Source: Clostridia bacterium (GTDB taxonomy: Bacteria > Bacillota > Clostridia > Oscillospirales > QAKW01). Taken from it: DNA of 64,000 nt. The position numbers were made by a program, and so were the translations under genes. The stretch lies in contig JAGBEI010000028.1 of the NCBI GenBank assembly GCA_017937065.1, positions 1 through 64,000 of the forward strand. The letters are read 5' to 3'. Shown one piece after another: positions 1-64,000 of this stretch (positions are counted from its first letter, which is position 1; each line of letters opens with the position of its first letter). The notes beneath the pieces are model-generated. The model saw nothing but the letters and a program-made list of their open reading frames with translations. It ran no database searches and had not been told where the DNA came from.

Positions 1-1602
1 AGTTCCGTCGTTTGAAATCTCTATTCCGTAGACCTTTGTTCTGACAGTGTTTCCCGTTTTGGCGGTAACCTTCAGCGTGTGCATGCCTGTATCGGGTCTT
101 TGGAATGTGCATTTATAAGGATAACCTTTTTCCGACGCGAGCACTTTCCCGTCCAACTCATAGCTGACTGTGCTTTCGGCGCCCGGGTAGTATGAGCAGG
201 TATAAAGCGTAATCTGATTTGCCGCTTCATTGAGATTTTTCAGCTTTATGTAGTTCTGACCGCTGACCTGGGTCGTTTTTTGCATCGCAATGTTTTGGTT
301 TACGGTCTGTATATATGTATTATACATTTCCGAGTTGTTTTTAAGAGAATAGCTTGTTCCCGCAAAATCGGTGTTGAAATAATAAACAGCTCTTATTTGC
401 GGGTACACCATGTTTACATATGTATAAAAATAACGCAGAGATTCTTTTGCGTGTGCCAGCGTCTGAATTCCTTTGGAATCCTGATAGGCAAACCCGCATT
501 CGCTGACAGCTATCGGCTTGCGGTCACCGAATTCTTCAACGATATTTTTTATTCTGAGCAGCTGATTTTCGTATCTTCCGCGGCCGTACCATGCGTCTGT
601 CTGGCTGCCGGCTTCACTTGAAGCTGCGGCTGATATCTTGCCGTAGGTTGACATGCCCACCCAATCCACATATTCATCGCCCGGGTAAAAATCCGTCGCG
701 GTGTAGTTCCAGTTGGAGATATCATTCGGGGAGTACATCATGGCGCAGTTTGGTGCCAGCCTGTGGACATAATCTGCGACTGTTGCAAAAGCCTCCTTGA
801 ATTTGTCCGTAAACTGTTTTTTCTGTTGCTGAGTTGTATAATTATCAAGATCCTCCCAGCAGTTTACTTCCGCGCCGAAACGGATTATAAACTTAAAATC
901 CTGGTCGGCAAGCCATTTGACGTTTCTTTCTATATATTCACGCGTCTCATCCGCGCAAACCAGCTCTAAGTCTTCATACGTCTCGTTAGGCACGTTCCAG
1001 CCTATTTCTACAAGGTCGTACTCGTTTGGCGGCAGCTGCCAGTCAAACGAGCCGATATCCTCAGTGAAAAACTGCACGTAAATCAGCTTGGCGCTCTGGT
1101 TTCCGCCGATGTAATCGCTGCACATGCCGTAATATGTTCCGAAATTGCTTTCGGGCTCGTTGATTTGTCCGAAGTACGGAACATCACTGCTTGTTTCCGA
1201 TTCGGTGTATACTTCAAAGATACCCTCGGTCTGTGCTATCATCGCCTCTGTCAGCATTATTTTGTCTTTGTAATCTTTGCCGTTGTCATTCAGCCAGACA
1301 AAACATTCAAGCGCTTTGCGGTAGTATTGGCACGCTTGCGTATAAAGCCCGCTTTTTTCATATTCGATTGCCGCCCGTTCTCTCGGAAACGCAAGCCTGA
1401 GATATTCGGTCTCATTGCTCGGAGCGGGATACACTGCCTCTATTCTTTTGACACAGGAAATAATTTCATCCGAATTTCCGCTTTCCAGCGCCTTCAGATA
1501 GTCAGCCTGCACGTCCCAGTAGCTTTCGGCTGAGACATAGCAGGACAGGGCGGTAAATGATAACACTGTACATAAAATAAAAGACAAGATTTTTTTTCGC
1601 AT
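1..1602 (-). CDS. secreted GH26-like glycoside hydrolase (3' end off window)
   Basis: The reading frame is open from the ATG at 1600-1602 to the left edge (534 codons), so the C-terminus is missing. The protein starts with a signal peptide (MRKK then a hydrophobic stretch ending near YVSAES). A TIM-barrel-like catalytic region follows. IIRFGAEVNCWED resembles the acid/base segment of GH26 mannanases, and KPIAVSECGF resembles the strand carrying the nucleophile Glu. The last visible part looks like a beta-sandwich/Ig-like module (YELDGKVLASEKGY). A substrate such as beta-mannan is inferred from family resemblance only; another TIM-barrel family is possible. GGAGGG lies just before the ATG and a sigma-A promoter is close upstream. 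It is transcribed alone. Confidence 0.7.
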   Translation of the reverse strand, partial: MRKKILSFILCTVLSFTALSCYVSAESYWDVQADYLKALESGNSDEIISCVKRIEAVYPAPSNETEYLRLAFPRERAAIEYEKSGLYTQACQYYRKALECFVWLNDNGKDYKDKIMLTEAMIAQTEGIFEVYTESETSSDVPYFGQINEPESNFGTYYGMCSDYIGGNQSAKLIYVQFFTEDIGSFDWQLPPNEYDLVEIGWNVPNETYEDLELVCADETREYIERNVKWLADQDFKFIIRFGAEVNCWEDLDNYTTQQQKKQFTDKFKEAFATVADYVHRLAPNCAMMYSPNDISNWNYTATDFYPGDEYVDWVGMSTYGKISAAASSEAGSQTDAWYGRGRYENQLLRIKNIVEEFGDRKPIAVSECGFAYQDSKGIQTLAHAKESLRYFYTYVNMVYPQIRAVYYFNTDFAGTSYSLKNNSEMYNTYIQTVNQNIAMQKTTQVSGQNYIKLKNLNEAANQITLYTCSYYPGAESTVSYELDGKVLASEKGYPYKCTFQRPDTGMHTLKVTAKTGNTVRTKVYGIEISNDGT

Positions 1603-1632
1603 ATTTTCCCTCCGGAATCAGTAAGTGTATAT

Positions 1633-1661
1633 ATTATAACATGATATTAATATTCAGTCAA
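1633..1661 (-). promoter_or_regulatory. sigma-A promoter of the GH26-like gene
   Basis: On the minus strand, TTGACT (1661-1656) and TATAAT (1638-1633) are separated by exactly 17 bases, about 30 bases before the start codon of the glycoside hydrolase. Position and spacing fit a housekeeping promoter. Confidence 0.75.
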
Positions 1662-1680
1662 ATGACATTAAATGTAAGAA

Positions 1681-1706
1681 GTACCGGCTGAATAATCAGC
1701 CGGTAC
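1681..1706 (-). terminator. terminator after trmB
   Basis: A perfect 11-bp stem, GTACCGGCTGA/TCAGCCGGTAC, with a 4-base loop lies 5 bases past the trmB stop codon. The following U-tract on the minus strand is weak (TTCTTACATTT), so termination may be incomplete. Confidence 0.65.
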
Positions 1707-1710
1707 GGAT

Positions 1711-2376
1711 TTAAAGCTCCGATAAAATTTTATAGGTCGCTTCGGTGGGCTTTGCAACAAGCCGCTTGATTTTGACACCCATATCGGAAAACCGTTTTTC
1801 ATATTCGGTCATGATATTGGGTGTGTCTGTCGAGTGGAGATCACGTGTTACCTCCGATAAATCGAAGCCAAGCTCCGTGAGCTCTTCAAGCGTAAATTCA
1901 AACAGTCCGTCATTGTCTGTTTTAAAGCGTATTTCTCCGCCGTCTTTCAGAAGCGGCAGGTAGTATTTTATCATTTTTCTGTGAGTCAGTCTGCGCTTGG
2001 CATGAGCGGATTTGGGCCATGGGTCGCAGAAATTTATGTAAATAACATCCGCGCACTTTTCGGGCATAACCGACGGCAGTATCTCGGCGTCGGCGCAGAT
2101 AAATCTGATGTTGTCAAGCCCTGCGGCATGAGCCTTTTCCATGCCCATTAGTATGCAGTCCTTAACCCGTTCTACGGATATAAAGCTGCGGCTTTGATTT
2201 TGAGCGGCACACTGTGTTATGAACCCGCCCTTGCCTGAGCCTATTTCCATTTCCAGCTTTTTATCTCTGCCGAAAATATCATAAAAGCCGTCCTTGAGCG
2301 ACGGCTCCGGCGTGAGTGCAAGCCCGGCGCAGCGCTCAAACCTTGTATCTCTGTTCTTCTTTCTTCTCAGTCTCAA
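1711..2376 (-). CDS. trmB: tRNA (guanine-N7-)-methyltransferase TrmB
   Basis: 221 aa. This SAM-dependent Rossmann methyltransferase makes m7G46 in tRNA. The SAM-binding segment is visible as LEMEIGSGKGGFI, and the TrmB signature appears as NFCDPWPKSAHAKRRL. Length matches the family. The start ATG overlaps the stop of the upstream tcdA gene by 4 bases, so the two are translationally coupled and co-transcribed. Both act on tRNA (m7G46 and ct6A37). Confidence 0.95.
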   Translation of the reverse strand: MRLRRKKNRDTRFERCAGLALTPEPSLKDGFYDIFGRDKKLEMEIGSGKGGFITQCAAQNQSRSFISVERVKDCILMGMEKAHAAGLDNIRFICADAEILPSVMPEKCADVIYINFCDPWPKSAHAKRRLTHRKMIKYYLPLLKDGGEIRFKTDNDGLFEFTLEELTELGFDLSEVTRDLHSTDTPNIMTEYEKRFSDMGVKIKRLVAKPTEATYKILSEL

Positions 2377-3083
2377 TTTCGGTTCTCCTCCAAAAGGCGT
2401 GTAATAACGTGCTGTGCAAGCAAAAGACCGGCGGTTGACGGAACGTATGATATAGAACCGACAGTGCGTTTGCCGCCGTCGTAAATTTCATTTTCAGGCT
2501 GTATGACAGGTGCTTTTGAGTATAATACCTCAAGCCTTATAACTCCCGCCTTTTTCAGCTCGCATCTCATTTTCCGCGCCAGCGGACAGCCGCTTGTTTT
2601 AAAAATATCGCAGATTTCAAACTGCGTTGCGTCCAGCCTGTTTCCTGTGCCCAGACAGGATATTATCGGCGTACCCGTCCTGTATGAGTATTCGGCAAGC
2701 GCCGTTTTTGCAGGGACAAAATCTATTGCGTCAATTATGTAATCTGCATTGCGGTCAAGCAGCTCATACGTATTATTTCTGTCTATAAATTTTGCAATTC
2801 CCGTAAAATCAATGTCGTGGTTTATTGATTTGGCGCGTATTTCGGCAGCGTCTGTTTTCAGCATGCCGACAGTATCCGCTGTCGCTATTAACTGGCGGTT
2901 TAAATTGCTTTTTGCCACTTTGTCGGCGTCAATTACCGTGATTTTGCCGATGCCTGCACGCACCAGCGCCTCAAGCGCGTATGAACCGACGCCGCCGCAG
3001 CCGCACAGCAGTATATGCGAGCTTTCAAGTCTTTTTAATCCGCGCTCTCCGATGAGCGCTTTTGTACGTGTAAATATTTCCAT
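2373..3083 (-). CDS. tcdA: tRNA threonylcarbamoyladenosine dehydratase (ThiF/MoeB superfamily)
   Basis: 236 aa E1-like protein. The nucleotide-binding motif LLCGCGGVGSYALEAL is followed by VIDADKV and NLNRQL, the adenylation-site pattern of the MoeB/ThiF/TcdA superfamily. TcdA cyclises t6A37 to ct6A37 in ANN-decoding tRNAs. Pairing with trmB and the N-terminus (FTRTKALIGERGLKRLESSHILL) favour TcdA over ThiF or MoeB. No Shine-Dalgarno precedes the ATG (TATAAAACA-ATG). A TATAAT lies 9 bases upstream, so the mRNA may be leaderless; otherwise the gene relies on read-through from the 6S RNA unit. Confidence 0.85.
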   Translation of the reverse strand: MEIFTRTKALIGERGLKRLESSHILLCGCGGVGSYALEALVRAGIGKITVIDADKVAKSNLNRQLIATADTVGMLKTDAAEIRAKSINHDIDFTGIAKFIDRNNTYELLDRNADYIIDAIDFVPAKTALAEYSYRTGTPIISCLGTGNRLDATQFEICDIFKTSGCPLARKMRCELKKAGVIRLEVLYSKAPVIQPENEIYDGGKRTVGSISYVPSTAGLLLAQHVITRLLEENRN

Positions 3084-3091
3084 TGTTTTAT

Positions 3092-3097
3092 ATTATA
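3092..3097 (-). promoter_or_regulatory. candidate -10 for a leaderless tcdA transcript
   Basis: TATAAT on the minus strand (3097-3092) would place the transcription start about 2 bases before the tcdA ATG. No good -35 is visible because the 6S terminator stem occupies that position. It is supported mainly by the absence of a Shine-Dalgarno. Confidence 0.35.
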
Positions 3098-3099
3098 AA

Positions 3100-3128
3100 T
3101 TACGGCTGCCGTATTTGGGCAGCCGTAA
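3100..3128 (-). terminator. terminator of the 6S RNA gene
   Basis: A perfect 11-bp stem, TTACGGCTGCC/GGCAGCCGTAA, has a 7-base loop and is followed on the minus strand by TTTATAATAT. It lies just past the 3' end of the 6S RNA. The U-tract is short, so some read-through into tcdA is plausible. Confidence 0.7.
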
Positions 3129-3129
3129 G

Positions 3130-3335
3130 CATGTGTTCTCAACCCGCGTATGCCGTCAACCGCATACTTTAATCCCTGCGAAATGTCACAGGTGGGAGTT
3201 CGCCGTCACCCTTCACAGGCTTCCGTATCAGGCAAAAGCCGGTACGGCTTGCTCACAGGGCTTCGAGCATCATTCCCGTATAATTAATGTAGGCTTAAAA
3301 TAAACAGTCAACGCACACCGCAGGCAGTGTGTTTT
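3130..3335 (-). ncRNA. ssrS: 6S RNA (RNA polymerase-binding regulatory RNA)
   Basis: About 205 nt with no plausible ORF, folding into the 6S architecture. The closing stem pairs CCTGC(G)GTGTGC (near 3324-3313) with GCATACGCGGG (3153-3143). A large central bubble follows, and its 3' side carries the small hairpin CCTGTG/CGCAGG, as in firmicute 6S. The apical arm has GGGA/TCCC, CCCT/AGGG and CCGTA/TACGG stems. 6S RNA mimics an open promoter and sequesters sigma-A holoenzyme. It is bounded by its own promoter and terminator. Exact ends are estimated, and the call rests on structure rather than a covariance search. Confidence 0.75.
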
Positions 3336-3625
3336 CAATCAAGTATCAGGTCTTCAAATGTCTCTTCAAATACCCGCGAAACACGTGCCAGCTCATCGTC
3401 ATCGTCGATAGTGACAAGTATTTCCTCACCCGCGTCATCTTCAATGGTCTTGAGAATGAACAGCGTGCCGTCGCTTTCAAGCTGCTTTTTCGGGTCGTCA
3501 AAAAGTTCGATGAGTCCGACATAAATTGTGCCGTCCATTTCAACCGAACCGAAATGCTCAAACTGAAGCTCCGTGCCGCTCTCGTCGGTAAGCGTGATTA
3601 TATCGTTTCCGTATTCGTTTGCCAT
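3335..3625 (-). CDS. DUF1292 domain protein
   Basis: 96 aa acidic protein of the DUF1292 (YrzB-like) family, function unknown. The visible pattern is an N-terminal DIITLTDESGTELQFEHF, a central hydrophobic strand (YVGLIELFDDP), then an Asp/Glu-rich tail (LVTIDDDDELARV). A strong GGAGG lies 8 bases before the ATG. The gene sits directly before the 6S RNA and contains the putative 6S promoter in its 3' end. In other Firmicutes, DUF1292 genes often lie near Holliday-junction resolvase genes; that context is absent here. Confidence 0.85.
   Translation of the reverse strand: MANEYGNDIITLTDESGTELQFEHFGSVEMDGTIYVGLIELFDDPKKQLESDGTLFILKTIEDDAGEEILVTIDDDDELARVSRVFEETFEDLILD
3342..3369 (-). promoter_or_regulatory. 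promoter of 6S RNA inside the DUF1292 ORF
   Basis: On the minus strand, TTGAAG (3369-3364), 16 bases, then GATACT (3347-3342). The predicted start, about 3335, coincides with the 5' end expected from the 6S fold. The whole promoter lies in the last codons of the upstream DUF1292 gene. Confidence 0.5.
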
Positions 3626-3700
3626 TCAAAGTTCCTCCGCTCTTTTCTGATATAAGTATAACACAATGCCGGTGAAAATAAAAGCCCATTCAAAAAAATT

Positions 3701-4786
3701 TTACACATTTAGCTTCATGTCGCCGTTTTTAATCCAGCCGATTTTGCGCAGAATTTCGGAAAACAGCAGTGAGAGTGCGGCGGGTGCCAGAAAATACATA
3801 ACAATAATTTCAATAAGTACGATAACGGATGAGGTTCCCGCTCCTGTCATAACCTGAAATGCGGATATAGGCCCGACAAGCCCCGACGTACCCATGCCGG
3901 AGCCTACTGCGTTGCTTGTCATTTTGAGCACTGCCGACGAAATCGGCCCGAGAATAACGGAAGTAAGGGTTGCCGGAATCCATATTTTCACATTCCGCAC
4001 TATATTGGGCATCTGTATCATGGATGTACCGATACCCTGAGCTATAAGTCCGCCGAGCTTGTTTTCGCGGTAGCTTGCAACCGCAAAGCCTATCATCTGC
4101 GCACAGCAGCCGACAGTTGCGGCACCTGCCGCAAGACCTGTAAGCCCCAGCGTAACGCCGATAGCGGCAGAGGAGATGGGCAGTGTCAGTGCGATTCCCA
4201 TCAGCATGGAAACTATTATTCCGCCGATAATCGGATATTTATCGACGTTGAAATTAATCATCGAGCCGATAAAGTTCATAAATTGTGAAATGGGCGGCCC
4301 CATAAGCAGACCGATAACCGAGCCGCTGATAATGGTGACAAGCGGCGTGAGAATAATGTCCATTTTGGTTTTGCCCGCAACAAGCCGTCCAACTTCTATG
4401 CCGACAAGCGCCGCGATAAATGCGCCGAGCGGCTCTCCGACGCCGGCGAGCGTTAAAACAGTGCCGTCAAGAACCGTTCCGTCAATTATTTTAGAGGCAA
4501 AGCCGCCTACCATGCCGCAGACGCCTGCCGAGACGGTGAGCAGCGGCGAGCATTTGAACTTGCTTGCAACTCCCACGCCTATGCCGATTCCCATCATCGC
4601 CTTTGCGACCTTTGACACAAGCACAATCATATTGCCTATGTATCCGCCGAGCAGCACACCTATCTGCTCTGTGATGGTGCCGATGATAAGAGTTGAAAAA
4701 AGACCTATCGCCATGCCGGAAAGTCCGTCGATGAATATGTGCTCAAGAACTTTTTTCAAGCTTACCGAAAAATTTTTCTTTTCCAT
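3701..4786 (-). CDS. PTS sugar-transporter subunit IIC-like membrane protein
   Basis: 361 aa with about ten hydrophobic segments rich in Gly/Ala/Ile (for example IGLFSTLIIGTITEQIGVLL, MGIGIGVGVASKF). It matches the pattern of the PTS_EIIC_2 family of stand-alone IIC-like proteins. No IIA, IIB or HPr gene is nearby, so phosphotransfer coupling is unproven; it may act as an unlinked permease. GGAGGAAA precedes the ATG and a sigma-A promoter lies upstream. Substrate cannot be read from the sequence. Confidence 0.75.
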   Translation of the reverse strand: MEKKNFSVSLKKVLEHIFIDGLSGMAIGLFSTLIIGTITEQIGVLLGGYIGNMIVLVSKVAKAMMGIGIGVGVASKFKCSPLLTVSAGVCGMVGGFASKIIDGTVLDGTVLTLAGVGEPLGAFIAALVGIEVGRLVAGKTKMDIILTPLVTIISGSVIGLLMGPPISQFMNFIGSMINFNVDKYPIIGGIIVSMLMGIALTLPISSAAIGVTLGLTGLAAGAATVGCCAQMIGFAVASYRENKLGGLIAQGIGTSMIQMPNIVRNVKIWIPATLTSVILGPISSAVLKMTSNAVGSGMGTSGLVGPISAFQVMTGAGTSSVIVLIEIIVMYFLAPAALSLLFSEILRKIGWIKNGDMKLNV

Positions 4787-4815
4787 ATTTTCCTCCGTAA
4801 AAATATTTTGCTGAT

Positions 4816-4844
4816 ATTATAATCAAAAAAAACATTTATTTCAA
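4816..4844 (-). promoter_or_regulatory. sigma-A promoter of the IIC-like gene
   Basis: On the minus strand, TTGAAA (4844-4839), a 17-base spacer containing eight consecutive T residues, then TATAAT (4821-4816), about 30 bases before the start codon. Confidence 0.7.
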
Positions 4845-4942
4845 TTAAAATGCGATATTTTGTAAATAATGATAAAAGCAAGTGATTTTTAATTTGATAT
4901 GTGTTTATATTTACATTAAATTATAAAGGAATCGGTGACTTT

Positions 4943-5830
4943 ATGAAAAAGACAAGAACGGGTCTTATAATAGAAACGATGGAAGCGGCAAGTGCCGCCG
5001 GGGTGACTCATGCCGCCCGTGCGGCGACGGTACGGCACGGCGCATGCACCGTCACCACCGTAAAAGTCGAAAACGACGACGATGCAAGGCTTTTTGAGCG
5101 TGAAAAGGGAACATATGTCACGGTTGAAACGGACAGGGTTTATCGCATTACCGACAATGACTTTGAATCAATCGTTACCGTACTTGCCGATATAATGCGA
5201 TCGCTTATGCCTAAGACTGCGGGCAGGATTTTAATTGCCGGCATCGGTAACCGCGCGATAACAGCGGACAGTCTCGGCCCGAAATGCGTGGACAGAATTA
5301 TTGTGACACGCGGGTTTGAAAAGGTTATGCCGGAGCTTATAAATGACGGAACCTATGCCAGCGTCAGTGCCATTTGCTCCAATGTCTTCGGAGTGACGGG
5401 GATTGAAAGCGCCGAGCTTATCGGCGGAATTGCAAAAATGCTTGAGCCGTCGCTTATTATAGTTATTGACGCTCTTGCCTCGACCTCGGTCAATCGCCTT
5501 TGCAAAACCATTCAGCTTTCGGATACCTCCCTGACCCCCGGCGGCGGCGTTGACAACGCACGCGGGAAAATATCGCCCGACAATCTCGGTATTCCCGTTT
5601 TATCGGTCGGTATGCCGACTGTTATGGATGTCGGTACGATTTTGTCAAATGCGGGCTGCACCGAGGATAAAGCGCGTGAGCTCCTCGGACAGTTCGGGGA
5701 TTCCATGATAGCTATGCCGACGCGCATTGACAGTGCAACCGATATAGCGGCAAAGCTTATTGCCTTTGCTGTAAACAAGGCGCTTCACCGCGATATGACG
5801 ACAGAGGATATTCTGAGGTTTTTATATTGA
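4943..5830 (+). CDS. gpr: germination protease GPR
   Basis: 295 aa from the ATG at 4943 (MKKTRTGLIIE). An in-frame upstream ATG at 4901 lacks a ribosome site, whereas AAAGGA lies at 4925-4930. GPR is an aspartic-type endopeptidase (family A25), made as a zymogen in the forespore, that degrades small acid-soluble proteins at germination. Recognisable family segments include LIAGIGNRAITADSLGPK and GVTGIESAELI. It is followed by spoIIP, the usual neighbour. Transcription is expected from forespore sigma-G/F; I could not place a convincing promoter in the A+T-rich 4850-4940 stretch. Confidence 0.92.
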   Translation: MKKTRTGLIIETMEAASAAGVTHAARAATVRHGACTVTTVKVENDDDARLFEREKGTYVTVETDRVYRITDNDFESIVTVLADIMRSLMPKTAGRILIAGIGNRAITADSLGPKCVDRIIVTRGFEKVMPELINDGTYASVSAICSNVFGVTGIESAELIGGIAKMLEPSLIIVIDALASTSVNRLCKTIQLSDTSLTPGGGVDNARGKISPDNLGIPVLSVGMPTVMDVGTILSNAGCTEDKARELLGQFGDSMIAMPTRIDSATDIAAKLIAFAVNKALHRDMTTEDILRFLY

Positions 5831-5888
5831 AGCAGTATTAAAAACTGTGTTAAATTGACTTTGTACGGCATATGCTTTCATAAAGGAT

Positions 5889-6962
5889 GTGAGAGTATTG
5901 AACAGAGTAAAGCTCAGACAGATAAAGGCAGCAGTAAAATCCGTTTTTTGCATTGCGCTGTGCGTTGTTGTGTCAGTCGGTGTGCTGCGGCTTTTCGGAA
6001 AGCAGATTGCAAACAGCGCTTATGATTATACATTCGGTGAATTTGAAACCGATTTGCTCAGCCTTGAGTACGGCATTACGGGTAAATCGGAAAGCGGGGT
6101 GTCAGCGGTCGGTACTGATGATTTTATCATGTACGCCAGCAATGCCTTTACCGACAGTGAGGACGGGGAGCAGCAGCCGCAGGCTTCTCAGCTTGCAAAC
6201 AGCAATGCTCAGAACAGCGAGTCTCCCGCAGTTACCGATAACCCCGACGCCGTGGTTGTAAACCTTTCCGCGCTTTCGGGAAAATATAAAAACTACGGAG
6301 GCACATCAGTTATAAATAACACGGATTATGATGTGACAGGGCTTTTATATGCCGATTATACTCCGCCTAAGCTCAATAAAGAGGAGCCGTATATTCTTAT
6401 CTATCATACTCACACATCGGAAGAGTATTACGGCGGCGGGAGTGTCGTGGATGTCGGAAACGCGATGCAGGAGGAGTTTGAAAGACTCGGATATAAAACA
6501 ATACATCTGACGGAGGTGTACGATAAGGAGCAGTTCAGCGGCGCTTATTCACGCTCTATAAAGGGAGTGGAGGAAATGCTTGAAAAATATCCGTCTATAA
6601 AGCTTTGCTTTGACGTTCACCGCGATGCGATAACTACGCAGAGCGGCGATACATACAGACCCCTGACTCAGATAGACAATAAGAACACGGCGCAGGTTAT
6701 GCTTGTGTGCGGTACCGACTCCAAGGGCTTAAAGCACCCGAACTGGCGTGAAAACTTCAAGTTTGCACTCGATATTTCACGTACGATGGGCGAGTGCTAC
6801 GGCGCGCTGTCGCGTCCTGTAAATCTTCGGGGCGACAGGTTTAACACGCATGTCACGGACTATACTGTGCTTATGGAGGTGGGCAGCGCGGCAAATACTT
6901 TGGAGGAAGCCAAGAACGCCGCGGTATACACTGCCCGTTCCGTAATTAAAACGATAGAATAA
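5889..6962 (+). CDS. spoIIP: stage II sporulation protein P
   Basis: 357 aa from the GTG at 5889; a TTG at 5898 is better spaced from AAGGA (5883-5887) and may be the true start. There is one N-terminal membrane helix (VKSVFCIALCVVVSVGVL), a low-complexity Ser/Gln/Asn linker, and a C-terminal catalytic domain with ILIYHTHTSEEY and LCFDVHRDA, the metal-binding His/Glu motifs. SpoIIP is the amidase/endopeptidase of the SpoIIDMP engulfment complex that thins septal peptidoglycan. A bidirectional terminator follows the stop codon immediately. Confidence 0.93.
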   Translation: MRVLNRVKLRQIKAAVKSVFCIALCVVVSVGVLRLFGKQIANSAYDYTFGEFETDLLSLEYGITGKSESGVSAVGTDDFIMYASNAFTDSEDGEQQPQASQLANSNAQNSESPAVTDNPDAVVVNLSALSGKYKNYGGTSVINNTDYDVTGLLYADYTPPKLNKEEPYILIYHTHTSEEYYGGGSVVDVGNAMQEEFERLGYKTIHLTEVYDKEQFSGAYSRSIKGVEEMLEKYPSIKLCFDVHRDAITTQSGDTYRPLTQIDNKNTAQVMLVCGTDSKGLKHPNWRENFKFALDISRTMGECYGALSRPVNLRGDRFNTHVTDYTVLMEVGSAANTLEEAKNAAVYTARSVIKTIE

Positions 6963-6963
6963 A

Positions 6964-6994
6964 ATATCCGGCTTGGCAAACCCAAGCCGGATAT
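6964..6994. terminator. bidirectional terminator between spoIIP and the C26 peptidase
   Basis: A perfect 13-bp stem, ATATCCGGCTTGG/CCAAGCCGGATAT, with a 5-base loop between convergent genes. Plus-strand T residues follow (TTTACTTTTA) and A-rich sequence precedes it, so it can serve both directions. Confidence 0.8.
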
Positions 6995-7008
6995 TTACTT
7001 TTATATTC

Positions 7009-7659
7009 TTACAGATATGTGCCGAAAAAGTGGTCAAACACAGCGTTTCCCGCCATGCGCTCCGGATGCCATTGCGTGCCCAGCAGCGGCAGCTCTGTGC
7101 CCTCTATTGCCTCGATAACGCCGTCGTGCGATGCAGCGGCAACGGTAAGTCCGCTCCCTGTCAGGTGGACGCATTGATGATGATATGAATTAACTATCGC
7201 GCGCAGTCCCAGAGCCTCTTTCAGCTTTGAGCGCGCAGATATTTTTATCTCGTGCATACATTCGGTTGCGCCGCAGTTGGAGTGACACAGATTAAGCATG
7301 GACGGAATATCCTGTATAAGCGTGCCGCCCAGCGCTGTATTTATGCTCTGCATACCCTTGCAGATACCGAGAACGGGTTTTTTTCTCTTTATAAATGCTT
7401 TAATAAGCTCCAGCTCGTACTTATCAAGCTCTGTATTGAATTTTAAATTATCCTTCCACGGCTTTTGCCCGTAAAATGCCGGGTTCATGTCACCGCCGCC
7501 GCAGACAACAAGACAGTCGCAGTACCTTGATGTTTTGTCCGCGTTTTCGGGATAGGGCACAAAGGTATCGACCCCGCTTTGATGAATATGCTCAAAATAT
7601 CTTTTGTTTATATTTGAAACTCCGTTTTCCACAACCCCGAATACAGCTGCCTTTGCCAT
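7009..7659 (-). CDS. gamma-glutamyl-gamma-aminobutyrate hydrolase-family protein (peptidase C26)
   Basis: 216 aa from the ATG at 7659, chosen because AAGGAGG lies 7 bases before it; an upstream in-frame ATG at 7710 has no ribosome site. This is a class-I glutamine-amidotransferase-like hydrolase. The nucleophile Cys sits in VLGICKGMQSIN, and the His and Glu in GTQWHPERM. Relatives (PuuD and others) cleave gamma-glutamyl bonds of small amides. The substrate is not indicated by the neighbours, as the gene stands alone between a terminator and a divergent nifS-like gene. Confidence 0.85.
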   Translation of the reverse strand: MAKAAVFGVVENGVSNINKRYFEHIHQSGVDTFVPYPENADKTSRYCDCLVVCGGGDMNPAFYGQKPWKDNLKFNTELDKYELELIKAFIKRKKPVLGICKGMQSINTALGGTLIQDIPSMLNLCHSNCGATECMHEIKISARSKLKEALGLRAIVNSYHHQCVHLTGSGLTVAAASHDGVIEAIEGTELPLLGTQWHPERMAGNAVFDHFFGTYL

Positions 7660-7722
7660 TTCATTTCCTCCTTGAATATTTGGGAATAATGCTATATAAT
7701 ACAATAACATATTATTTATCCC

Positions 7723-7741
7723 ATGACACTCATTATGTCAT
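7723..7741. promoter_or_regulatory. inverted repeat in the C26/nifS divergent region
   Basis: ATGACA and TGTCAT are separated by 7 bases between two divergent genes. It could be a regulator site, but it is short and no clean promoter can be aligned to it. Confidence 0.25.
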
Positions 7742-7783
7742 AAAAAGATAGTATTTTCAAACTAAAAATCAAGGTGATATAAA

Positions 7784-8899
7784 ATGATATATTTTGACAA
7801 CAGCGCTACAACAAAACCGAGCCGCGGATGTATTGCCGCAGTCACCGAAGCGATGGAACGGCGGTTTGCCAATGCCTCTTCGCTTCACCGTGAAGGCGTT
7901 TTGGCAAAGAGCGACATTGACAGCTGCCGCAAGGCGCTTTCTTTACAGCTCGGCTGCGGCGCGTCGGAAATTCTTTTAACGCCGGGCGGCACGTTTAGCA
8001 ACAATCTTGCCGTAAAAACCGCGGTGGAGATGCAAAGGCGGCGCGGCAGCCGTATCGTCATATCCTCGGTTGAGCACCCCAGCGTTTCGGAGTGCGTAAA
8101 GGCGTATGAAAGCGCGGGCTTTGAGGTTGTGCCCTGCAATCCGTTAAACGGTGATTTTGAAAAATATATCAATGACAAAACAATCCTTGTCTCCTGTATG
8201 TATGTAAATAACGAAACGGGCCTTATCCTGCCGGTTGAAAAGCTGGCGGGTATTATCGAACAAGCCGGCGCACCTGCGCTTTTGCATATTGACGCTGTGC
8301 AGGCATTGGGCAAGCTGCCCGTTGACGTCAGCCGCCTTGGCTGTGATATGCTGACAGTTTCCGCGCATAAAATCAACGGACCTAAGGGCATCGCTGCGCT
8401 GTATGTACGCCGCGGCGTGCGTATAAGTCCGCTCACCTACGGCGGCGAGCAGGAAAATTCGCTTGTGCCGGGTACGTACAATTCACCCGCCTGTGCCGGC
8501 TTTGCCGCCGCCCTGCGTGAGCTGTCGGATAAGGATACGGCGCATATAGAGCGGCTTTACTGTCACTTTACGACCCGTGCCCGCGAGTTTGATTTCATCC
8601 GCGTTAATACCTTCGGTGAGCACGCGCCTCATATTATCAATATAACATTTGACGGCTACTTGGGCGAAAACGTGCTTCACTATCTTGAGCAGTTCGGTAT
8701 ATTCACCTCACAGGGCTCCGCCTGTTCCTCTCACTCAAAGACAAAATCGCGTACTTTGGAGGCGCTGGGCGCTGACAGGCGCACCGCCGACTGCTCGCTG
8801 CGCTTAAGCTTTGATTTTGACAATACCGAGGCGGAAATAGACGAATTTTTCACCGCCTGTGCGCAGATACCGCAAAGGCTGATACGCTTCTATAAATAG
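7784..8899 (+). CDS. cysteine desulfurase (NifS/IscS family)
   Basis: 371 aa PLP enzyme. The N-terminus MIYFDNSATTKPS is typical of the family. The PLP lysine lies in SAHKINGPKG and the sulfur-accepting catalytic Cys in TSQGSACSSHSK. It removes sulfur from cysteine as an enzyme persulfide. The thiI gene follows 59 bases downstream, the common firmicute nifZ-thiI pairing, so its likely role is feeding sulfur to ThiI for 4-thiouridine in tRNA. AAGGTGA lies before the ATG. Confidence 0.92.
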   Translation: MIYFDNSATTKPSRGCIAAVTEAMERRFANASSLHREGVLAKSDIDSCRKALSLQLGCGASEILLTPGGTFSNNLAVKTAVEMQRRRGSRIVISSVEHPSVSECVKAYESAGFEVVPCNPLNGDFEKYINDKTILVSCMYVNNETGLILPVEKLAGIIEQAGAPALLHIDAVQALGKLPVDVSRLGCDMLTVSAHKINGPKGIAALYVRRGVRISPLTYGGEQENSLVPGTYNSPACAGFAAALRELSDKDTAHIERLYCHFTTRAREFDFIRVNTFGEHAPHIINITFDGYLGENVLHYLEQFGIFTSQGSACSSHSKTKSRTLEALGADRRTADCSLRLSFDFDNTEAEIDEFFTACAQIPQRLIRFYK

Positions 8900-8928
8900 T
8901 TGACATTGTATCACTTGTGTGATACAAT
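8900..8928 (+). promoter_or_regulatory. thiI promoter containing a perfect palindrome
   Basis: TTGACA begins on the base after the nifS-like stop codon, followed by 17 bases and TACAAT (8923-8928, extended by TGA). The spacer and most of the -10 form a perfect 9-bp inverted repeat, TTGTATCAC (8906-8914), 4 bases, GTGATACAA (8919-8927). A protein bound here would block RNA polymerase, so this is a good repressor-operator candidate. Confidence 0.7.
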
Positions 8929-8958
8929 AGCATACATAATAAAAATAAAGGATATACT

Positions 8959-10128
8959 ATGAAAGAAATAATTCTGGCAAAATGCGGAGAGCTTGTTCTC
9001 AAGGGGCTTAACAGAAGCAGCTTTGAAAAAACTCTTATCAGGAATATAAAGCGCGCTTTGCAGCCGCTGGGTGAGTTTGACGTTTCGATTATGCAGTCGA
9101 CAATATATATTGATAAAGATGGCGGTATAGATGATACAGCCGCTGCGTTTTCATATGTTCGCCGTGTGTTCGGAATCGCGGCGCTCTGCCGTGCCGCCGT
9201 GTGCCGAAAGGACATGGAGGATATTAAAAAAACGGCGCTTGAATACTCAAAAAACGCTCTGCAGAAAAAACGTACCTTTAAGGTCGAGTCAAAGCGCTCA
9301 GACAAGCGGTTTGCCTTCAGCTCGCCGCAGATTTGCGCCGACGTGGGTGCGTATCTTCTCAAAAATATCGACGGGATTTCGGTGGATGTGCATAATCCCG
9401 ATGTCGTGGTGACGGTTGAGGTGCGCGACCTTGCGGCATATGTCCACTGCGAAAACGTACCCGGTGCGGGCGGTATGCCCTACGGCAGCAGCGGAAAGGC
9501 GTGCCTTTTGCTGTCCGGCGGAATTGACAGCCCGGTCGCGGGATATATGATGGCAAAACGCGGACTTAAGCTGTCAGCCGTTCACTTTTTCAGCCCGCCG
9601 TATACGGGCGAGCTTGCAAAGCAGAAGGTTTTTGATCTTGCCTCTCAGCTATCCTGCTATTGTCCCGATATGGAGCTGTACCTTGTTCACTTTACCGAAA
9701 TTCAGGAGCAGATTAAGAAAAACTGCCGCGAGGATTTGTTTACCGTTATAATGCGCAGGTTTATGATACGGCTTGCGGACGCCGCTGCCGATAAGTCGGG
9801 TGCGGGCGCCCTTATTACGGGTGAGAGTCTCGGACAGGTTGCAAGCCAGACGCTAAGAGCTTTAAGCATCACGGATGAGCTTTCACGGCACATAGTGCTT
9901 CGGCCGCTTATCGGTATGGATAAGGACGAAATTGTCGCCGTGTCGCGTAAAATCGACACGTTTGAAACTTCCATTCTGCCGTATGAGGACTGCTGCACGG
10001 TATTTACTCCCCGCCACCCCAAAACAAGACCCGTGCTGTCCGAGATACTTGAAGAGGAAAATAAGCTTGATATACCCGTACTTGTCGAAAATGCGGTCAG
10101 CAGGATGACCGTTGTAAAAATAGATTAA
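8959..10128 (+). CDS. thiI: tRNA 4-thiouridine synthase ThiI
   Basis: 389 aa. Domain order is an N-terminal ferredoxin-like region, a THUMP domain (about residues 60-165), then a PP-loop AANH domain with CLLLSGGIDSPVAGY (about 180) that adenylates U8 of tRNA. There is no C-terminal rhodanese domain, so the persulfide must come directly from the adjacent desulfurase, as in Bacillus. TAAAGGATATACT precedes the ATG. It has its own promoter with a palindromic operator. Confidence 0.94.
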   Translation: MKEIILAKCGELVLKGLNRSSFEKTLIRNIKRALQPLGEFDVSIMQSTIYIDKDGGIDDTAAAFSYVRRVFGIAALCRAAVCRKDMEDIKKTALEYSKNALQKKRTFKVESKRSDKRFAFSSPQICADVGAYLLKNIDGISVDVHNPDVVVTVEVRDLAAYVHCENVPGAGGMPYGSSGKACLLLSGGIDSPVAGYMMAKRGLKLSAVHFFSPPYTGELAKQKVFDLASQLSCYCPDMELYLVHFTEIQEQIKKNCREDLFTVIMRRFMIRLADAAADKSGAGALITGESLGQVASQTLRALSITDELSRHIVLRPLIGMDKDEIVAVSRKIDTFETSILPYEDCCTVFTPRHPKTRPVLSEILEEENKLDIPVLVENAVSRMTVVKID

Positions 10129-10139
10129 AGGAGTAAAAC

Positions 10140-11777
10140 ATGAAAAGTAAAGTAAAAAGCCATTTGACAGCGGCGCTTGTCACGCTTGTTGTCGCTGCGG
10201 TCGGTTTTTATTTCACGCTTCCGGCTATATCTGTTCATAATCCCGCGCTGCTCTTGGATATTGTGGTGCTGGTGGCGATATATTATGTCGTATTTTTGAT
10301 ATCGTCAAAGCGCGGCAGCGGAGTCATTATGCCGCATGAGGTAAAGCCCATGCTGAAAATGCTGAGAATTCCCGTTATTGTCGCCGCGTGCGCCGCTGCT
10401 GTATACATTATCGGCTCTCTCACAGGCGCCGTTATATTCAACGCGGGCAGGTACAGGGAGCTTCTGACTGTGGAATCGGGTGACTTTCAGGAGGATGTTG
10501 ACGCTATATCCTATAATCAGATTCCCACGCTTGACAGTGCCAGCGCTATTCGCCTGGGCGATAAAAAGCTGGGTGAGCTGTCTGATATGGTAAGTCAGTT
10601 TTCCGTTATGGAATATTACTATACCCAGATAAACTATAACGGCACGCCGGTGCGTGTTACTCCGCTTGAATATGTTGACGTATTCAAGTGGTTCAATAAT
10701 GTAAAGGACGGCATTCCGGGCTATATTATGATTAACATGGTGAGCCAGGACGTGTCGCTTGTCCGCTTCTCCGATATCGGCTGTGCAAATATGAAATATT
10801 CAACGGCGGAGCATTTTCAGCGCAATCTTTACAGGCATTTGCGCTTTAATTATCCGACATATATCTTTGAGGAGCCTACCTTTGAGGTGGACGACAACGG
10901 AATTCCCTACTGGGTATGTCCGCGCATAGAGTATAAGATCGGTCTTTACGGCGGCCGTGATATCGGCGGCATTGTGCTTGTCAATGCAATAGACGGCTCC
11001 AGCGAGTATTATCCTGTGAGTGAGATACCCACATGGATTGACCGAGTATACAACGCCGACCTGATTATAGAACAGTTTGACTATTACGGAACCCTGCGCC
11101 ACGGCTTTTGGAACTCCGTTTTCGGACAGAAGGACTGCCGCGAGACGACTGACGGATATAACTATGTGGCGCTGGATGACGATGTATATATGTATACAGG
11201 CGTAACCTCAGTTGCCGCCGACCAGTCGAATATCGGTTTTGTGCTGACAAATCAGCGGACAAAGGAGACAAAATTTTATGAGATAGCCGGCGCCGATGAA
11301 TTCTCGGCAATGCGCTCGGCAGAGGGCGAGGTTCAGAACCTGCGCTATGAATCCACTTTCCCGCTGCTGCTCAATGTCGGAAACGAGCCGACGTATTTTG
11401 TCGCACTGAAGGATGATGCGGGTCTTGTAAAGATGTACGCTATGGTGAATGTCCGTCAGTACCAGATCGTTGCGACAGGACAGACGCTGCGCGAGTGCGA
11501 GGAAAATTATATAAAGCTTATCCGCAGTGAGGGTATAACGACAGAGGATACCTCCGAGGCAAAAGAGCTGACCGCAGTCATAGAGGATATAAGAACGGCG
11601 GTTATTGACGGCAACTCCTATTATTATTTCAGGCTTGCGGGCTCTGACAAATATTTTACGGCAAGCGTTTCCTCAAACAGCGAGATTGTGACCTATAATG
11701 CGGGCGATAACGTCACGGTTCGCTATAATGAAAGTGAGCTGTCCGTAATACCGGCAATAGAAATCAAACGCGCTTAG
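10140..11777 (+). CDS. large membrane-anchored protein of unknown function
   Basis: 545 aa, not recognised. Three N-terminal hydrophobic segments (about residues 8-28, 36-54 and 77-98) are followed by about 440 residues of soluble, Tyr- and acidic-rich sequence, presumably outside the membrane. The C-terminus (DKYFTASVSSNSEIVTYNAGDNVTVRY split over strands) looks like a small beta-barrel/OB-like domain. It starts 11 bases after thiI (AAAGGAG before the ATG), so it belongs to the thiI transcript, but nothing ties it to tRNA thiolation. A weak terminator follows. Confidence 0.6.
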   Translation: MKSKVKSHLTAALVTLVVAAVGFYFTLPAISVHNPALLLDIVVLVAIYYVVFLISSKRGSGVIMPHEVKPMLKMLRIPVIVAACAAAVYIIGSLTGAVIFNAGRYRELLTVESGDFQEDVDAISYNQIPTLDSASAIRLGDKKLGELSDMVSQFSVMEYYYTQINYNGTPVRVTPLEYVDVFKWFNNVKDGIPGYIMINMVSQDVSLVRFSDIGCANMKYSTAEHFQRNLYRHLRFNYPTYIFEEPTFEVDDNGIPYWVCPRIEYKIGLYGGRDIGGIVLVNAIDGSSEYYPVSEIPTWIDRVYNADLIIEQFDYYGTLRHGFWNSVFGQKDCRETTDGYNYVALDDDVYMYTGVTSVAADQSNIGFVLTNQRTKETKFYEIAGADEFSAMRSAEGEVQNLRYESTFPLLLNVGNEPTYFVALKDDAGLVKMYAMVNVRQYQIVATGQTLRECEENYIKLIRSEGITTEDTSEAKELTAVIEDIRTAVIDGNSYYYFRLAGSDKYFTASVSSNSEIVTYNAGDNVTVRYNESELSVIPAIEIKRA

Positions 11778-11823
11778 GGTGCAGATAAATAATACGTTAA
11801 ATGTAATTGTGCCGTTGTGCAAA

Positions 11824-11850
11824 GAGCTGGGGGATTTAATCCCCCGGCTC
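11824..11850 (+). terminator. terminator after the thiI operon
   Basis: Stem GAGC-T-GGGGGAT against ATCCCCC-G-GCTC with a very short loop, followed by GATTTTGTG. The stem is strong but the U-tract is weak. Confidence 0.5.
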
Positions 11851-11880
11851 GATTTTGTGAAAAAACTTTTTAAAAAAGTA

Positions 11881-11909
11881 TTGACAAATGTTTGCCGCTT
11901 TGTTATTAT
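11881..11909 (+). promoter_or_regulatory. tRNA-Gly promoter
   Basis: TTGACA (11881-11886), 17 bases, TATTAT (11904-11909), 25 bases before the mature tRNA 5' end. Confidence 0.85.
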
Positions 11910-11934
11910 ATTTAGGCATTCACAAAACGGACAT

Positions 11935-12010
11935 GCGGGTGTAGCTCATCTGGTAGAGCGCAACCTTGCCAAGGTTGAGGTAGCGAGTTCGAGCCTCGTC
12001 ACCCGCTCCA
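11935..12010 (+). tRNA. tRNA-Gly (GCC)
   Basis: 76 nt with an encoded CCA end. The acceptor stem is GCGGGTG/CACCCGC, the D-stem GCTC/GAGC, the anticodon stem CAACC/GGTTG with loop TTGCCAA giving anticodon GCC, and the T-arm GCGAG-TTCGAGC-CTCGT. It decodes GGC/GGU and is transcribed as a single tRNA unit. Confidence 0.97.
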
Positions 12011-12063
12011 ACAGGCGAGGCTAATAAGCCACGCTGGTTATTATTATCCCACTAAAACAAAAG

Positions 12064-12089
12064 CGGACAACTTAAGGTTGTCCGTTTTT
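12064..12089 (+). terminator. terminator after tRNA-Gly
   Basis: CGGACAAC/GTTGTCCG stem with a 5-base loop, flanked by AAAACAAAAG and TTTTTGTTTT that extend the pairing. A classical intrinsic terminator. Confidence 0.85.
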
Positions 12090-12230
12090 GTTTTAGGACG
12101 TTTTTGCCGATTTGTGACCGAAAAAATATTTTGAATATAGAATGATAGTGATTAAACAAAGTAATTGTTGGAAATAATAACTATTGTAAAACATGTTTTA
12201 AATATTTTTTACGGAGTGTGAAAATACAAA

Positions 12231-12566
12231 ATGATAAAAAGAGGCGATATTTACTATGCCGATCTGTCGCCTGTTGTGGGCAGCGAACAGGGTGGACTGC
12301 GCCCCGTTTTGATTGTTCAGAACGATGTCGGCAACCGATACAGCCCGACGGTTATTGCCGCCGCTATCACCAGTCAGGTGAACAAATCAAAGCTTCCAAC
12401 CCATATAGAGCTGAATGAGCGCTACGGTCTGTCGAAGGAATCCGTGATTTTGCTTGAACAGGTGCGCACGATTGACAAGGCGCGGCTCAGAGAAAAAATG
12501 GGACATATAGATAATCAAACAATGGATATGGTCAATAAGGCAATTTCCGTGAGCTTCGGACTTTAA
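12231..12566 (+). CDS. MazF/PemK-family toxin (mRNA interferase), orphan
   Basis: 111 aa. [20 protein letters not shown] and [12 protein letters not shown] are the hallmark N-terminal MazF/NdoA segments, with the catalytic Arg in LRPVLI. MazF proteins cleave mRNA at short sequences. Length and conservation suggest an intact enzyme. The antitoxin expected upstream is not there: 12090-12230 contains no ORF, only A+T-rich sequence with a possible weak promoter (TTGTGA-18-TATAGA near 12112-12141). GGAG lies about 13 bases before the ATG. A strong terminator follows, so it is a single-gene unit. Confidence 0.9.
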
Positions 12567-12582
12567 ATTTACTTATTCCGAT

Positions 12583-12617
12583 AAAAATCCCCGGCTGCAA
12601 AACAGCCGGGGATTTTT
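12583..12617. terminator. bidirectional terminator after mazF
   Basis: AAAAATCCCCGGCTG/CAGCCGGGGATTTTT, a 15-bp perfect stem with a 5-base loop between the convergent mazF-like and GNAT genes. A and T tracts on both sides suit both directions. Confidence 0.9.
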
Positions 12618-12639
12618 ATATCTTATAAACTTGCGTATG

Positions 12640-13062
12640 TTATGGCTTCAGTGCTTTTTTCATCCAGGTGTGAGGATAACCCTGCTCAAGCTCTGTTTCC
12701 CCGAAAGCGGTATATCCGATTTTCCGATAAAAGCCAACAGCGCGCTGCTGTGCATGTATATATGCCGTGCCGCCGCCTCTTTCTTTAATTACATTTTCCG
12801 CCGCGCGCACAATTTCGGCGCCCAGTCCGTTTTTTCTCTGTTCCTTTACCACGGCTATTCTGCCTATAATGTATCTGTTTTGTACCTTGTCGAAAAATAC
12901 TCTTGCGGTTGCCGCGGCTTTGTTTTCAATGTATGCTACAAGGTGTACCGAAGCATCGTCGTCTTTGTCAAACTCATCGTAAAAGCCTTGCTCGTCGACA
13001 AAAACTGCAATACGTATATCCTTGGCGTCCTGCGGCAGTATGTCAGATATTCTGATGTCCAT
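12640..13062 (-). CDS. GNAT-family N-acetyltransferase (ElaA-like)
   Basis: 140 aa. The acetyl-CoA-binding pattern is IGRIAVVKEQRKNGLGAEIVRAA (motif A), followed by AYIHAQQRAVGFYRKIGY (motif B) and a C-terminal PHTWMKK, as in ElaA-type GNATs. The substrate is unknown. GGAGGATTT lies before the ATG. It is a single gene, divergent from the kinase-AraC gene. Confidence 0.85.
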   Translation of the reverse strand: MDIRISDILPQDAKDIRIAVFVDEQGFYDEFDKDDDASVHLVAYIENKAAATARVFFDKVQNRYIIGRIAVVKEQRKNGLGAEIVRAAENVIKERGGGTAYIHAQQRAVGFYRKIGYTAFGETELEQGYPHTWMKKALKP

Positions 13063-13175
13063 AAATCCTCCGAAATGCTCAATGTTTACTGTATTTTACT
13101 ATAAAACGGCTTTTTTGACAAGTGCCGGTATGTTTATGTGTGCAAAAACGGTCTGTTTTTGGCTGTGATACGGTC

Positions 13176-13204
13176 TTGATTTGTATTGCCGTTTATATTA
13201 TAAT
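13176..13204 (+). promoter_or_regulatory. promoter of the kinase-AraC/nucleoside hydrolase operon
   Basis: TTGATT (13176-13181), 17 bases, TATAAT (13199-13204), 30 bases before the ATG. Confidence 0.8.
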
Positions 13205-13215
13205 CCAGATTATAA
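13198..13215. promoter_or_regulatory. palindrome over the -10 and transcription start (operator candidate)
   Basis: Perfect inverted repeat TTATAATC/GATTATAA with a 2-base centre, covering the whole -10 box and the expected +1. A bound protein would repress. The encoded C-terminal AraC-type domain is one possible ligand, though AraC proteins usually prefer direct repeats. Confidence 0.5.
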
Positions 13216-13234
13216 CGGTATAGGCGGTTTTTAT

Positions 13235-14479
13235 ATGAAAATTCTTAATTTCGGTTCCTGCAATATCGATTGTGTTTATTCGGTCGAGAATATTGTACGT
13301 CCGGGTGAGACTGTGCCTGCCTTCGGGCTGGAGCATTTTGCGGGAGGCAAGGGTCTCAATCAGTCGATAGCGCTTGCAAGGGCAGGCGCGCAGGTCTTTC
13401 ACGCTGGCTGTATCGGCAGTGACGGGCAAATGCTGCGTAAGCTTCTGCAGGACAGCGGTGTAAATCTCAAATATCTGAAAACCGTTGACCGCAATACGGG
13501 TCAGGCGGTTATTCAGGTGGATTCACACGGTGAAAACAGTATATTGCTGTACGGCGGCGCAAATTTTGCCGTTACACGTGATTATATCGATGAGGTTCTT
13601 GCTGATTTTTCGGCGGGTGATTTTTTGCTGATTCAAAATGAAATCAGTCAGCTTCCGTATCTTATAGAAAAAGCATATGCTGCGGGAATGCGGGTTATAT
13701 TCAATCCCTCTCCGTTTCAGCAGTCTCTCGGAGATATTGACCTGAATAAAATATCGTATCTGATTTTAAACGAGATAGAGGCGGCGGGCTTTTCGGGACT
13801 TTCCGCGCCGGAGGAATTTGTGATTTGGTCGCGCCTGAATTATCCGAACCTTCGGGTAATTCTTACCCTGGGGAAAAACGGCAGTATTTATTTTGACGGT
13901 AATGCCCGTATTGAACAGAGCGCGTTTTGCGTCAAGGCGGTGGATACCACTGCGGCGGGGGATACGTTCACGGGTTATTTTGCGGCGGGCATTACCGGCG
14001 GCAAATCAGTGGAAAGGTCGCTTTGTCTTGCTTCCTGCGCTGCGGCAATAGCAGTGTCGAAAAAAGGCGCTGCCCCGTCTGTGCCGTCAATTAATGAGGT
14101 GGAAAAGCGCCTTGAAACAATGCTCCCTTATGAGTGCTCCGGTACGGAACAGAAAAAGCGAACGGTTAAGGCGTATTTTGAAAATCATCTGAGTGATGCT
14201 TCACTCGGCGGACTTGCCGCACAGCTTGGATACTGTCCGTCCTATACCGGACGATGGCTGAAAAACAATATCGGCGCGTCTTTTTCGGAGCTGCTGCTCA
14301 GTGCACGCTGCCGTATGCTTGCCGCTGAGCTGGAGGATACGGAGCTTTGCGTTTCGGAGCTGATAGCACGCACAGGATACAATAATGAAAGCTTTATAAG
14401 AAAAGCGTTTTACAGAGAATACGGCTGTACACCGCTTGAATACAGAAAAAGAAAGCAGGGCGAAAAATATGACAAATGA
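13235..14479 (+). CDS. PfkB-family (ribokinase-like) kinase fused to an AraC-type DNA-binding domain
   Basis: 414 aa from the ATG at 13235 (AGGCGG 7 bases upstream). Residues 1 to about 300 form a PfkB sugar kinase: the substrate motif is HFAGGKGLNQSIALARAG (about 34-51), and the ATP/anion-hole motif VDTTAAGDTFTGYFAAG contains the catalytic Asp. Residues about 315-409 form two helix-turn-helices of AraC type (SLGGLAAQLGYCPSYTGRWL; ELIARTGYNNESFIRKAF; PLEYRKRK). The nucleoside hydrolase follows with overlapping ends. A ribokinase role is inferred: phosphorylating ribose released by the hydrolase while sensing it for transcription. Both halves look intact. Confidence 0.85.
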   Translation: MKILNFGSCNIDCVYSVENIVRPGETVPAFGLEHFAGGKGLNQSIALARAGAQVFHAGCIGSDGQMLRKLLQDSGVNLKYLKTVDRNTGQAVIQVDSHGENSILLYGGANFAVTRDYIDEVLADFSAGDFLLIQNEISQLPYLIEKAYAAGMRVIFNPSPFQQSLGDIDLNKISYLILNEIEAAGFSGLSAPEEFVIWSRLNYPNLRVILTLGKNGSIYFDGNARIEQSAFCVKAVDTTAAGDTFTGYFAAGITGGKSVERSLCLASCAAAIAVSKKGAAPSVPSINEVEKRLETMLPYECSGTEQKKRTVKAYFENHLSDASLGGLAAQLGYCPSYTGRWLKNNIGASFSELLLSARCRMLAAELEDTELCVSELIARTGYNNESFIRKAFYREYGCTPLEYRKRKQGEKYDK

Positions 14480-15389
14480 ACAGTATTTGAAAAATCTTGA
14501 GGCTCCGACGGGAAAAATCGACGTTGTGCTCGATACGGACGCATACAATGAAATCGATGATCAGTTTGCTGTCGCGTATATGCTGAAGTATAAGAATAAA
14601 CTGAACGTAAAGAAAATTTACGCCGCGCCGTTTTATAACAGCCGTTCGAGCGGGCCGGAGGACGGCATGCTGAAAAGCTATGATGAGATTGTGCGTCTGC
14701 TGGAGCTTGCCGGCGAAAATGAGCTTTGCAAAAGTGTGCTGCACGGCTCACGCGGGTACCTGCGGGACGAAAAGATGCCTGTTGCCTCTCCCGCAGCGGA
14801 TGATCTTGTGCGTCTTGCATTGTCTTACAGCCCCGAAAATCCGCTGTATGTCGTGGCAATCGGTGCCGCTACAAACATAGCGTCCGCACTGCTGATTAAT
14901 CCTGATATTGCAGAGAATATTGTTATTGTTTGGCTGGGCGGTCATGCCAGACACTGGTGTGACACAAAGGAGTTTAACATGAGGCAGGATATTGCTGCCG
15001 CGCGTGTTGTCATGAACAGCGCCGCGCCGTTTGTTCAGCTTCCGTGCTGCGGCGTGGTGAGTGAGTTTTCAACCTCGGCTCCCGAACTCAGATATTGGCT
15101 TTCAGGCAAGAATCCGCTTGCCGACTATCTGTGTGAAAACACCGTGCGTGAAGCGGAGCGGTATAAAGCGGGCATGGCATGGACGCGCGTTATCTGGGAC
15201 GTCACTGCGGTCGCATGGCTCTTGAATGATAATGACAGATTTATGCGCTCCGAGGTAACCGATACTTTTCTGCCCGGCTATGATTTCAAATATGAGGCGA
15301 AACATTTGGAAAAGAAGATGCGTTATGTCACCTCTGTAAACCGTGATAAACTGATGAGCGACCTGTTTTTCAAGCTTACCGACAAATAA
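14469..15389 (+). CDS. inosine-uridine preferring nucleoside hydrolase family protein
   Basis: 306 aa from the ATG at 14469, inside the end of the kinase gene; the 14436 in-frame ATG is less likely. The N-terminal Ca-binding cluster DTDAYNEIDDQFAVAY (residues 22-37) is a variant of the canonical DTDPGIDDA. ENIVIVWLGGHARHW and IWDVTAVAWLL match later metal and substrate segments. The enzyme would split nucleosides to base plus ribose. Overlap with the ribokinase-like gene makes a two-step salvage unit. A strong terminator follows the stop. Confidence 0.85.
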   Translation: MTNEQYLKNLEAPTGKIDVVLDTDAYNEIDDQFAVAYMLKYKNKLNVKKIYAAPFYNSRSSGPEDGMLKSYDEIVRLLELAGENELCKSVLHGSRGYLRDEKMPVASPAADDLVRLALSYSPENPLYVVAIGAATNIASALLINPDIAENIVIVWLGGHARHWCDTKEFNMRQDIAAARVVMNSAAPFVQLPCCGVVSEFSTSAPELRYWLSGKNPLADYLCENTVREAERYKAGMAWTRVIWDVTAVAWLLNDNDRFMRSEVTDTFLPGYDFKYEAKHLEKKMRYVTSVNRDKLMSDLFFKLTDK

Positions 15390-15390
15390 T

Positions 15391-15420
15391 AAATCCCGCA
15401 GCCGACAGGCTGCGGGATTT
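15391..15420 (+). terminator. terminator after nucleoside hydrolase
   Basis: AAATCCCGCAGCC/GGCTGCGGGATTT, a 13-bp perfect stem with a 4-base loop directly after the stop codon. Confidence 0.85.
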
Positions 15421-15450
15421 ATTGTCGCGTATCCTTTTACAAAAAATTCA

Positions 15451-15479
15451 TTGATTTATATTTGAGTATATATTATAAT
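15451..15479 (+). promoter_or_regulatory. lon promoter
   Basis: TTGATT (15451-15456), 17 bases, TATAAT (15474-15479), 40 bases before the lon ATG. No CIRCE or CtsR-like direct heptads are seen nearby. Confidence 0.8.
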
Positions 15480-15519
15480 ATACTTTATAATTATACACTT
15501 TTGCAAATGAGGAATTATA

Positions 15520-17943
15520 ATGTCAGAAAAAATTGATATATACGAAACCAAAAATCCGCTCAGACTGTACCCGCTGCTTGCCACACGCGGACTTGTAGTT
15601 ATGCCGGACATTAAGGTCAGCTTTGACGTCGGCAGAAAAAGCTCGATAAAAGCGATTGAGACCGCTATGCACAACGGCCGTATGCTTGTCCTGTCCTCTC
15701 AGAAGGATATTTCGGAGGATGAGCCTGCGTCGGATAATGTGTTTGACATAGGTACTCTTGTCAAGGTTAAACAGGTGGTAAAAGTAAACGAGGACAGTCT
15801 GCGTGTTCTTGTAAAGGGTGTAGCCCGTGTTCAGCTGACGCAGATTTACAGTGACAGAGGTCATCTCAATACATATGCCATGCGCCTTGACGAACTTCCC
15901 GGTACGGTTGTCAGTGTAGAGCAGAAAGCGTCGCTGCGTATGCTCAAGGAGCTTTTTGAGGAGTACAGCGAGTATATTCCGAAGCCCGGAGAGGACGTGT
16001 TCGCTTCCGTTGTTGCGGAAAATGACCTCGGCGTGCTGTCGGATATCATAGCCGGCAATACGTATATGGGCTATGATATAAAGCAAAAGCTGCTGGAAAT
16101 GATAAACCCGTATGAGCGCGCGGCATTTCTCATCGACAGCTTGCAGTCGGAAATCGAAGTCCTTAAAATGGAGCGTGAGATTGCCCTTCGCGTAAAAGAA
16201 CAGATTGACAGTAATCAGCGTGAGTATTATCTCAAGGAGCAGTTAAAGGCGATTCGCAGCGAGCTGGGTGAGGATGAGCAGTATGACGATTCCCTCGGCG
16301 ATTACAGCAATAAAATAGAAGCGCTGAACGCCTCTGAGGAAATAAAGGAAAAGCTTTATAAGGAGCTGGAACGGCTGAGCAAAATGCCGCCGATGTCGCA
16401 CGAGGGCTCGGTTATTGAGGCATATCTTGACACTGTGCTGGATATGCCGTTTGGCGTAAAGACTCAGCTTAATACCGATTTGGCGCTTGCCGAAAAGGTG
16501 TTGAATAAAGACCATTACGGCATGGAAAAGGTCAAGCGCCTTGTGCTGGAGCATCTTGCGGTGCGCGCTCTGAGCGGGGACAGAGGACAGATTCTGTGCC
16601 TTGTCGGCCCGCCAGGAGTGGGTAAAACATCCGTCGCAAGGAGCATTGCAAAGGCTATGAACAGAGCTTATGCCCGCATCGCATTGGGCGGCGTGCGCGA
16701 CGAGGCGGAAATACGCGGTCACCGACGCACATATATAGGCTCTATGCCGGGAAGAATTGCCGCTGCAGTGCGTAAGGCGGGAAGCATGAATCCGCTGCTG
16801 CTTCTTGACGAAATAGACAAGCTTTGCTCCGACTTTCACGGCGACCCTGCCAGTGCGCTGCTGGAGGTGCTTGACGGCGAGCAGAACGTAAACTTTGAAG
16901 ACCATTATCTTGATATACCGCTTGATTTGTCCGACGTATTTTTTATAGCGACGGCAAATACTCTCGATACCATTCCGCGCCCGCTTTTGGACCGTATGGA
17001 TATTGTTGAGATTTCAAGCTATCTCGACACCGAGAAAACAAGCATTGCCGAAAAGTTTCTTATACCGAAGCAGCTTAAGGCGGCGGGACTTAAGGCGTCA
17101 CAGGTTCGCTTTGACAAGACTGCGGTGCCGGAGATAATTTCGTGCTATACAAGAGAATCGGGCGTGCGCGAGCTTGAGCGTAAAATCTCTGAAATTATGC
17201 GCCGCGCCGCGCGCATAATCGTATCGGGAGAGAGTAAATCGGTGCGTATCAGCGCTAAAAATATAGAAAAATTTCTCGGTACGCGCAAATTCCGCGATGA
17301 ACCGCTTTACGAGGACGGAATGATAGGTGTTGTAAACGGGCTTGCCTGGACAAGTGTCGGCGGCGAGCTTTTAAATGTTGAGGTTTCGGTGCTGGAGGGC
17401 AGCGGAAAAATCGACTGCACCGGCAGCTTGGGAGACGTGATGAAGGAGAGTGTGCGCGCGGCGGTGTCCTATATCCGCTCGGTCGCATCTATCTATGATA
17501 TTGACGCGGATTTTTATAAAAACCGCGATATACACGTGCATTTTCCGGAGGGTGCCGTGCCAAAGGACGGACCTTCCGCAGGTATTGCCATTGCAACGGC
17601 TTTAGCGTCGGCGCTCAGTCTCACTCCTGTGAAAAATACCGTTGCAATGACGGGTGAAATTACGCTTACGGGCAGAGTGCTTCCGATAGGAGGCTTGAAG
17701 GAAAAGACTATGGCGGCGTATAAAAACGGCGTGACAACCGTGATTATTCCTCACGGTAACCTGCCCGACCTTAAAGAAATAGATAAAACGGTTTATGAAA
17801 ATATAAACTTTGTTGCGGTCAAAAAAGTGGATGAGGTCTTCCGCACGGCTCTTGAAACCGTTGCCAAGTCCTCCCGCGGGAGCCTTCCTGTTACCGAAAG
17901 CACGGTCGGCGCAAAGACCAAGCCCGCGGCGGTGCTTAACTGA
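15520..17943 (+). CDS. lon: ATP-dependent protease Lon
   Basis: 807 aa, full length for LonA. Domain order is an N-terminal substrate-binding domain (about 10-205), a coiled segment, an AAA+ module with Walker [10 protein letters not shown] and Walker [11 protein letters not shown], and a C-terminal serine protease domain with the Ser in [15 protein letters not shown] and the catalytic Lys in [15 protein letters not shown]. It degrades misfolded and regulatory proteins in the cytosol. engB follows 11 bases after the stop, the frequent lon-engB operon of Firmicutes. Confidence 0.97.
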
Positions 17944-17954
17944 AAGAGGTGCTT

Positions 17955-18539
17955 ATGGAGCTTAACTTGAATAATGTGTCTTTGAAAATCTCCGCCGTTA
18001 AAAAATCGCAGTTTTTAAGCGACCTTCCGCAGATTGTTTTCTGCGGCCGCTCAAATGTCGGCAAGAGCTCTATGATTAACCGCCTGCTTAACAGAAAATC
18101 GCTTGCACGCACATCTGCAAAGCCGGGAAAGACGGCTACAATAAATTTTTACGATATTGACGGGAAGGCGTACTTTGTTGATCTTCCCGGCTACGGGTAT
18201 GCCAAGGTATCTTACGAGGAAAAACGCAGATGGTCGATTTTTATGGAGGACTATTTCCGTTTTAACTGTGACAAGCGGCTTGCAGTCTCGGTTGTCGATC
18301 TGCGTCACGACGTATCTGACCTTGATATAGATATGGGCAGATATCTCTATGACGCCGGCATACCGTTTGTCGTTGCCGCGACAAAGGCGGACAAGCTTTC
18401 AAAAACCGCCGTACAGAAAAATCTTGAACAGCTGCGTCGGGTGTACGATTTTGAAAACGCGGTTGTTATTGCGTTTTCATCACAGACCGGTCAGGGAAGA
18501 GAGGAAATACTGTCGCATATAGAAGCGGCGCTTTCTTGA
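17955..18539 (+). CDS. engB: ribosome biogenesis GTP-binding protein EngB/YsxC
   Basis: 194 aa from the ATG at 17955 (GAAAGAGG 5 bases upstream; the GTG at 17949 overlaps that site). G motifs are G1 GRSNVGKSS, G3 DLPGYG and G4 TKADK. It is a GTPase needed for late 50S subunit assembly. It lies directly downstream of lon. Confidence 0.95.
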   Translation: MELNLNNVSLKISAVKKSQFLSDLPQIVFCGRSNVGKSSMINRLLNRKSLARTSAKPGKTATINFYDIDGKAYFVDLPGYGYAKVSYEEKRRWSIFMEDYFRFNCDKRLAVSVVDLRHDVSDLDIDMGRYLYDAGIPFVVAATKADKLSKTAVQKNLEQLRRVYDFENAVVIAFSSQTGQGREEILSHIEAALS

Positions 18540-18552
18540 ATTCGTTTTCGGG

Positions 18553-18580
18553 TTTACAGTCATTAAATACAGTCGATAAT
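18553..18580 (+). promoter_or_regulatory. possible promoter before the M50 protease
   Basis: TTTACA (18553-18558), 16 bases, GATAAT (18575-18580), 25 bases before the ATG. Moderate match in the only gap between engB and the following block. Confidence 0.4.
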
Positions 18581-18605
18581 TAAAACACCGTAATAAGGAT
18601 TAAAC

Positions 18606-19316
18606 ATGGATATATTTACAAATTTAGGACATACGTTACTTGCATATCTGAAGGATGCGCTTTATATTGTGCCTGTCGTTTTTATCTCTCTTACCTTTCA
18701 TGAATGTGCGCACGGATATGCGGCTTATAAGCTGGGAGACCCCACCGCAAAGGAGGCGGGCAGGCTGACGCTCAATCCTCTCAAGCATATCGACCCTTTG
18801 GGACTGCTTATGATGATAATTATTCATTTCGGCTGGGCAAAGCCTGTCCCCGTAAATCCGTTGTATTTCAAGGAACCGAAAAAGGGCATGATGGTGACTG
18901 CCGCCGCCGGACCTGTTTCCAATCTTATCTTGGCGGTAGCAAGCTCGTTTTTTGCGGTATTTTTTAACTATGCTTATAACTACTCTTATTTTAATGAGAT
19001 TTTGTCCAATGTTTTGCTTGTCGCGGCGATATTCTTTTACTATATGACGATAATCAATCTCGGTCTTGCCGTATTTAATCTTATACCTGTGTATCCTTTG
19101 GACGGCTCGCGGATTTTAGGCTTTTTTATGCCTGATAAATTTAATGATTTTATCCGCCGCTACGGACAGTATTTTTATATTGCCTTTTTTGTGCTGATAA
19201 TAACAACCGACTTTATTTCCCGGGCTGTCGGCACAGTACAGGGCACTTTGTTTGAGGGTCTTACCATTGTCTGGAATGTACCTGCAAGGTTTTTGGCAAG
19301 ACTGCTTTTTTCATAG
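18606..19316 (+). CDS. site-2-protease-family (M50) membrane metalloprotease
   Basis: 236 aa, all-membrane protein. The zinc motif HECAH in SLTFHECAHGYAAYKLGD and the third ligand in NLIPVYPLDGSRIL identify an M50 protease of the compact group without a PDZ domain. It probably cleaves membrane substrates within the bilayer; the target is unknown. It is placed immediately before scpA, a common firmicute arrangement (YwhC-like). Confidence 0.88.
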   Translation: MDIFTNLGHTLLAYLKDALYIVPVVFISLTFHECAHGYAAYKLGDPTAKEAGRLTLNPLKHIDPLGLLMMIIIHFGWAKPVPVNPLYFKEPKKGMMVTAAAGPVSNLILAVASSFFAVFFNYAYNYSYFNEILSNVLLVAAIFFYYMTIINLGLAVFNLIPVYPLDGSRILGFFMPDKFNDFIRRYGQYFYIAFFVLIITTDFISRAVGTVQGTLFEGLTIVWNVPARFLARLLFS

Positions 19317-19334
19317 GGGGGATAACGGTTTGTT

Positions 19335-20063
19335 ATGGAACGTCCCGTATTCAAGCTTGAGGTTTTTGACGGTCCGCTTGACCTTTTGCTGCATCTGATA
19401 TCCAAAAATAAAGTGTCGATTTACGACATTCCCATTTCGCTTATTTTAGAGCAGTATATGGAGTATATCGACGACCTGAAAAAAATGGATCTTGAGGTTT
19501 CCAGCGAGTTTATCGAAATGGCTGCAAATCTTATGTATATAAAATCAAAGATGCTGCTGCCAAAGCCGCCCGAGGAAGAGGAAGACCCGCGCGAGCAGCT
19601 TGCGCGCTCGCTTGCCGAGTATAAGCGCTATAAAGAGGTTCTGCCGAAGCTGCGTGCGCTTGACGAAGCTGCCGGAGTTAAATACACCCGCCGCATGATG
19701 ACGGTGGAATTTGATAAAAAGCATACAAGGGTGTATGATATATCCAAGCTGGAGGAGGCGTATCTGAATGCCTCGCGGCGTTTTGAATATATTAATACGT
19801 CGCCGATAAAAAATTTCAAGGGTATTGTCGGCAGACAGATAGCCTCTGTCAAGACTAAGATATTTACTGTGCTGCGTATGCTGACGCGCGGCAGACATGT
19901 GAGTTTTAAGTCGCTGTTTACAGCTTCAAAATCGCGCTCGGATATTGTTGCGACCTTTCTTGCGGTGCTGGAGCTTACAAAAAACGAGCGCATTACCGTA
20001 AATGACAGCGGCAGTGAAATTTATATTGATGTTAGCGAGAGGAAAAACACAGATGGAATTTAA
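19335..20063 (+). CDS. scpA: segregation and condensation protein A
   Basis: 242 aa kleisin. The N-terminal signature FKLEVFDGPLDLLLHLISKN is clear and a C-terminal winged-helix region follows. ScpA bridges SMC heads in the condensin that organises chromosomes. A G-rich ribosome site (GGGGGGATAACGG) precedes the ATG. The end overlaps scpB by 11 bases, indicating coupled translation. Confidence 0.95.
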   Translation: MERPVFKLEVFDGPLDLLLHLISKNKVSIYDIPISLILEQYMEYIDDLKKMDLEVSSEFIEMAANLMYIKSKMLLPKPPEEEEDPREQLARSLAEYKRYKEVLPKLRALDEAAGVKYTRRMMTVEFDKKHTRVYDISKLEEAYLNASRRFEYINTSPIKNFKGIVGRQIASVKTKIFTVLRMLTRGRHVSFKSLFTASKSRSDIVATFLAVLELTKNERITVNDSGSEIYIDVSERKNTDGI

Positions 20064-20631
20064 TTATATGACGGGCGCTCTGGAGGCGATACTGTTTGCA
20101 AGCGGTGAGCCTATCGAGCGGGAAAAGCTCGCACAGACGCTTGAGACAGACGTGCGTACGCTTGACGCCGCCGTTGACGGGCTGAACGAGTATTATTCCG
20201 ATAATCAGCGCGGCTTTGAGATTTTAAAGCTGGACACATGCTTTCAAATGACAACCCGCGCATTTTACGGAGAAATTACACGGCGGGCACTGGATCATCG
20301 GCGCAATACTCCGCTGTCAAACGCCGCGATGGAAATTCTTGCGGTTATAGCATATAATCAGCCTGTCACAAAGGGATATATTGAGCAGATTCGCGGCGTG
20401 GACTGCTTTTACGGTATAAATTCGCTGATTGAAAAGGGACTTGTTGAGGAACGCGGCAGACTGGACGCGCCGGGACGTCCTCATCTGTACGGCACAACGG
20501 CTGATTTCCTGCGCTGCTTCGGGTTGGAGTCTTTAGATGATTTGCCCCGGCTTTCCGGAATAGAACTGCCGGAGGGTGAGCAGGCGTCTGCGGCAGTGCC
20601 GGACGATGCGCAGCAGGTGCTTCCCATATGA
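20053..20631 (+). CDS. scpB: segregation and condensation protein B
   Basis: 192 aa from the ATG at 20053 inside the scpA end (GAGAGG upstream); the in-frame extension to 20002 is not needed. Winged-helix protein of the SMC-ScpAB complex: MTGALEAILFASGEPI, the central AVIAYNQPVTKGYIEQIRGV and GRPHLYGTT are family signatures. The last 25 residues are an acidic/Ala-rich tail. Confidence 0.94.
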   Translation: MEFNYMTGALEAILFASGEPIEREKLAQTLETDVRTLDAAVDGLNEYYSDNQRGFEILKLDTCFQMTTRAFYGEITRRALDHRRNTPLSNAAMEILAVIAYNQPVTKGYIEQIRGVDCFYGINSLIEKGLVEERGRLDAPGRPHLYGTTADFLRCFGLESLDDLPRLSGIELPEGEQASAAVPDDAQQVLPI

Positions 20632-21203
20632 TGTGGTGGTGGCTTTTGCCCGCGTTTATAGTACTGCTGCTTTTTTGTCCTGTCTATCTGTACGGCTATT
20701 ACGACGGTGAGTTTCGCATTGCCGTCAGGTTTTTATTTGTGAAATTTCGTATACCGCTCAATAAGTCAAAATCGGATAAAAAATCACGTAAATCAAAAAA
20801 GACCTCTAAATCCGAAAAAAAGCAAAAAAACCGTAAAATTAAAACAGACGGCGGCGGTTTTTTGACTCAGCTTAATAATTTTAAGGATATGCTGATATCG
20901 GCAAGAACACATATTCTGAAAGCGTTTCGCATAAAGCGCTTTAAGGCTGATATTACCGTGGCGTCCGATGACCCGTGCGCGACCGCGCTGCTTTTCGGCG
21001 GTGTAAACGCCGCGGCACATATTATCGTTTCGGTGGTGGACGCTCTGATTACGGTTGATAAACGGGATATCAATATCAGCGCGGATTACGGCTCGGATAA
21101 AACAGAGGTTTATGTTGACGTCATATTCAGGACGTTTTTGTATAAATTGCTTATCGGCTTGATATTATTTGCAATAGATGGTACAATAAAATCAAAGGAA
21201 TAA
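20628..21203 (+). CDS. DUF2953 domain protein
   Basis: 191 aa, overlapping the scpB stop by 4 bases. One N-terminal membrane helix (WWWLLPAFIVLLLFCPVYLYG) is followed by a strongly basic Lys/Ser run (about residues 45-75) and a conserved core with DPCATALLFGGVNAA. DUF2953 proteins are found in spore-formers, next to gerW (ytfJ), as here. Function unknown; a sporulation or germination role is inferred only from position. Confidence 0.85.
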   Translation: MMWWWLLPAFIVLLLFCPVYLYGYYDGEFRIAVRFLFVKFRIPLNKSKSDKKSRKSKKTSKSEKKQKNRKIKTDGGGFLTQLNNFKDMLISARTHILKAFRIKRFKADITVASDDPCATALLFGGVNAAAHIIVSVVDALITVDKRDINISADYGSDKTEVYVDVIFRTFLYKLLIGLILFAIDGTIKSKE

Positions 21204-21216
21204 AAGGAGAATTAAA

Positions 21217-21609
21217 ATGGCAGAGCATGTAGAGCAGGTTTTGAATAATGCGATTGACGGTCTGAAAAAAATGATAGATGTTGACAGCGTTGTCGGCAAT
21301 CCGATAAATATTTCGGACAGTACAACCGTAATTCCCGTGTCAAAGGTGTCGATGGGCTTTGTTTCGGGCGGCTCAAGCTTCGGCAAAGCTCCGGTGTCGG
21401 ATAACTTCGGCGGCGGTGCCGGCGGAGGAATTAAGATTTCCCCCGTCGCATTTCTTGTTATAACAGACGGAAACGTGCGTCTTGTAAACGTCACCGATAC
21501 TCCCGACCAGACCGATAAAATATTTACTAAAATTCCCGAGCTTATCGATCAGATTAGCGCGCTTATATCAAAGAAAAAAGAGGAAAAAAACGACAGCGCT
21601 CAATTATAG
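21217..21609 (+). CDS. gerW: GerW/YtfJ-family spore protein
   Basis: 130 aa. The family pattern is visible: GNPI..SDSTTVIPVSKVSMGFVSGG, a glycine-rich FGGGAGGGIKISPVAFLVI, and a charged C-terminal tail. GerW family proteins are spore components required for normal germination. It lies 13 bases after the DUF2953 gene (AAAAGGAG site) and before a DacF-type carboxypeptidase. Confidence 0.92.
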   Translation: MAEHVEQVLNNAIDGLKKMIDVDSVVGNPINISDSTTVIPVSKVSMGFVSGGSSFGKAPVSDNFGGGAGGGIKISPVAFLVITDGNVRLVNVTDTPDQTDKIFTKIPELIDQISALISKKKEEKNDSAQL

Positions 21610-21629
21610 ATAATTATGAATAACTTGAG

Positions 21630-21660
21630 CCACCTGCCAATACAATAAATTGACAGGTGG
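21630..21660 (+). promoter_or_regulatory. hairpin covering the dacF ribosome-binding site
   Basis: CCACCTG (21630-21636) pairs with CAGGTGG (21654-21660); inside it CAAT pairs with ATTG, leaving a 7-base loop. The 3' arm contains AGGTGG, the only Shine-Dalgarno-like sequence before the dacF GTG start at 21667. It could limit dacF translation or be a weak terminator (only TTTAC follows). Confidence 0.5.
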
Positions 21661-21666
21661 TTTACG

Positions 21667-22812
21667 GTGATAAAATACATATTTATACGTTGTGTAAGAT
21701 ATACGGTTATTTTTTTGTCAGTTGCGGCGATATCTCTGGGCATTCCTTTCAGCGCCGGTGCGTACAGCGCCCGTTCCATGATTCTGATGGAGGAGTCGAC
21801 TGAGACAATACTTGTTGATATCAACTGCAATAAGGTTCTTCCGATGGCAAGCACTACAAAAATCATGACGGCGCTTGTTGTTCTGGAAAATGCCGACCTT
21901 AATGCAAACGTCGTCATTCCGGCGCAGGCATGCGGTGTAGAGGGCTCATCGATGTATCTTATTGCAGGCGAAACGCTGTCTGTGCGCGATCTGCTTTACG
22001 GCTTGATGCTCACCTCGGGCAACGATGCTGCGGTGGCGCTGGCAATTCATGTGGGCGGCAGTGAACAGCGTTTTGTGGAAATGATGAATGAGCGCGCGGC
22101 GTCGCTGGGTCTGCGTGATACAAACTTTGCAAATCCCTCTGGGCTCCCCGACGACAGTCATCATACAACGGCGCGGGAGCTTGCGATAATCACGGCGCAT
22201 GCTCTTGAAAATGATACATTCAGGGAAATCGTGTCTTCGGAATCGGCAAAGGTGCCGTATAACAACAATCCTAACGGACGTACTCTGAAAAATCATAACA
22301 AGCTGCTTTATATGTATGACAGCGCAATAGGAGTTAAAACGGGTTTTACCAAAAAGGCGGGCAGATGCCTTGTCAGCGCGGCGCAGCGAGACGGTGTTAC
22401 GCTTATCTGTGTTACGCTTAACGACGGTGACGACTGGAACGACCATATGACGGCGTTTGATTACGGTTTCTCAAAGGCGCAAAGACTTAGCCTTGCCGGT
22501 GCAGGCGAAGTCGCGGTTGAGCTTCAGACCCCTGACGGCAAAACCGTTACCGCAGTAAACAAAAACGACATCAGTACGGTTGTGTTTGAGGAAAGCTCCG
22601 TTTCAAGCGTGATAAAGGCGGAAAAATTTGTCTATTCACCTAAAGCTGCAGGAGACGTTGTGGGCAGCGTCAGCTTTTTTGTCAACGGTCAGCAGGTGGG
22701 ACAGGATGAGCTGTGTATTACCGAAGCGATAGAGGCGCCGCCGCAGAGAAAAGAGCTGCTTTTTACGAGAATAATTAATGCCGTAAAGAATTTTTTCAAA
22801 GGATTATTTTAA
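21667..22812 (+). CDS. dacF: D-alanyl-D-alanine carboxypeptidase (DacF type)
   Basis: 381 aa from GTG at 21667. It has an N-terminal signal sequence (about 10-32), then the S11 penicillin-binding domain with SxxK at S62-K65 (ASTTKIM), SGN in LTSGNDAAVAL, and KTG in IGVKTGFTKKAG. A C-terminal beta domain and a terminal amphipathic segment (RIINAVKNFFKGLF) suggest peripheral membrane anchoring. It trims the terminal D-Ala of peptidoglycan pentapeptides. Position behind gerW suggests the sporulation-type DacF, though DacA/B cannot be excluded. Confidence 0.88.
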   Translation: MIKYIFIRCVRYTVIFLSVAAISLGIPFSAGAYSARSMILMEESTETILVDINCNKVLPMASTTKIMTALVVLENADLNANVVIPAQACGVEGSSMYLIAGETLSVRDLLYGLMLTSGNDAAVALAIHVGGSEQRFVEMMNERAASLGLRDTNFANPSGLPDDSHHTTARELAIITAHALENDTFREIVSSESAKVPYNNNPNGRTLKNHNKLLYMYDSAIGVKTGFTKKAGRCLVSAAQRDGVTLICVTLNDGDDWNDHMTAFDYGFSKAQRLSLAGAGEVAVELQTPDGKTVTAVNKNDISTVVFEESSVSSVIKAEKFVYSPKAAGDVVGSVSFFVNGQQVGQDELCITEAIEAPPQRKELLFTRIINAVKNFFKGLF

Positions 22813-22833
22813 AAATAAATAAAGGACAATAAA

Positions 22834-23559
22834 ATGACAGAGTTAATACGACTGCAGAAATTTCTTGCAGACAGCGGAGTCTGCTCGCGCCGTTTTGCCG
22901 AAAAGCTGATAGAAGAGGGACGTGTAACAGTCGGCGGCAAACGCGCGGCTATCGGTGACAAGGTGTCGCCGGATACTACGGGTGTTCGGGTTGACGGACA
23001 GCAGATATTTCCACGAAGAAAAGAAAATTCTTATATAATGCTGTATAAGCCGCGCGGTTATGTTACCACCGCAAAAGACGAGCTGGGACGCAAGTGCGTA
23101 ACAGACCTTGTAAAAAAAGAACGTGCCCGTCTTTATCCTGTCGGCAGACTGGACCGTGACAGCGAGGGTCTGCTTATAATGACCAACGACGGAGAGCTTG
23201 CCAATAAGCTTATGCACCCCAAAAATCACATTCCCAAAACCTATCGTGCGATAGTCAGGGGAAAGGTGAGCGGTGACGCGCTCGGCGCTCTCAGCGGCGG
23301 CGTTTATCTTGCAGAGCTTGATTATACAACCGCTCCGGCAGACGTTGAGCTGCACGAGCAGAAGGAGGACAGAACGGTTTTGCTTATTACAATCTATGAG
23401 GGCAAAAACCGTCAGATTCGCCGTATGTGCGAAGCGCTCGGCTTAGAGGTGCTTCGCCTTAAGCGCGAGCGGATAGGCAGACTTTCCATAGGTACGCTTA
23501 ATTCAGGTCAGTACAGAAAGCTGACTGAAAAGGAAGTTAATTATTTAAAGACGTTGTGA
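22834..23559 (+). CDS. rluB: 23S rRNA pseudouridine synthase, RluB/RsuA family
   Basis: 241 aa. An N-terminal S4 RNA-binding domain (MTELIRLQKFLADSGVCSRR) is followed by the catalytic domain with the Asp motif YPVGRLDRDSEGLLI and KNRQIRRMCEALG. Family members isomerise one uridine in 23S rRNA near the peptidyl-transferase centre (RluB) or in 16S rRNA (RsuA); RluB is the usual firmicute assignment. AAAGGAC lies before the ATG. Confidence 0.9.
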   Translation: MTELIRLQKFLADSGVCSRRFAEKLIEEGRVTVGGKRAAIGDKVSPDTTGVRVDGQQIFPRRKENSYIMLYKPRGYVTTAKDELGRKCVTDLVKKERARLYPVGRLDRDSEGLLIMTNDGELANKLMHPKNHIPKTYRAIVRGKVSGDALGALSGGVYLAELDYTTAPADVELHEQKEDRTVLLITIYEGKNRQIRRMCEALGLEVLRLKRERIGRLSIGTLNSGQYRKLTEKEVNYLKTL

Positions 23560-23569
23560 GGAAAAAAAC

Positions 23570-24181
23570 GTGAAAAGAATTATATCGGCGGCGCTGACAA
23601 TACTGATGATTTCCGTTTGTCTTACAGGCTGTGATATATTGTCGGGCGGTAAAAACAATATCGGAAAGACCGACAATACGATTATAAGCGTATATGCCGC
23701 ACTGAAGGAAAACCTTGCCGAGCGCGGCAAGGAGGGCTATTTGCTTTACGGCGCAAAGCTGCTTGTAAACAGCGAGAATGTCGGCAGCTACACTTATGTA
23801 TACACCGATAAGCGTCCCGATGATATGAAATATTCCGATATCCTCATTGTTGAGGTTAATAACCGCACGGGACGTATTGAAAAGTGCTCCGCGCCCGACT
23901 ATGCCGATTACGGAGCGATGCCGTATGAGCTGATAAGCAATGCAATGCCGCTTGAGCCTAATACTTTTGAGGCGGATTCCGATACCGCTGTCAAAAATGC
24001 AGCCCTTGCGCATCAGGGCAGCGGGTTTGTGTATAATTACGTTGAACTGACCCTTTGCTACAAGGACGGTATGCCGCTTTACGAAATAAACCATATCTCG
24101 CTTGTCAACAACTGTGTTTATCACAGCGTTGTGGACGTTATGTCGGGAGAGGTTATAAATAAATCGGTGGAGGAGCTGTAA
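23570..24181 (+). CDS. putative lipoprotein of unknown function
   Basis: 203 aa from GTG at 23570 (GAGG upstream). There is a type-II signal peptide with lipobox LTGC, Cys21 lipidated. The mature part has no family I recognise; it is mixed alpha/beta with YTYVYTDKRP and EVNNRTGRIEKC segments. It lies 10 bases after rluB and 1 base before a second lipoprotein gene, so the two probably work together at the membrane surface. Confidence 0.65.
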   Translation: MKRIISAALTILMISVCLTGCDILSGGKNNIGKTDNTIISVYAALKENLAERGKEGYLLYGAKLLVNSENVGSYTYVYTDKRPDDMKYSDILIVEVNNRTGRIEKCSAPDYADYGAMPYELISNAMPLEPNTFEADSDTAVKNAALAHQGSGFVYNYVELTLCYKDGMPLYEINHISLVNNCVYHSVVDVMSGEVINKSVEEL

Positions 24182-24182
24182 A

Positions 24183-24635
24183 ATGAAAAAACTGTTTTTT
24201 CCGGCGGTGTCTGTGTTGCTTTGCGCCGTCATGCTTTTCGGATGCGCAGAGAAAACTCGGCCGGCGCTGGATATTAAAAAAGAAAGCGTTACGTCGATAG
24301 AATTTAAAAAAACCTGCTATAAGGAGGACGAGCCGGATTACCGCGAATATGTCTCAAAAACGGTGACTGAGCGGGAGGATTTGGATGCGCTGATAAATTG
24401 GACACAGTCCCTAAGGCTTGAAAAGCAGAGTGCAATCGAGGTGCCGGTTGAGCGTGTTGAGTACGTTATTGTGCTCAAGGGCGTAAAGGAGCACAGACTT
24501 ATTTTCTTGGATGACTACATAGTCTACGATACTGCGGCATTTGTTTATGCAAATCCGTCTCAAAAGGAGCAGGTAAAGGAAAAATATAACCTGCTGAATT
24601 ATGAAGAAAAGGCTGCTGAGCTTGATCTGATGTGA
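24183..24635 (+). CDS. putative small lipoprotein of unknown function
   Basis: 150 aa with lipobox LFGC (Cys21). The mature domain contains SIEFKKTCYKEDEPDY and a region ending EEKAAELDLM; no family recognised. It is tightly coupled to the preceding lipoprotein gene and ends just before a strong terminator. Confidence 0.65.
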   Translation: MKKLFFPAVSVLLCAVMLFGCAEKTRPALDIKKESVTSIEFKKTCYKEDEPDYREYVSKTVTEREDLDALINWTQSLRLEKQSAIEVPVERVEYVIVLKGVKEHRLIFLDDYIVYDTAAFVYANPSQKEQVKEKYNLLNYEEKAAELDLM

Positions 24636-24652
24636 AAAACGATTAGCTGACG

Positions 24653-24677
24653 CGAGCGCTTTTGCGCTCGTTTTTTT
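24653..24677 (+). terminator. terminator after the lipoprotein pair
   Basis: CGAGCGC-TTTT-GCGCTCG followed by seven T residues. A classical strong intrinsic terminator. Confidence 0.92.
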
Positions 24678-24690
24678 AAAGGGGAATGTC

Positions 24691-27588
24691 ATGAGAAAGC
24701 TGTCTTTTATAATTGTAACGGCGGTGATTGTCAATATGTTGTCTTTTATATCGGTTTTTGGCGCAGGTGCGCGACAAGAGCAATACCTGCGCGGCGTCTG
24801 GCTGTCCTCTGTGAAAAATCTTGACTTTCCGTCAAAGCCCGGTCTGCCGCGGGAGCAGCTGGAGAAAGAGCTTGACGACGTTGTTTCAACCTGCAAGAGC
24901 GCTGGTATAAACGCCGTGTTTTTTCAGGTGCGTCCCTGTGCCGACGCGCTGTATAAGTCGGATATTTTCCCGTGGAGTGCAGTTTTGTCGGGCACACAGG
25001 GCATAGCGCCGGACGGAGACTTTGACCCTCTTGAGTATCTTGTCGAAAAAGCACATGCGGAGAATATAGAGGTTCACGCGTGGGTAAACCCGTATCGCGT
25101 CGGTAAAGAAGACGGCGGCGCCGAGGCGGTAATATCCGCGCTTTCGGAATTCAGTCCCGCAAAGCAGCATCCGGATTATTATGTGACCTGCTCTGACGGC
25201 GGCGTTTATTTCAATCCTGCCGTTGAGGAGGTTCGGGAACTGATAATTTCGGGCGTTGAGGAAATTGTGCGCGGCTATGACGTGGACGGGATTCATTTTG
25301 ACGATTATTTTTACCCTTACGGTGTGACCGATTATCCCGACGCCGAGCAGTATGCAAAATACGGTGAGGGCTTTTCGGATATTGCGGATTTCAGACGTAA
25401 TAATGTCAATTTGCTGATACGCGGCACCTGTGAGGCGGTACATAAAATTAATCCTAAGGTAAGGTTCGGCGTCAGCCCGTTCGGCATATGGGATAATCAG
25501 CGCGACAACCCCGACGGGTCTGATACCCGCGGAATGTCCTCTTACAGTGATATATTTGCCGATTCCAGGGCATGGGTGCAAAACGGCTGGGTTGACTACA
25601 TCTGTCCACAGCTTTACTGGGCGTTTGAGACGGAGGCGGCGCCGTTTGATAACCTTGTTGATTGGTGGAGCAGTCTCTGTCAGTCGTCTGACGTCGACCT
25701 GTATGTAGGGCACGCACTGTATAAGCTGGGCACAGGCGAAAAGGGCTTTGAGTCTGTATCCCAGATTACGCGCCAGCTTGATTTGTGCGCTCAGAGCGAA
25801 GTCAGCGGAAGCGTGTTTTTCAGATACGGTACGTTAAAGTCAAATGTATCGGGATGTTTGGATATGATAAAGTCTTATAAGAGTCCGACGGACGGAAAAA
25901 CCGAAGCGTCTTCCGAGCCGGGCAGCGCATCGGATATAAAATTTGAGCAGAAAGCCCAAAAATATGTAGGCACCGCACATGCCGGCGCCGAAAGCCTTAA
26001 AATTACGGCACCGGCAGACGGATACCGTACGACGGATGCAAATGTTTCAGTAACAGGTGTTGCCGACCCGCAAAAGCCCCTCACGGTAAACGGGAACGCC
26101 GTGTCTGTAACGGAGCACGGGTATTTTTGCGCATACCTTGCGCTTGAGCAGGGTGAAAATACATTTACCTTCAAAAACGGCGATGATACCGAGAGCATAA
26201 CCTGTAACCGCGTCACTGCCGAGAATACCCGCGAGACGGTAAACGGAATATTTATGAAGGACAGTGTCTGTCCGTCGGGCAACAGTATTTATTATGCCGG
26301 GGAATGTGCGCAGCTGTCGGTTTATGCCGTTGAAAACGCGGACATTTATGCTCGCTTTTTGGGCAGTGAGGTTAAGCTTTCTCCGAGCGGTGAGGCATCG
26401 GGCGGTTTTGTTTGTTACAGTGCAAAAGTTACCGTGCCCAATATAGTAACGGGCATTGCCGACGGCGGCGTGACTGAGTTTTATGCCAAGACGGACGGCG
26501 GTAACGTGAGCTACGGAAACGCCGGCAAAACCGAAATAATCAGCGCGCCGATAAAGCTTTATACTCAGAATGAGTGTTATGTTTATAATGATACGGGCGA
26601 CGGCTCGATGATGGATAACTATCAGCTTCCCGCGGGAGCCGAGGTGAGCGCGACAGCGCTTGTGAACGGACTTTACCGTCTGATGAGCGGCAAGTGGGTG
26701 AATAAGGACAATGTTGCCGATACCGCACCCGATGCCTTGCCGCTTGATATTGACGAAGGTAAATACACAAGAGTGGATCTTGTGTTTGAAACGGTACCTG
26801 AATTTCAAAGCCGGGTTACACAGGGAGGAGCGCTTGTAATCGGACTTTACGGAATAAACGGGGAGCCCGAAATTGAACCGCAAAGCGCGCGTGTCAGTGC
26901 AAAGCTTGTCCGCCGCGGCTCTGAGGCAGACGCAGTGCTTACGGTCGAAAGCGGCAGCGTGGACGGTTTTTTTGTGCGCAAGACCGATGATAAGACACTG
27001 TCCGTATGGATTTATACCAACCGCGGGGGCGGACTTTCGGGTAAAACGATAGCGATAGACCCCGGACACGGCGGCGAGGACAGGGGTGCGGCAGGACCTG
27101 CGGGCGGCGACGGAATATGCGAGGACGACCTGAACCTCAGCGTGTCGTACATACTTGCGCAAAAGCTTAAGGAAGCGGGTGCAAATGTAATTCTTACACG
27201 TGAGGATGCAAGCACGCTGCCGCTTGCCCAGCGTGCAGGGCTTATCCGTTCTTATACGCCCGATGTCAGCATTTCGGTGCATCACAATTCTGTTTCCCGC
27301 GGCTCGGATTTTAACAAGGCAAGCGGTGTCGTGGTTCTGTATTCAAGAGAGACCGCGCTGCCTCTTTCCAAAGCGGTGTCGGATAGGATAACAGACGGTA
27401 TTGATATAACAAACAACGGGTATAAGGCACAGAGCCTTAACGTCTGTCGGGATTACCGCTATCCCTGTATACTTATTGAGTGCGGGTTTGTCTGCAATCC
27501 GACGGAATATGAAATGCTGATGACCGATGAGTATAAACAAAAGCTTTGCAATAATATTGTTTTGTCATTAATTGACTATTTTAAGTGA
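24691..27588 (+). CDS. GHL10-type glycosyl hydrolase fused to N-acetylmuramoyl-L-alanine amidase
   Basis: 965 aa secreted protein (signal peptide ending near VFGAGA). Residues about 30-390 are a GHL10/DUF187 barrel: YLRGVWLSSVKNLDFPS, AVFFQVRPCADALYKSD, VHAWVNPYRVG and DGIHFDDYFYPY. Residues about 420-780 are beta-rich, with an SH3-like stretch near 625-670 (LYRLMSGKWVNKDNV). Residues about 785-965 are an Amidase_3 zinc amidase with IAIDPGHGGEDRGAAGP, VSISVHHNS and CILIECGFVCNP. Both halves act on glycan or peptide parts of peptidoglycan, so a combined wall-remodelling enzyme is inferred. AAAGGGG precedes the ATG. Confidence 0.88.
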   Translation: MRKLSFIIVTAVIVNMLSFISVFGAGARQEQYLRGVWLSSVKNLDFPSKPGLPREQLEKELDDVVSTCKSAGINAVFFQVRPCADALYKSDIFPWSAVLSGTQGIAPDGDFDPLEYLVEKAHAENIEVHAWVNPYRVGKEDGGAEAVISALSEFSPAKQHPDYYVTCSDGGVYFNPAVEEVRELIISGVEEIVRGYDVDGIHFDDYFYPYGVTDYPDAEQYAKYGEGFSDIADFRRNNVNLLIRGTCEAVHKINPKVRFGVSPFGIWDNQRDNPDGSDTRGMSSYSDIFADSRAWVQNGWVDYICPQLYWAFETEAAPFDNLVDWWSSLCQSSDVDLYVGHALYKLGTGEKGFESVSQITRQLDLCAQSEVSGSVFFRYGTLKSNVSGCLDMIKSYKSPTDGKTEASSEPGSASDIKFEQKAQKYVGTAHAGAESLKITAPADGYRTTDANVSVTGVADPQKPLTVNGNAVSVTEHGYFCAYLALEQGENTFTFKNGDDTESITCNRVTAENTRETVNGIFMKDSVCPSGNSIYYAGECAQLSVYAVENADIYARFLGSEVKLSPSGEASGGFVCYSAKVTVPNIVTGIADGGVTEFYAKTDGGNVSYGNAGKTEIISAPIKLYTQNECYVYNDTGDGSMMDNYQLPAGAEVSATALVNGLYRLMSGKWVNKDNVADTAPDALPLDIDEGKYTRVDLVFETVPEFQSRVTQGGALVIGLYGINGEPEIEPQSARVSAKLVRRGSEADAVLTVESGSVDGFFVRKTDDKTLSVWIYTNRGGGLSGKTIAIDPGHGGEDRGAAGPAGGDGICEDDLNLSVSYILAQKLKEAGANVILTREDASTLPLAQRAGLIRSYTPDVSISVHHNSVSRGSDFNKASGVVVLYSRETALPLSKAVSDRITDGIDITNNGYKAQSLNVCRDYRYPCILIECGFVCNPTEYEMLMTDEYKQKLCNNIVLSLIDYFK

Positions 27589-27594
27589 AAACTG

Positions 27595-27623
27595 TTGAAT
27601 TATAAAATTTATTTCACTATAAT
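27595..27623 (+). promoter_or_regulatory. ackA promoter
   Basis: TTGAAT (27595-27600), 17 bases, TATAAT (27618-27623), 69 bases before the ackA ATG. Confidence 0.8.
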
Positions 27624-27639
27624 ATAATAATAAGCTGTG

Positions 27640-27662
27640 CTTTCGCACCGTGTGTGCGAAGG
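27640..27662 (+). promoter_or_regulatory. hairpin in the ackA 5' leader
   Basis: CTTTCGCAC pairs with GTGCGAAGG around a 5-base loop, about 15 bases into the transcript and 20 bases before the Shine-Dalgarno. There is no U-tract, so it is more likely an mRNA-stabilising or structural element than a terminator. Confidence 0.45.
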
Positions 27663-27692
27663 GACGGGGATTTTAAAAATACGGAGGAAAAA

Positions 27693-28922
27693 ATGAAAGT
27701 ACTTGTCATCAATGCGGGCAGCTCTTCGCTCAAGTTTCAGCTTATAGATATGGACGGTGAGCAGCTTATCGCTAAGGGTAACTGCGAAAAAATCGGAGAG
27801 GAAACGGGAATTTTCGGCTATAAGGTGGGCGAGCAGGAACGTCAGGTATTTAAAAAGGAAATAGCAATTCCCGACCATAAGGCGGCGTTCAAGATGGTTA
27901 TTGACGCGCTGGTTTACGGCTCTGACCGTGTGGTGAATTCTCTGGATGAAATAAACGCCGTAGGTCACAGGGTTGTTCAGGGCGGAGATGTTTTTTCCAA
28001 ATCTGTTCTTATAGACGAAAATGTTATAAACAAGATAAGCGAGCTTGCGGTTCTTGCGCCTTTGCATAACAAGGCGCATGTCACGGGAATACGCGCGTGT
28101 ATCGAGGTGTTGGGTACGCGGGTACCGCAGGTTGCGGTTTTTGACACGTCCTTTCACCAGACAATGCCGCCCAAGGCGTATATGTTTGCCCTGCCGTATA
28201 AGTATTATGAAAAGTATCATATCCGCCGCTATGGTGCGCACGGTACATCGCACAGATACGTATCCGCTGAATGCGCGCATCTTATGGGGCGTGATATAAG
28301 CGAGCTTAAAATTATTACCTGCCATATAGGAAACGGCGCGTCCATTTCTGCGGTTGAAGGCGGAAGGTGTGTCGATACGTCGATGGGACTGACTCCGGTA
28401 GACGGTTTTCTGATGGGTACCCGCTGCGGAAGCATGGACCCATCGGTGCTGACATATATTGCCGAAAAGGAAAATATGTCTGCTCATGATATAGATGTAA
28501 TGTGCAATAAGGAATCAGGGCTTCTGGGCATTTCCGGCACATCAAACGACAGCCGCACGGTAAACGAGGAGGCGGCAGCCGGTGTGGAGCGCTCTGTGCT
28601 TGCCATTGAGATGCAGCATTATCAGATACTTAAATATATCGGTTCCTATGCCGCGGCAATGAACGGTGTTGACGCTATCGTTTTTACCGCCGGCATCGGC
28701 GAAAACGACCCGCTGCTGCGCCGACGCGTGCTTGAAAATCTCACATATCTGGGATTAAAGCTTGATGTTGAGGCGAACAGTATCGAGCACTGCAAGGAGA
28801 ACACAAAAATAACGACAGATGACTCAAAGGTCGCAGCGTTTATAATCCCGACCAACGAAGAACTGGTAATCGCCCGCGATACGGTGGAAATCGTTGCAAA
28901 AGCGGGTAAAATCAGACTGTAA
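27693..28922 (+). CDS. ackA: acetate kinase
   Basis: 409 aa from the ATG at 27693 (CGGAGG 5 bases upstream; the longer frame from 27654 is rejected). Family signatures are VLVINAGSSSLKFQLID at the N-terminus, the central RRYGAHGTSHRYV, and HIGNGASISAV. It converts acetyl phosphate and ADP to acetate and ATP, the final ATP-yielding step of acetogenic fermentation. It has its own promoter; pta is not adjacent. Confidence 0.97.
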   Translation: MKVLVINAGSSSLKFQLIDMDGEQLIAKGNCEKIGEETGIFGYKVGEQERQVFKKEIAIPDHKAAFKMVIDALVYGSDRVVNSLDEINAVGHRVVQGGDVFSKSVLIDENVINKISELAVLAPLHNKAHVTGIRACIEVLGTRVPQVAVFDTSFHQTMPPKAYMFALPYKYYEKYHIRRYGAHGTSHRYVSAECAHLMGRDISELKIITCHIGNGASISAVEGGRCVDTSMGLTPVDGFLMGTRCGSMDPSVLTYIAEKENMSAHDIDVMCNKESGLLGISGTSNDSRTVNEEAAAGVERSVLAIEMQHYQILKYIGSYAAAMNGVDAIVFTAGIGENDPLLRRRVLENLTYLGLKLDVEANSIEHCKENTKITTDDSKVAAFIIPTNEELVIARDTVEIVAKAGKIRL

Positions 28923-28963
28923 GAGCGCTCGCTTGTTCACAGCCTGGTAAAAACTAAGACTTT

Positions 28964-29422
28964 ATGAAATATACAAGTACGTTAATTGCAGTAAAAGACA
29001 TAGAAAAAAGTAAGCGTTTCTATCATGAGGTGCTGGGGCTGAACGTTGAAGCCGACTTTGGCGCAAATGTCACATTGGAGGGCTCAGTTGCATTACAGAC
29101 ACTTGAAACGTGGAAGACGTTTATCGGAACCGATGACGTCACTTTGCCCAACAATGCGGGAGAGCTTTATTTTGAAGAGGATGATATAGACGCTTTCTGT
29201 ATTCATCTGAAAGCCTTTGATATATGTTATGTTCACGAATTGTTTGAGCATCGTTGGGGACAGAGAGTTATTCGTTTTTATGACCCGGACAAGCATATAA
29301 TTGAGGTCGGTGAAAATATGAAAGCGGTCTGTAAACGCTTTTTGGACAGTGGTATGACTTTGGAGCAGGCTGCCGAGCGCATGGATGTGCCTGTAAGCTA
29401 TGTAATTGCCTGTATCAGATAA
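28964..29422 (+). CDS. VOC/glyoxalase-family protein
   Basis: 152 aa. MKYTSTLIAVKDIEKSKRFY with VLGLNVEADFGANVTLEG, and a later RVIRFYDPDKHIIEVGENM, are the two beta-alpha-beta-beta-beta halves of a vicinal-oxygen-chelate domain. The C-terminal 30 residues (SGMTLEQAAERMDVPVSYV) look like a small helix-turn-helix. Substrate unknown. No clear Shine-Dalgarno. It lies 41 bases after ackA and may share its transcript. Confidence 0.8.
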   Translation: MKYTSTLIAVKDIEKSKRFYHEVLGLNVEADFGANVTLEGSVALQTLETWKTFIGTDDVTLPNNAGELYFEEDDIDAFCIHLKAFDICYVHELFEHRWGQRVIRFYDPDKHIIEVGENMKAVCKRFLDSGMTLEQAAERMDVPVSYVIACIR

Positions 29423-29464
29423 ATTAAGGCTGTCCGCAGCGCAACTCAAAAGGAGAGAACAGAC

Positions 29465-29977
29465 ATGAACAGCGGCATAAGAAAATGGAGGCTGTCCGAT
29501 GCGGCTGATTTGGCGGCGGCACTGAGCAATAAGAATATACTGAATAATCTTCGTGACGGCTTGCCCTATCCCTACACCGAAAAAGACGGTGAAGAATATA
29601 TTTGTGCCATGCTTTCGGCGGACGAAAACAGTATTTTTTCGTTTGCAGTTACAGCAGACGATAAAGTAATCGGCAGCGCCAGTGTTTCCAGGCAGGGAAA
29701 CATTCACCGCCGAACCGGTGAGCTGGGATACTATATTGCAGAGAAATATTGGGGAAACGGAATTATGACAAATGCCGTAAAACAAATCTGCAAATATGTT
29801 TTTGCAAACAGTGATATTATACGCATTTATGCCGAGCCGTTTGCCTATAACGCCGCTTCGTGCCGTGTGCTTGAAAAAGCGGGCTTTCGGTACGAGGGCG
29901 TGTTGAGAAGCAATGCGGTAAAGAACGGTAAAATACTTGATATGAAGATGTATGCCTTGTTGAAAACGGAAATATAA
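29465..29977 (+). CDS. GNAT-family N-acetyltransferase (RimJ/RimL-like)
   Basis: 170 aa. The RimJ/L-type pattern is GELGYYIAEKYWGNGIMTNAVKQI, then FAYNAASCRVLEKAGFRYEGVLR and a C-terminal DMKMYALLK. Substrate unknown: a ribosomal protein N-terminus or a small amine. AAAGGAG lies about 10 bases before the ATG. A strong terminator follows downstream. Confidence 0.87.
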   Translation: MNSGIRKWRLSDAADLAAALSNKNILNNLRDGLPYPYTEKDGEEYICAMLSADENSIFSFAVTADDKVIGSASVSRQGNIHRRTGELGYYIAEKYWGNGIMTNAVKQICKYVFANSDIIRIYAEPFAYNAASCRVLEKAGFRYEGVLRSNAVKNGKILDMKMYALLKTEI

Positions 29978-30048
29978 ATTCCGCATTAATCGGATGAGCG
30001 GCTGTTTAAATCATAAATCAGAAAATCGATTTCGAAAAAAGTATACAG

Positions 30049-30088
30049 AAAAGCGGTATATCCCGAAAATTTGGGATATACCGCTTTT
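30049..30088. terminator. bidirectional terminator between GNAT and DUF4430 genes
   Basis: AAAAGCGGTATATCCC/GGGATATACCGCTTTT, a 16-bp perfect stem with an 8-base loop between convergent genes. Confidence 0.9.
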
Positions 30089-30144
30089 TGCACCCCGTAT
30101 AAAACCTGTTGCTTTACGGTTTTATATGAGGCATTCATTTTTTA

Positions 30145-30534
30145 TCAGTAACCGATTGTATAAGTAAACCCGTATTTGTCACCGTCGGCAACAGTGCAGC
30201 TGTCTACTCCCTCAGCTGTCTGCTCACCGTCTTTTGTGAGGCACCACCATCCTTCGTCCTTGCTGTAATCAGCTGTTTCGCCGTCCACTGTGGTGACAAA
30301 CAGCCCGTACTCCGATTCCTGACCCGAAATGAGATTTTCTTGCTCAAGCGCACGCCGCAGATTAGTCTCGGTCGTTGTAATTTCAAATTCCTTTTGAGAC
30401 TTGTCTGAGTGGATTACAGTCAGAGTAAAGGCTATTTCATTACCGTTCGATGCTTTATCCTTTGCGCATCCGCAAAGCATGGTAAGCATGAGTACTAACA
30501 CCAGCGCCGGCAATAAAATTCTGGTTTTTTTCAT
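30145..30534 (-). CDS. DUF4430-domain lipoprotein
   Basis: 129 aa. Signal peptide with lipobox LCGC (Cys23), then a single DUF4430 domain (FTLTVIHSDKSQKEFEITT, LRRALEQENLI, GWWCLTKDGEQTAEGVD). The domain is structurally related to the transcobalamin/intrinsic-factor C-terminal module and appears in surface proteins, but ligand binding is not shown. It lies 19 bases after serA and is likely co-transcribed with it. Confidence 0.85.
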   Translation of the reverse strand: MKKTRILLPALVLVLMLTMLCGCAKDKASNGNEIAFTLTVIHSDKSQKEFEITTTETNLRRALEQENLISGQESEYGLFVTTVDGETADYSKDEGWWCLTKDGEQTAEGVDSCTVADGDKYGFTYTIGY

Positions 30535-30553
30535 TTTCTTTCTCCCGTTAAAT

Positions 30554-31708
30554 TTATTTTATCACACGAATGCGGATAACGCCTTCAATGTTATTCAAAA
30601 GCGAAACCGTTTCGTCTGTGATATTCTCGTCACAGTCAATCATTGTATATGCAAAATCGCCCTTTGATTTATTTATCATGTTGGCAATGTTAATATTCTG
30701 CGATGAAATAACGGAGGATATTTTCGACAGCACAGCGGGAACATTATGATGAAATACGCATATTCTGACAGCGCTTGCTTTGGGCATCTCCACATTCGGG
30801 AAATTAACCGAATTGACGATGTTTCCGTTTTCCAGATAGTCTATAAGCTCGTGAGCCGCCATATACGCGCAGTTGTCCTCGCTCTCCTCTGTCGATGCGC
30901 CCAGATGAGGAATGCTTATGCAGTTTTTCATCTTGATTGTATCGGCGTTCGGAAAGTCGGTTATGTATTTTGCCGCTTTTCCGCTTTCAAGAGCGTTTTT
31001 CATGTCTGCGTCATCAACAAGATCGGCGCGTGAAAGATTTATGACGATAACGCCGTCCTTCATTTTTGAAATGCTGTCAGCATTTATGAATTTCTTTGTC
31101 TCGTCTGTAAGCGGCACATGCAGACAGATTATATCGCACTTTTCGTAAATCTCGTCAAGAGTTGCCGCCTTGGCGATGTGGCTGGAAAGATTCCATGCGG
31201 ATTTGAGTGAGATGTAGGGGTCGTAGCCAAGTACTTTCATACCCAGCGCGTAAGCTGCGTTTGCGACGTTTACGCCGATTGCGCCCAGCCCTACAACGCC
31301 GAGCGTTTTGCCCGAAATCTCATGGCCTGCAAAATTGCTCTTGCCTTTTTCGACCTGCTTTGCAACATCGTCACCCGTTAATGTTCTCGCCCATTCGATA
31401 CCGCCTACGATATCTCTGGAGGCGAGCATCAGCGATGCGACTGCAAGCTCCTTAACGGCGTTTGCGTTGGCGCCGGGGGTATTGAATACAACAATTCCCT
31501 TTTCGGCACATGCCGCAACGGGGATATTGTTGACGCCGGCGCCCGCTCTTGCGATGGCAAGCAGGCTTTCGGGCATTTCCATCTCGTGCATTGACGCACT
31601 TCTTACCATTACGGCGTCGGGAGCTTCACAGCTGTCGCTGACGTTGTAGCCGCTGCCGAACTCTTTTGTACCGACGGTTGAAATCTTGTTTAATGTTAAA
31701 ATGTTCAT
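30554..31708 (-). CDS. serA: D-3-phosphoglycerate dehydrogenase
   Basis: 384 aa. The NAD-binding fold has GVVGLGAIGVNVANAAYALG. The catalytic Arg lies in INLSRADLVDD, followed by HLGASTEESEDN with the catalytic His. A C-terminal ACT domain (about 315-384: RICVFHHNVPAVLSKISSVI) suggests serine feedback control. It catalyses the first step of serine synthesis. serC and serB are not adjacent. AAGAGG precedes the ATG; it is divergent from the hydrogenase regulatory island. Confidence 0.95.
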   Translation of the reverse strand: MNILTLNKISTVGTKEFGSGYNVSDSCEAPDAVMVRSASMHEMEMPESLLAIARAGAGVNNIPVAACAEKGIVVFNTPGANANAVKELAVASLMLASRDIVGGIEWARTLTGDDVAKQVEKGKSNFAGHEISGKTLGVVGLGAIGVNVANAAYALGMKVLGYDPYISLKSAWNLSSHIAKAATLDEIYEKCDIICLHVPLTDETKKFINADSISKMKDGVIVINLSRADLVDDADMKNALESGKAAKYITDFPNADTIKMKNCISIPHLGASTEESEDNCAYMAAHELIDYLENGNIVNSVNFPNVEMPKASAVRICVFHHNVPAVLSKISSVISSQNINIANMINKSKGDFAYTMIDCDENITDETVSLLNNIEGVIRIRVIK

Positions 31709-31744
31709 TTTACAGCCTCTTTTCTACAAGCATATATTGTTATA

Positions 31745-31773
31745 ATTATATTTTATATTTACGCTTATTGCAA
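31745..31773 (-). promoter_or_regulatory. serA promoter
   Basis: On the minus strand, TTGCAA (31773-31768), 17 bases, TATAAT (31750-31745), 36 bases before the serA ATG. Confidence 0.8.
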
Positions 31774-31822
31774 CACAAAAAAATTTAATGTGCATTTTTT
31801 ACTAAAAACAACTTAAATTTAA

Positions 31823-31851
31823 TTGCATATTTGTGCGATATATGTTATTAT
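31823..31851 (+). promoter_or_regulatory. promoter of the hydrogenase regulatory island
   Basis: TTGCAT (31823-31828), 17 bases, TATTAT (31846-31851) with an upstream TGT giving an extended -10. The leader to the first ATG is about 45 bases. Confidence 0.8.
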
Positions 31852-31901
31852 TTTAGTAAAGAGGATAAAACCTTTAATTAAAAATTAATGGAGAACCTAA
31901 A

Positions 31902-32258
31902 ATGAAAATCAGTCAGATTTGTCAGATTCTCGATGCAGACACGCTTTGCTGCAAAGAGCTTGCCGATACGCAGGTATATTCCGCCTGCGGCTCGGACATG
32001 ATGAGCGATGTGCTTGCGTTTGTCAAGGATCACGGGATACTTCTCACAGGTCTTGTCAATCCTCAGACCGTGCGCACAGCCGTGATGATGGATATGAAAG
32101 GAATAGTGTTTGTCCGCGGTAAAAAGCCGGACGCTGCCGTGATATCGCTTGCGGAGGAAAGCGGCATCGTTTTGCTTACAACCGATTACAGAATGTATAC
32201 CGCCTGCGGCCTGCTGTACACTGCGGGGCTTTATACGGACGGGAGCGATAAGGTGTGA
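31902..32258 (+). CDS. DRTGG-domain protein (hydrogenase cluster, first copy)
   Basis: 118 aa single DRTGG-type domain: KISQICQILDADTLC, GLVNPQTVRTAVMMDMKGIVFV, LLTTDYRMYTACGLLY. DRTGG domains occur with CBS domains and in phosphotransacetylase-like proteins, and are thought to bind a ligand or act as regulatory modules. First gene of an operon in which the same domain recurs at 33957. GGAG is 9 bases before the ATG, and the end overlaps the next gene. Confidence 0.8.
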   Translation: MKISQICQILDADTLCCKELADTQVYSACGSDMMSDVLAFVKDHGILLTGLVNPQTVRTAVMMDMKGIVFVRGKKPDAAVISLAEESGIVLLTTDYRMYTACGLLYTAGLYTDGSDKV

Positions 32259-32680
32259 GCGACGCTCTTAATATGCACTATATTGTTGACGGCAGCGATT
32301 TCACGACAGCAGGCGAGGCGTCCACAGCCGTCAAAATGAAGCTTAAAAAGCTGGGTATTGCGCCCGATATCGTGCGTAAGGTTGCCATTGCAATGTATGA
32401 GGCTGAAATAAATATGGTTATTCATGCGGGCGGCGGCGTTGCGGACGTGTCTCTTGAAAGCGATAAAATAACCATTCGGCTGATTGACCACGGCAAGGGA
32501 ATTCCGGATGTTGAGCTTGCCATGCGCGAGGGCTATTCGACGGCTCCCGATGCTGTGCGCAGTCTCGGCTTCGGCGCGGGCATGGGGCTTCCCAACATAA
32601 AAAAATACTCAGATGAGATGTACATAGATACAGAGGTGGGCAAGGGAACCACCGTCACACTTATAATCAACTTACAGTGA
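32255..32680 (+). CDS. RsbW-like anti-sigma/serine kinase ATPase
   Basis: 141 aa from GTG at 32255, overlapping the DRTGG stop. It is a GHKL ATPase of the small anti-sigma-factor type: N-box YEAEINMVIHAGGG, G1 DHGKGIPD, and G2 FGAGMGLPNIKKY. It has no dimerisation or His-phosphotransfer domain. RsbW-type proteins phosphorylate an antagonist or hold a sigma factor; no STAS or sigma partner is encoded in the window. Its position between a DRTGG protein and an Fe-S sensor suggests it relays a redox or hydrogen signal. Confidence 0.82.
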   Translation: MSDALNMHYIVDGSDFTTAGEASTAVKMKLKKLGIAPDIVRKVAIAMYEAEINMVIHAGGGVADVSLESDKITIRLIDHGKGIPDVELAMREGYSTAPDAVRSLGFGAGMGLPNIKKYSDEMYIDTEVGKGTTVTLIINLQ

Positions 32681-32692
32681 GGATGATAAACA

Positions 32693-33952
32693 ATGCCTGA
32701 ATTTCATTCCGTGACGCTTGACAGCGATAAATGCCGCGGATGTATAAACTGCGTCAAACGCTGCCCGACGGAGGCTATACGCGTTAAAAACGGAAAGGCT
32801 TTTATTATTTCGGACAGATGTATAGACTGCGGGGAATGCATACGGATTTGTCCTCATCACGCCAAAAAAGCGGTTTATGATAAAATGTCGGAGCTTGACA
32901 GGTTTGAATACCGTGTTGCGCTGCCGGCACCGTCGCTTTATGCTCAGTTTAACAATCTTGAAAGCATAGATTATGTGCTGGACGGGCTGAAAAAGATAGG
33001 CTTTGACGATGTTTTCGAGGTTGCGGGCGCAGCCGAGCTTGTAAGTGAAATGACGCGGGATATGATGAAAAGCGGCGATTTTCCGCGCCCGCTGATTTCC
33101 AACGCGTGCCCCGCGATTGTAAAGCTTGTCAAGGTGCGCTTTCCCAAGCTTCTGCCGCACTTACATAATGTTTTGCCGCCTGTCGAGGTTGCGGCAAAGC
33201 TGGCGCGGGCGCGCGCCGAGCGGGAGACCGGACTGCCGCCCGATAAAATAGGCATATTTTTTATATCGCCCTGTCCGGCAAAGGTGACGGCGCTTCATCA
33301 TCCTGTCGACGACGAAAAGGCGGTGGACGGAGTTTTGTCCGCAAGCGAGGTCTATATGGCGCTGCTGCCTGCAATGAAGGAAATTGAAAAGCCGCAGAGT
33401 GAACAGATTTCCGGCATTACCGGGATTTCGTGGTCCTATACCGGCGGTGAGGCAACGGCACTTTTGCTGCCGCGCTATCTTGCGGCGGACGGAATAGAAA
33501 ACGCCATTAAAATTTTAGATGAAATAGAAAATGAAAAATTGAACGATATTGACTTTGTTGAGCTTGACGCCTGCTTTTCCGGCTGCGTTGGCGGCTGTCT
33601 TAATATTGAAAATCCGTACATTGCCAAAACAAAGGTGAGAAACCTGCGCAAATACCAGCCGGTTGCGGCAAGCAGGCTGTCCGACTTTCCGGAGATTTCA
33701 AGGGAACAGTTTATGTCTAAGGGCGAGGTGGAGTATAATCCGGCGCTCGAGCTTGCCGACGACCCCAAAAAGGCAATGGAAATAATGATGCGCATAGCGC
33801 AGATTGAGGAGAAGCTGCCCGGCATAGACTGCGCCGCCTGCGGTTCTCCGAGCTGCGCCTGTTTTGCTCAGGATGTGGCTTTGGGCAAGTCCAAAATGTC
33901 AGATTGTATGATAATAATGAAAAAGGAGCTGCGGGACATTCTCGCGGATTGA
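32693..33952 (+). CDS. [FeFe]-hydrogenase-like Fe-S protein (sensory-type H-cluster domain)
   Basis: 419 aa. Two N-terminal [4Fe-4S] motifs (CRGCINCVKRCP, CIDCGECIRICP) precede a hydrogenase large-subunit-like domain. The four H-cluster cysteines are kept in divergent contexts: SNACPAIVKLV (L1), ISPCPAKVTAL (L2) and DACFSGCVGGC (L3), versus TSCSPGW, MPCTAKK and EIMACPGGC in the catalytic HydA nearby. The C-terminus has an additional Fe-S motif, CAACGSPSCACF. There is no PAS domain and no HydA-like small subunit. This fits sensory-type hydrogenases (HydS-like). Sensing H2 or redox state is inferred. Confidence 0.82.
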   Translation: MPEFHSVTLDSDKCRGCINCVKRCPTEAIRVKNGKAFIISDRCIDCGECIRICPHHAKKAVYDKMSELDRFEYRVALPAPSLYAQFNNLESIDYVLDGLKKIGFDDVFEVAGAAELVSEMTRDMMKSGDFPRPLISNACPAIVKLVKVRFPKLLPHLHNVLPPVEVAAKLARARAERETGLPPDKIGIFFISPCPAKVTALHHPVDDEKAVDGVLSASEVYMALLPAMKEIEKPQSEQISGITGISWSYTGGEATALLLPRYLAADGIENAIKILDEIENEKLNDIDFVELDACFSGCVGGCLNIENPYIAKTKVRNLRKYQPVAASRLSDFPEISREQFMSKGEVEYNPALELADDPKKAMEIMMRIAQIEEKLPGIDCAACGSPSCACFAQDVALGKSKMSDCMIIMKKELRDILAD

Positions 33953-33956
33953 AAAA

Positions 33957-34295
33957 ATGAAAGTGAGTGAGCTATGTAAAGCTGCGGGCTTTACACCTGT
34001 TACGGAGGACGCCGCAGACCGTGAGGTGGGCGGCGTATATGCCTGTGACCTTTTGTCGTGGGTTATCGGGCGGGCTGCGGAAAACGCCGCGCTTGTTACT
34101 GTAATGACTAATGTAAACGTCATTGCAGTTGCCGTTATGGCGGACTTGTCCTGTGTTGTGCTTAGCGAGGGCGTGCGCCTTGACAACGCAGCGCTTTTGA
34201 AAGCGCAGCAAAACGGCGTCGCCGTGCTGTCAAGCGATAAACCGACATTTGAAACCTGCGTTGAGCTTAACCGTATACTAAACTGCGCCGATTGA
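33957..34295 (+). CDS. DRTGG-domain protein (hydrogenase cluster, second copy)
   Basis: 112 aa paralogue of the protein at 31902: the same order KVSELCKAAGFTPVTE, VMTNVNVIAVAVMADLSCVVL and LLKAQQNGVAVLSSDKPTFE. It starts 4 bases after the Fe-S protein; no clear ribosome site, so it probably depends on coupling. Two single-domain DRTGG proteins around one sensor suggest a heterodimer or two ligand inputs. Confidence 0.78.
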   Translation: MKVSELCKAAGFTPVTEDAADREVGGVYACDLLSWVIGRAAENAALVTVMTNVNVIAVAVMADLSCVVLSEGVRLDNAALLKAQQNGVAVLSSDKPTFETCVELNRILNCAD

Positions 34296-34298
34296 TTT

Positions 34299-35033
34299 AT
34301 GAAGTATTACTACGACCTTCACATACATTCTGCGCTGTCGCCCTGCGGTGATGAGGACATGACGCCGAATAACATTGTCAATATGTCACTGCTGAACGGC
34401 TTGGATATCATTGCACTGTCCGACCATAATACCTGCAAAAACGTCCGCGCCGTGTCAGAGGTTGCACGTCGTGCTGGTATCTTGTTTATACCGGCAATGG
34501 AGCTGGAAACGGCTGAAGAAATACATGTGCTTTGCCTTTTTCCGAGTGTTGACGCCGCGGAGCTGTTTGAACGGGAAATAGTCAGTCCCGCACTGCCCGA
34601 TATTGCCAATAACGAGAGCATTTTCGGGCGGCAGCAGATTTTGGACGAAAACGATAATGAAACGGGCACGGACGGAAGATATCTTATAAATGCCACCTCA
34701 CTGACAATAGACAGCGTCGGTGTTCTTGCGGCGCGTTACGGCGCAGCGGCAGTTCCCGCGCATATCGACAAGCAGACAAAAAGCCTGCTCTCGGTGCTGG
34801 GCATGGCTGACAGGAGCATGGGTTATAATGTCTTTGAGCTGTCTCCAAACGCGCCGGATAATTTCTCTGAAACACATTTTTCACTGAAGGGCATGGGATA
34901 TCGGTATCTTTATAACAGTGACGCTCACTATCTTGCAGATATTGCCGAGCGCGGCGGGAAAAATTTTTTTGAACTGGATTGCCCGCACCCGCGCGCCGAA
35001 GATGTTATCGGATTTATTAAAAATAATTATTGA
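34299..35033 (+). CDS. PHP-domain phosphoesterase
   Basis: 244 aa. Metal-binding motifs of the PHP family are all present: DLHIHSALSPCG, LSDHNTCKN, AMELETAEEIH, VPAHIDKQ and YNSDAHYL. PHP proteins hydrolyse phosphate esters or nucleotide 3'-ends; the substrate here is unknown. It is the last gene of the regulatory island, 3 bases after the DRTGG gene, and is followed by a terminator. The same PHP gene is known beside hydrogenase genes in other Clostridia. Confidence 0.85.
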   Translation: MKYYYDLHIHSALSPCGDEDMTPNNIVNMSLLNGLDIIALSDHNTCKNVRAVSEVARRAGILFIPAMELETAEEIHVLCLFPSVDAAELFEREIVSPALPDIANNESIFGRQQILDENDNETGTDGRYLINATSLTIDSVGVLAARYGAAAVPAHIDKQTKSLLSVLGMADRSMGYNVFELSPNAPDNFSETHFSLKGMGYRYLYNSDAHYLADIAERGGKNFFELDCPHPRAEDVIGFIKNNY

Positions 35034-35059
35034 GGTCCGCTTTTGTGCGGACCGTTTTT
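35034..35059 (+). terminator. terminator closing the regulatory island
   Basis: GGTCCGC/GCGGACC with a 6-base loop, then GTTTTTG, overlapping the PHP stop region. It separates the regulatory genes from the structural hydABC genes. Confidence 0.75.
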
Positions 35060-35271
35060 GCGGATTGTCCTGCCGCCGCGCAGCGGTTTTAAAAAGCAAC
35101 AGTCAAAACCTGTCCTACATGCGTTTTTCATCGCATATAATCGTTATCGGGACGGGTTTTTACATAAAAAAGAGCATTTAACAGAACTTGACATGAAAAA
35201 CTTGAAAAATTTTTAGAAAAGTGTAGAAATCGCGGATTTTTTGTGCTAACATATATTTTGGCATATCGCGT

Positions 35272-35297
35272 ATATATCCTGTGATATATCTTATAAT
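35272..35297 (+). promoter_or_regulatory. candidate hydCBA promoter with inverted repeat
   Basis: The 279-base gap 35060-35338 holds no ORF. TATAAT at 35292-35297 lies 41 bases before the hydC ATG but has a poor -35. Instead a perfect inverted repeat, ATATATC (35272-35278), 4 bases, GATATAT (35283-35289), occupies the spacer/-35 zone, as expected for an activator or repressor site. A TTGACA at 35188 has no matching -10. No canonical Rex site is visible. Confidence 0.4.
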
Positions 35298-35338
35298 AAT
35301 GTGTTTTTAATTTTGAACCATATTTAAGGAGGAAAAAA

Positions 35339-35833
35339 ATGAGTAAAAAAAGCGCGGTTCCTTTCAGGGGAACAAAAGAGCAGGAGGCAAAGCTCTATGA
35401 GGTCATCGAGAAATACAGAAATATCGACGGACCTCTGATGCCGGTGCTTCAGGGTGCTCAGGAAATCTACGGCTATCTGCCGATAGAGGTACAGAAAATA
35501 ATCTCCGAGGAGCTGGACATTTCACTCGAACACATTTACGGCGTAGTAACCTTCTATGCTCAGTTTTCGCTCGCACCCAAGGGAGAGTATCAGATTGCGG
35601 TTTGCCTGGGTACGGCGTGCTATGTTAAGGGCTCAGGTGAAATTCTCGACAAAATCAAGGAAATTATCGGTGTTGATGTGGGCGAGTGCTCGCCGGACGG
35701 TAAGTTTTCTCTTGACGCGACAAGATGTATAGGTGCCTGCGGTCTTGCGCCTGTTATGACTATAAACGACGAGGTGTTCGGTCGTCTCACTGTCGGTGAA
35801 ATTCCGGACATACTCGCAAAATACATGAACTGA
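35339..35833 (+). CDS. hydC: NADH-dependent [FeFe]-hydrogenase subunit HydC (NuoE-like)
   Basis: 164 aa thioredoxin-like [2Fe-2S] protein. The four Cys ligands lie in CLGTACYVKG and CIGACGLAP. LMPVLQGAQEIYGYLP is the NuoE N-terminal signature. In bifurcating hydrogenases HydC completes the electron-transfer trimer with HydB and HydA. AAGGAGG lies before the ATG. It is the first structural gene of the hydCBA operon. Confidence 0.92.
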   Translation: MSKKSAVPFRGTKEQEAKLYEVIEKYRNIDGPLMPVLQGAQEIYGYLPIEVQKIISEELDISLEHIYGVVTFYAQFSLAPKGEYQIAVCLGTACYVKGSGEILDKIKEIIGVDVGECSPDGKFSLDATRCIGACGLAPVMTINDEVFGRLTVGEIPDILAKYMN

Positions 35834-35841
35834 TAATTGAT

Positions 35842-36393
35842 ATGAAGGAACTGTCGCTTAACATTCTTGATATAGCGCATAATTCCGTAAAGGCTAAGGC
35901 GTCCGAAATCATTATTTCGGTTGAGGAAAGCCTTAAGCGCAATATTGTGGCTATTGATATTAAGGACAACGGCTGCGGTATGGATAAGGATTTTCTGTCG
36001 GCTGTGACAGACCCGTTTGTGACTACACGCACAACAAGAAAGGTCGGGCTGGGAATTCCGCTTCTGCGTCAGCAGGCACTTGACACCGATGGGCATTTTG
36101 ATATAAGCTCCCAACCGGGGCGCGGCACTGAGGTGTATGCGGATTTTAAGCTTTCACATCTTGACCGTCCGCCTGTCGGAGACATCGCCTCAACGGTTGT
36201 GTCTCTTATATCGGCAAATCCGTCCATACGTTATGTATATACGCATCTTACCGATTTCGGCAGCTTTACGCTTGATACGGATGAGGTTAAGGAGCAGCTG
36301 GGCGACATTCCGCTTAACGAGCCTGAAATCCTGATTTGGCTCACAGAATACATTAACGAAAATTTACAAAGCATAGAGGGAGGCAAAATATAA
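35842..36393 (+). CDS. GHKL-type ATP-binding protein within the hydrogenase operon
   Basis: 183 aa. A histidine-kinase-like ATPase domain (N-box NILDIAHNSVKAKA, G1 DNGCGMD, G2 KVGLGIPLLRQQA) makes up the first about 110 residues; no HisKA, sensor or membrane segment. The remaining about 70 residues are family-specific. Homologues sit between nuoE-like and hndB-like genes in many clostridial hydrogenase operons; their role (assembly or regulation) is not established. No Shine-Dalgarno; the end overlaps the next start. Confidence 0.82.
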   Translation: MKELSLNILDIAHNSVKAKASEIIISVEESLKRNIVAIDIKDNGCGMDKDFLSAVTDPFVTTRTTRKVGLGIPLLRQQALDTDGHFDISSQPGRGTEVYADFKLSHLDRPPVGDIASTVVSLISANPSIRYVYTHLTDFGSFTLDTDEVKEQLGDIPLNEPEILIWLTEYINENLQSIEGGKI

Positions 36394-36770
36394 TGAAAAG
36401 CTTGGAAGAACTCAGAGCAATAAAGGCAAAAATGCAAAACAACGTCCAGCTGCGCGGCGTTGACGACGCGGACAGTGTCGTAAGAGTAGTCGTAGGTATG
36501 GCAACCTGCGGTATCGCGGCGGGTGCGCGTCCCGTACTCAATAAGTTTATTGAAGAGGTTCAGAACAGAGGCCTTAAAAACGTGCTGGTAACGCAGACCG
36601 GCTGCATAGGCGTATGCCGTCTTGAGCCTATCGTCGAAATAATAACGCCTACGGGCGAGAAGACAACATATGTTAAGATGGACGCGGACAAGGTTTCGAA
36701 AATTGTTCATGAGCATCTTGTAAATAACAGGGTTGTTGAGGAGTACACCATCGCAAACGCGGATAAATAA
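36393..36770 (+). CDS. thioredoxin-like [2Fe-2S] protein, HndB-like
   Basis: 125 aa with the 2Fe-2S Cys pattern GMATCGIAAGA and QTGCIGVCRLEP. It resembles HndB of NADP-reducing hydrogenase and the N-terminal domain of the HydB/NuoF protein that follows. GAGGGAGG precedes the ATG, which overlaps the previous stop (TAATG). Probably an electron-transfer subunit of the hydrogenase. Confidence 0.87.
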   Translation: MKSLEELRAIKAKMQNNVQLRGVDDADSVVRVVVGMATCGIAAGARPVLNKFIEEVQNRGLKNVLVTQTGCIGVCRLEPIVEIITPTGEKTTYVKMDADKVSKIVHEHLVNNRVVEEYTIANADK

Positions 36771-36867
36771 GCGTATTTTAAGAAATATTTTCTCTGTTCA
36801 TACAGCGCGGAACAGGGTAAGACAATAAAAATACTTGCCGCGGCGCGGCGGCAGAATGGAGAATAAA

Positions 36868-38658
36868 ATGATAAGAAGCCATATACTTGTTTGCGGCGGT
36901 ACGGGCTGTACTTCCTCCGGCAGTCAGAAAGTAATTGACGCTTTGAACAGCGAGCTTGCCGAAAACAATCTTCAGGACGAGGTAAAGGTCGTTATGACCG
37001 GCTGCTTCGGTCTCTGTGCTCTCGGTCCCATTATGATAGTTTATCCCGAAGGCGCGTTTTACAGCCGTGTCGAGCCTTCTATGATTCCCGAAATCGTTTC
37101 GGAGCATATCATAAAGGGTCGTGTTGTCAAAAAATATCTTTATACCGAGTCAACCGATGAAAACGGAGTTGAGCATGATTCGCTCAACGATACGGCGTTT
37201 TATAAAAAGCAAAAGCGCGTTGCTCTTCGCAACTGCGGTGTTATCAATCCGGAAAATATCGATGAGTACATAGCTTACGACGGTTATGAGGCGCTTGGCA
37301 AAGTGCTGACAACAATGACTCCCGCCGAGGTAATACAGTGTATAAAAGACAGCGGACTCCGCGGCCGCGGCGGCGCGGGCTTTCCGACCGGGCTTAAATG
37401 GGATTTTGCCTCAAGGAATAAATCCAAAATAAAATATGTGTGCTGTAACGCAGACGAGGGCGACCCCGGCGCGTTTATGGACCGTTCCGTTCTTGAGGGC
37501 GATCCTCACGCGATTATCGAGGCGATGTCCATTGCGGCATATGCTGTCGGTGCTTGCAGGGGCTTTGTTTATATCAGAGCCGAGTATCCCATTGCCGTTC
37601 ACAGACTTCAGATTGCCATTAATCAGGCGAAGGAATACGGACTGTTGGGCGATAATATTTTCGGCACTGATTTTTGCTTTGATATTGAAATTCGTCTCGG
37701 CGCCGGTGCGTTTGTCTGCGGCGAGGAAACAGCGCTTATGACCTCAATCGAGGGCAACCGCGGCGAGCCGCGCCCCCGTCCTCCGTTTCCGTCCGATAAA
37801 GGTATATTCAGCATACCTACGATGAATAATAACGTTGAGACGTATGCCAATATCCCGCAGATTATTCTTAAGGGCGCTGACTGGTTTGCAGGCATGGGCA
37901 CGGAGAATTCAAAGGGCACAAAGGTATTCGCGCTGGGCGGCAAAATTGTAAATACGGGTCTTGTGGAAATACCGATGGGTACGACGCTGCGTGAAATTAT
38001 AGAGGATATAGGCGGCGGGATACCTAACGGCAAAAAGTTCAAGGCTGCTCAGACGGGCGGTCCGTCAGGCGGCTGTATTCCTGCGTCTCTTATAGATACT
38101 CATATTGATTACGATTCACTTGCCGCGATAGGCTCGATGATGGGTTCAGGCGGTCTTATCGTAATGGACGAGGATAACTGTATGGTTGATATAGCCAAGT
38201 TCTTCCTTGAATTTACCGTTGACGAGTCCTGCGGAAAATGTACTCCCTGCCGTGTGGGTACAAAGCGTCTTTTGGAGTATCTTGATAAAATTACAAGCGG
38301 CAAAGCAACAATGCAGGATTTGGACGATCTTGAGGAGCTTTGCTACTATATAAAGGATAATGCGCTCTGCGGTCTCGGTCAGACGGCGCCTAACCCCATC
38401 CTTTCAACGCTCAAATATTTCAGAGATGAGTATGTAGCACATATCGTCGATAAAAAATGCCCGGCGGGCGTATGTAAGTCTCTTCTTCAGTATAAGATTA
38501 CCGACGCTTGTAAGGGCTGTACGCTCTGTGCCAGAAAGTGTCCCGTTAATGCTATTTCGGGTGCGGTTAAGGAAAAACACGTCATTGACCCCGCAAAGTG
38601 TATCAAGTGCGGCGTTTGTATGTCTAACTGTAAGTTTAATGCGATAATCAAAGAGTAA
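36868..38658 (+). CDS. hydB: bifurcating [FeFe]-hydrogenase subunit HydB (NuoF-like)
   Basis: 596 aa from the ATG at 36868, chosen for GGAG 6 bases upstream; upstream TTG/ATG starts at 36835/36856 are less likely. Domain order is an N-terminal [2Fe-2S] thioredoxin-like domain (CGGTGCTSSGS, GCFGLC), the FMN/NADH site (RGRGGAGFPTGLKW, CNADEGDPGAF), an SLBB domain, the [4Fe-4S] motif SCGKCTPCRVG, and two C-terminal ferredoxin clusters (CKGCTLCARKCP, CIKCGVCMSNCK). It is the NADH- and ferredoxin-reacting subunit. Confidence 0.94.
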   Translation: MIRSHILVCGGTGCTSSGSQKVIDALNSELAENNLQDEVKVVMTGCFGLCALGPIMIVYPEGAFYSRVEPSMIPEIVSEHIIKGRVVKKYLYTESTDENGVEHDSLNDTAFYKKQKRVALRNCGVINPENIDEYIAYDGYEALGKVLTTMTPAEVIQCIKDSGLRGRGGAGFPTGLKWDFASRNKSKIKYVCCNADEGDPGAFMDRSVLEGDPHAIIEAMSIAAYAVGACRGFVYIRAEYPIAVHRLQIAINQAKEYGLLGDNIFGTDFCFDIEIRLGAGAFVCGEETALMTSIEGNRGEPRPRPPFPSDKGIFSIPTMNNNVETYANIPQIILKGADWFAGMGTENSKGTKVFALGGKIVNTGLVEIPMGTTLREIIEDIGGGIPNGKKFKAAQTGGPSGGCIPASLIDTHIDYDSLAAIGSMMGSGGLIVMDEDNCMVDIAKFFLEFTVDESCGKCTPCRVGTKRLLEYLDKITSGKATMQDLDDLEELCYYIKDNALCGLGQTAPNPILSTLKYFRDEYVAHIVDKKCPAGVCKSLLQYKITDACKGCTLCARKCPVNAISGAVKEKHVIDPAKCIKCGVCMSNCKFNAIIKE

Positions 38659-38672
38659 GGAGGTAAAGACTA

Positions 38673-40424
38673 ATGAATATGGTAAATCTTAAAATTAATA
38701 ATATCGATGTATCCGTTCCTGCGGGTTCAACCATTCTTCAGGCTGCAAAGTCGGCAAATATTGAAATCCCTACTCTTTGCTATATGAAGGAAATAAACGA
38801 GATAGGCGCCTGCCGTATATGCGTAGTTGAGGTAAAGGGTGCCCGCTCTCTTGTGGCATCGTGCGTATATCCCGTAAACGAGGGAATGGAGGTTTTCACC
38901 TCTACGCCCAGAGTTTTAAAGGCAAGACGCATGACGCTTGAGCTGCTTTTGTCAAATCATAACCGCAAGTGTCTTTCCTGTATAAGAAGCGGCAGCTGTG
39001 AGCTTCAGGCGCTGTGCAATGAGTACGGTGTCGATAATGACGGTAAGTATGACGGTGCAAAGACAGAGTCGGAGATTGACGATTCTGCCGCACATATGTA
39101 CCGCGACAACTCAAAATGTATTCTCTGCCGCCGCTGTGTCGCGGTCTGCGAGAAGAATCAGGCTGTTTCGGTTATCGGTGCAAACGAGCGCGGCTTTGCC
39201 ACCCATGTCGGTTCACCTTTTGAAGCGCTGCTTGATGAAACGTCATGCGTTTCCTGCGGTCAGTGCATTGTGAACTGTCCGACAGGCGCACTTTCCGAAA
39301 AGGACAGCACGGCTAAGGTTTGGGAGGCGCTTTCCGACGACAGCAAGCATGTTATCGTGCAGACGGCTCCTGCCGTGCGCGCCGCTATCGCGGAGGAGTT
39401 CGGTAATCCGATAGGCACCGACGGAGAGGGGAAAATGGTTGCGGCTCTCCGCAGACTCGGCTTTGACGGTGTGTATGATACAGATATTGCAGCTGACCTT
39501 ACTATTATCGAGGAAGCAAACGAGCTTGTTGAGAGAATTCAAAACGGCGGCAAGCTGCCGATGATTACCTCCTGCTCACCCGGCTGGATTAAATTCTGCG
39601 AGTATAACTTCCCCGATCTTCTTGACAATCTTTCGACCTGCAAGTCGCCTCAGCAGATGTTCGGCGCGCTTGCAAAAACATGGTATGCAGATAAAATGGG
39701 AATTGACCCGAAGGATATTTATGTCGTATCGGTAATGCCCTGTACCGCAAAGAAATTTGAAATAGGCCGCGAGGATGAGGACGCTGCCGGTGTTCCCGAC
39801 GTTGACGCCGTTATCACAACGCGCGAGCTTGCAAGAATGATAAAGCGCGCAGGTATCAACTTTAACGGTCTTGCAGATGAGGAGTTTGACATGCCTCTCG
39901 GCTCGTCCACCGGCGCCGGTGTTATATTCGGTGCTACAGGCGGAGTTATGGAGGCGGCTCTCAGAACCGCTGTCGAGACTATAACAGGAAAAGAGCTCGG
40001 AAACTTTGAATTTACCGAAGTGCGCGGCATGGAGGGTATTAAGGAGGCTTCATATGAGGTAGGCGGTCTTAATGTTAAGGTTGCGGTTGCGTCCGGTCTT
40101 GCAAACGCCAAGGAGCTTATGAAAAAGGTTCAAAAGGGCGAGGCTGACTATCAATTTATTGAGATTATGGCATGTCCCGGCGGCTGTGTAAACGGCGGCG
40201 GTCAGCCCATTCAGCCTGCCTCTGTCAGAAACTTTGATGATGTCCGCGGCAAGCGCGCGGCGGTTCTTTATAATATTGATAAGAACATGCCGCTCAGAAA
40301 GTCTCACGACAACCCTGTTCTGAAGGAGGCTTATGCCGAGTATTTCGGAAAGCCCGGCAGCCATAAGGCGCATAAGGCGTTCCACACGACTTATGTAAAG
40401 AGAAGCCGTTTCGGCACTCTGTAA
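38673..40424 (+). CDS. hydA: [FeFe]-hydrogenase catalytic subunit HydA
   Basis: 583 aa. Domain order is a plant-type [2Fe-2S] (ICVVEVKGARSLVASC), a His-Cys3 [4Fe-4S] (HNRKCLSCIRSGSCELQALC), two [4Fe-4S] (CILCRRCVAVC, CVSCGQCIVNCP), an H-cluster domain with TSCSPGWIKFCE, MPCTAKKFE and EIMACPGGCVNGGGQP, and the small-subunit-like tail ending KRSRFGTL. All catalytic ligands are present. It produces H2 from reduced ferredoxin and NADH together with HydBC. AAGGAGG lies before the ATG; a terminator follows. Confidence 0.96.
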   Translation: MNMVNLKINNIDVSVPAGSTILQAAKSANIEIPTLCYMKEINEIGACRICVVEVKGARSLVASCVYPVNEGMEVFTSTPRVLKARRMTLELLLSNHNRKCLSCIRSGSCELQALCNEYGVDNDGKYDGAKTESEIDDSAAHMYRDNSKCILCRRCVAVCEKNQAVSVIGANERGFATHVGSPFEALLDETSCVSCGQCIVNCPTGALSEKDSTAKVWEALSDDSKHVIVQTAPAVRAAIAEEFGNPIGTDGEGKMVAALRRLGFDGVYDTDIAADLTIIEEANELVERIQNGGKLPMITSCSPGWIKFCEYNFPDLLDNLSTCKSPQQMFGALAKTWYADKMGIDPKDIYVVSVMPCTAKKFEIGREDEDAAGVPDVDAVITTRELARMIKRAGINFNGLADEEFDMPLGSSTGAGVIFGATGGVMEAALRTAVETITGKELGNFEFTEVRGMEGIKEASYEVGGLNVKVAVASGLANAKELMKKVQKGEADYQFIEIMACPGGCVNGGGQPIQPASVRNFDDVRGKRAAVLYNIDKNMPLRKSHDNPVLKEAYAEYFGKPGSHKAHKAFHTTYVKRSRFGTL

Positions 40425-40451
40425 GAAATATCGTTTTGCAGCAGCCGTAAT

Positions 40452-40483
40452 AAAAGCGCACAGGATTATCCTGTGCGCTTTTT
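40452..40483 (+). terminator. terminator after hydA
   Basis: AAAAGCGCACAGGA/TCCTGTGCGCTTTT with a 3-base loop, then T-rich sequence. Strong intrinsic terminator. Confidence 0.9.
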
Positions 40484-40509
40484 GTTTGAATATATAATTG
40501 TGTTGCTTT

Positions 40510-40538
40510 TTGCAAAAACGTGGTATTTGTGATACAAT
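40510..40538 (+). promoter_or_regulatory. promoter directly upstream of a hairpin
   Basis: TTGCAA (40510-40515), 17 bases, TACAAT (40533-40538) with extended TGA. The sequence TGTGATACAATAG around this -10 is identical to that of the thiI promoter at 8918-8930. Confidence 0.65.
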
Positions 40539-40542
40539 AGGG

Positions 40543-40582
40543 ACAAGTTGAATTTCTTTGCGGCATTTCAACTTGTTCTTTT
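40543..40582 (+). terminator. hairpin terminator just after the 40510 promoter
   Basis: ACAAGTTGAA (40543-40552) pairs with TTCAACTTGT (40567-40576), followed by TCTTTTTT. Transcripts from the promoter 5 bases upstream would end here after about 40 nt. Confidence 0.65.
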
Positions 40583-40595
40583 TTCGTGAAAGCTG

Positions 40596-40622
40596 TTGAA
40601 AAAAGCAAATTTATGGTATAAT
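40596..40622 (+). promoter_or_regulatory. promoter of the thrE-like pair
   Basis: TATAAT at 40617-40622 with an upstream TGG (extended -10) and TTGAAA at 40596-40601, spacer 15. It lies 42 bases before the first gene. Confidence 0.6.
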
Positions 40623-40663
40623 AATTTTATAAACAGTTAAAATTTGTTTAAAGGGGCATTTTA

Positions 40664-41419
40664 ATGATAAAGTCATTTGGCTATGCTATGGACATTGGTG
40701 AGCAAATGCTTATTTCTGGTGCTGAAGTACATAGAGTTGAAGAAAGTATAAACCGTATGTGTTATGCGTTAGGAGCAATTAGAGTTGATGTTTTCATCAT
40801 TACAAGCAGTATGGTTGTGACCGTTTATACAAAGGATGGAAATACATATACCCAAACGCGAAGAGTAACATCCACAAAAAATTTTGATTTTGAAAAACTT
40901 CATCATTTAAATAATTTATCAAGAGAAATTTGCGAAAAGGGACTTACAGAGCAAGAAATTGAGAAGAAATTAAGGGCGGCAAACAATTGTAAAAAAATTC
41001 CGGTTTGGTTCGAGTTTATATGTTATGCAGTAATAGCAGGTGCATTTACACTGTTTTTCGGCGGGAATATTATAGAATCTTTTATTTCTTTATTTGTTGG
41101 GGCAGTAGTCAGATTAAGTTTGTTTTTTTCTGGGAAAATAATTTCTAATAAATTTTTTGATAAATTTACTGCCACCGTCATAATCACATTATTGGCTTTT
41201 TTGACGGTTGAACTCGGATGGATAATAAGTGTAGATAAAGTAATTATAGCTAATATAATGACGCTTATACCCGGCATTGGTTTAACCAATGCCATACGTG
41301 ATTTATTCACCGGTGACAGCATTGCGGGACTTTTGCGTTCTATTGAGGCGGTACTCACAGCTCTTGCAATTGCAGCGGGTTATTTCTTAGTTACTGTTTT
41401 AGGAGGAGTTTTCTTATGA
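40664..41419 (+). CDS. threonine/serine exporter, large subunit (ThrE N-terminal family)
   Basis: 251 aa. N-terminal cytosolic region with GEQMLISGAEVHRVEESI, then five or so membrane helices (for example FEFICYAVIAGAFTLFFGG and IIANIMTLIPGIGLTNAIRDL). This is the ThrE/DUF1212 family; split two-gene exporters of this type move threonine, serine or small acids. AAAGGGG lies before the ATG. The base composition is clearly more A+T-rich than the flanking operons. It overlaps the small subunit by 4 bases. Confidence 0.88.
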   Translation: MIKSFGYAMDIGEQMLISGAEVHRVEESINRMCYALGAIRVDVFIITSSMVVTVYTKDGNTYTQTRRVTSTKNFDFEKLHHLNNLSREICEKGLTEQEIEKKLRAANNCKKIPVWFEFICYAVIAGAFTLFFGGNIIESFISLFVGAVVRLSLFFSGKIISNKFFDKFTATVIITLLAFLTVELGWIISVDKVIIANIMTLIPGIGLTNAIRDLFTGDSIAGLLRSIEAVLTALAIAAGYFLVTVLGGVFL

Positions 41420-41874
41420 CACAAACTGAAATAATTCAAATTTTAGCCGGTTTTGTGGGGTCAATAGGCTTCGCAATACTGTTTAATATTCGTGGTAAAC
41501 GTTTAATTGCAACAGCAATAGGAGGTTTGTTTTCATGGTTATTATTCGTTGTGCTAATTAAATATATTAAAGGCGAACCGGTTGTGTATTTTATTATAGC
41601 CTGTGTTATTTCTACATACGCAGAAATAATGGCAAGAGTCTTAAAAACACCTACCTCTGCTTTTGTTACTACCTCACTAGTACCTCTTATACCAGGAGGC
41701 TCACTTTATTATACAATGGTTTATGCTTTTCAGGGGGATTTAAATACATTTTTACCTAAAGCAATTTACACTATGCAATTAGCTTCTGCCCTATCATTGG
41801 GTGTTATTGTTTCGACTTCTGCTGCAAGAATATTTAATAAAGTGTTCTTTAATAAAAATAGAAATAAAATATAG
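41416..41874 (+). CDS. threonine/serine exporter, small subunit (ThrE_2 family)
   Basis: 152 aa, four membrane segments, with LKTPTSAFVTTSLVPLIPGG, the conserved ThrE_2 motif. It complements the preceding protein to make a complete exporter. AGGAGG lies before the ATG. Same A+T-rich codon use as its partner. Confidence 0.88.
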   Translation: MTQTEIIQILAGFVGSIGFAILFNIRGKRLIATAIGGLFSWLLFVVLIKYIKGEPVVYFIIACVISTYAEIMARVLKTPTSAFVTTSLVPLIPGGSLYYTMVYAFQGDLNTFLPKAIYTMQLASALSLGVIVSTSAARIFNKVFFNKNRNKI

Positions 41875-42115
41875 TTTTTGTGTTTTGATTTAACATAAGC
41901 ATATAATAATTATGCTAACATTTTAAACCAATTTAATAAAGAATTGTCTTCGTTTATAAGGGATTATTATATTCTTTTGTATCGCTCGGAAATGAATTTA
42001 TAAAAATTTAAATTTCGTCCGAATGACACAGAAGAAATTTCTTGTTTGTTTGAGATGTTTAGTGACTATCGGAGCTTGAGTTTTCTATAGGCGCTCTTTT
42101 TTCGCTGTATTTGGT
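41875..42115. other. A+T-rich gap without an intact gene
   Basis: No ORF with a ribosome site. One frame reads a short stop-bounded stretch (about 42000-42090, FRPNDTEEISCLFEMFSDY) that could be a decayed gene end or chance. GAGC..GCTC followed by TTTTTT near 42074-42102 is a poor terminator candidate. Confidence 0.4.
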
Positions 42116-42529
42116 ATGTCAATGATGATAATTGCAGTAAGCGATGATTTTGACGGTGACGGAGGTTTAATGCTTTTGACAGGCATAGCAGTGATTGTTT
42201 TAGGAACATTGATTTCGTGGCTTGCTAATATATTATTGGCGGGATACGGCGTTCTCATAGAGTCTGTTTGCAAAACGGAGATTAATATAAAACGGCTGAC
42301 AGAAAAATATGCTGAAAACGGATATGTATATGAATCGGACGATAGTGAAAATTTGCCAAATGACAGCAAGTCTGAAAACGAATTTGATGACATTATAGGT
42401 GATGAATTTTTAAAGGCGTAGATTGTGCGTGATGAATTCGGTAATTGGCAATGCCCTGTCTGTTCAAAATATAACAACAAATCATCTGATGGGTGCAAAT
42501 GCGGTTATAAAATTGAGCGAAGTCTATAA
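42116..42529 (+). pseudogene. membrane protein with C-terminal zinc ribbon, interrupted by an in-frame TAG
   Basis: Codons from the ATG at 42116 give a membrane segment (LMLLTGIAVIVLGTLISWLA) and an acidic linker ending at TAG 42419-42421 (101 aa). The same frame continues without another stop to TAA at 42527-42529. It encodes DEFGNWQCPVCSKYNN and DGCKCGYKIE, a four-Cys zinc ribbon. TM plus zinc ribbon is a common protein plan, so the TAG probably breaks one gene. Alternatives are read-through, or a separate 34-aa ORF from GTG 42425. No ribosome site is evident before 42116. Family not recognised. Confidence 0.5.
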
Positions 42530-42546
42530 AGAATTGTGAAAATCTC

Positions 42547-42575
42547 TTGATTTTCCGATATATAAGTGCTATAAT
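42547..42575 (+). promoter_or_regulatory. promoter of the rimP-nusA-infB operon
   Basis: TTGATT (42547-42552), 17 bases, TATAAT (42570-42575), 67 bases before the rimP ATG. Confidence 0.85.
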
Positions 42576-42593
42576 AATAACAAAGTAAATGAT

Positions 42594-42619
42594 AAGAGGA
42601 CTGTGAACGCAGTCCTCTT
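42594..42619 (+). promoter_or_regulatory. leader hairpin of the rimP operon
   Basis: AAGAGGACTG/CAGTCCTCTT, a 10-bp perfect stem with a 6-base loop about 12 bases into the transcript and 12 bases before the AGGAGGG site. It lacks a U-tract. nusA operons are often autoregulated, so an attenuation or NusA-responsive role is possible. Confidence 0.5.
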
Positions 42620-42642
42620 AAATATTGCATAGGAGGGCTTGA

Positions 42643-43119
42643 ATGAAAAAGAGCGTTGCCGAAACAGTTTCCGAGCTTGTTTTGCCGTATGCAAAACAGC
42701 TGGGCTTTGAGCTTTACGACGTGGAATACGTCAAGGAGGGTGCGGATTATTTTCTGCGCATTTATATAGATAAGCCGGGCGGTGCTGTAAGCTCGGACGA
42801 CTGCGAGCGCATGTCCCGTGCCATTGACCCCGTGCTTGACGAGTACGACCCCGTTCCGGACAGCTATTATCTTGAGGTTTCATCTGTCGGTCTTGACCGT
42901 CCGCTGAAAACCGAAAAGGATTTTCTGCGCTTTATGAACACAATGATTGAGGTGCGTTTGTATAAAGCTCAGGACGGTGTAAAAGAGTTTTCGGGAGAGC
43001 TTTGCGCGTATACCGACGGTATGTTTACCGTGCAGTGTATCGACGGTACCCGTAAAATTGTTAATATCAGGGACGCAAGCCTTGTAAGACCCTATGTTGA
43101 CTTTAATGAATTTTCATAA
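42643..43119 (+). CDS. rimP: ribosome maturation factor RimP
   Basis: 158 aa. YDVEYVKEGADYFLRIYIDKPGG and the following SSDDCERMSRAIDPVLDE and YYLEVSSVGLDRPLKTEKDF are classical RimP signatures. It is needed for 30S assembly. AGGAGGG precedes the ATG. First gene of the conserved rimP-nusA-ylxR-L7Ae-infB-rbfA order. Confidence 0.95.
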   Translation: MKKSVAETVSELVLPYAKQLGFELYDVEYVKEGADYFLRIYIDKPGGAVSSDDCERMSRAIDPVLDEYDPVPDSYYLEVSSVGLDRPLKTEKDFLRFMNTMIEVRLYKAQDGVKEFSGELCAYTDGMFTVQCIDGTRKIVNIRDASLVRPYVDFNEFS

Positions 43120-43152
43120 TAAAACTCAGTATATAAAGGAGAAGGACAAAAA

Positions 43153-44196
43153 ATGAATTCGGAATTTTTCAAGGCAATCGACCTAATTGAGGCGGAAAAG
43201 GGAATTCCCGCCGATTACATGCTTGAAAAGGTCGAAGCTGCGCTGCTGAGTGCCGCAAAAAAAGCATTCGGCACCTCGGATAATGCGATGGTTGTAATAA
43301 ACAAGGAAAAAAAGGATATTAAGCTTTATCAGGTTAAAACTATCGTTGAAACAGTAGAGAATGAAGCTACCGAAATCAGCCTTGGCGAGCTTTTGGAAAA
43401 GGGCTCTAAGCGCGCAAAGCTGGGCGGTCAGATAAAGCGTGAGGTCAAGACCAAGGAATTCGGCAGGATAGCCGCACAGGCAGCAAAGCAGGTTATAATT
43501 CAGGGCATACGCGACGCTGAACGCGGACTTTTGTATCAGGAGTTTGACGGCAAGGAATCTGAAATAATTTCCACTGTCGTCAGCCGTGTCGAACCGACCG
43601 GCAACGCCACCCTTACAATAGGCAAAAGCGAGGCGCTGCTTGTGAAAAACGAGCAGATACCCGGCGAGACATTAAGCGAGGGCGACAGAATAAAAATTTA
43701 CGTAGTTGAAGTCAGAAAGACGCAGCGCGGACCGCAGGTGCTTATTTCCCGCACTCACCCCGGTCTTGTGAAACGCCTGTTCGAGCTGGAGGTACCCGAA
43801 ATTTTCGACGGTACGGTTGAGATAAAATCAATCGCGCGCGAGGCAGGCAGCAGAACAAAAATCGCGGTTTGGTCTTCAAATGAGGAGGTTGATCCCGTCG
43901 GCGCGTGTATCGGTGCTAAGGGTATGCGTATTGCAAATATCTGCGACGAGCTTCACGGTGAAAAGATAGATGTTATAAAGTATTCGGATAATCCGGAGGA
44001 ATATATTACTCAGGCGCTTGCACCGGCAACGGTTATCAGTGTGATAGCCGACGATACCGAAAAAAGCTGTACGGTTGTTGTCTCGGACGACCAGCTGTCT
44101 CTTGCTATCGGTAAGGAGGGTCAGAACGCACGTCTTGCGGCAAAGCTTACGGGATATAATAAAATCGATATCAAGCCGCTTTCAAAAATCGGATAA
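43153..44196 (+). CDS. nusA: transcription termination/antitermination factor NusA
   Basis: 347 aa, the usual firmicute short form without C-terminal acidic repeats. It has an N-terminal RNAP-binding domain, S1 domain (about 130-200), and two KH domains (CIGAKGMRIANICDEL; LAIGKEGQNARLAAKLTG). It modulates pausing and intrinsic termination, relevant to the many terminators in this window. AAAGGAGAAGG lies before the ATG. Confidence 0.96.
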   Translation: MNSEFFKAIDLIEAEKGIPADYMLEKVEAALLSAAKKAFGTSDNAMVVINKEKKDIKLYQVKTIVETVENEATEISLGELLEKGSKRAKLGGQIKREVKTKEFGRIAAQAAKQVIIQGIRDAERGLLYQEFDGKESEIISTVVSRVEPTGNATLTIGKSEALLVKNEQIPGETLSEGDRIKIYVVEVRKTQRGPQVLISRTHPGLVKRLFELEVPEIFDGTVEIKSIAREAGSRTKIAVWSSNEEVDPVGACIGAKGMRIANICDELHGEKIDVIKYSDNPEEYITQALAPATVISVIADDTEKSCTVVVSDDQLSLAIGKEGQNARLAAKLTGYNKIDIKPLSKIG

Positions 44197-44207
44197 GGGT
44201 GATATAA

Positions 44208-44483
44208 TTGGCAAAAATGAAAAAAGTACCTATGCGTATGTGTCTTAGCTGCCGCGAAATGAAACCCAAGCGTGAGCTGATTCGCATAGTTATGAATAAG
44301 AACGGCGAAATTTCTGTTGATATGACAGGCAAGCTCGCAGGCCGCGGCGCGTATATATGTAACAGCGCCGAGTGTGTCGCAAAGCTGAAAAAAGTGCATG
44401 GTATCGAGAGGAATTTCGGATGCAAAGCGGACGCGGCAATTTATGACGATATAGAAAGGGCGCTGACAGCGAATGAAAAATGA
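44208..44483 (+). CDS. ylxR: YlxR-family RNA-binding protein (DUF448)
   Basis: 91 aa from TTG at 44208 (AAGGG 8 bases upstream; the ATG at 44217 is too far). MRMCLSCREMKPKRELIRIV and GKLAGRGAYICNSAECV are the YlxR signature, including the GRGAY motif. Small basic protein of the nusA operon, reported elsewhere to bind RNA or influence transcription. Confidence 0.92.
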   Translation: MAKMKKVPMRMCLSCREMKPKRELIRIVMNKNGEISVDMTGKLAGRGAYICNSAECVAKLKKVHGIERNFGCKADAAIYDDIERALTANEK

Positions 44484-44787
44484 CGCTTTTTTGCAGTCAC
44501 TGGGACTTGCAAGGCGCGCGGGTCGTCTGTGCTTTGGCTATGACAGCGTTGTCGCGCAGCGGTTCGGGCTTTCGGCGGTATTTCTGTCGAGTGACCTTTC
44601 CGCCAAGACACTGAAAAATCTGACTTATGCGTTTGATGAAGAAAATGTAAAACTGATCGCGGTCGGCTACGGTATGTCCGAGCTTGGGTACGCGATAGGG
44701 GCAAAGCCGGTCGGAATAATCGGAGTGACGGATGCTGGCTTTGCAAAACTGCTTATTGGCAAACTGAACAGGGAGGTTACGGAATGA
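44473..44787 (+). CDS. ribosomal L7Ae-family protein (YlxQ)
   Basis: 104 aa, overlapping ylxR by 11 bases and infB by 4. L7Ae/L30e fold with [17 protein letters not shown] at the N-terminus. Family members bind kink-turn RNA. The place between ylxR and infB is conserved in Firmicutes. Confidence 0.88.
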
Positions 44788-47300
44788 GTATGACTATCAA
44801 ATATAAAGTGCATGACTTTGCCAAGGATACGGGACTGAAGAGCACTGAAATTATAGAGCTTCTGAACAAGCTGAAGCAGAAGGAACGCACGCATATGGCG
44901 ATTCTGGACGTTGAGGAGGTGGACTATCTTCTCAACTATTATACAAAACAAAATGCCGTTGATTCTTTTGATAAATTTTTAGACGACGGTAAAAAGGCGG
45001 CGGAGGCTAAACTGAAAAGCGTAAAGGAAGCGGAAGAAACGCCGAAGCCGGTCAAAGAAAAGAAAGCGCCGGAGAGCAAGCCCGCAGCGACAAGGGCGCA
45101 GACTGAAAAACCCGTCCTTAATACGCAAAACCCCGATGATAAGAAAGAAAAGCCGCAAAAGAGCACGAAAAAAGACAGCGCCGATGCAAAGCCCGCTGCC
45201 AAAGAGCTAAAACAGGAAAAGAAGGAGCAGAAACCTCCCAAGCGCGTTTTGCAGCCCGTAAAACAGCTTAAGGAAAAACCCAAAAAGGAAAAGCGCTCCG
45301 TCAATCCTGCGGATATCACCTTTGAAAAGAAGGTGCGTGTCGTAGATACAAGAACAACCGATGTAAATCTCGGAAAATACGACGAGAAGCTTGACGAGCT
45401 TGCAAGCTCGCATGAGACGCGCAAAACTGCCTCGACTCAGTCCAAACAGAAGATAGTCAAGAAAAACAACTATCAGGACAGATACGGCAGGAAAAAGGCG
45501 CGCGAGAGCGAGGCAGAGAGACTTAAAAGAATCGAACAGCAGCGTAAAAAAGCACAGCTTAAAATTTTGGTGCCTGATGAGATTTCCGTCGGCGAGCTGG
45601 CTCACCGAATGAAGGTAAATGTAGCGCAGGTTGTTGCCAAGCTGATGGGAATGGGCGTTATGGCGTCCGCGTCGCAGAATATCGACTTTGATACTGCATA
45701 TCTTATCGGAGAAGAATTCAGTGTAAAGGTAGAGCGTGAGGTTATACTCACTATTGAGGACAGACTTATAGACGATACCGTTGACGCTGAGGCAGATCTT
45801 CAGCCGCGTGACCCCGTTGTTGTCGTTATGGGGCATGTCGATCACGGCAAGACGTCACTGCTTGACGCTATCCGCAATACAAGTGTTGTTGCCGGCGAGG
45901 CAGGCGGAATAACTCAGCATATCGGTGCGTATAAGGTCAAGGTCGGCGAGCAGGAGATAACCTTCCTTGACACACCGGGACACGCCGCATTTACGCAGAT
46001 GCGCGCCAGGGGCGCCGCGGTAACTGATATTGCCATCCTTGTTGTTGCGGCGGACGACGGTATTATGCCTCAGACGGTAGAGGCAATAAACCATGCCAAA
46101 GCCGCAAATATTCCGATTATTGTTGCAATCAACAAAATGGATAAGGAAAACGCAGACCCCGACCGAGTAAAGCAGGAGCTTACGGAATATGAGCTTGTTC
46201 CAGAGGAATGGGGCGGCGAGACCATTTGCGTACCCATATCCGCGCTTAAAGGCGACGGTATTGACACGCTGCTTGAGATGGTTCTGCTTGTGGCTGAGGT
46301 CAATCAGTATAAGGCAAACCCCAACCGACTTGCAAAGGGTACTGTAATAGAGGCGTATCTTGATAAGGGCCGCGGCCCCGTTTCGACGCTGCTTGTTCAG
46401 AACGGTACGCTTAAAAGCGGTGATATAATTATCGCAGGCTCCGCCGTCGGAAAAATAAGAGCAATGACAAATGACAAGCATGTGCGTATTAACGAGGCAG
46501 GCCCTTCAATGCCGGTGGAGATAATCGGTCTTTCGGAGGTTCCGCAGGCGGGCGATCCGTTCTTTGTTGTTGAAGACGAGCGGCTTGCAAAAGAGCTTGC
46601 CGAGCAGCGCCGTGCCGAGGATAAGCTCAAGCAGCAAAGTCAGTACACGGTATCGCTTGACGATTTGTTCTCCCGTATTCAGGAGGGCAATATGAAAGAA
46701 CTCAATATTATCGTTAAGGCTGATGTTCAGGGCTCCGCAGAGGCGGTAAAATCCTCTCTTGAAAAGATTTCCAATGAAGAGGTGCGTGTCCGCGTTATAC
46801 ACAGCGCTGTCGGCGCCATAAATGAAAGCGACGTTATGCTTGCCAATGCATCAAATGCGATTATTGTCGGCTTTAATGTCCGTCCCGAAACCGCTGCCCG
46901 CGCTTCTGCCGAAAAGAGTGAGGTTGATATCAGACTTTACAGCATCATCTATGACTGCATTGAGGAAATTGAGGCGGCGATGAAGGGTATGCTTGCGCCC
47001 AAATTCAAGGAGGTCGTTCTCGGTTATGCGGAGGTGCGTCAGGTATTTAAGGCGTCCGGCGTCGGTACGATTGCCGGTTCTTACGTCAAAGAGGGCAAAA
47101 TCGTGAGAAATGCAAGCGTGCGGCTGCTGCGTGACAATACGGTTATATTCACCGGAAATCTTTCTTCACTTAAGCGGTTTAAAGATGACGCCAAGGAAGT
47201 GCTTGAAAACTTCGAATGCGGTATCACGATAGAAAATTACAATGATATCAAAGAGGGCGATATCATAGAGGCTTACGAAATGCAGGAGATTAAACAGTAA
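44784..47300 (+). CDS. infB: translation initiation factor IF-2
   Basis: 838 aa. An IF2-N helix domain ([21 protein letters not shown]) is followed by about 170 residues of Lys/Pro/Glu/Ala-rich linker and a second IF2-N-like region ([19 protein letters not shown]). The GTPase domain has G1 [10 protein letters not shown]3 DTPGHAAF and G4 NKMD, followed by domains II-IV. It delivers initiator tRNA to the 30S subunit. The start overlaps the L7Ae-like stop (ATGA). Confidence 0.97.
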
Positions 47301-47656
47301 TGTCAGGTCATAGAATTGACAAGGTAAATGAGGAAATTAAAAAGGAGCTGTCTTATATAATCCCCAAGCTCAAAGACCCGCGAATACCCGAATTTGTGAC
47401 GATAACGGAGGTGCGCACATCGCCTGACCTCAAGACTGCAAAGGTGTATTTTTCATCAATGAGCGACGATGAGCAGCAGGTGCTTGCCGGGCTCCAGTCA
47501 TCTGCCGGCTTTGCGCGCGGACTTCTGTCAAAGGCAATGAAAATCCGTTATACTCCGGAGCTTGTATTTGCGGTGGACAGCTCTGTAAAATACGGTATGT
47601 TTATCAACGAGAAGCTGGCGGAGCTGGGGCTTTCGGAGAGTGATGACGGTGAGTAG
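47300..47656 (+). CDS. rbfA: ribosome-binding factor A
   Basis: 118 aa KH-like protein. HRIDKVNEEIKKELSYIIPKLKDPRI and TITEVRTSPDLKTAKVYFS are family signatures. It assists 16S 5'-end maturation of the 30S subunit. The start overlaps the infB stop. Confidence 0.95.
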   Translation: MSGHRIDKVNEEIKKELSYIIPKLKDPRIPEFVTITEVRTSPDLKTAKVYFSSMSDDEQQVLAGLQSSAGFARGLLSKAMKIRYTPELVFAVDSSVKYGMFINEKLAELGLSESDDGE

Positions 47657-47657
47657 C

Positions 47658-48626
47658 ATGAGCGGCAATCTGAACTTTGGCTCTATTGATGAAACGCTTG
47701 AGGCGCTGCAAGGGCTTTCGGAAATAACAATTATTTGTCATATCCGTCCGGACGGCGACACGCTGGGCAGCGCATTTGCGCTCATGCATGCGCTGAAAAA
47801 GTCGGGAAAAGACAGGGTAGAGGTTGTGTGTGAAAGTGAAATTTCACCGCGCTACCGCTTTTTAACGGGCGGAAAAAGCAGAATTGACGGACCTTGCCGC
47901 GGCGGAATCGTCTGCGTTGATGTGGCGTCCCCGTCCATGGCGGGTGAGCGGTACCGCACAGCGGCTGAAAATGCCGATGTTGTAATCGACCATCATCTTT
48001 CAAACAGCGGCTACGGCAAATGCAATCTGATTGAGCCCGACGCGGCGGCATGCGGGGAGATTGTTTTAAGGCTTGTCCGCCGTATGGGCGGGCTTGACCG
48101 AACCGTTGCCGACTGTCTTTACACTGCGGTGTCGACGGATACAGGCTGTTTTGTATATTCAAACACAACGTCCCAAACACATGAGGCGGCGGCAGAGCTT
48201 ATACGTGCGGGCGCGGACGCGGGCAGACTCAATAAGCTGCTTTTCAGAACAAAATCACACGCTGCATTTGAAATTGAAAGGCGTGCGTTTGAATCGCTTG
48301 AATACTTTTACGATAACACCGTCACATGTATGAAAATCACGCTTGAATGGATAGATGAGCTCTCTGCAAATGAGGACGATATGGAGGGAATATCGTCTAT
48401 TCCCGCGCGCATTGAGGGCGTAAAGGCGTCTGCCACCTTTCGTCAGGTCAGCGCCGATACCTACAAGCTGTCGGTGCGCACAAACGGTGAGGTGGACGCG
48501 TCCGCCGTGTGCAAGCTGTTCGGCGGCGGGGGACACAAAATGGCGGCGGGCTGTACCATGACAGGCGATTATGACAGCATAAAGAAAATCATGGCAGCTA
48601 AACTGCATGAAGGCATAGGCAAATGA
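47658..48626 (+). CDS. nrnA: DHH-family phosphoesterase (NrnA-like oligoribonuclease/pAp phosphatase)
   Basis: 322 aa from the ATG at 47658 (GGTGAG just upstream; in-frame GTG/ATG codons from 47640 are alternatives). Motifs are HIRPDGDTLGSAFAL, VVIDHHLSNSGYG (DHH) and the C-terminal DHHA1 motif LFGGGGHKMAAG. NrnA degrades short RNAs and cyclic-dinucleotide breakdown products (pApA, pAp). Its position after rbfA and before truB is standard in Firmicutes. Confidence 0.92.
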   Translation: MSGNLNFGSIDETLEALQGLSEITIICHIRPDGDTLGSAFALMHALKKSGKDRVEVVCESEISPRYRFLTGGKSRIDGPCRGGIVCVDVASPSMAGERYRTAAENADVVIDHHLSNSGYGKCNLIEPDAAACGEIVLRLVRRMGGLDRTVADCLYTAVSTDTGCFVYSNTTSQTHEAAAELIRAGADAGRLNKLLFRTKSHAAFEIERRAFESLEYFYDNTVTCMKITLEWIDELSANEDDMEGISSIPARIEGVKASATFRQVSADTYKLSVRTNGEVDASAVCKLFGGGGHKMAAGCTMTGDYDSIKKIMAAKLHEGIGK

Positions 48627-49480
48627 AAGACGGAATAATTCTGATAAATAAGCCGCAGGGGATAACTTCCTTTTCGGCAGTTGCGAAAGTTAGGCGTGCG
48701 CTTAATGTCAAATGCGGTCACAGCGGCACGCTTGACCCGATTGCAACGGGACTTTTACCCGTTATGTGCGGTAAAGCGACAAAGCTTTGCAGTTATCTTA
48801 CAGACGGGGACAAGGCGTATCGCGCCGCTTTGCGTTTCGGAATTGAAACTGATACGCACGATATTACCGGCAATGTCACAAAGACATGCGAAAAAGCCGT
48901 TACGCTTGAGCAGATACGGGAGATACTGCCTCGGTTTATCGGAAAAATCAGGCAGGTTCCGCCTGCATACTCTGCCATTAAGGTGGGCGGCAGGGCACTG
49001 TATAAGCTTGCGCGGGAGGGCAAATGTGCGGAAATTCCCGAACGGGAAATAACTGTATATTCTATTGAAACTGTTGACTTTTCGGGCAAAGAGCTTATAA
49101 TGGATATAGAGTGTTCAAAGGGTACATATATCCGCTCGCTTTGCAGGGATATAGCGCGTGCTCTGGGAACCGTCGGAACAATGAGCGCGCTTGTGCGCAC
49201 AAAAACCTGCGGGTGGACCGTAGAGGATGCGGTTTCACCTGAGAGCGATGAGCTGGAGCGGCATATTATCTCCATGGATGACGCGCTTTCGGCGTTTCCC
49301 GAATTCTACCCCGAACCGTTTTTTGCAAGACTTCTGTCAAACGGATGCGCGGTAAGCGCCGGCAAGCTGAAGGGCTTGCCGGACGGACTGTGCCGAGTAT
49401 ATTCGGACAGACTGCTGGGGCTTGGCAATACGCTAAAGACTGACCAAGGCATGGTATTTAAGCTGCTGACTCATTTATAA
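48623..49480 (+). CDS. truB: tRNA pseudouridine-55 synthase
   Basis: 285 aa. GIILINKPQGITSF and KCGHSGTLDPIATGLLPV contain the catalytic Asp region; KVGGRALYKLAREG and GTYIRSLCRDIARALG follow. It makes psi55 in the T-loop of tRNAs. The start overlaps the nrnA stop (ATGA). Confidence 0.96.
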   Translation: MKDGIILINKPQGITSFSAVAKVRRALNVKCGHSGTLDPIATGLLPVMCGKATKLCSYLTDGDKAYRAALRFGIETDTHDITGNVTKTCEKAVTLEQIREILPRFIGKIRQVPPAYSAIKVGGRALYKLAREGKCAEIPEREITVYSIETVDFSGKELIMDIECSKGTYIRSLCRDIARALGTVGTMSALVRTKTCGWTVEDAVSPESDELERHIISMDDALSAFPEFYPEPFFARLLSNGCAVSAGKLKGLPDGLCRVYSDRLLGLGNTLKTDQGMVFKLLTHL

Positions 49481-49514
49481 CTGATATTTTAAAACAAGTA
49501 AACGGAAAAAACAT

Positions 49515-50387
49515 ATGGAAAATAAGCTTTGCGTAGCTTTGGGAGATTTTGACGGGGTACACCTCGGTCATAGGCGGCTGCTTGATGTTACGGTGAATAA
49601 TCCGTATGGATTTATTCCCGCCGTGTATACATTCAACGGTAACTGCAAGGGCGCAAAGGTGATAATGACCGGCACGGAAAAGCGGGCGCGGCTGACAGAG
49701 CTTGGAGTAAAACGTATAATTTTTGATGATTTTGAAAAGGTGCGCCGCCTTTCTCCTCAGGAGTTTGCTGAAAATGTGCTGTTCAAACGGCTGAACGCCG
49801 GCGCGGTTGTCTGCGGCATGGACTTTAGATTCGGCAGGAATGCTGCCGGGGATATCGGACTATTGACTGAGCTTTGCCGCAGTGCGGGCGTTTTTCTCTT
49901 AACGGTGGACTGTCTTGCAGGACAACACGGAAAACTCAGCTCGTCGGATATCAGGCTTATGATTCGAAACGGCGAGATGGAAAAGGCAGCGGCGGCACTG
50001 GGCTCACGCTTTTTTGTTACGGGTACGGTCAGTCACGGCAAGAGGCTTGGAAGCCGTCATAATACGCCTACGGTGAACATAAAAATAGATGCCGGACGTA
50101 TTGTTCCCAAATACGGTGTATACATTACACAAACGGTTTTGGACGGTAAAAAATACAACGGAATTACAAATGTCGGTGTTCGTCCCAGTGTGGAGGATAC
50201 CGATATTGCGAATATTGAAACCAATTTGTTTGATTTTGATGCTGAAATTTACGGCAGTCAAATACGGGTGGAATTTATAAAAATGCTGCGTTCGGAGCGC
50301 AAATTTGAAAGCCGTGAGCTTTTGTTTTCACAGATTGCTGCGGATATTGCCGCGGCAAAAGCCTATTTTGACGGAGAAAAAGAATGA
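49515..50387 (+). CDS. ribF: bifunctional riboflavin kinase/FAD synthetase
   Basis: 290 aa, slightly short. The N-terminal FAD synthetase begins directly at VALGDFDGVHLGHRRLL and lacks the 10-15 residues common before it; GMDFRFGRNAAGDIGLL follows. The C-terminal flavokinase has GKRLGSRHNTPTVNIKI (a longer loop than the usual GxxLGxPTAN) and KYNGITNVGVRP. Makes FMN and FAD. Conserved partner of truB. The end overlaps the lipoprotein gene. Confidence 0.93.
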   Translation: MENKLCVALGDFDGVHLGHRRLLDVTVNNPYGFIPAVYTFNGNCKGAKVIMTGTEKRARLTELGVKRIIFDDFEKVRRLSPQEFAENVLFKRLNAGAVVCGMDFRFGRNAAGDIGLLTELCRSAGVFLLTVDCLAGQHGKLSSSDIRLMIRNGEMEKAAAALGSRFFVTGTVSHGKRLGSRHNTPTVNIKIDAGRIVPKYGVYITQTVLDGKKYNGITNVGVRPSVEDTDIANIETNLFDFDAEIYGSQIRVEFIKMLRSERKFESRELLFSQIAADIAAAKAYFDGEKE

Positions 50388-51478
50388 TAAAGCAAAAACG
50401 AATTTTTATGATATTGACGGCGCTTGTTATGCTGCTGTCTGTTTGCTCCTGTAAAAAAGCGTCTCCCGGCAGTTCCTATCTTAAGGAGAATGCCGGCGGT
50501 ACGGGCTACGGAGCCGGTATTAAAAGCTCGCTGTATATAGAGGACTTTTATTTTATAACGGTCGGTACTCAGAAAAGCGCGGTTGAGCTTACTCTCGGTA
50601 TGCCTCACTACACAGAGGAGGGCAATGCGTTTTATTCTGTATATGATTTGAATAACGGAGACAGCATAGAATTTTCGTTTGATAAGGATAAAAATGCGGT
50701 GACTAATGCCGAATACGTGTATGCGGACGGCGACAAGCAGAATTTTTTTGATATTCTTGTCGAATTGGGCATTTTAAAATCATCGGTAAGTGAAAGCGGC
50801 GGCGGGACTACCGTAGAAATTCCCGGCGGAGAGGATAATAAACCGTCTGTTGATACGCCTGATAACACGCAGACGCCGGACAATACTGATAAACCCGATA
50901 ATTCGCAAACGCCCGGCGGCGGTCATAATGCAGTTCAGGGCGACCAGTTTGCGTCGGGCTCGTATAATTATATTTTGATAGAGCCTGTTTTGGGTCTCGG
51001 TGTGCCGCGCAGCAGTATTCTTTCCGCTGTCGGAAAACCAAGCTATTTCTTTTCACACAGCTTCGCAAACGATTCTTATATTATTGACTGCTATAACTTA
51101 AACGACGGAAGCAAGCTGTATCTTGATTACGGCTATGCAAGAGATAATCTGCGCAGTGCCGCTATATATAAAAACGGAAGCTATACCTCCGTACTTAATG
51201 CGCAGTGGACAGAGCAGGTAAAGCCCGCCGGCTTTACGCGCAATACGGTTGACAAGAATAAGCTGGGCAGGCTTAAAAAGAATATGACGCCCGCACAGGT
51301 TTATAAATCGCTCGGCGAGCCGGCTTGGTATGAGGGCACCCGCGGCAGTTACAGCGATGTTTTTGCACTGCCGGGCGGTGAATATGCGTACCTCAGCTTC
51401 GGCTCGGCTCATAACAGGTTGACTTCACTTTCGATAAAAGGAGCGGACGGCAAGGTCACTGCCGTTACATTAAATTGA
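50384..51478 (+). CDS. lipoprotein with three BamE/SmpA-like repeats
   Basis: 364 aa. Type-II signal peptide, lipobox VCSC (Cys23). Three related units of about 60-65 residues follow the pattern [start]-xxV-[GE]-xP-xx-[body]-YxLxxG-xxxLxF: near 52-112 (AVELTLGMPHYTEEGNAFYSV), 195-262 (SILSAVGKPSYFFSHSF) and 293-357 (QVYKSLGEPAWYEGTRG). This resembles the BamE fold. A Thr/Pro/Asp/Asn-rich linker (about 140-185) separates units 1 and 2. Surface-anchored, function unknown. It overlaps ribF by 4 bases. Confidence 0.6.
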   Translation: MIKQKRIFMILTALVMLLSVCSCKKASPGSSYLKENAGGTGYGAGIKSSLYIEDFYFITVGTQKSAVELTLGMPHYTEEGNAFYSVYDLNNGDSIEFSFDKDKNAVTNAEYVYADGDKQNFFDILVELGILKSSVSESGGGTTVEIPGGEDNKPSVDTPDNTQTPDNTDKPDNSQTPGGGHNAVQGDQFASGSYNYILIEPVLGLGVPRSSILSAVGKPSYFFSHSFANDSYIIDCYNLNDGSKLYLDYGYARDNLRSAAIYKNGSYTSVLNAQWTEQVKPAGFTRNTVDKNKLGRLKKNMTPAQVYKSLGEPAWYEGTRGSYSDVFALPGGEYAYLSFGSAHNRLTSLSIKGADGKVTAVTLN

Positions 51479-52017
51479 TGAAAAGAATTTCGCGGATATT
51501 TTTGTGCGCATTAACATCTGCGCTGTTGCTTTGTGTTTCATGCTCCGTACAGAAAAAGGACAGTCTTCGGTTTTACGTTGTCAGCCGCTCTCAGCTGAGT
51601 GCTTCCATGAGTGCGTCGGAGACAGCAAAGTTTGTACGTGAAAACGGAAGGCTGGCTTTTGACGGTGATGATATTGAGGGCTATAACTGGCAGACTCATA
51701 CCGTGTTTTTAAAGGAGGAAGCCGTCCCGTCCGTAGGCATAGTCACACCTGAGAGCGGCGGAAGCGCTGTTTTCAAGTCGGATGATACCTATGCGTTTGT
51801 ACTGCTTCTTGACGGTAATATGCTGTATTACGGAGGGTTTAAAAGCGGCGTTAAGAATCCGGATGTTCCGCTTCAGCCCAGCGTTGAGGACAGCGGTCGT
51901 TACAGCTTTCAAATAACATTTGATGGAAAGTATGCCACGGGAAATGACCCGCGTTCAGACAACAGGCTTTATGAATTCTTAAACAGTCAAGGTCTTTTGT
52001 CGTCAAAAACAGAATAA
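51478..52017 (+). CDS. secreted or lipid-anchored protein of unknown function
   Basis: 179 aa from the ATG at 51478, which overlaps the preceding stop (TGATG), so translation is coupled. Signal peptide with an atypical lipobox (CVSC, Cys22). No family recognised. The mature domain has strand-rich segments (HTVFLKEEAVPSVGIV, YAFVLLLDGNMLYYGGF). It is the end of the rimP-ribF transcript and likely partners the triple-repeat lipoprotein. Confidence 0.6.
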   Translation: MKRISRIFLCALTSALLLCVSCSVQKKDSLRFYVVSRSQLSASMSASETAKFVRENGRLAFDGDDIEGYNWQTHTVFLKEEAVPSVGIVTPESGGSAVFKSDDTYAFVLLLDGNMLYYGGFKSGVKNPDVPLQPSVEDSGRYSFQITFDGKYATGNDPRSDNRLYEFLNSQGLLSSKTE

Positions 52018-52032
52018 ATTTTGAAAAAGCTC

Positions 52033-52060
52033 TTGCCAAATAAAGATTTTATGTTATAAT
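52033..52060 (+). promoter_or_regulatory. tRNA-Pro promoter
   Basis: TTGCCA (52033-52038), 16 bases, TATAAT (52055-52060), 57 bases before the mature tRNA. Confidence 0.75.
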
Positions 52061-52117
52061 ATTAACGTTGTCGATATTTTCTGTCGATTACAAAAACCGT
52101 ATGCGGTTTGTGTGTTT

Positions 52118-52194
52118 CGGGGTGTAGCTCAGTTTGGTAGAGCGCTTGGTTCGGGACCAAGAGGCCGAGTGTTCAAGTCACTTCACTCCGACCA
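52118..52194 (+). tRNA. tRNA-Pro (CGG)
   Basis: 77 nt with encoded CCA. The acceptor stem is CGGGGTG/CACTCCG (one G-U pair), the D-stem GCTC/GAGC, the anticodon stem CTTGG/CCAAG with loop TTCGGGA giving anticodon CGG, and the T-arm GAGTG-TTCAAGT-CACTT. It reads CCG. Confidence 0.96.
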
Positions 52195-52200
52195 AATCTT

Positions 52201-52230
52201 TAAAAGCCTTAGCATTTGCTAAGGCTTTTA
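52201..52230. terminator. bidirectional terminator between tRNA-Pro and guaA
   Basis: TAAAAGCCTTAGC-ATTT-GCTAAGGCTTTTA, a 13-bp perfect stem between convergent units. Confidence 0.88.
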
Positions 52231-52234
52231 TCTT

Positions 52235-53767
52235 TTATTCCCACTCCACTGTGGCTGGCGGTTTGGAGGTGATGTCGTATACGACTCTACCTATGCCCTT
52301 GATTTCGTTTGTAATTCGGCTGCCTGCTTTTTCAAGTACATCATACGGAATTTTTGCCCATTCGGCAGTCATAAAATCATCTGTTGTAACTGCCCTGAGC
52401 ACAACTGTGTAGCCGTAGGTTCTGAAATCCCCCATAACTCCGACGCTTCTCAGGTCTGTTAAAACCGCAAAATACTGATTTATGCTTTTGTTTAATTCGG
52501 CTTTTTCGATTTCCTGACGGAAAACAGCGTCGGCATCACGCAGCAGCTCTAATTTCTCCTTTGTGATTTGTCCGATTATGCGTACTGCAAGCCCTGGCCC
52601 CGGGAATGGCTGACGCCAGATCAGCTCATGCGGAATTTTTAGCTTTATTCCGGTATTCCTTACCTCATCTTTAAAGAGATCGGCAAGCGGCTCGACAATT
52701 TCCTCAAAGCGAATATTGCTCGGAAGTCCGCCTACATTATGGTGGCTTTTGATAACTGCGGAATCGCCTTTTCCGCTTTCGATAACGTCAGGATAAATTG
52801 TCCCCTGCGCCAGTACATCTATTTTTCCGAGTTTTTGCGCCTCGTCCTCGAACACTCTCACAAATTCTTCGCCGATTATTTTGCGTTTTTGCTCAGGGTC
52901 TGTAATCCCTGCAAGCTTATTCAGAAATCTGTCCTGCGCGTTTACTCTTATCAGATTTATACCCAGCTGTGTGCCGAGAGTTTCCTGTACAAAATCGCCT
53001 TCGCCTTTTCTCAAAAGACCGTGGTCTACAAACACGCAAATCAGATTTTTACCGATTGCCCTGTGCAGCAGAACAGCCGCAACAGAGGAATCTACACCGC
53101 CGGAGAGCGCCAGCAGAACCTTTTTGCCCGCGAGCTTTTCTCTGTACTTTTTTATTGAATTTTCGATGAAATTTTCCGTTTTCCAGTCTGCCTTGCAGCC
53201 GCAGATTGAAAAAATAAAGTTACACAGTATCTGCCTTCCGTAGTCCGTGTGTGTGACCTCCGGATGAAACTGAACTCCGTAAAGCTTCCGGTCGTTGTCG
53301 CAGATTGCCGCACACGGGCATTTTTCCGTGTGTGCAATGACGGAAAACCCGTCGGGCGGTATTTCCACGAGGTCGGTATGACTCATCCAGCAAATGCTTT
53401 CGCGCGCAACTTCCTTAAACAGAATATTATCCTGCGTAAATACGGTAGTCTTTCCGTATTCGCTGCCGTCTTCGGCAGAGCCTATTGTTCCCCCTGCCAT
53501 ATACGCCATGAGCTGCGCGCCGTAGCAAATACCGAGTATCGGTATCCCGGCATCGAGTATTGCAGGGTCATAGTGCGGTGACGCCGTGTCGTAAACGCTG
53601 TTCGGCCCTCCCGTGAAAATAATGCCTTTGTAGCCGTTCTCTTTAATTTCAAGCGGCGTAATTTTGCTGTATGCTTTGATTTCTGCGTATACCTGCTCTG
53701 CACGCACTCTTCTTGCGATAAGCATGCTGTATTGCCCGCCGAAATCCAAAATCAGTATTTTATCCAC
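52235..53767 (-). CDS. guaA: GMP synthase (glutamine-hydrolysing)
   Basis: 510 aa from GTG (AAGAGG upstream). The N-terminal class-I glutaminase has Cys in [11 protein letters not shown] and His/Glu in [11 protein letters not shown]. The ATP pyrophosphatase domain has [15 protein letters not shown], followed by the dimerisation domain ending KPPATVEWE. It converts XMP to GMP using glutamine. Last gene of the glnN-amt-asnB-guaA run, 65 bases after asnB; no strong own promoter is visible in that gap. Confidence 0.97.
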
Positions 53768-53832
53768 CTTGTTTACCTCTTTTTTTGATAATGTCTGAAT
53801 AACCGATTATATTTTATGAGAAAATACAGCTT

Positions 53833-55416
53833 TTATTTGCCGCTGTCTCCGTAGTTTGCAAGCACGCGCGCGGACGGGTCGTTTACATTGCAGCCCTTCC
53901 ATGTGCGGTTTGGCATCCAGAAATCAACTATCATTTCACCCTGACCGGGATAATACTTTTCAAAAATTTCGCGGTAGAGCAGCGATTCCTTTGTGAACGG
54001 TTGTGCATGAGTGTATTTTTTGCATTTTTCTTCAAATTCTTGGTCTGAATATTGATTTTGAGCATACTCCTTAAGATAGTCTACCATGGAGTGCCCTACC
54101 GCGTCCGAAAAGGCGGCTTTTTCCCGAAAAAGTATTTCGTCGGGGAGATAACCTTTATCCCGGAATGCGCGGCGCAGCAAATACTTTCCCTTGCCGTATT
54201 TGTTCATTTTTATTTCCGGGTCGAGCGACATAACATACTTTACAAAGTCAATATCGCCGAACGGCACCCGTGCCTCAAGAGAGTTTACCGATATGCATCT
54301 GTCGGCACGGAGCACGTCGTACATGTGCAGCTCGCTTATACGCTTTTGCGCTTCCTTCTGAAACTCCTCGGCTGACGGGGCAAAGTCAGTATATTTGTAT
54401 CCGAAAAGCTCGTCTGAAATCTCGCCCGTTAAAATCACGCGGATATCTGTTTTTTCGTGTATTGCCTTGCATACAAGATACATGCCCATGCTCGCGCGAA
54501 CTGTTGTGATGTCAAAGGTGCCGAGCAGACGGATAAGCTCGTCAAGACTTGATATAACTTCCTTAGGCGTCATGTATACTTCAGTGTGGTCGCTGCCTAT
54601 GTAATCCGCAGCCTGCCTTGCGTATTTAAGGTCAATGGCGTCGCCGCTCATGCCGATGGCAAAGGTTTTTATGGGCTTATCCGACTTTCTTGCGGCAATG
54701 GCGCATACAAGTGACGAATCAAGCCCTCCGGACAGGAGAAATCCGACCTTTGCGTCGGCAATGAGACGTTTTTCAACACCGGCTATCAGCTTGTCATGAA
54801 TATTGCGGCAGGCGGTTTCCACATCGTCGCAGCAAATGCTGTCAACTTTTGCAATGTCGCAGTAGCAGATAAATTTGCCGTCCCTGTAATAATGCCCCGG
54901 AGGGAAAGGCATTATTTTTTCTGTTAACCCGACAAGGTTTTTAGGCTCGCTGGCAAATAAAACCGTGCCCCTGTCGTTATAGCCGTAATACAACGGACGG
55001 ATACCGATAGGGTCTCTTGCCGCAATGTATTCGTGTGTCCTGCCGTCGTAGATTATACAGGCAAATTCCGCATCCAGCATAGCAAACATATCCGTATTAT
55101 ATTCGCGGTACATGGGCAGCAGTATTTCACAGTCACTGTCGCTTTTAAAAACGTAGCCCTTTTGTATCAGCATGTCTTTGTACTTTTTGAACCCGTATAT
55201 TTCGCCGTTGCAGACAGCATAGCTGCCGTCAAGCTCAAACGGCTGCATTCCGTCGGACGTGAGACCCATGATAGAAAGCCGATGAAAGCCGAGCAGACCT
55301 TTGCCGGTGTCTATAATCCTGCTGTCATCAGGTCCGCGTGAAATTGTGCGGTCAAAGCCTGTCTTAAAATCTTCCAAATCAGTGCCGCTGCCGCAGCACC
55401 CCATTACAGAACACAT
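53833..55416 (-). CDS. asnB: asparagine synthetase (glutamine-hydrolysing)
   Basis: 527 aa. The N-terminal nucleophile is Cys2 (MCSVMGCCGSG), exposed after Met removal. The glutaminase domain has RGPDDSRII, FHRLSIMG and CNGEIY. The synthetase PP-loop is FLLSGGLDSSLVC. It makes asparagine from aspartate, ATP and glutamine. Member of the nitrogen operon, 34 bases after the Amt-PII gene. Confidence 0.95.
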   Translation of the reverse strand: MCSVMGCCGSGTDLEDFKTGFDRTISRGPDDSRIIDTGKGLLGFHRLSIMGLTSDGMQPFELDGSYAVCNGEIYGFKKYKDMLIQKGYVFKSDSDCEILLPMYREYNTDMFAMLDAEFACIIYDGRTHEYIAARDPIGIRPLYYGYNDRGTVLFASEPKNLVGLTEKIMPFPPGHYYRDGKFICYCDIAKVDSICCDDVETACRNIHDKLIAGVEKRLIADAKVGFLLSGGLDSSLVCAIAARKSDKPIKTFAIGMSGDAIDLKYARQAADYIGSDHTEVYMTPKEVISSLDELIRLLGTFDITTVRASMGMYLVCKAIHEKTDIRVILTGEISDELFGYKYTDFAPSAEEFQKEAQKRISELHMYDVLRADRCISVNSLEARVPFGDIDFVKYVMSLDPEIKMNKYGKGKYLLRRAFRDKGYLPDEILFREKAAFSDAVGHSMVDYLKEYAQNQYSDQEFEEKCKKYTHAQPFTKESLLYREIFEKYYPGQGEMIVDFWMPNRTWKGCNVNDPSARVLANYGDSGK

Positions 55417-55450
55417 AGTAAATACCTCCGTTATATGTCAGTTTTATCTC

Positions 55451-57163
55451 TTATTCGACGTCCTGCAGGGCATCATAGCCCTCTTCGCCGGTACGGATTT
55501 TGACGACGTTTTCAACGTCGTAGACAAAAATCTTGCCGTCGCCGATATGACCTGTGTAAAGGACACGCTTTGCCGTTTCTATAACGTCACTGACGGGAAC
55601 CTTGCTGACAACGATTTCCACTTGAACTTTAGGCAGCAGATTTGCCTCAACCTGAACGCCGCGGTAGTATTCCGGCTTGCCCTTCTGCATTCCGCAGCCG
55701 AGAACGTGTGAAACCGTCATACCGGTAATTCCGATATGCATCATAGCGGCTTTCAGAGTCTCAAAGCGAGATTCCTTGCAAATAATTTCTACTTTGGTAA
55801 GTTTGGGAGTATTACTGTCGAAGGTCGGCATCTTCTTTACGGGAACCGCTTCGGCAACAGGGACATCTCCCGAAACATTAACGGGTTTATAATCATCCTG
55901 GGCTATGGTATCCGGCAGCATTGCAAAGCCCGCATAAGAGGTGAGCAGACCGTGCTCGGAAACATCAAGTCCTGCAAGCTCATCTTCCTTATCTGCACGC
56001 AGACCTATTGTGTGCTTTAAAATAAGGAACACAACGGTAATTATTGCTGCAACATAGACTGCAACGGATAAAACGCCGAGACACTGTACGCCGAGGAAGT
56101 GTAGACCGCCGCCGTAAAGAAGTCCTTTTTCCGTTGTGACGCCTGTTGCAAAAACGCCCGTAAGTACGGTGCCGAGAGCACCACATACGCCGTGGACGGA
56201 AATCGCACCGACAGGGTCGTCTATTTTTGCGACTTTATCAAAAAACTCGACTGCAAATACAATAACGATACCGCAAATGATTCCTATTGCTGCTGCACCC
56301 ATCGGATTTACCGCATCGCAGCCTGCGGTAATTCCGACAAGTCCCGCAAGCGCTGCGTTGTATGTCATGGAGACATCCGGCTTTTTGTAGCGAATCCATG
56401 TTACTATCAGCGTAGTGCAGCAGGCAAGCGCCGCCGAAAGATTTGTATTAAAGAAAACTCTGCCTGCTGTCTGCATCAGCTCGTCGCTGTCCATTCCGAC
56501 GGTAGATGCGCCGTTGAAGCCGAACCAGCAGAACCAAAGTATGAATACGCCGAGAGCGGCAAAGGTTATGTTGTGCCCCAAAATTGCGCGCGGCTTGCCG
56601 TTTTTATCGTACTTTCCGATACGCGGACCGAGTATTGCAGCGCCTATCATCGCGCATATTCCGCCTACCATATGTACTGCGGTCGAACCCGCAAAATCAT
56701 GGAAGCCGAGCTGACTGAGCCAGCCGCCTCCCCAAATCCAATGCCCGGAAACCGGATAGATTACAAGTGAAATTGCAAGAGAGTAAATGCAGTAAGCGCT
56801 GAATTTTGTTCTTTCTGCCATCGCACCCGAAACTATTGTAGCGGAGGTCGCGCAGAAAACAGTCTGGAAAATCGCAAACGCCCAGAGCGGAACTCCGTCA
56901 GGCAGGATATGACTGTAATCACCCATTATGAACGGGTCTATGGCGCCGAACAGTGCGGTGCCGCTTCCGAACATGAGACCGAAGCCTACAAGCCAGAATG
57001 CAGGCGTGCCTATGCAGAAATCCATAAGGTTTTTCATAAGTATATTACCGGTATTTTTAGCTCTTGTAAAGCCGGCTTCACATAGTGAGAAGCCCGCCTG
57101 CATGAAAAATACGAGTGCGGCGCCTATAAGCACCCAAATTGTGTTGACGGAACTGTAAGTCAT
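55451..57163 (-). CDS. amt: ammonium transporter fused to a C-terminal PII (GlnB) domain
   Basis: 570 aa. Residues 1 to about 405 are an Amt channel with eleven helices (AGFSLCEAGFTRAKN, GGWLSQLGFHDFAGSTAVH and ISVHGVCGALGTVLTG with the conserved His). A linker follows, then residues about 455-565 form a PII domain: KVEIICKESRFETLKAAM, the T-loop GMQKGKPEYYRGVQVEANLL and C-terminal GDGKIFVYDVENVVKIRTGE. The T-loop Tyr51 position is Val, so uridylylation is unlikely. PII fused to Amt should gate ammonium uptake through ATP/ADP and 2-oxoglutarate binding. It lies 20 bases after glnN. Confidence 0.94.
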   Translation of the reverse strand: MTYSSVNTIWVLIGAALVFFMQAGFSLCEAGFTRAKNTGNILMKNLMDFCIGTPAFWLVGFGLMFGSGTALFGAIDPFIMGDYSHILPDGVPLWAFAIFQTVFCATSATIVSGAMAERTKFSAYCIYSLAISLVIYPVSGHWIWGGGWLSQLGFHDFAGSTAVHMVGGICAMIGAAILGPRIGKYDKNGKPRAILGHNITFAALGVFILWFCWFGFNGASTVGMDSDELMQTAGRVFFNTNLSAALACCTTLIVTWIRYKKPDVSMTYNAALAGLVGITAGCDAVNPMGAAAIGIICGIVIVFAVEFFDKVAKIDDPVGAISVHGVCGALGTVLTGVFATGVTTEKGLLYGGGLHFLGVQCLGVLSVAVYVAAIITVVFLILKHTIGLRADKEDELAGLDVSEHGLLTSYAGFAMLPDTIAQDDYKPVNVSGDVPVAEAVPVKKMPTFDSNTPKLTKVEIICKESRFETLKAAMMHIGITGMTVSHVLGCGMQKGKPEYYRGVQVEANLLPKVQVEIVVSKVPVSDVIETAKRVLYTGHIGDGKIFVYDVENVVKIRTGEEGYDALQDVE

Positions 57164-57183
57164 TTTAATTCATCTTCTTTCTC

Positions 57184-59280
57184 TTATTTTACACCGAATA
57201 AAAGGTCGCCGTAGGTAGGAAACGGCCAATAGCTTTTTGCGGTCAGTGTCTCAGCTTCATCGCAGGGAATTCTCAGCTCACTCATTTTTTCAAGGACGGT
57301 ATCGCGGATCATCTCTGACTCTTCGCCGATATCCTTGGCGTTGTGAAGTACAATGAGGGCGTTTTCAAGCTCTTCGGCTTTTGCTGCTATCCTGTCTGTT
57401 AATGCAGAAAGCTTTCTGACAAGACCTTTTTCAAAGCTGCATGCAAGAGTGTCGTCCAGCTCCTTTTTGGCAAAGGCGGATTTGGCAACGCTTGCGGCAT
57501 ACGCTTCAACAGCGGGGATAATCTGAGTTTTTGCCATTGAAGTCATCGTATTGGCTTCTATGATGACTGTCTTGCAGTAGTTTTCCAGTGTGATCTCGTA
57601 ACGCGACCTGATTTCCGCCTCGGAAAATACCCCGTGTGAGGTCAGCATATCCACGTTCTTTTTGTCGAGTATGTGTGGAATGGCGTCGGGCGTGGTGCGC
57701 AGATTCATAAGCCCGCGCTTTTCCGTTGCCTCCTTGATCCAGCTGTCGTCATATCCGTTGCCGTTAAAGATGATGTGCTTGTGATCCCTGATGGTTTTTC
57801 TTATCATCTCGTGAAGCGTCTTTTCAAAGTTTTCTGCACCCTCTAAGCGGTCTGCATAAATTTTCAGGCTTTCGGCAACCGCCGTGTTGAGCATAATGTT
57901 TGCGCAGGCTATGCTGTTTGAAGAGCCTAACATGCGGAATTCAAATTTGTTACCGGTAAAGGCAAAGGGAGAGGTTCTGTTGCGGTCGGTAGTGTCGCGG
58001 TTGAATTTTGGCAAAACGTCAACGCCCAGCTTCATTTGCGTCTTCTCAATGCCCTTGTACGGTGTGTCGGTTTCGATTGCCTCTAAAACTGCGTTCAGCT
58101 CGTCGCCTAAGAAAACCGAGACAACGGCGGGCGGCGCCTCGTTTGCACCCAGACGGTGGTCGTTGCCGGCTGTTGCAACAGATATTCTGAGTAAATCCTG
58201 ATAGTCGTCTACCGCCTTGATTACCGCGCACAAAAACAGCAGAAACTGCGCATTTTCATAAGGTGTTTCGCCCGGCGACAGCAGGTTCTGTCCGCTGTCT
58301 GTTGCAATAGACCAGTTGTTGTGCTTGCCGCTGCCGTTTACTCCGGCAAAGGGCTTTTCATGCAGCAGACAGACAAGTCCGTGCTTGGCGGCGACCTTCT
58401 GCATTATCTCCATTGTCAGCTGATTGTGGTCGGTGGCAATATTCGTTGTGGTGTATATGGGAGCAAGCTCGTGCTGTGCGGGCGCGACTTCGTTGTGCTC
58501 CGTCTTTGCCAGAATTCCCAGCTTCCAAAGCTCATTGTTCAGTTCTTCCATAAATGCTGCCACTCTTGGTTTTATAACACCGAAATAGTGGTCGTCCATC
58601 TCCTGACCCTTGGGCGGCTTTGCGCCGAACAGAGTGCGTCCCGTAAACCTGAGATCCGGGCGCTGTTCATACATTTCTTCGGGTATCAGGAAGTATTCCT
58701 GTTCGGGACCGACGGAGGAGCGGACGCATTTTGCGCTGTTGTTTCCGAACAGTCTGAGTATGCGCAGCGCCTGTTTGTTAAGTGCTTCCATAGAGCGCAG
58801 AAGCGGTGTCTTTTTGTCCAGGGCATGACCGCCGTAAGAGCAGAACGCAGTGGGAATGCACAGCGTCTTTCCCTTTATAAAAGCATACGAAGTAGGATCC
58901 CACGCGGTATATCCTCTTGCTTCAAAGGTGGCTCTCAGACCTCCGCTGGGGAAGGAGGAGGCATCCGGCTCGCCCTTTATAAGCTCCTTTCCGGAAAACT
59001 CCATAATAACGCCGCCGTCGGGAGAGGGGGATATAAAGCTGTCGTGCTTTTCGGCGGTTATGCCGGTGAGCGGCTGGAACCAGTGCGTGTAATGTGTCGC
59101 GCCCTTGGCTACCGCCCAGTCTTTTATCGCCGCCGCCACTGCATTGGCAACTCCGATATCGAGTTCTGTTCCCTCGTCTATGGTTTTTTTGAGTGAGGCG
59201 TATACCTTTGCGGACAAGGTCGCTTTCATCACTCTGTCGTCAAAAACCAAACTGCCGAAATAATCCTTTACTGTTTCCAT
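57184..59280 (-). CDS. glnN: glutamine synthetase type III
   Basis: 698 aa, the expected size of GSIII (GlnN), twice that of GlnA-I. N-terminus [19 protein letters not shown]. Signature segments include [52 protein letters not shown] and [18 protein letters not shown]. It fixes ammonium onto glutamate. AAAAGGAG lies 9 bases before the ATG. First gene of the minus-strand nitrogen operon; its leader has a consensus promoter and two terminator-like hairpins. Confidence 0.96.
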
Positions 59281-59327
59281 GATAACAGCTCCTTTTCAAT
59301 TAATATTGTCGGCTTAATAAAGATAAA

Positions 59328-59361
59328 GGCGCCTTTAATGCTAAAATACATTAAAGACGCC
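59328..59361 (-). promoter_or_regulatory. second leader hairpin (attenuator B) of glnN
   Basis: On the minus strand, GGCGTCTTTAATG pairs with CATTAAAGGCGCC around an 8-base loop, followed by TTTATCTTT. The 5' arm is preceded by AAAAGGCAAT and copies the start of hairpin A. The U-tract is moderate. Confidence 0.7.
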
Positions 59362-59384
59362 ATTGCCTTTTATATATTGATGTT

Positions 59385-59422
59385 AAAAAAATAACGTCTT
59401 TGAGTACCTGCACTCAAAGACG
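59385..59422 (-). terminator. first leader terminator (attenuator A) of glnN
   Basis: On the minus strand, CGTCTTTGAGT/ACTCAAAGACG with the 6-base loop GCAGGT, followed by TTATTTTTTT. It begins about 15 bases after the predicted start site, so most transcripts would stop unless antitermination occurs. Confidence 0.8.
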
Positions 59423-59442
59423 CCTTTGCCTTTATGGTTTGC

Positions 59443-59471
59443 ATTATACAACTCCGGAAATCATTTGTCAA
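59443..59471 (-). promoter_or_regulatory. glnN operon promoter
   Basis: On the minus strand, TTGACA (59471-59466), 17 bases, TATAAT (59448-59443): a perfect consensus sigma-A promoter, 163 bases before the glnN ATG. Confidence 0.92.
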
Positions 59472-59504
59472 CCCCTTTTTTACAACTTTTTTTGATTTTT
59501 GTAC

Positions 59505-59533
59505 TTGACAATTTGCGACGACAGGCGTATAAT
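59505..59533 (+). promoter_or_regulatory. glutamate synthase operon promoter
   Basis: TTGACA (59505-59510), 17 bases, TATAAT (59528-59533): perfect consensus, divergent from the glnN promoter, with 33 bases between the two -35 boxes. Confidence 0.92.
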
Positions 59534-59548
59534 ATCTCAAAAATGAGC

Positions 59549-59606
59549 AAAGGCGTTCATTTGGTCAGGATTTTTTCTGTGCCCAAATGAGCGCTTTTTA
59601 TTTTTT
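59549..59606 (+). terminator. leader terminator (attenuator) of the glutamate synthase operon
   Basis: A 16-bp stem pairs AAAGGCGTTCATTTGG (59549-59564) with CCAAATGAGCGCTTTT (59583-59598), including three G-U pairs. The loop contains an inner CAGGA/TTCTG stem. Strong T-tract TTTTTATTTTTT. It starts about 10 bases after the predicted start site and ends 28 bases before the first gene, so it must be bypassed for expression. Confidence 0.85.
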
Positions 59607-59634
59607 GTATTTTTCGGAAAGGAAACAAACCGAT

Positions 59635-60732
59635 ATGAAAATCGAGGGTCAGGTACGAATTCCGTCGGGCTGTGCGATTGCCGCTGTCATTTCCAAAGAC
59701 GGCAGGAGAATGTCAGGCGAGGGAATATACAACGCTATGAAGCCGATGCACGACCGTTCCAACGGACTGGGCGGCGGCTTTGCCGGATACGGCATTTATC
59801 CCGAATATAAGGATTTTTATGCGCTTCATATGTTTTTTAATGAGCGCGCTACGAGAAAGAACTGTGAGGCTTTTCTGAAAGAACGTTTTGAAATAGTTAA
59901 ATCTGAAATAATCCCTACGCGCAAAATTCCGCAGATTACCGACGAGCCGATAATCTGGCGGTATTTTGTCGCGCCCCTTAATTCCGTTCTTTTAGCTTTA
60001 CAGCTTGATGAAAAGGAATTTGTAGCCAAAACCGTTATGAAAATCAATACCGAAATGGACGGAGCGTACGTCTTTTCCAGCGGAAAAAACATGGGGACGT
60101 TCAAGGCGGTCGGCTTTCCGGAGGATGTCGGTGTATTTTATAAGCTGGAGCAGTATGAGGGATATTCCTGGACGGCGCACGGCAGGTATCCGACAAATAC
60201 TCCCGGCTGGTGGGGAGGCGCGCATCCCTTTACTTTACTGGATTACTCTGTCGTACATAATGGTGAGATTTCTTCTTATGATGCTAACCGCCGCTTTATC
60301 GAAATGTTCGGATATAAATGCAATCTCCAAACCGATACCGAAGTTATCACTTATATATTCGATTATCTTCTCCGCGTAAAGGGTCTCAAATTGGAAGAAG
60401 CGGCAAATGTGGTGGCAGCCCCGTTTTGGTCTACTATAGAATCTATGGAAGACAAAAAGGAACGTGATAAGCTTACATTTCTCAGAACTGCCTTCTCAAG
60501 TATGCTTATAACAGGTCCGTTTTCTATTATACTGGGATTTTCCGGCGGGCTTATGGCGCTTAATGACAGACTGAAGCTGCGTTCGATGGTCGTAGGCGAA
60601 AAGGATGACAGGGTATTTATAGCAAGTGAAGAATCCGCAATTCGTATGATAGAGCCCGATGCGGAAAATATATACGCTCCCACCGGTGGAGAGCCTGTAA
60701 TAATCAGAACTAAGGATGGTGATGAGTTTTGA
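59635..60732 (+). CDS. glutamate synthase glutaminase subunit (class II amidotransferase, split GOGAT)
   Basis: 365 aa from the ATG at 59635 (GGAAAGG upstream; the in-frame 59587 ATG lies in the leader terminator). Class-II glutaminase (Ntn) domain: the probable nucleophile Cys13 in RIPSGCAIAAVISKDG needs removal of a 12-residue propeptide. YSWTAHGRYPTNTPGWWGGAHPF, VVHNGEIS and LQTDTEVI match the GOGAT glutaminase. It supplies ammonia to the FMN subunit encoded next. The stop overlaps the next gene. Confidence 0.87.
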   Translation: MKIEGQVRIPSGCAIAAVISKDGRRMSGEGIYNAMKPMHDRSNGLGGGFAGYGIYPEYKDFYALHMFFNERATRKNCEAFLKERFEIVKSEIIPTRKIPQITDEPIIWRYFVAPLNSVLLALQLDEKEFVAKTVMKINTEMDGAYVFSSGKNMGTFKAVGFPEDVGVFYKLEQYEGYSWTAHGRYPTNTPGWWGGAHPFTLLDYSVVHNGEISSYDANRRFIEMFGYKCNLQTDTEVITYIFDYLLRVKGLKLEEAANVVAAPFWSTIESMEDKKERDKLTFLRTAFSSMLITGPFSIILGFSGGLMALNDRLKLRSMVVGEKDDRVFIASEESAIRMIEPDAENIYAPTGGEPVIIRTKDGDEF

Positions 60733-62234
60733 GTATAGAATTTATATATCCGGAGTTTGAGGTTATAAGGAATGACAACCGATGCATAGCTTGTCGCGTA
60801 TGTGAAAGGCAGTGCGCAAATGAGGTGCATTATTTAGATGCCGACAGCGGGCTTATGATGAGCGATGAGACAAAATGTGTGAACTGTCAGCGTTGTGTGT
60901 CGCTTTGTCCTACCAGAGCATTGAAGATAGTGAAGAGCGGTTGTGAGTTAAGAGAGAATGCCAACTGGCAAAACGATACGATAAAGGAAATATACAAGCA
61001 GGCAAACAGCGGCGGAGTTTTACTCTCCTCAATGGGAAATCCAAAGCCCCTGCCCGTTTATTGGGATAAAATACTTATCAATGCCTCCCAGGTTACAAAC
61101 CCGCCGATTGATCCTCTGCGCGAGCCTATGGAAACACGCGTTTTTCTCGGAAAAAAGCCCGATACTGTAAAACGCGATGAAAACGGAAATATTAAGTGTT
61201 CCCTTACGCCGCAGCTTGAGCTTTCGATGCCGATAATGTTTTCGGCAATGAGCTACGGGTCGATAAGCTATAATGCTCATGCTTCTTTGGCACGTGCCGC
61301 AACTGAACTGGGAATTCTTTACAATACCGGAGAGGGAGGCTTGCACGAAGATTTCTATTGTTATGGAAAAAATACAATTGTTCAGGTTGCATCGGGACGT
61401 TTCGGCGTTTACAAGGATTATCTTGAAGCAGGTGCGGCGGTAGAAATAAAAATGGGGCAAGGTGCAAAACCCGGGATAGGGGGACATTTGCCCGGCTCTA
61501 AAATTGTAGGGGATGTTTCAAGGACAAGAATGATACCGGAAGGCTCGGACGCCATTTCTCCCGCTCCGCATCACGATATTTATTCTATTGAGGATCTGCG
61601 GCAGTTGGTATTTTCTCTTAAAGAGGCTACCGAATACAAAAAGCCTGTAATAGTTAAGGTCGCCGCAGTACATAACATTGCCGCAATAGCAAGCGGAATT
61701 GCGCGCAGCGGCGCCGATATTATAGCTATTGATGGATTTCGCGGCGGCACGGGAGCTGCTCCGACAAGAATACGGGACAATGTGGGAATCCCGGTAGAAT
61801 TGGCACTGGCTGCAGTAGACCAAAGGCTTCGCGATGATGGAATAAGAAATAATGTTTCGCTTGTGGTAGGCGGCAGTATTCGTTCTGCGGCGGATGTCGT
61901 AAAAGCAATAGCCTTGGGTGCAGATGCCTGCTATATTGCAACCGCAGCGCTTTTGGCATTGGGCTGTCATCTTTGCCGTACCTGTCAAAGCGGCAAATGC
62001 AACTGGGGCATTGCAACTCAGCGCCCTGAACTTGTAAAAAGACTTAATCCCGATATCGGAAGTGAGCGGCTTGTAAATTTAATGAACGCATGGCGTCATG
62101 AAATAAAAGAGCTTATGGGCGGCATGGGCATAAACTCCATAGAGTCCCTTAAAGGAAATAGGCTTATGCTGCGCGGAATAGGACTTACCGAAAAAGAAAT
62201 GGATATTCTCGGTATCTCTCACGCAGGTGAATAA
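60729..62234 (+). CDS. glutamate synthase FMN-binding subunit with N-terminal ferredoxin domain
   Basis: 501 aa from TTG at 60729, overlapping the glutaminase stop. N-terminal [4Fe-4S] pair CIACRVCERQC and CVNCQRCVSLCP, then the GOGAT central/FMN barrel: MFSAMSYGSISYNAH, NTGEGGLHEDF, KMGQGAKPGIGGHLPG, AIDGFRGGTGAAPT and CHLCRTCQSGKCNWGIATQ (3Fe-4S-type Cys cluster). It condenses 2-oxoglutarate and ammonia to glutamate. This corresponds to the archaeal-type split large subunit. Confidence 0.93.
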   Translation: MSIEFIYPEFEVIRNDNRCIACRVCERQCANEVHYLDADSGLMMSDETKCVNCQRCVSLCPTRALKIVKSGCELRENANWQNDTIKEIYKQANSGGVLLSSMGNPKPLPVYWDKILINASQVTNPPIDPLREPMETRVFLGKKPDTVKRDENGNIKCSLTPQLELSMPIMFSAMSYGSISYNAHASLARAATELGILYNTGEGGLHEDFYCYGKNTIVQVASGRFGVYKDYLEAGAAVEIKMGQGAKPGIGGHLPGSKIVGDVSRTRMIPEGSDAISPAPHHDIYSIEDLRQLVFSLKEATEYKKPVIVKVAAVHNIAAIASGIARSGADIIAIDGFRGGTGAAPTRIRDNVGIPVELALAAVDQRLRDDGIRNNVSLVVGGSIRSAADVVKAIALGADACYIATAALLALGCHLCRTCQSGKCNWGIATQRPELVKRLNPDIGSERLVNLMNAWRHEIKELMGGMGINSIESLKGNRLMLRGIGLTEKEMDILGISHAGE

Positions 62235-62247
62235 AGGCGGTGACAAA

Positions 62248-62676
62248 ATGAAAAGAGTATATGTTAATGAGGATTGGTGTATCGGCTGCCATCTTTGCGA
62301 ATATAACTGTGCGTTTGCAAATTCGGGAGCGAAAGATATGGCAAAAGCTCTGAAGGGAAAACCGATATATCCCAGAATTCATGTTGAAGGTGATGACAGA
62401 ATAACTTACGCTGTTTCCTGCCGTCACTGCGTAGATCCTATTTGTGTTAAAAGCTGTATTGCAGGAGCGATTTCCGTAAAAGACGGCATTGTCAAAATTG
62501 ACGAAAATAAATGTGTAGGCTGTCTTACCTGTGTATTGGTGTGTCCTTACGGATCATTGGCACCGGGGGAAAACGGAACAATGCAAAAATGTGAATTATG
62601 TACGCAGAACTCATTCGGAGAGCCGGCATGCGTCAAGGGATGTCCGAACAGAGCCATTGTTTTTGAAGAAAGGTGA
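62248..62676 (+). CDS. polyferredoxin electron-transfer subunit of the split glutamate synthase
   Basis: 142 aa from the ATG at 62248 (AAGGCGG 7 bases upstream; GTG 62227 is an alternative). Cys motifs for about four [4Fe-4S] clusters: CIGCHLCEYNC, CRHCVDPICVKSC, CVGCLTCVLVCP, and CELC with CVKGCP. HycB/NapG-like. It likely passes electrons from the adjacent FAD protein or from ferredoxin to the FMN subunit. Confidence 0.88.
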   Translation: MKRVYVNEDWCIGCHLCEYNCAFANSGAKDMAKALKGKPIYPRIHVEGDDRITYAVSCRHCVDPICVKSCIAGAISVKDGIVKIDENKCVGCLTCVLVCPYGSLAPGENGTMQKCELCTQNSFGEPACVKGCPNRAIVFEER

Positions 62677-62681
62677 TATGA

Positions 62682-63929
62682 ATGACCAATTATGTGATAA
62701 TAGGAAACGGAGTTGCGGCAGCAGGCTGCATAGAGGGAATCCGAGCTGCTGATACCAAAGGTAAAATCACGGTGATTTCAGAGGAAAACACACCTGTTTA
62801 TTGCAGACCGCTTATATCTTATTATCTTGAAGGAAAAACAGATCTTGAACGAATGAAATACAGAGACGATAGTTTTTATCAGGATATGAAATGTGAGGTT
62901 TTATACAACGTAAAAGCCGAAAAAATCGATAAGGAAGCCAAAACAGTCATTCTCAGCAACGGCAAAACAGTCAGTTATGATAAGCTTTGTGTTGCAACCG
63001 GCTCTTCACCTTTTATACCACCTTTTAAAGGTTTGGAAACAGTCGAAAAGAAGTTTTCTTTTTTAACGCTTAATGATGCTCTGTCATTGGAAAAAGCGAT
63101 AAACAAAAATTCGCGTGTACTGATAGTAGGTGCAGGCCTTATCGGACTTAAATGTGCCGAAGGCTTGCATGACAGAACGGCTGAAATTATCGTTTGTGAC
63201 CTTGCGGACAGAATACTTTCGAGTATACTTGACAGAGAATGCGCCGCTATTGTTCAGTCTCATTTGGAGGAAAACGGAATTAAATTCAAATTAAACGACA
63301 GTGTAGTTGAGTTTAATAAAAATATTGCCGTTATGAAAAGCGGTGTTAAAATAGAGTTTGATGTTCTTGTCTTGGCAGTGGGAGTAAAACCGAATTCTTA
63401 TTTAATTAAGGATATAGGCGGAAAAGTCAATCGCGGAATTGTAGTTGATAATTCAATGAGAACCGATTTAAAGGATATTTATGCGGTCGGTGACTGTACA
63501 GAAAGCGAAGATATTTCCGGCGGTATAAAACGTGTAATGGCACTCATGCCTAATGCTTATATGCAGGGTAAGTGTGCCGGCATGAACATGGGCGGAAAAC
63601 CGGAAATATTCGATAAAGCAATACCTATGAATTCTATCGGATTTTTCGGACTGCATGTAATGACGGCGGGAAGCTATTTCGATTCGGATAACGGAGGCAC
63701 AGTATATCAGGAAAAAAACAAAGATAAGGTGAAACGGTTTTATACCAAAGACGGACTGCTGACCGGATTTATTCTTGTGCGTGATACCGATCGCGCCGGA
63801 ATATACACCTCGATTATAAGAGAGAAAACTCCTCTTTCATCATTAAATTTTGAAATGTTGCAAAAAGTTTCAAGCACTGCTGCATATTCTAAAGAAAATC
63901 GTAGAAAAAAATTTGGAGGTGTGGTATAA
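62682..63929 (+). CDS. NAD(P)/FAD-dependent oxidoreductase (glutamate synthase electron donor)
   Basis: 415 aa. FAD motif YVIIGNGVAAAGCIEGIRAAD, second dinucleotide motif RVLIVGAGLIGLKCAEGLHD, and the FAD-end motif IYAVGDCTES. Resembles nitrite/ferredoxin-reductase-type flavoproteins (NirB/rubredoxin reductase group). In this operon it probably oxidises NAD(P)H for glutamate synthesis; no catalytic Cys pair is present. AAAGGTG precedes the ATG. Confidence 0.9.
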   Translation: MTNYVIIGNGVAAAGCIEGIRAADTKGKITVISEENTPVYCRPLISYYLEGKTDLERMKYRDDSFYQDMKCEVLYNVKAEKIDKEAKTVILSNGKTVSYDKLCVATGSSPFIPPFKGLETVEKKFSFLTLNDALSLEKAINKNSRVLIVGAGLIGLKCAEGLHDRTAEIIVCDLADRILSSILDRECAAIVQSHLEENGIKFKLNDSVVEFNKNIAVMKSGVKIEFDVLVLAVGVKPNSYLIKDIGGKVNRGIVVDNSMRTDLKDIYAVGDCTESEDISGGIKRVMALMPNAYMQGKCAGMNMGGKPEIFDKAIPMNSIGFFGLHVMTAGSYFDSDNGGTVYQEKNKDKVKRFYTKDGLLTGFILVRDTDRAGIYTSIIREKTPLSSLNFEMLQKVSSTAAYSKENRRKKFGGVV

Positions 63930-63930
63930 T

Positions 63931-64000
63931 ATGACGGAGAAAAACATTTTCGGTATAAATTATAAAGAAGTTAACGACATTTTACGGAATTGCTCTGGTG
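63931..64000 (+). CDS. start of glutamate synthase GXGXG-domain subunit (runs off window)
   Basis: ATG at 63931, one base after the previous stop, with GGAGG upstream. Only 23 codons are visible (MTEKNIFGINYKEVNDILRN...). Its position as the fifth gene of the split GOGAT operon predicts the GXGXG (gltB C-terminal) subunit, but the motif itself lies outside the window. Confidence 0.6.
   Translation, partial: MTEKNIFGINYKEVNDILRNCSG

Follow-up and report, generated by a model that had tools for sequence, protein, structure and literature searches.

The target hexaloops of ANTAR proteins are recognised by an A1/G4 signature (PMC3369931). In known antitermination sites two hexaloop hairpins, P1 and P2, are joined by a short linker (PMC3369931, PMC8934654). 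Antitermination by EutV requires both hexaloops of a leader and their spacing (PMC3369931, PMC8934654), and in EutV Tyr164 stacks on G4. The ANTAR dimer has been argued to touch one hexaloop at a time, and the role of single loops was left open, such a role being expected at sites whose timing is not set by a transcribing polymerase (Walshe 2022; PMC8934654). In nitrogen metabolism, NitR of Clostridium saccharobutylicum is described as inducing the GS/GOGAT genes by antitermination upon nitrogen limitation (PMC6316151), in a report that includes antisense RNA control (Stutz 2007, via PMC6316151). The gene for an ANTAR regulator also adjoins the GS-GOGAT genes in a cluster of C. thermocellum (PMC4676874). 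The search models and mechanisms published for ANTAR antitermination in the open-licence literature presuppose two hexaloops.

The locus analysed here lies in a 64,000-nucleotide stretch of the genome of a gut-type Clostridia bacterium (the window), in which positions 59281-59634 separate a glnN operon on the minus strand from a divergent glt operon on the plus strand, both devoted to glutamine/glutamate synthesis. Sequence comparisons make it highly probable that both leaders are target sites of a NitR-type ANTAR antiterminator, whose gene closes the glt-glnA operon. The genes are as follows.

57184..59280, minus strand: glnN, type III glutamine synthetase, first gene of its operon (Pfam GSIII_N, 2.7e-79, and Gln-synt_C-ter)
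55451..57163, minus strand: ammonium transporter fused to a P-II domain (TIGR00836 on the first 406 amino acids; P-II models at 456-565)
53833..55416, minus strand: asnB, glutamine-dependent asparagine synthase (NF006949, above cut-off)
52235..53767, minus strand: guaA, GMP synthase (NF000848, above cut-off)
59635..60732, plus strand: glutamate synthase glutaminase domain protein, first gene of the glt operon (Pfam GATase_2, 2.6e-11)
60729..62234, plus strand: glutamate synthase FMN domain with ferredoxin domain (Pfam Glu_synthase, 3e-139)
62227..62676, plus strand: 4Fe-4S electron-transfer protein
62682..63929, plus strand: pyridine nucleotide-disulphide oxidoreductase
about C23:63850-64653, past the window end, plus strand: GXGXG-type glutamate synthase domain, assigned by reading
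C23:64675-65886, past the window end, plus strand: glnA
C23:65917-66501, past the window end, plus strand: ANTAR protein, 3' of glnA, at the end of the glt-glnA operon

The last gene of the glnN operon is probably guaA. The C-terminal P-II (GlnK-like) domain of the transporter (55451-57163, minus strand) could serve the system as a sensor of nitrogen status. The genome also encodes a second type III glutamine synthetase (G000:C3:97107-99185, plus strand) with 57% identity to GlnN of the window.

Each operon is preceded by a perfect promoter, as originally predicted, and no other site between 57 and 64 kb scores above 10/12. Transcription starts are placed solely from promoter consensus. Both transcripts then run into intrinsic terminators.

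59443..59471, minus strand (read from 59471 to 59443): glnN promoter, TTGACA-17-TATAAT, 12/12 consensus
59505..59533, plus strand: glt promoter, TTGACA-17-TATAAT, 12/12 consensus
59383..59424, minus strand: intrinsic terminator A with T-tract (hairpin 59424-59393), overlapping the 3' strand of mini-hairpin A (below)
59319..59361, minus strand: intrinsic terminator B with a weaker T-tract (hairpin 59361-59328)
59551..59607, plus strand: intrinsic terminator of the glt leader with T-tract (hairpin at about 59551-59596)

Relative to dinucleotide shuffles, the folding z-scores are -4.4 (A), -5.8 (B), and -5.0 (glt), and none of 200 shuffles was equally stable for any of the three. The terminators had been placed 10-15 nt past the start, which holds for A and glt but not for B, situated ∼65 nt further on. 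The CAGG reported in the terminator loops of A and glt is present here but is not conserved in relatives, so its sharing is most likely due to chance; for the same reason, a role of this motif as a second binding site was ruled out.

The element common to the three terminators, GCAANGGCGTY, was found as it had been written. Read as RNA, it forms the upper part of a mini-hairpin distinct from the terminator, one such mini-hairpin sitting at each terminator's 5' base.

59416..59433, minus strand: ANTAR mini-hairpin A, AAAGGC[AAAGGC]GTCTTT, hexaloop 59427-59422 (covariance-model match, 7.7e-11; covariation)
59353..59370, minus strand: ANTAR mini-hairpin B, AAAGGC[AATGGC]GTCTTT, hexaloop 59364-59359 (covariance-model match, 2.4e-13)
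59541..59562, plus strand: glt ANTAR mini-hairpin, AAATGAGC[AAAGGC]GTTCATTT, hexaloop 59549-59554 (sequence, glt leaders, and covariation)

The core of the glt mini-hairpin is ATGAGC[AAAGGC]GTTCAT. All three hexaloops have the form AANGGC, with A1 and G4. The original prediction had stated that the loops show no clear A1/G4 hexaloop; this is incorrect, and the hexaloop was overlooked because only the terminator loops had been examined. As in ANTAR P2 hairpins, the 3' strand of each mini-hairpin is the first part of the terminator 5' arm, and since this strand is common to both structures, the mini-hairpin and the terminator are mutually exclusive. The 11-mer alone is nothing special: the genome contains GCAAAGGCGTY 12 times and its reversed control 9 times, a similar frequency. 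The distinctive feature is a hexaloop hairpin overlapping a terminator. A genome search with covariance model R1 gave nothing convincing beyond A and B; R1 is blind to the glt type because the stem and terminator differ there, and its opposite-strand matches at 59318-59433 were not counted because terminator hairpins A and B are near-palindromic. Nor was an R1 match reported in the leader of the second glutamine synthetase (G000:C3:97107-99185).

The hairpins are conserved in relatives, as the original prediction required. In 105 glnN leaders (genome loci and named contigs that overlap in the genomes they represent, so that not all are independent) we found 144 terminator-overlapping hexaloop hairpins, 118 of which have A1/G4, two of these being shifted duplicates. 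Shuffling the leaders in five rounds yielded a total of 15 such hairpins, two of them A1/G4. At least one element is present in 85 of the 105 leaders. All but one of 30 glt leaders score, and inspection by eye shows GAAC[AAAGGG]GTTC in the remaining one. More distant glnN leaders show a third stem type, ACAGC[AAAGGC]GCTGT, and TCAAAAC[AAAGGC]GTTTTGA is present in a single leader. Carriers include [Ruminococcus] torques, Neglectibacter timonensis, Merdimmobilis hominis, Mediterraneibacter agrestimuris, and a metagenome-assembled genome labelled Enterocloster bolteae. In one further region (L192, G008:C43:20198-26158), five element matches lie within 6 kb on the glnN strand, one of them directly 5' of glnN with no promoter seen; this arrangement suggests attenuators within one operon, as in eut.

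An inverted repeat at +1 could also be read as a DNA operator bound by a DNA-binding nitrogen regulator, given its position right at the start site and its nearly invariant core. The pattern of substitution argues instead for RNA. In 44 mini-hairpins picked for variety, a few of them near-duplicates, A1 and G4 are invariant and the 6-bp stem is paired in 92% of cells; the covariation score is 0.649, against 0.287 with shuffled partners and at most 0.162 when the partners are slid. Stem changes are thus compensatory as the sequence drifts, the same loop is carried on three unrelated stems (AAAGGC/GTCTTT, ATGAGC/GTTCAT, and ACAGC/GCTGT), and the 3' strand is held in common with the terminator. 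We regard an operator as very unlikely.

The ANTAR target sites proposed here differ from described ones in that only one hexaloop is found per terminator. A scan for a P1-like hairpin 5' of the element (stems of at least 4 bp, linkers of 0-16 nt) returned one for three of the 118 glnN elements, against a background of 8.6%, and two of the three fall in the -10 box. The hexaloop begins 14-17 nt past the -10 box in 58 of the 64 first glnN elements that have a recognised promoter (at least 10/12); in the glt leaders (n = 29) the distance is mostly 13-16 nt, and by eye it is similar for the third stem type. Because transcription should start about 7 nt past the -10 box, the stem would begin at about +2 to +4, and this spacing leaves no room for a transcribed P1. 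The single-loop arrangement covers about 116 glnN elements, 30 glt leaders, and nine leaders of further stem types. A similar scan does find P1 in the eut leader L258 (eutS-eutP-eutV-eutW), where ACAC[AAAGTA]GTGT is separated by 9 nt from AAGC[AAAGGG]GCTT, and likewise in the leader that precedes an amt-linked ANTAR gene from the same class. Three extra 20-kb regions near other ANTAR genes (L219-L221) gave no dual sites by the criteria used, and the positive controls for P1 are therefore limited to two loci, L258 and L271.

Could these nonetheless be ordinary dual-hexaloop sites with an overlooked loop, either with A and B serving as P1 and P2 or with P1 transcribed from an unseen upstream start? 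Two or more hexaloops do occur in 30 of the 85 element-bearing glnN leaders, but the other 55 have one, as do all glt leaders. Where A and B coexist, their loops are 49-186 nt apart (bar the two shifted duplicates) with a hairpin between them, whereas longer linkers abolish or strongly reduce EutV action (PMC3369931, PMC8934654), and P1 does not rise above background. We consider this explanation unlikely. The sequences argue that the locus is an ANTAR-controlled GS/GOGAT system, of a known kind, in a single-hexaloop variant; we found no description of this variant in the open-licence literature, to which the search extended. The suggestion that the mechanism may differ from that of known ANTAR targets thus survives on other grounds: P1 is absent, but the hexaloop, whose supposed lack had prompted the suggestion, is present. 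Under the EutV model a single loop should not suffice, because both loops are reported to be necessary, and the single-loop sites here stand at terminators, in contrast to the expectation of Walshe 2022. A longer stem, made as the first RNA, might take over the recruitment that has been proposed for P1.

The candidate regulator is encoded nearby. A single ANTAR protein is encoded in the genome; its gene is oriented like the glt operon and is linked to glnA and glutamate synthase genes, the linkage by which we recognise the NitR type. Across relatives, glnA lies directly 5' of the ANTAR open reading frame in 59 of 67 cases, and the ANTAR gene is near glnN, nearly always on the opposite strand, in 34 of the 46 loci with enough upstream flank. 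Strong R1 matches (E of about 1e-5 or better) occur in 31 of 99 relatives, 30 of which have an ANTAR gene, compared with 60 of the 99 overall (Fisher 1e-7, with shared descent ignored). A wider covariance-model search of clostridial genomes, of the kind called for in the original prediction, gave the same picture: at 1e-4, R1 finds the element in 43 of 391 genomes of the class, and 42 of the 43 have an ANTAR gene, compared with 196 of 391 overall (Fisher 1e-12, shared descent again ignored). In two sets of 20 genomes representing more distant glnN copies, the element is present in the glnN leaders of none of the ANTAR-minus genomes and nine of the ANTAR-plus genomes. Two draft assemblies (G090 and G140) have strong element matches and no detected ANTAR gene, possibly owing to a missing contig or loss of the regulator. 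The sole ANTAR protein in the same cluster and this co-occurrence support the earlier proposal that constitutive promoters and default termination are paired with an ANTAR-type trans-acting antiterminator.

The other option raised there, a metabolite-sensing RNA (a riboswitch for glutamine or 2-oxoglutarate) acting on the terminator with no protein involved, would suit the gene set and the default termination. It finds no support in an Rfam search at gathering score, which returned from the window only 6S RNA and two tRNAs, with no riboswitch or glnA RNA match. The invariant part of the element comprises the 6-nt loop and its closing pair only, and the presence of the element follows that of the ANTAR gene. 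We consider this explanation very unlikely. The 6S RNA (3137-3329, minus strand) scores 71.8 bits, far above the gathering score.

The ANTAR protein aligns with Rv1626 and EutV over most of its length and with AmiR in part. The RNA-contact residues K149, E160, and M172 of EutV are each retained in at least 66 of 67 relatives. EutV Tyr164 is replaced by His, as in AmiR, and EutV R142 by Ile, two differences that count against the ANTAR-target reading. A Pfam search of the protein gave no Response_reg (receiver) domain match. The phosphorylatable Asp of the receiver is Asn in this protein and in 55 of the 67 aligned ANTAR proteins; because of this replacement a phosphorelay is improbable, and control is probably exerted by a partner or ligand. 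Partner control by analogy to AmiR/AmiC would be a natural guess, for which the glutamine synthetase encoded just 5' is the first candidate by gene order alone.

For the ANTAR-controlled system, the following sequence of events can be proposed. RNA polymerase would start a few bases ahead of a 5-8 bp mini-hairpin with the hexaloop AANGGC. In simulated folding of the nascent chain, the mini-hairpin (-3.5 to -6.8 kcal/mol) forms ahead of the terminator (-19 to -27 kcal/mol), with a predicted interval of about 20 nt before the terminator displaces the mini-hairpin. When nitrogen is limiting, the active ANTAR protein, probably a dimer, would bind the single hexaloop and lock the mini-hairpin, thereby breaking the lower terminator stem; termination should then fail, because the upper part that remains is separated from the U-tract. 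Read-through would follow into glnN-amt-asnB-guaA and into glt-glnA-antar, and since the regulator sits in its own target operon, a positive feedback loop is expected. On the glnN side, A and B may act as two successive checkpoints. Both the ANTAR-bound antitermination step and the nitrogen signal are what we infer. More tentatively, and as less likely than not, one may envisage a widespread clostridial class of ANTAR sites at +1 for which a single hexaloop suffices in antitermination, served by a phosphorylation-dead ANTAR protein. Nitrogen status would gate this protein, with glutamine synthetase or another partner as intermediary, in a positive feedback loop.

Single-loop sites that are conserved on genes of central nitrogen metabolism in many Clostridia of gut and rumen would escape dual-loop searches. 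They make the single-hexaloop question left by Walshe 2022 testable and provide a natural setting in which to ask whether P1 serves for recruitment and can be dispensed with where the hairpin is transcribed first.

The system resembles that of NitR in its ANTAR protein, its GS/GOGAT genes, its antitermination, and its occurrence in Clostridia (NitR as described in PMC6316151). With AmiR of Pseudomonas aeruginosa it shares a pseudo-receiver ANTAR protein with His at the Tyr164 position; unlike here, the amiE leader is reported to have a dual hexaloop (PMC3369931), and AmiR is held by AmiC, whereas the candidate partner here is glutamine synthetase. Like the EutV-controlled eut leaders, the leaders described here have an A1/G4 hexaloop, a P2 that overlaps an intrinsic terminator, and a C-G closing pair (as in the L258 eut site). 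They differ in that only the P2-like hairpin is found, placed directly at +1 on a stem of 5-8 bp, and EutV, unlike the protein encoded here, has a phosphorylatable receiver and Tyr164.
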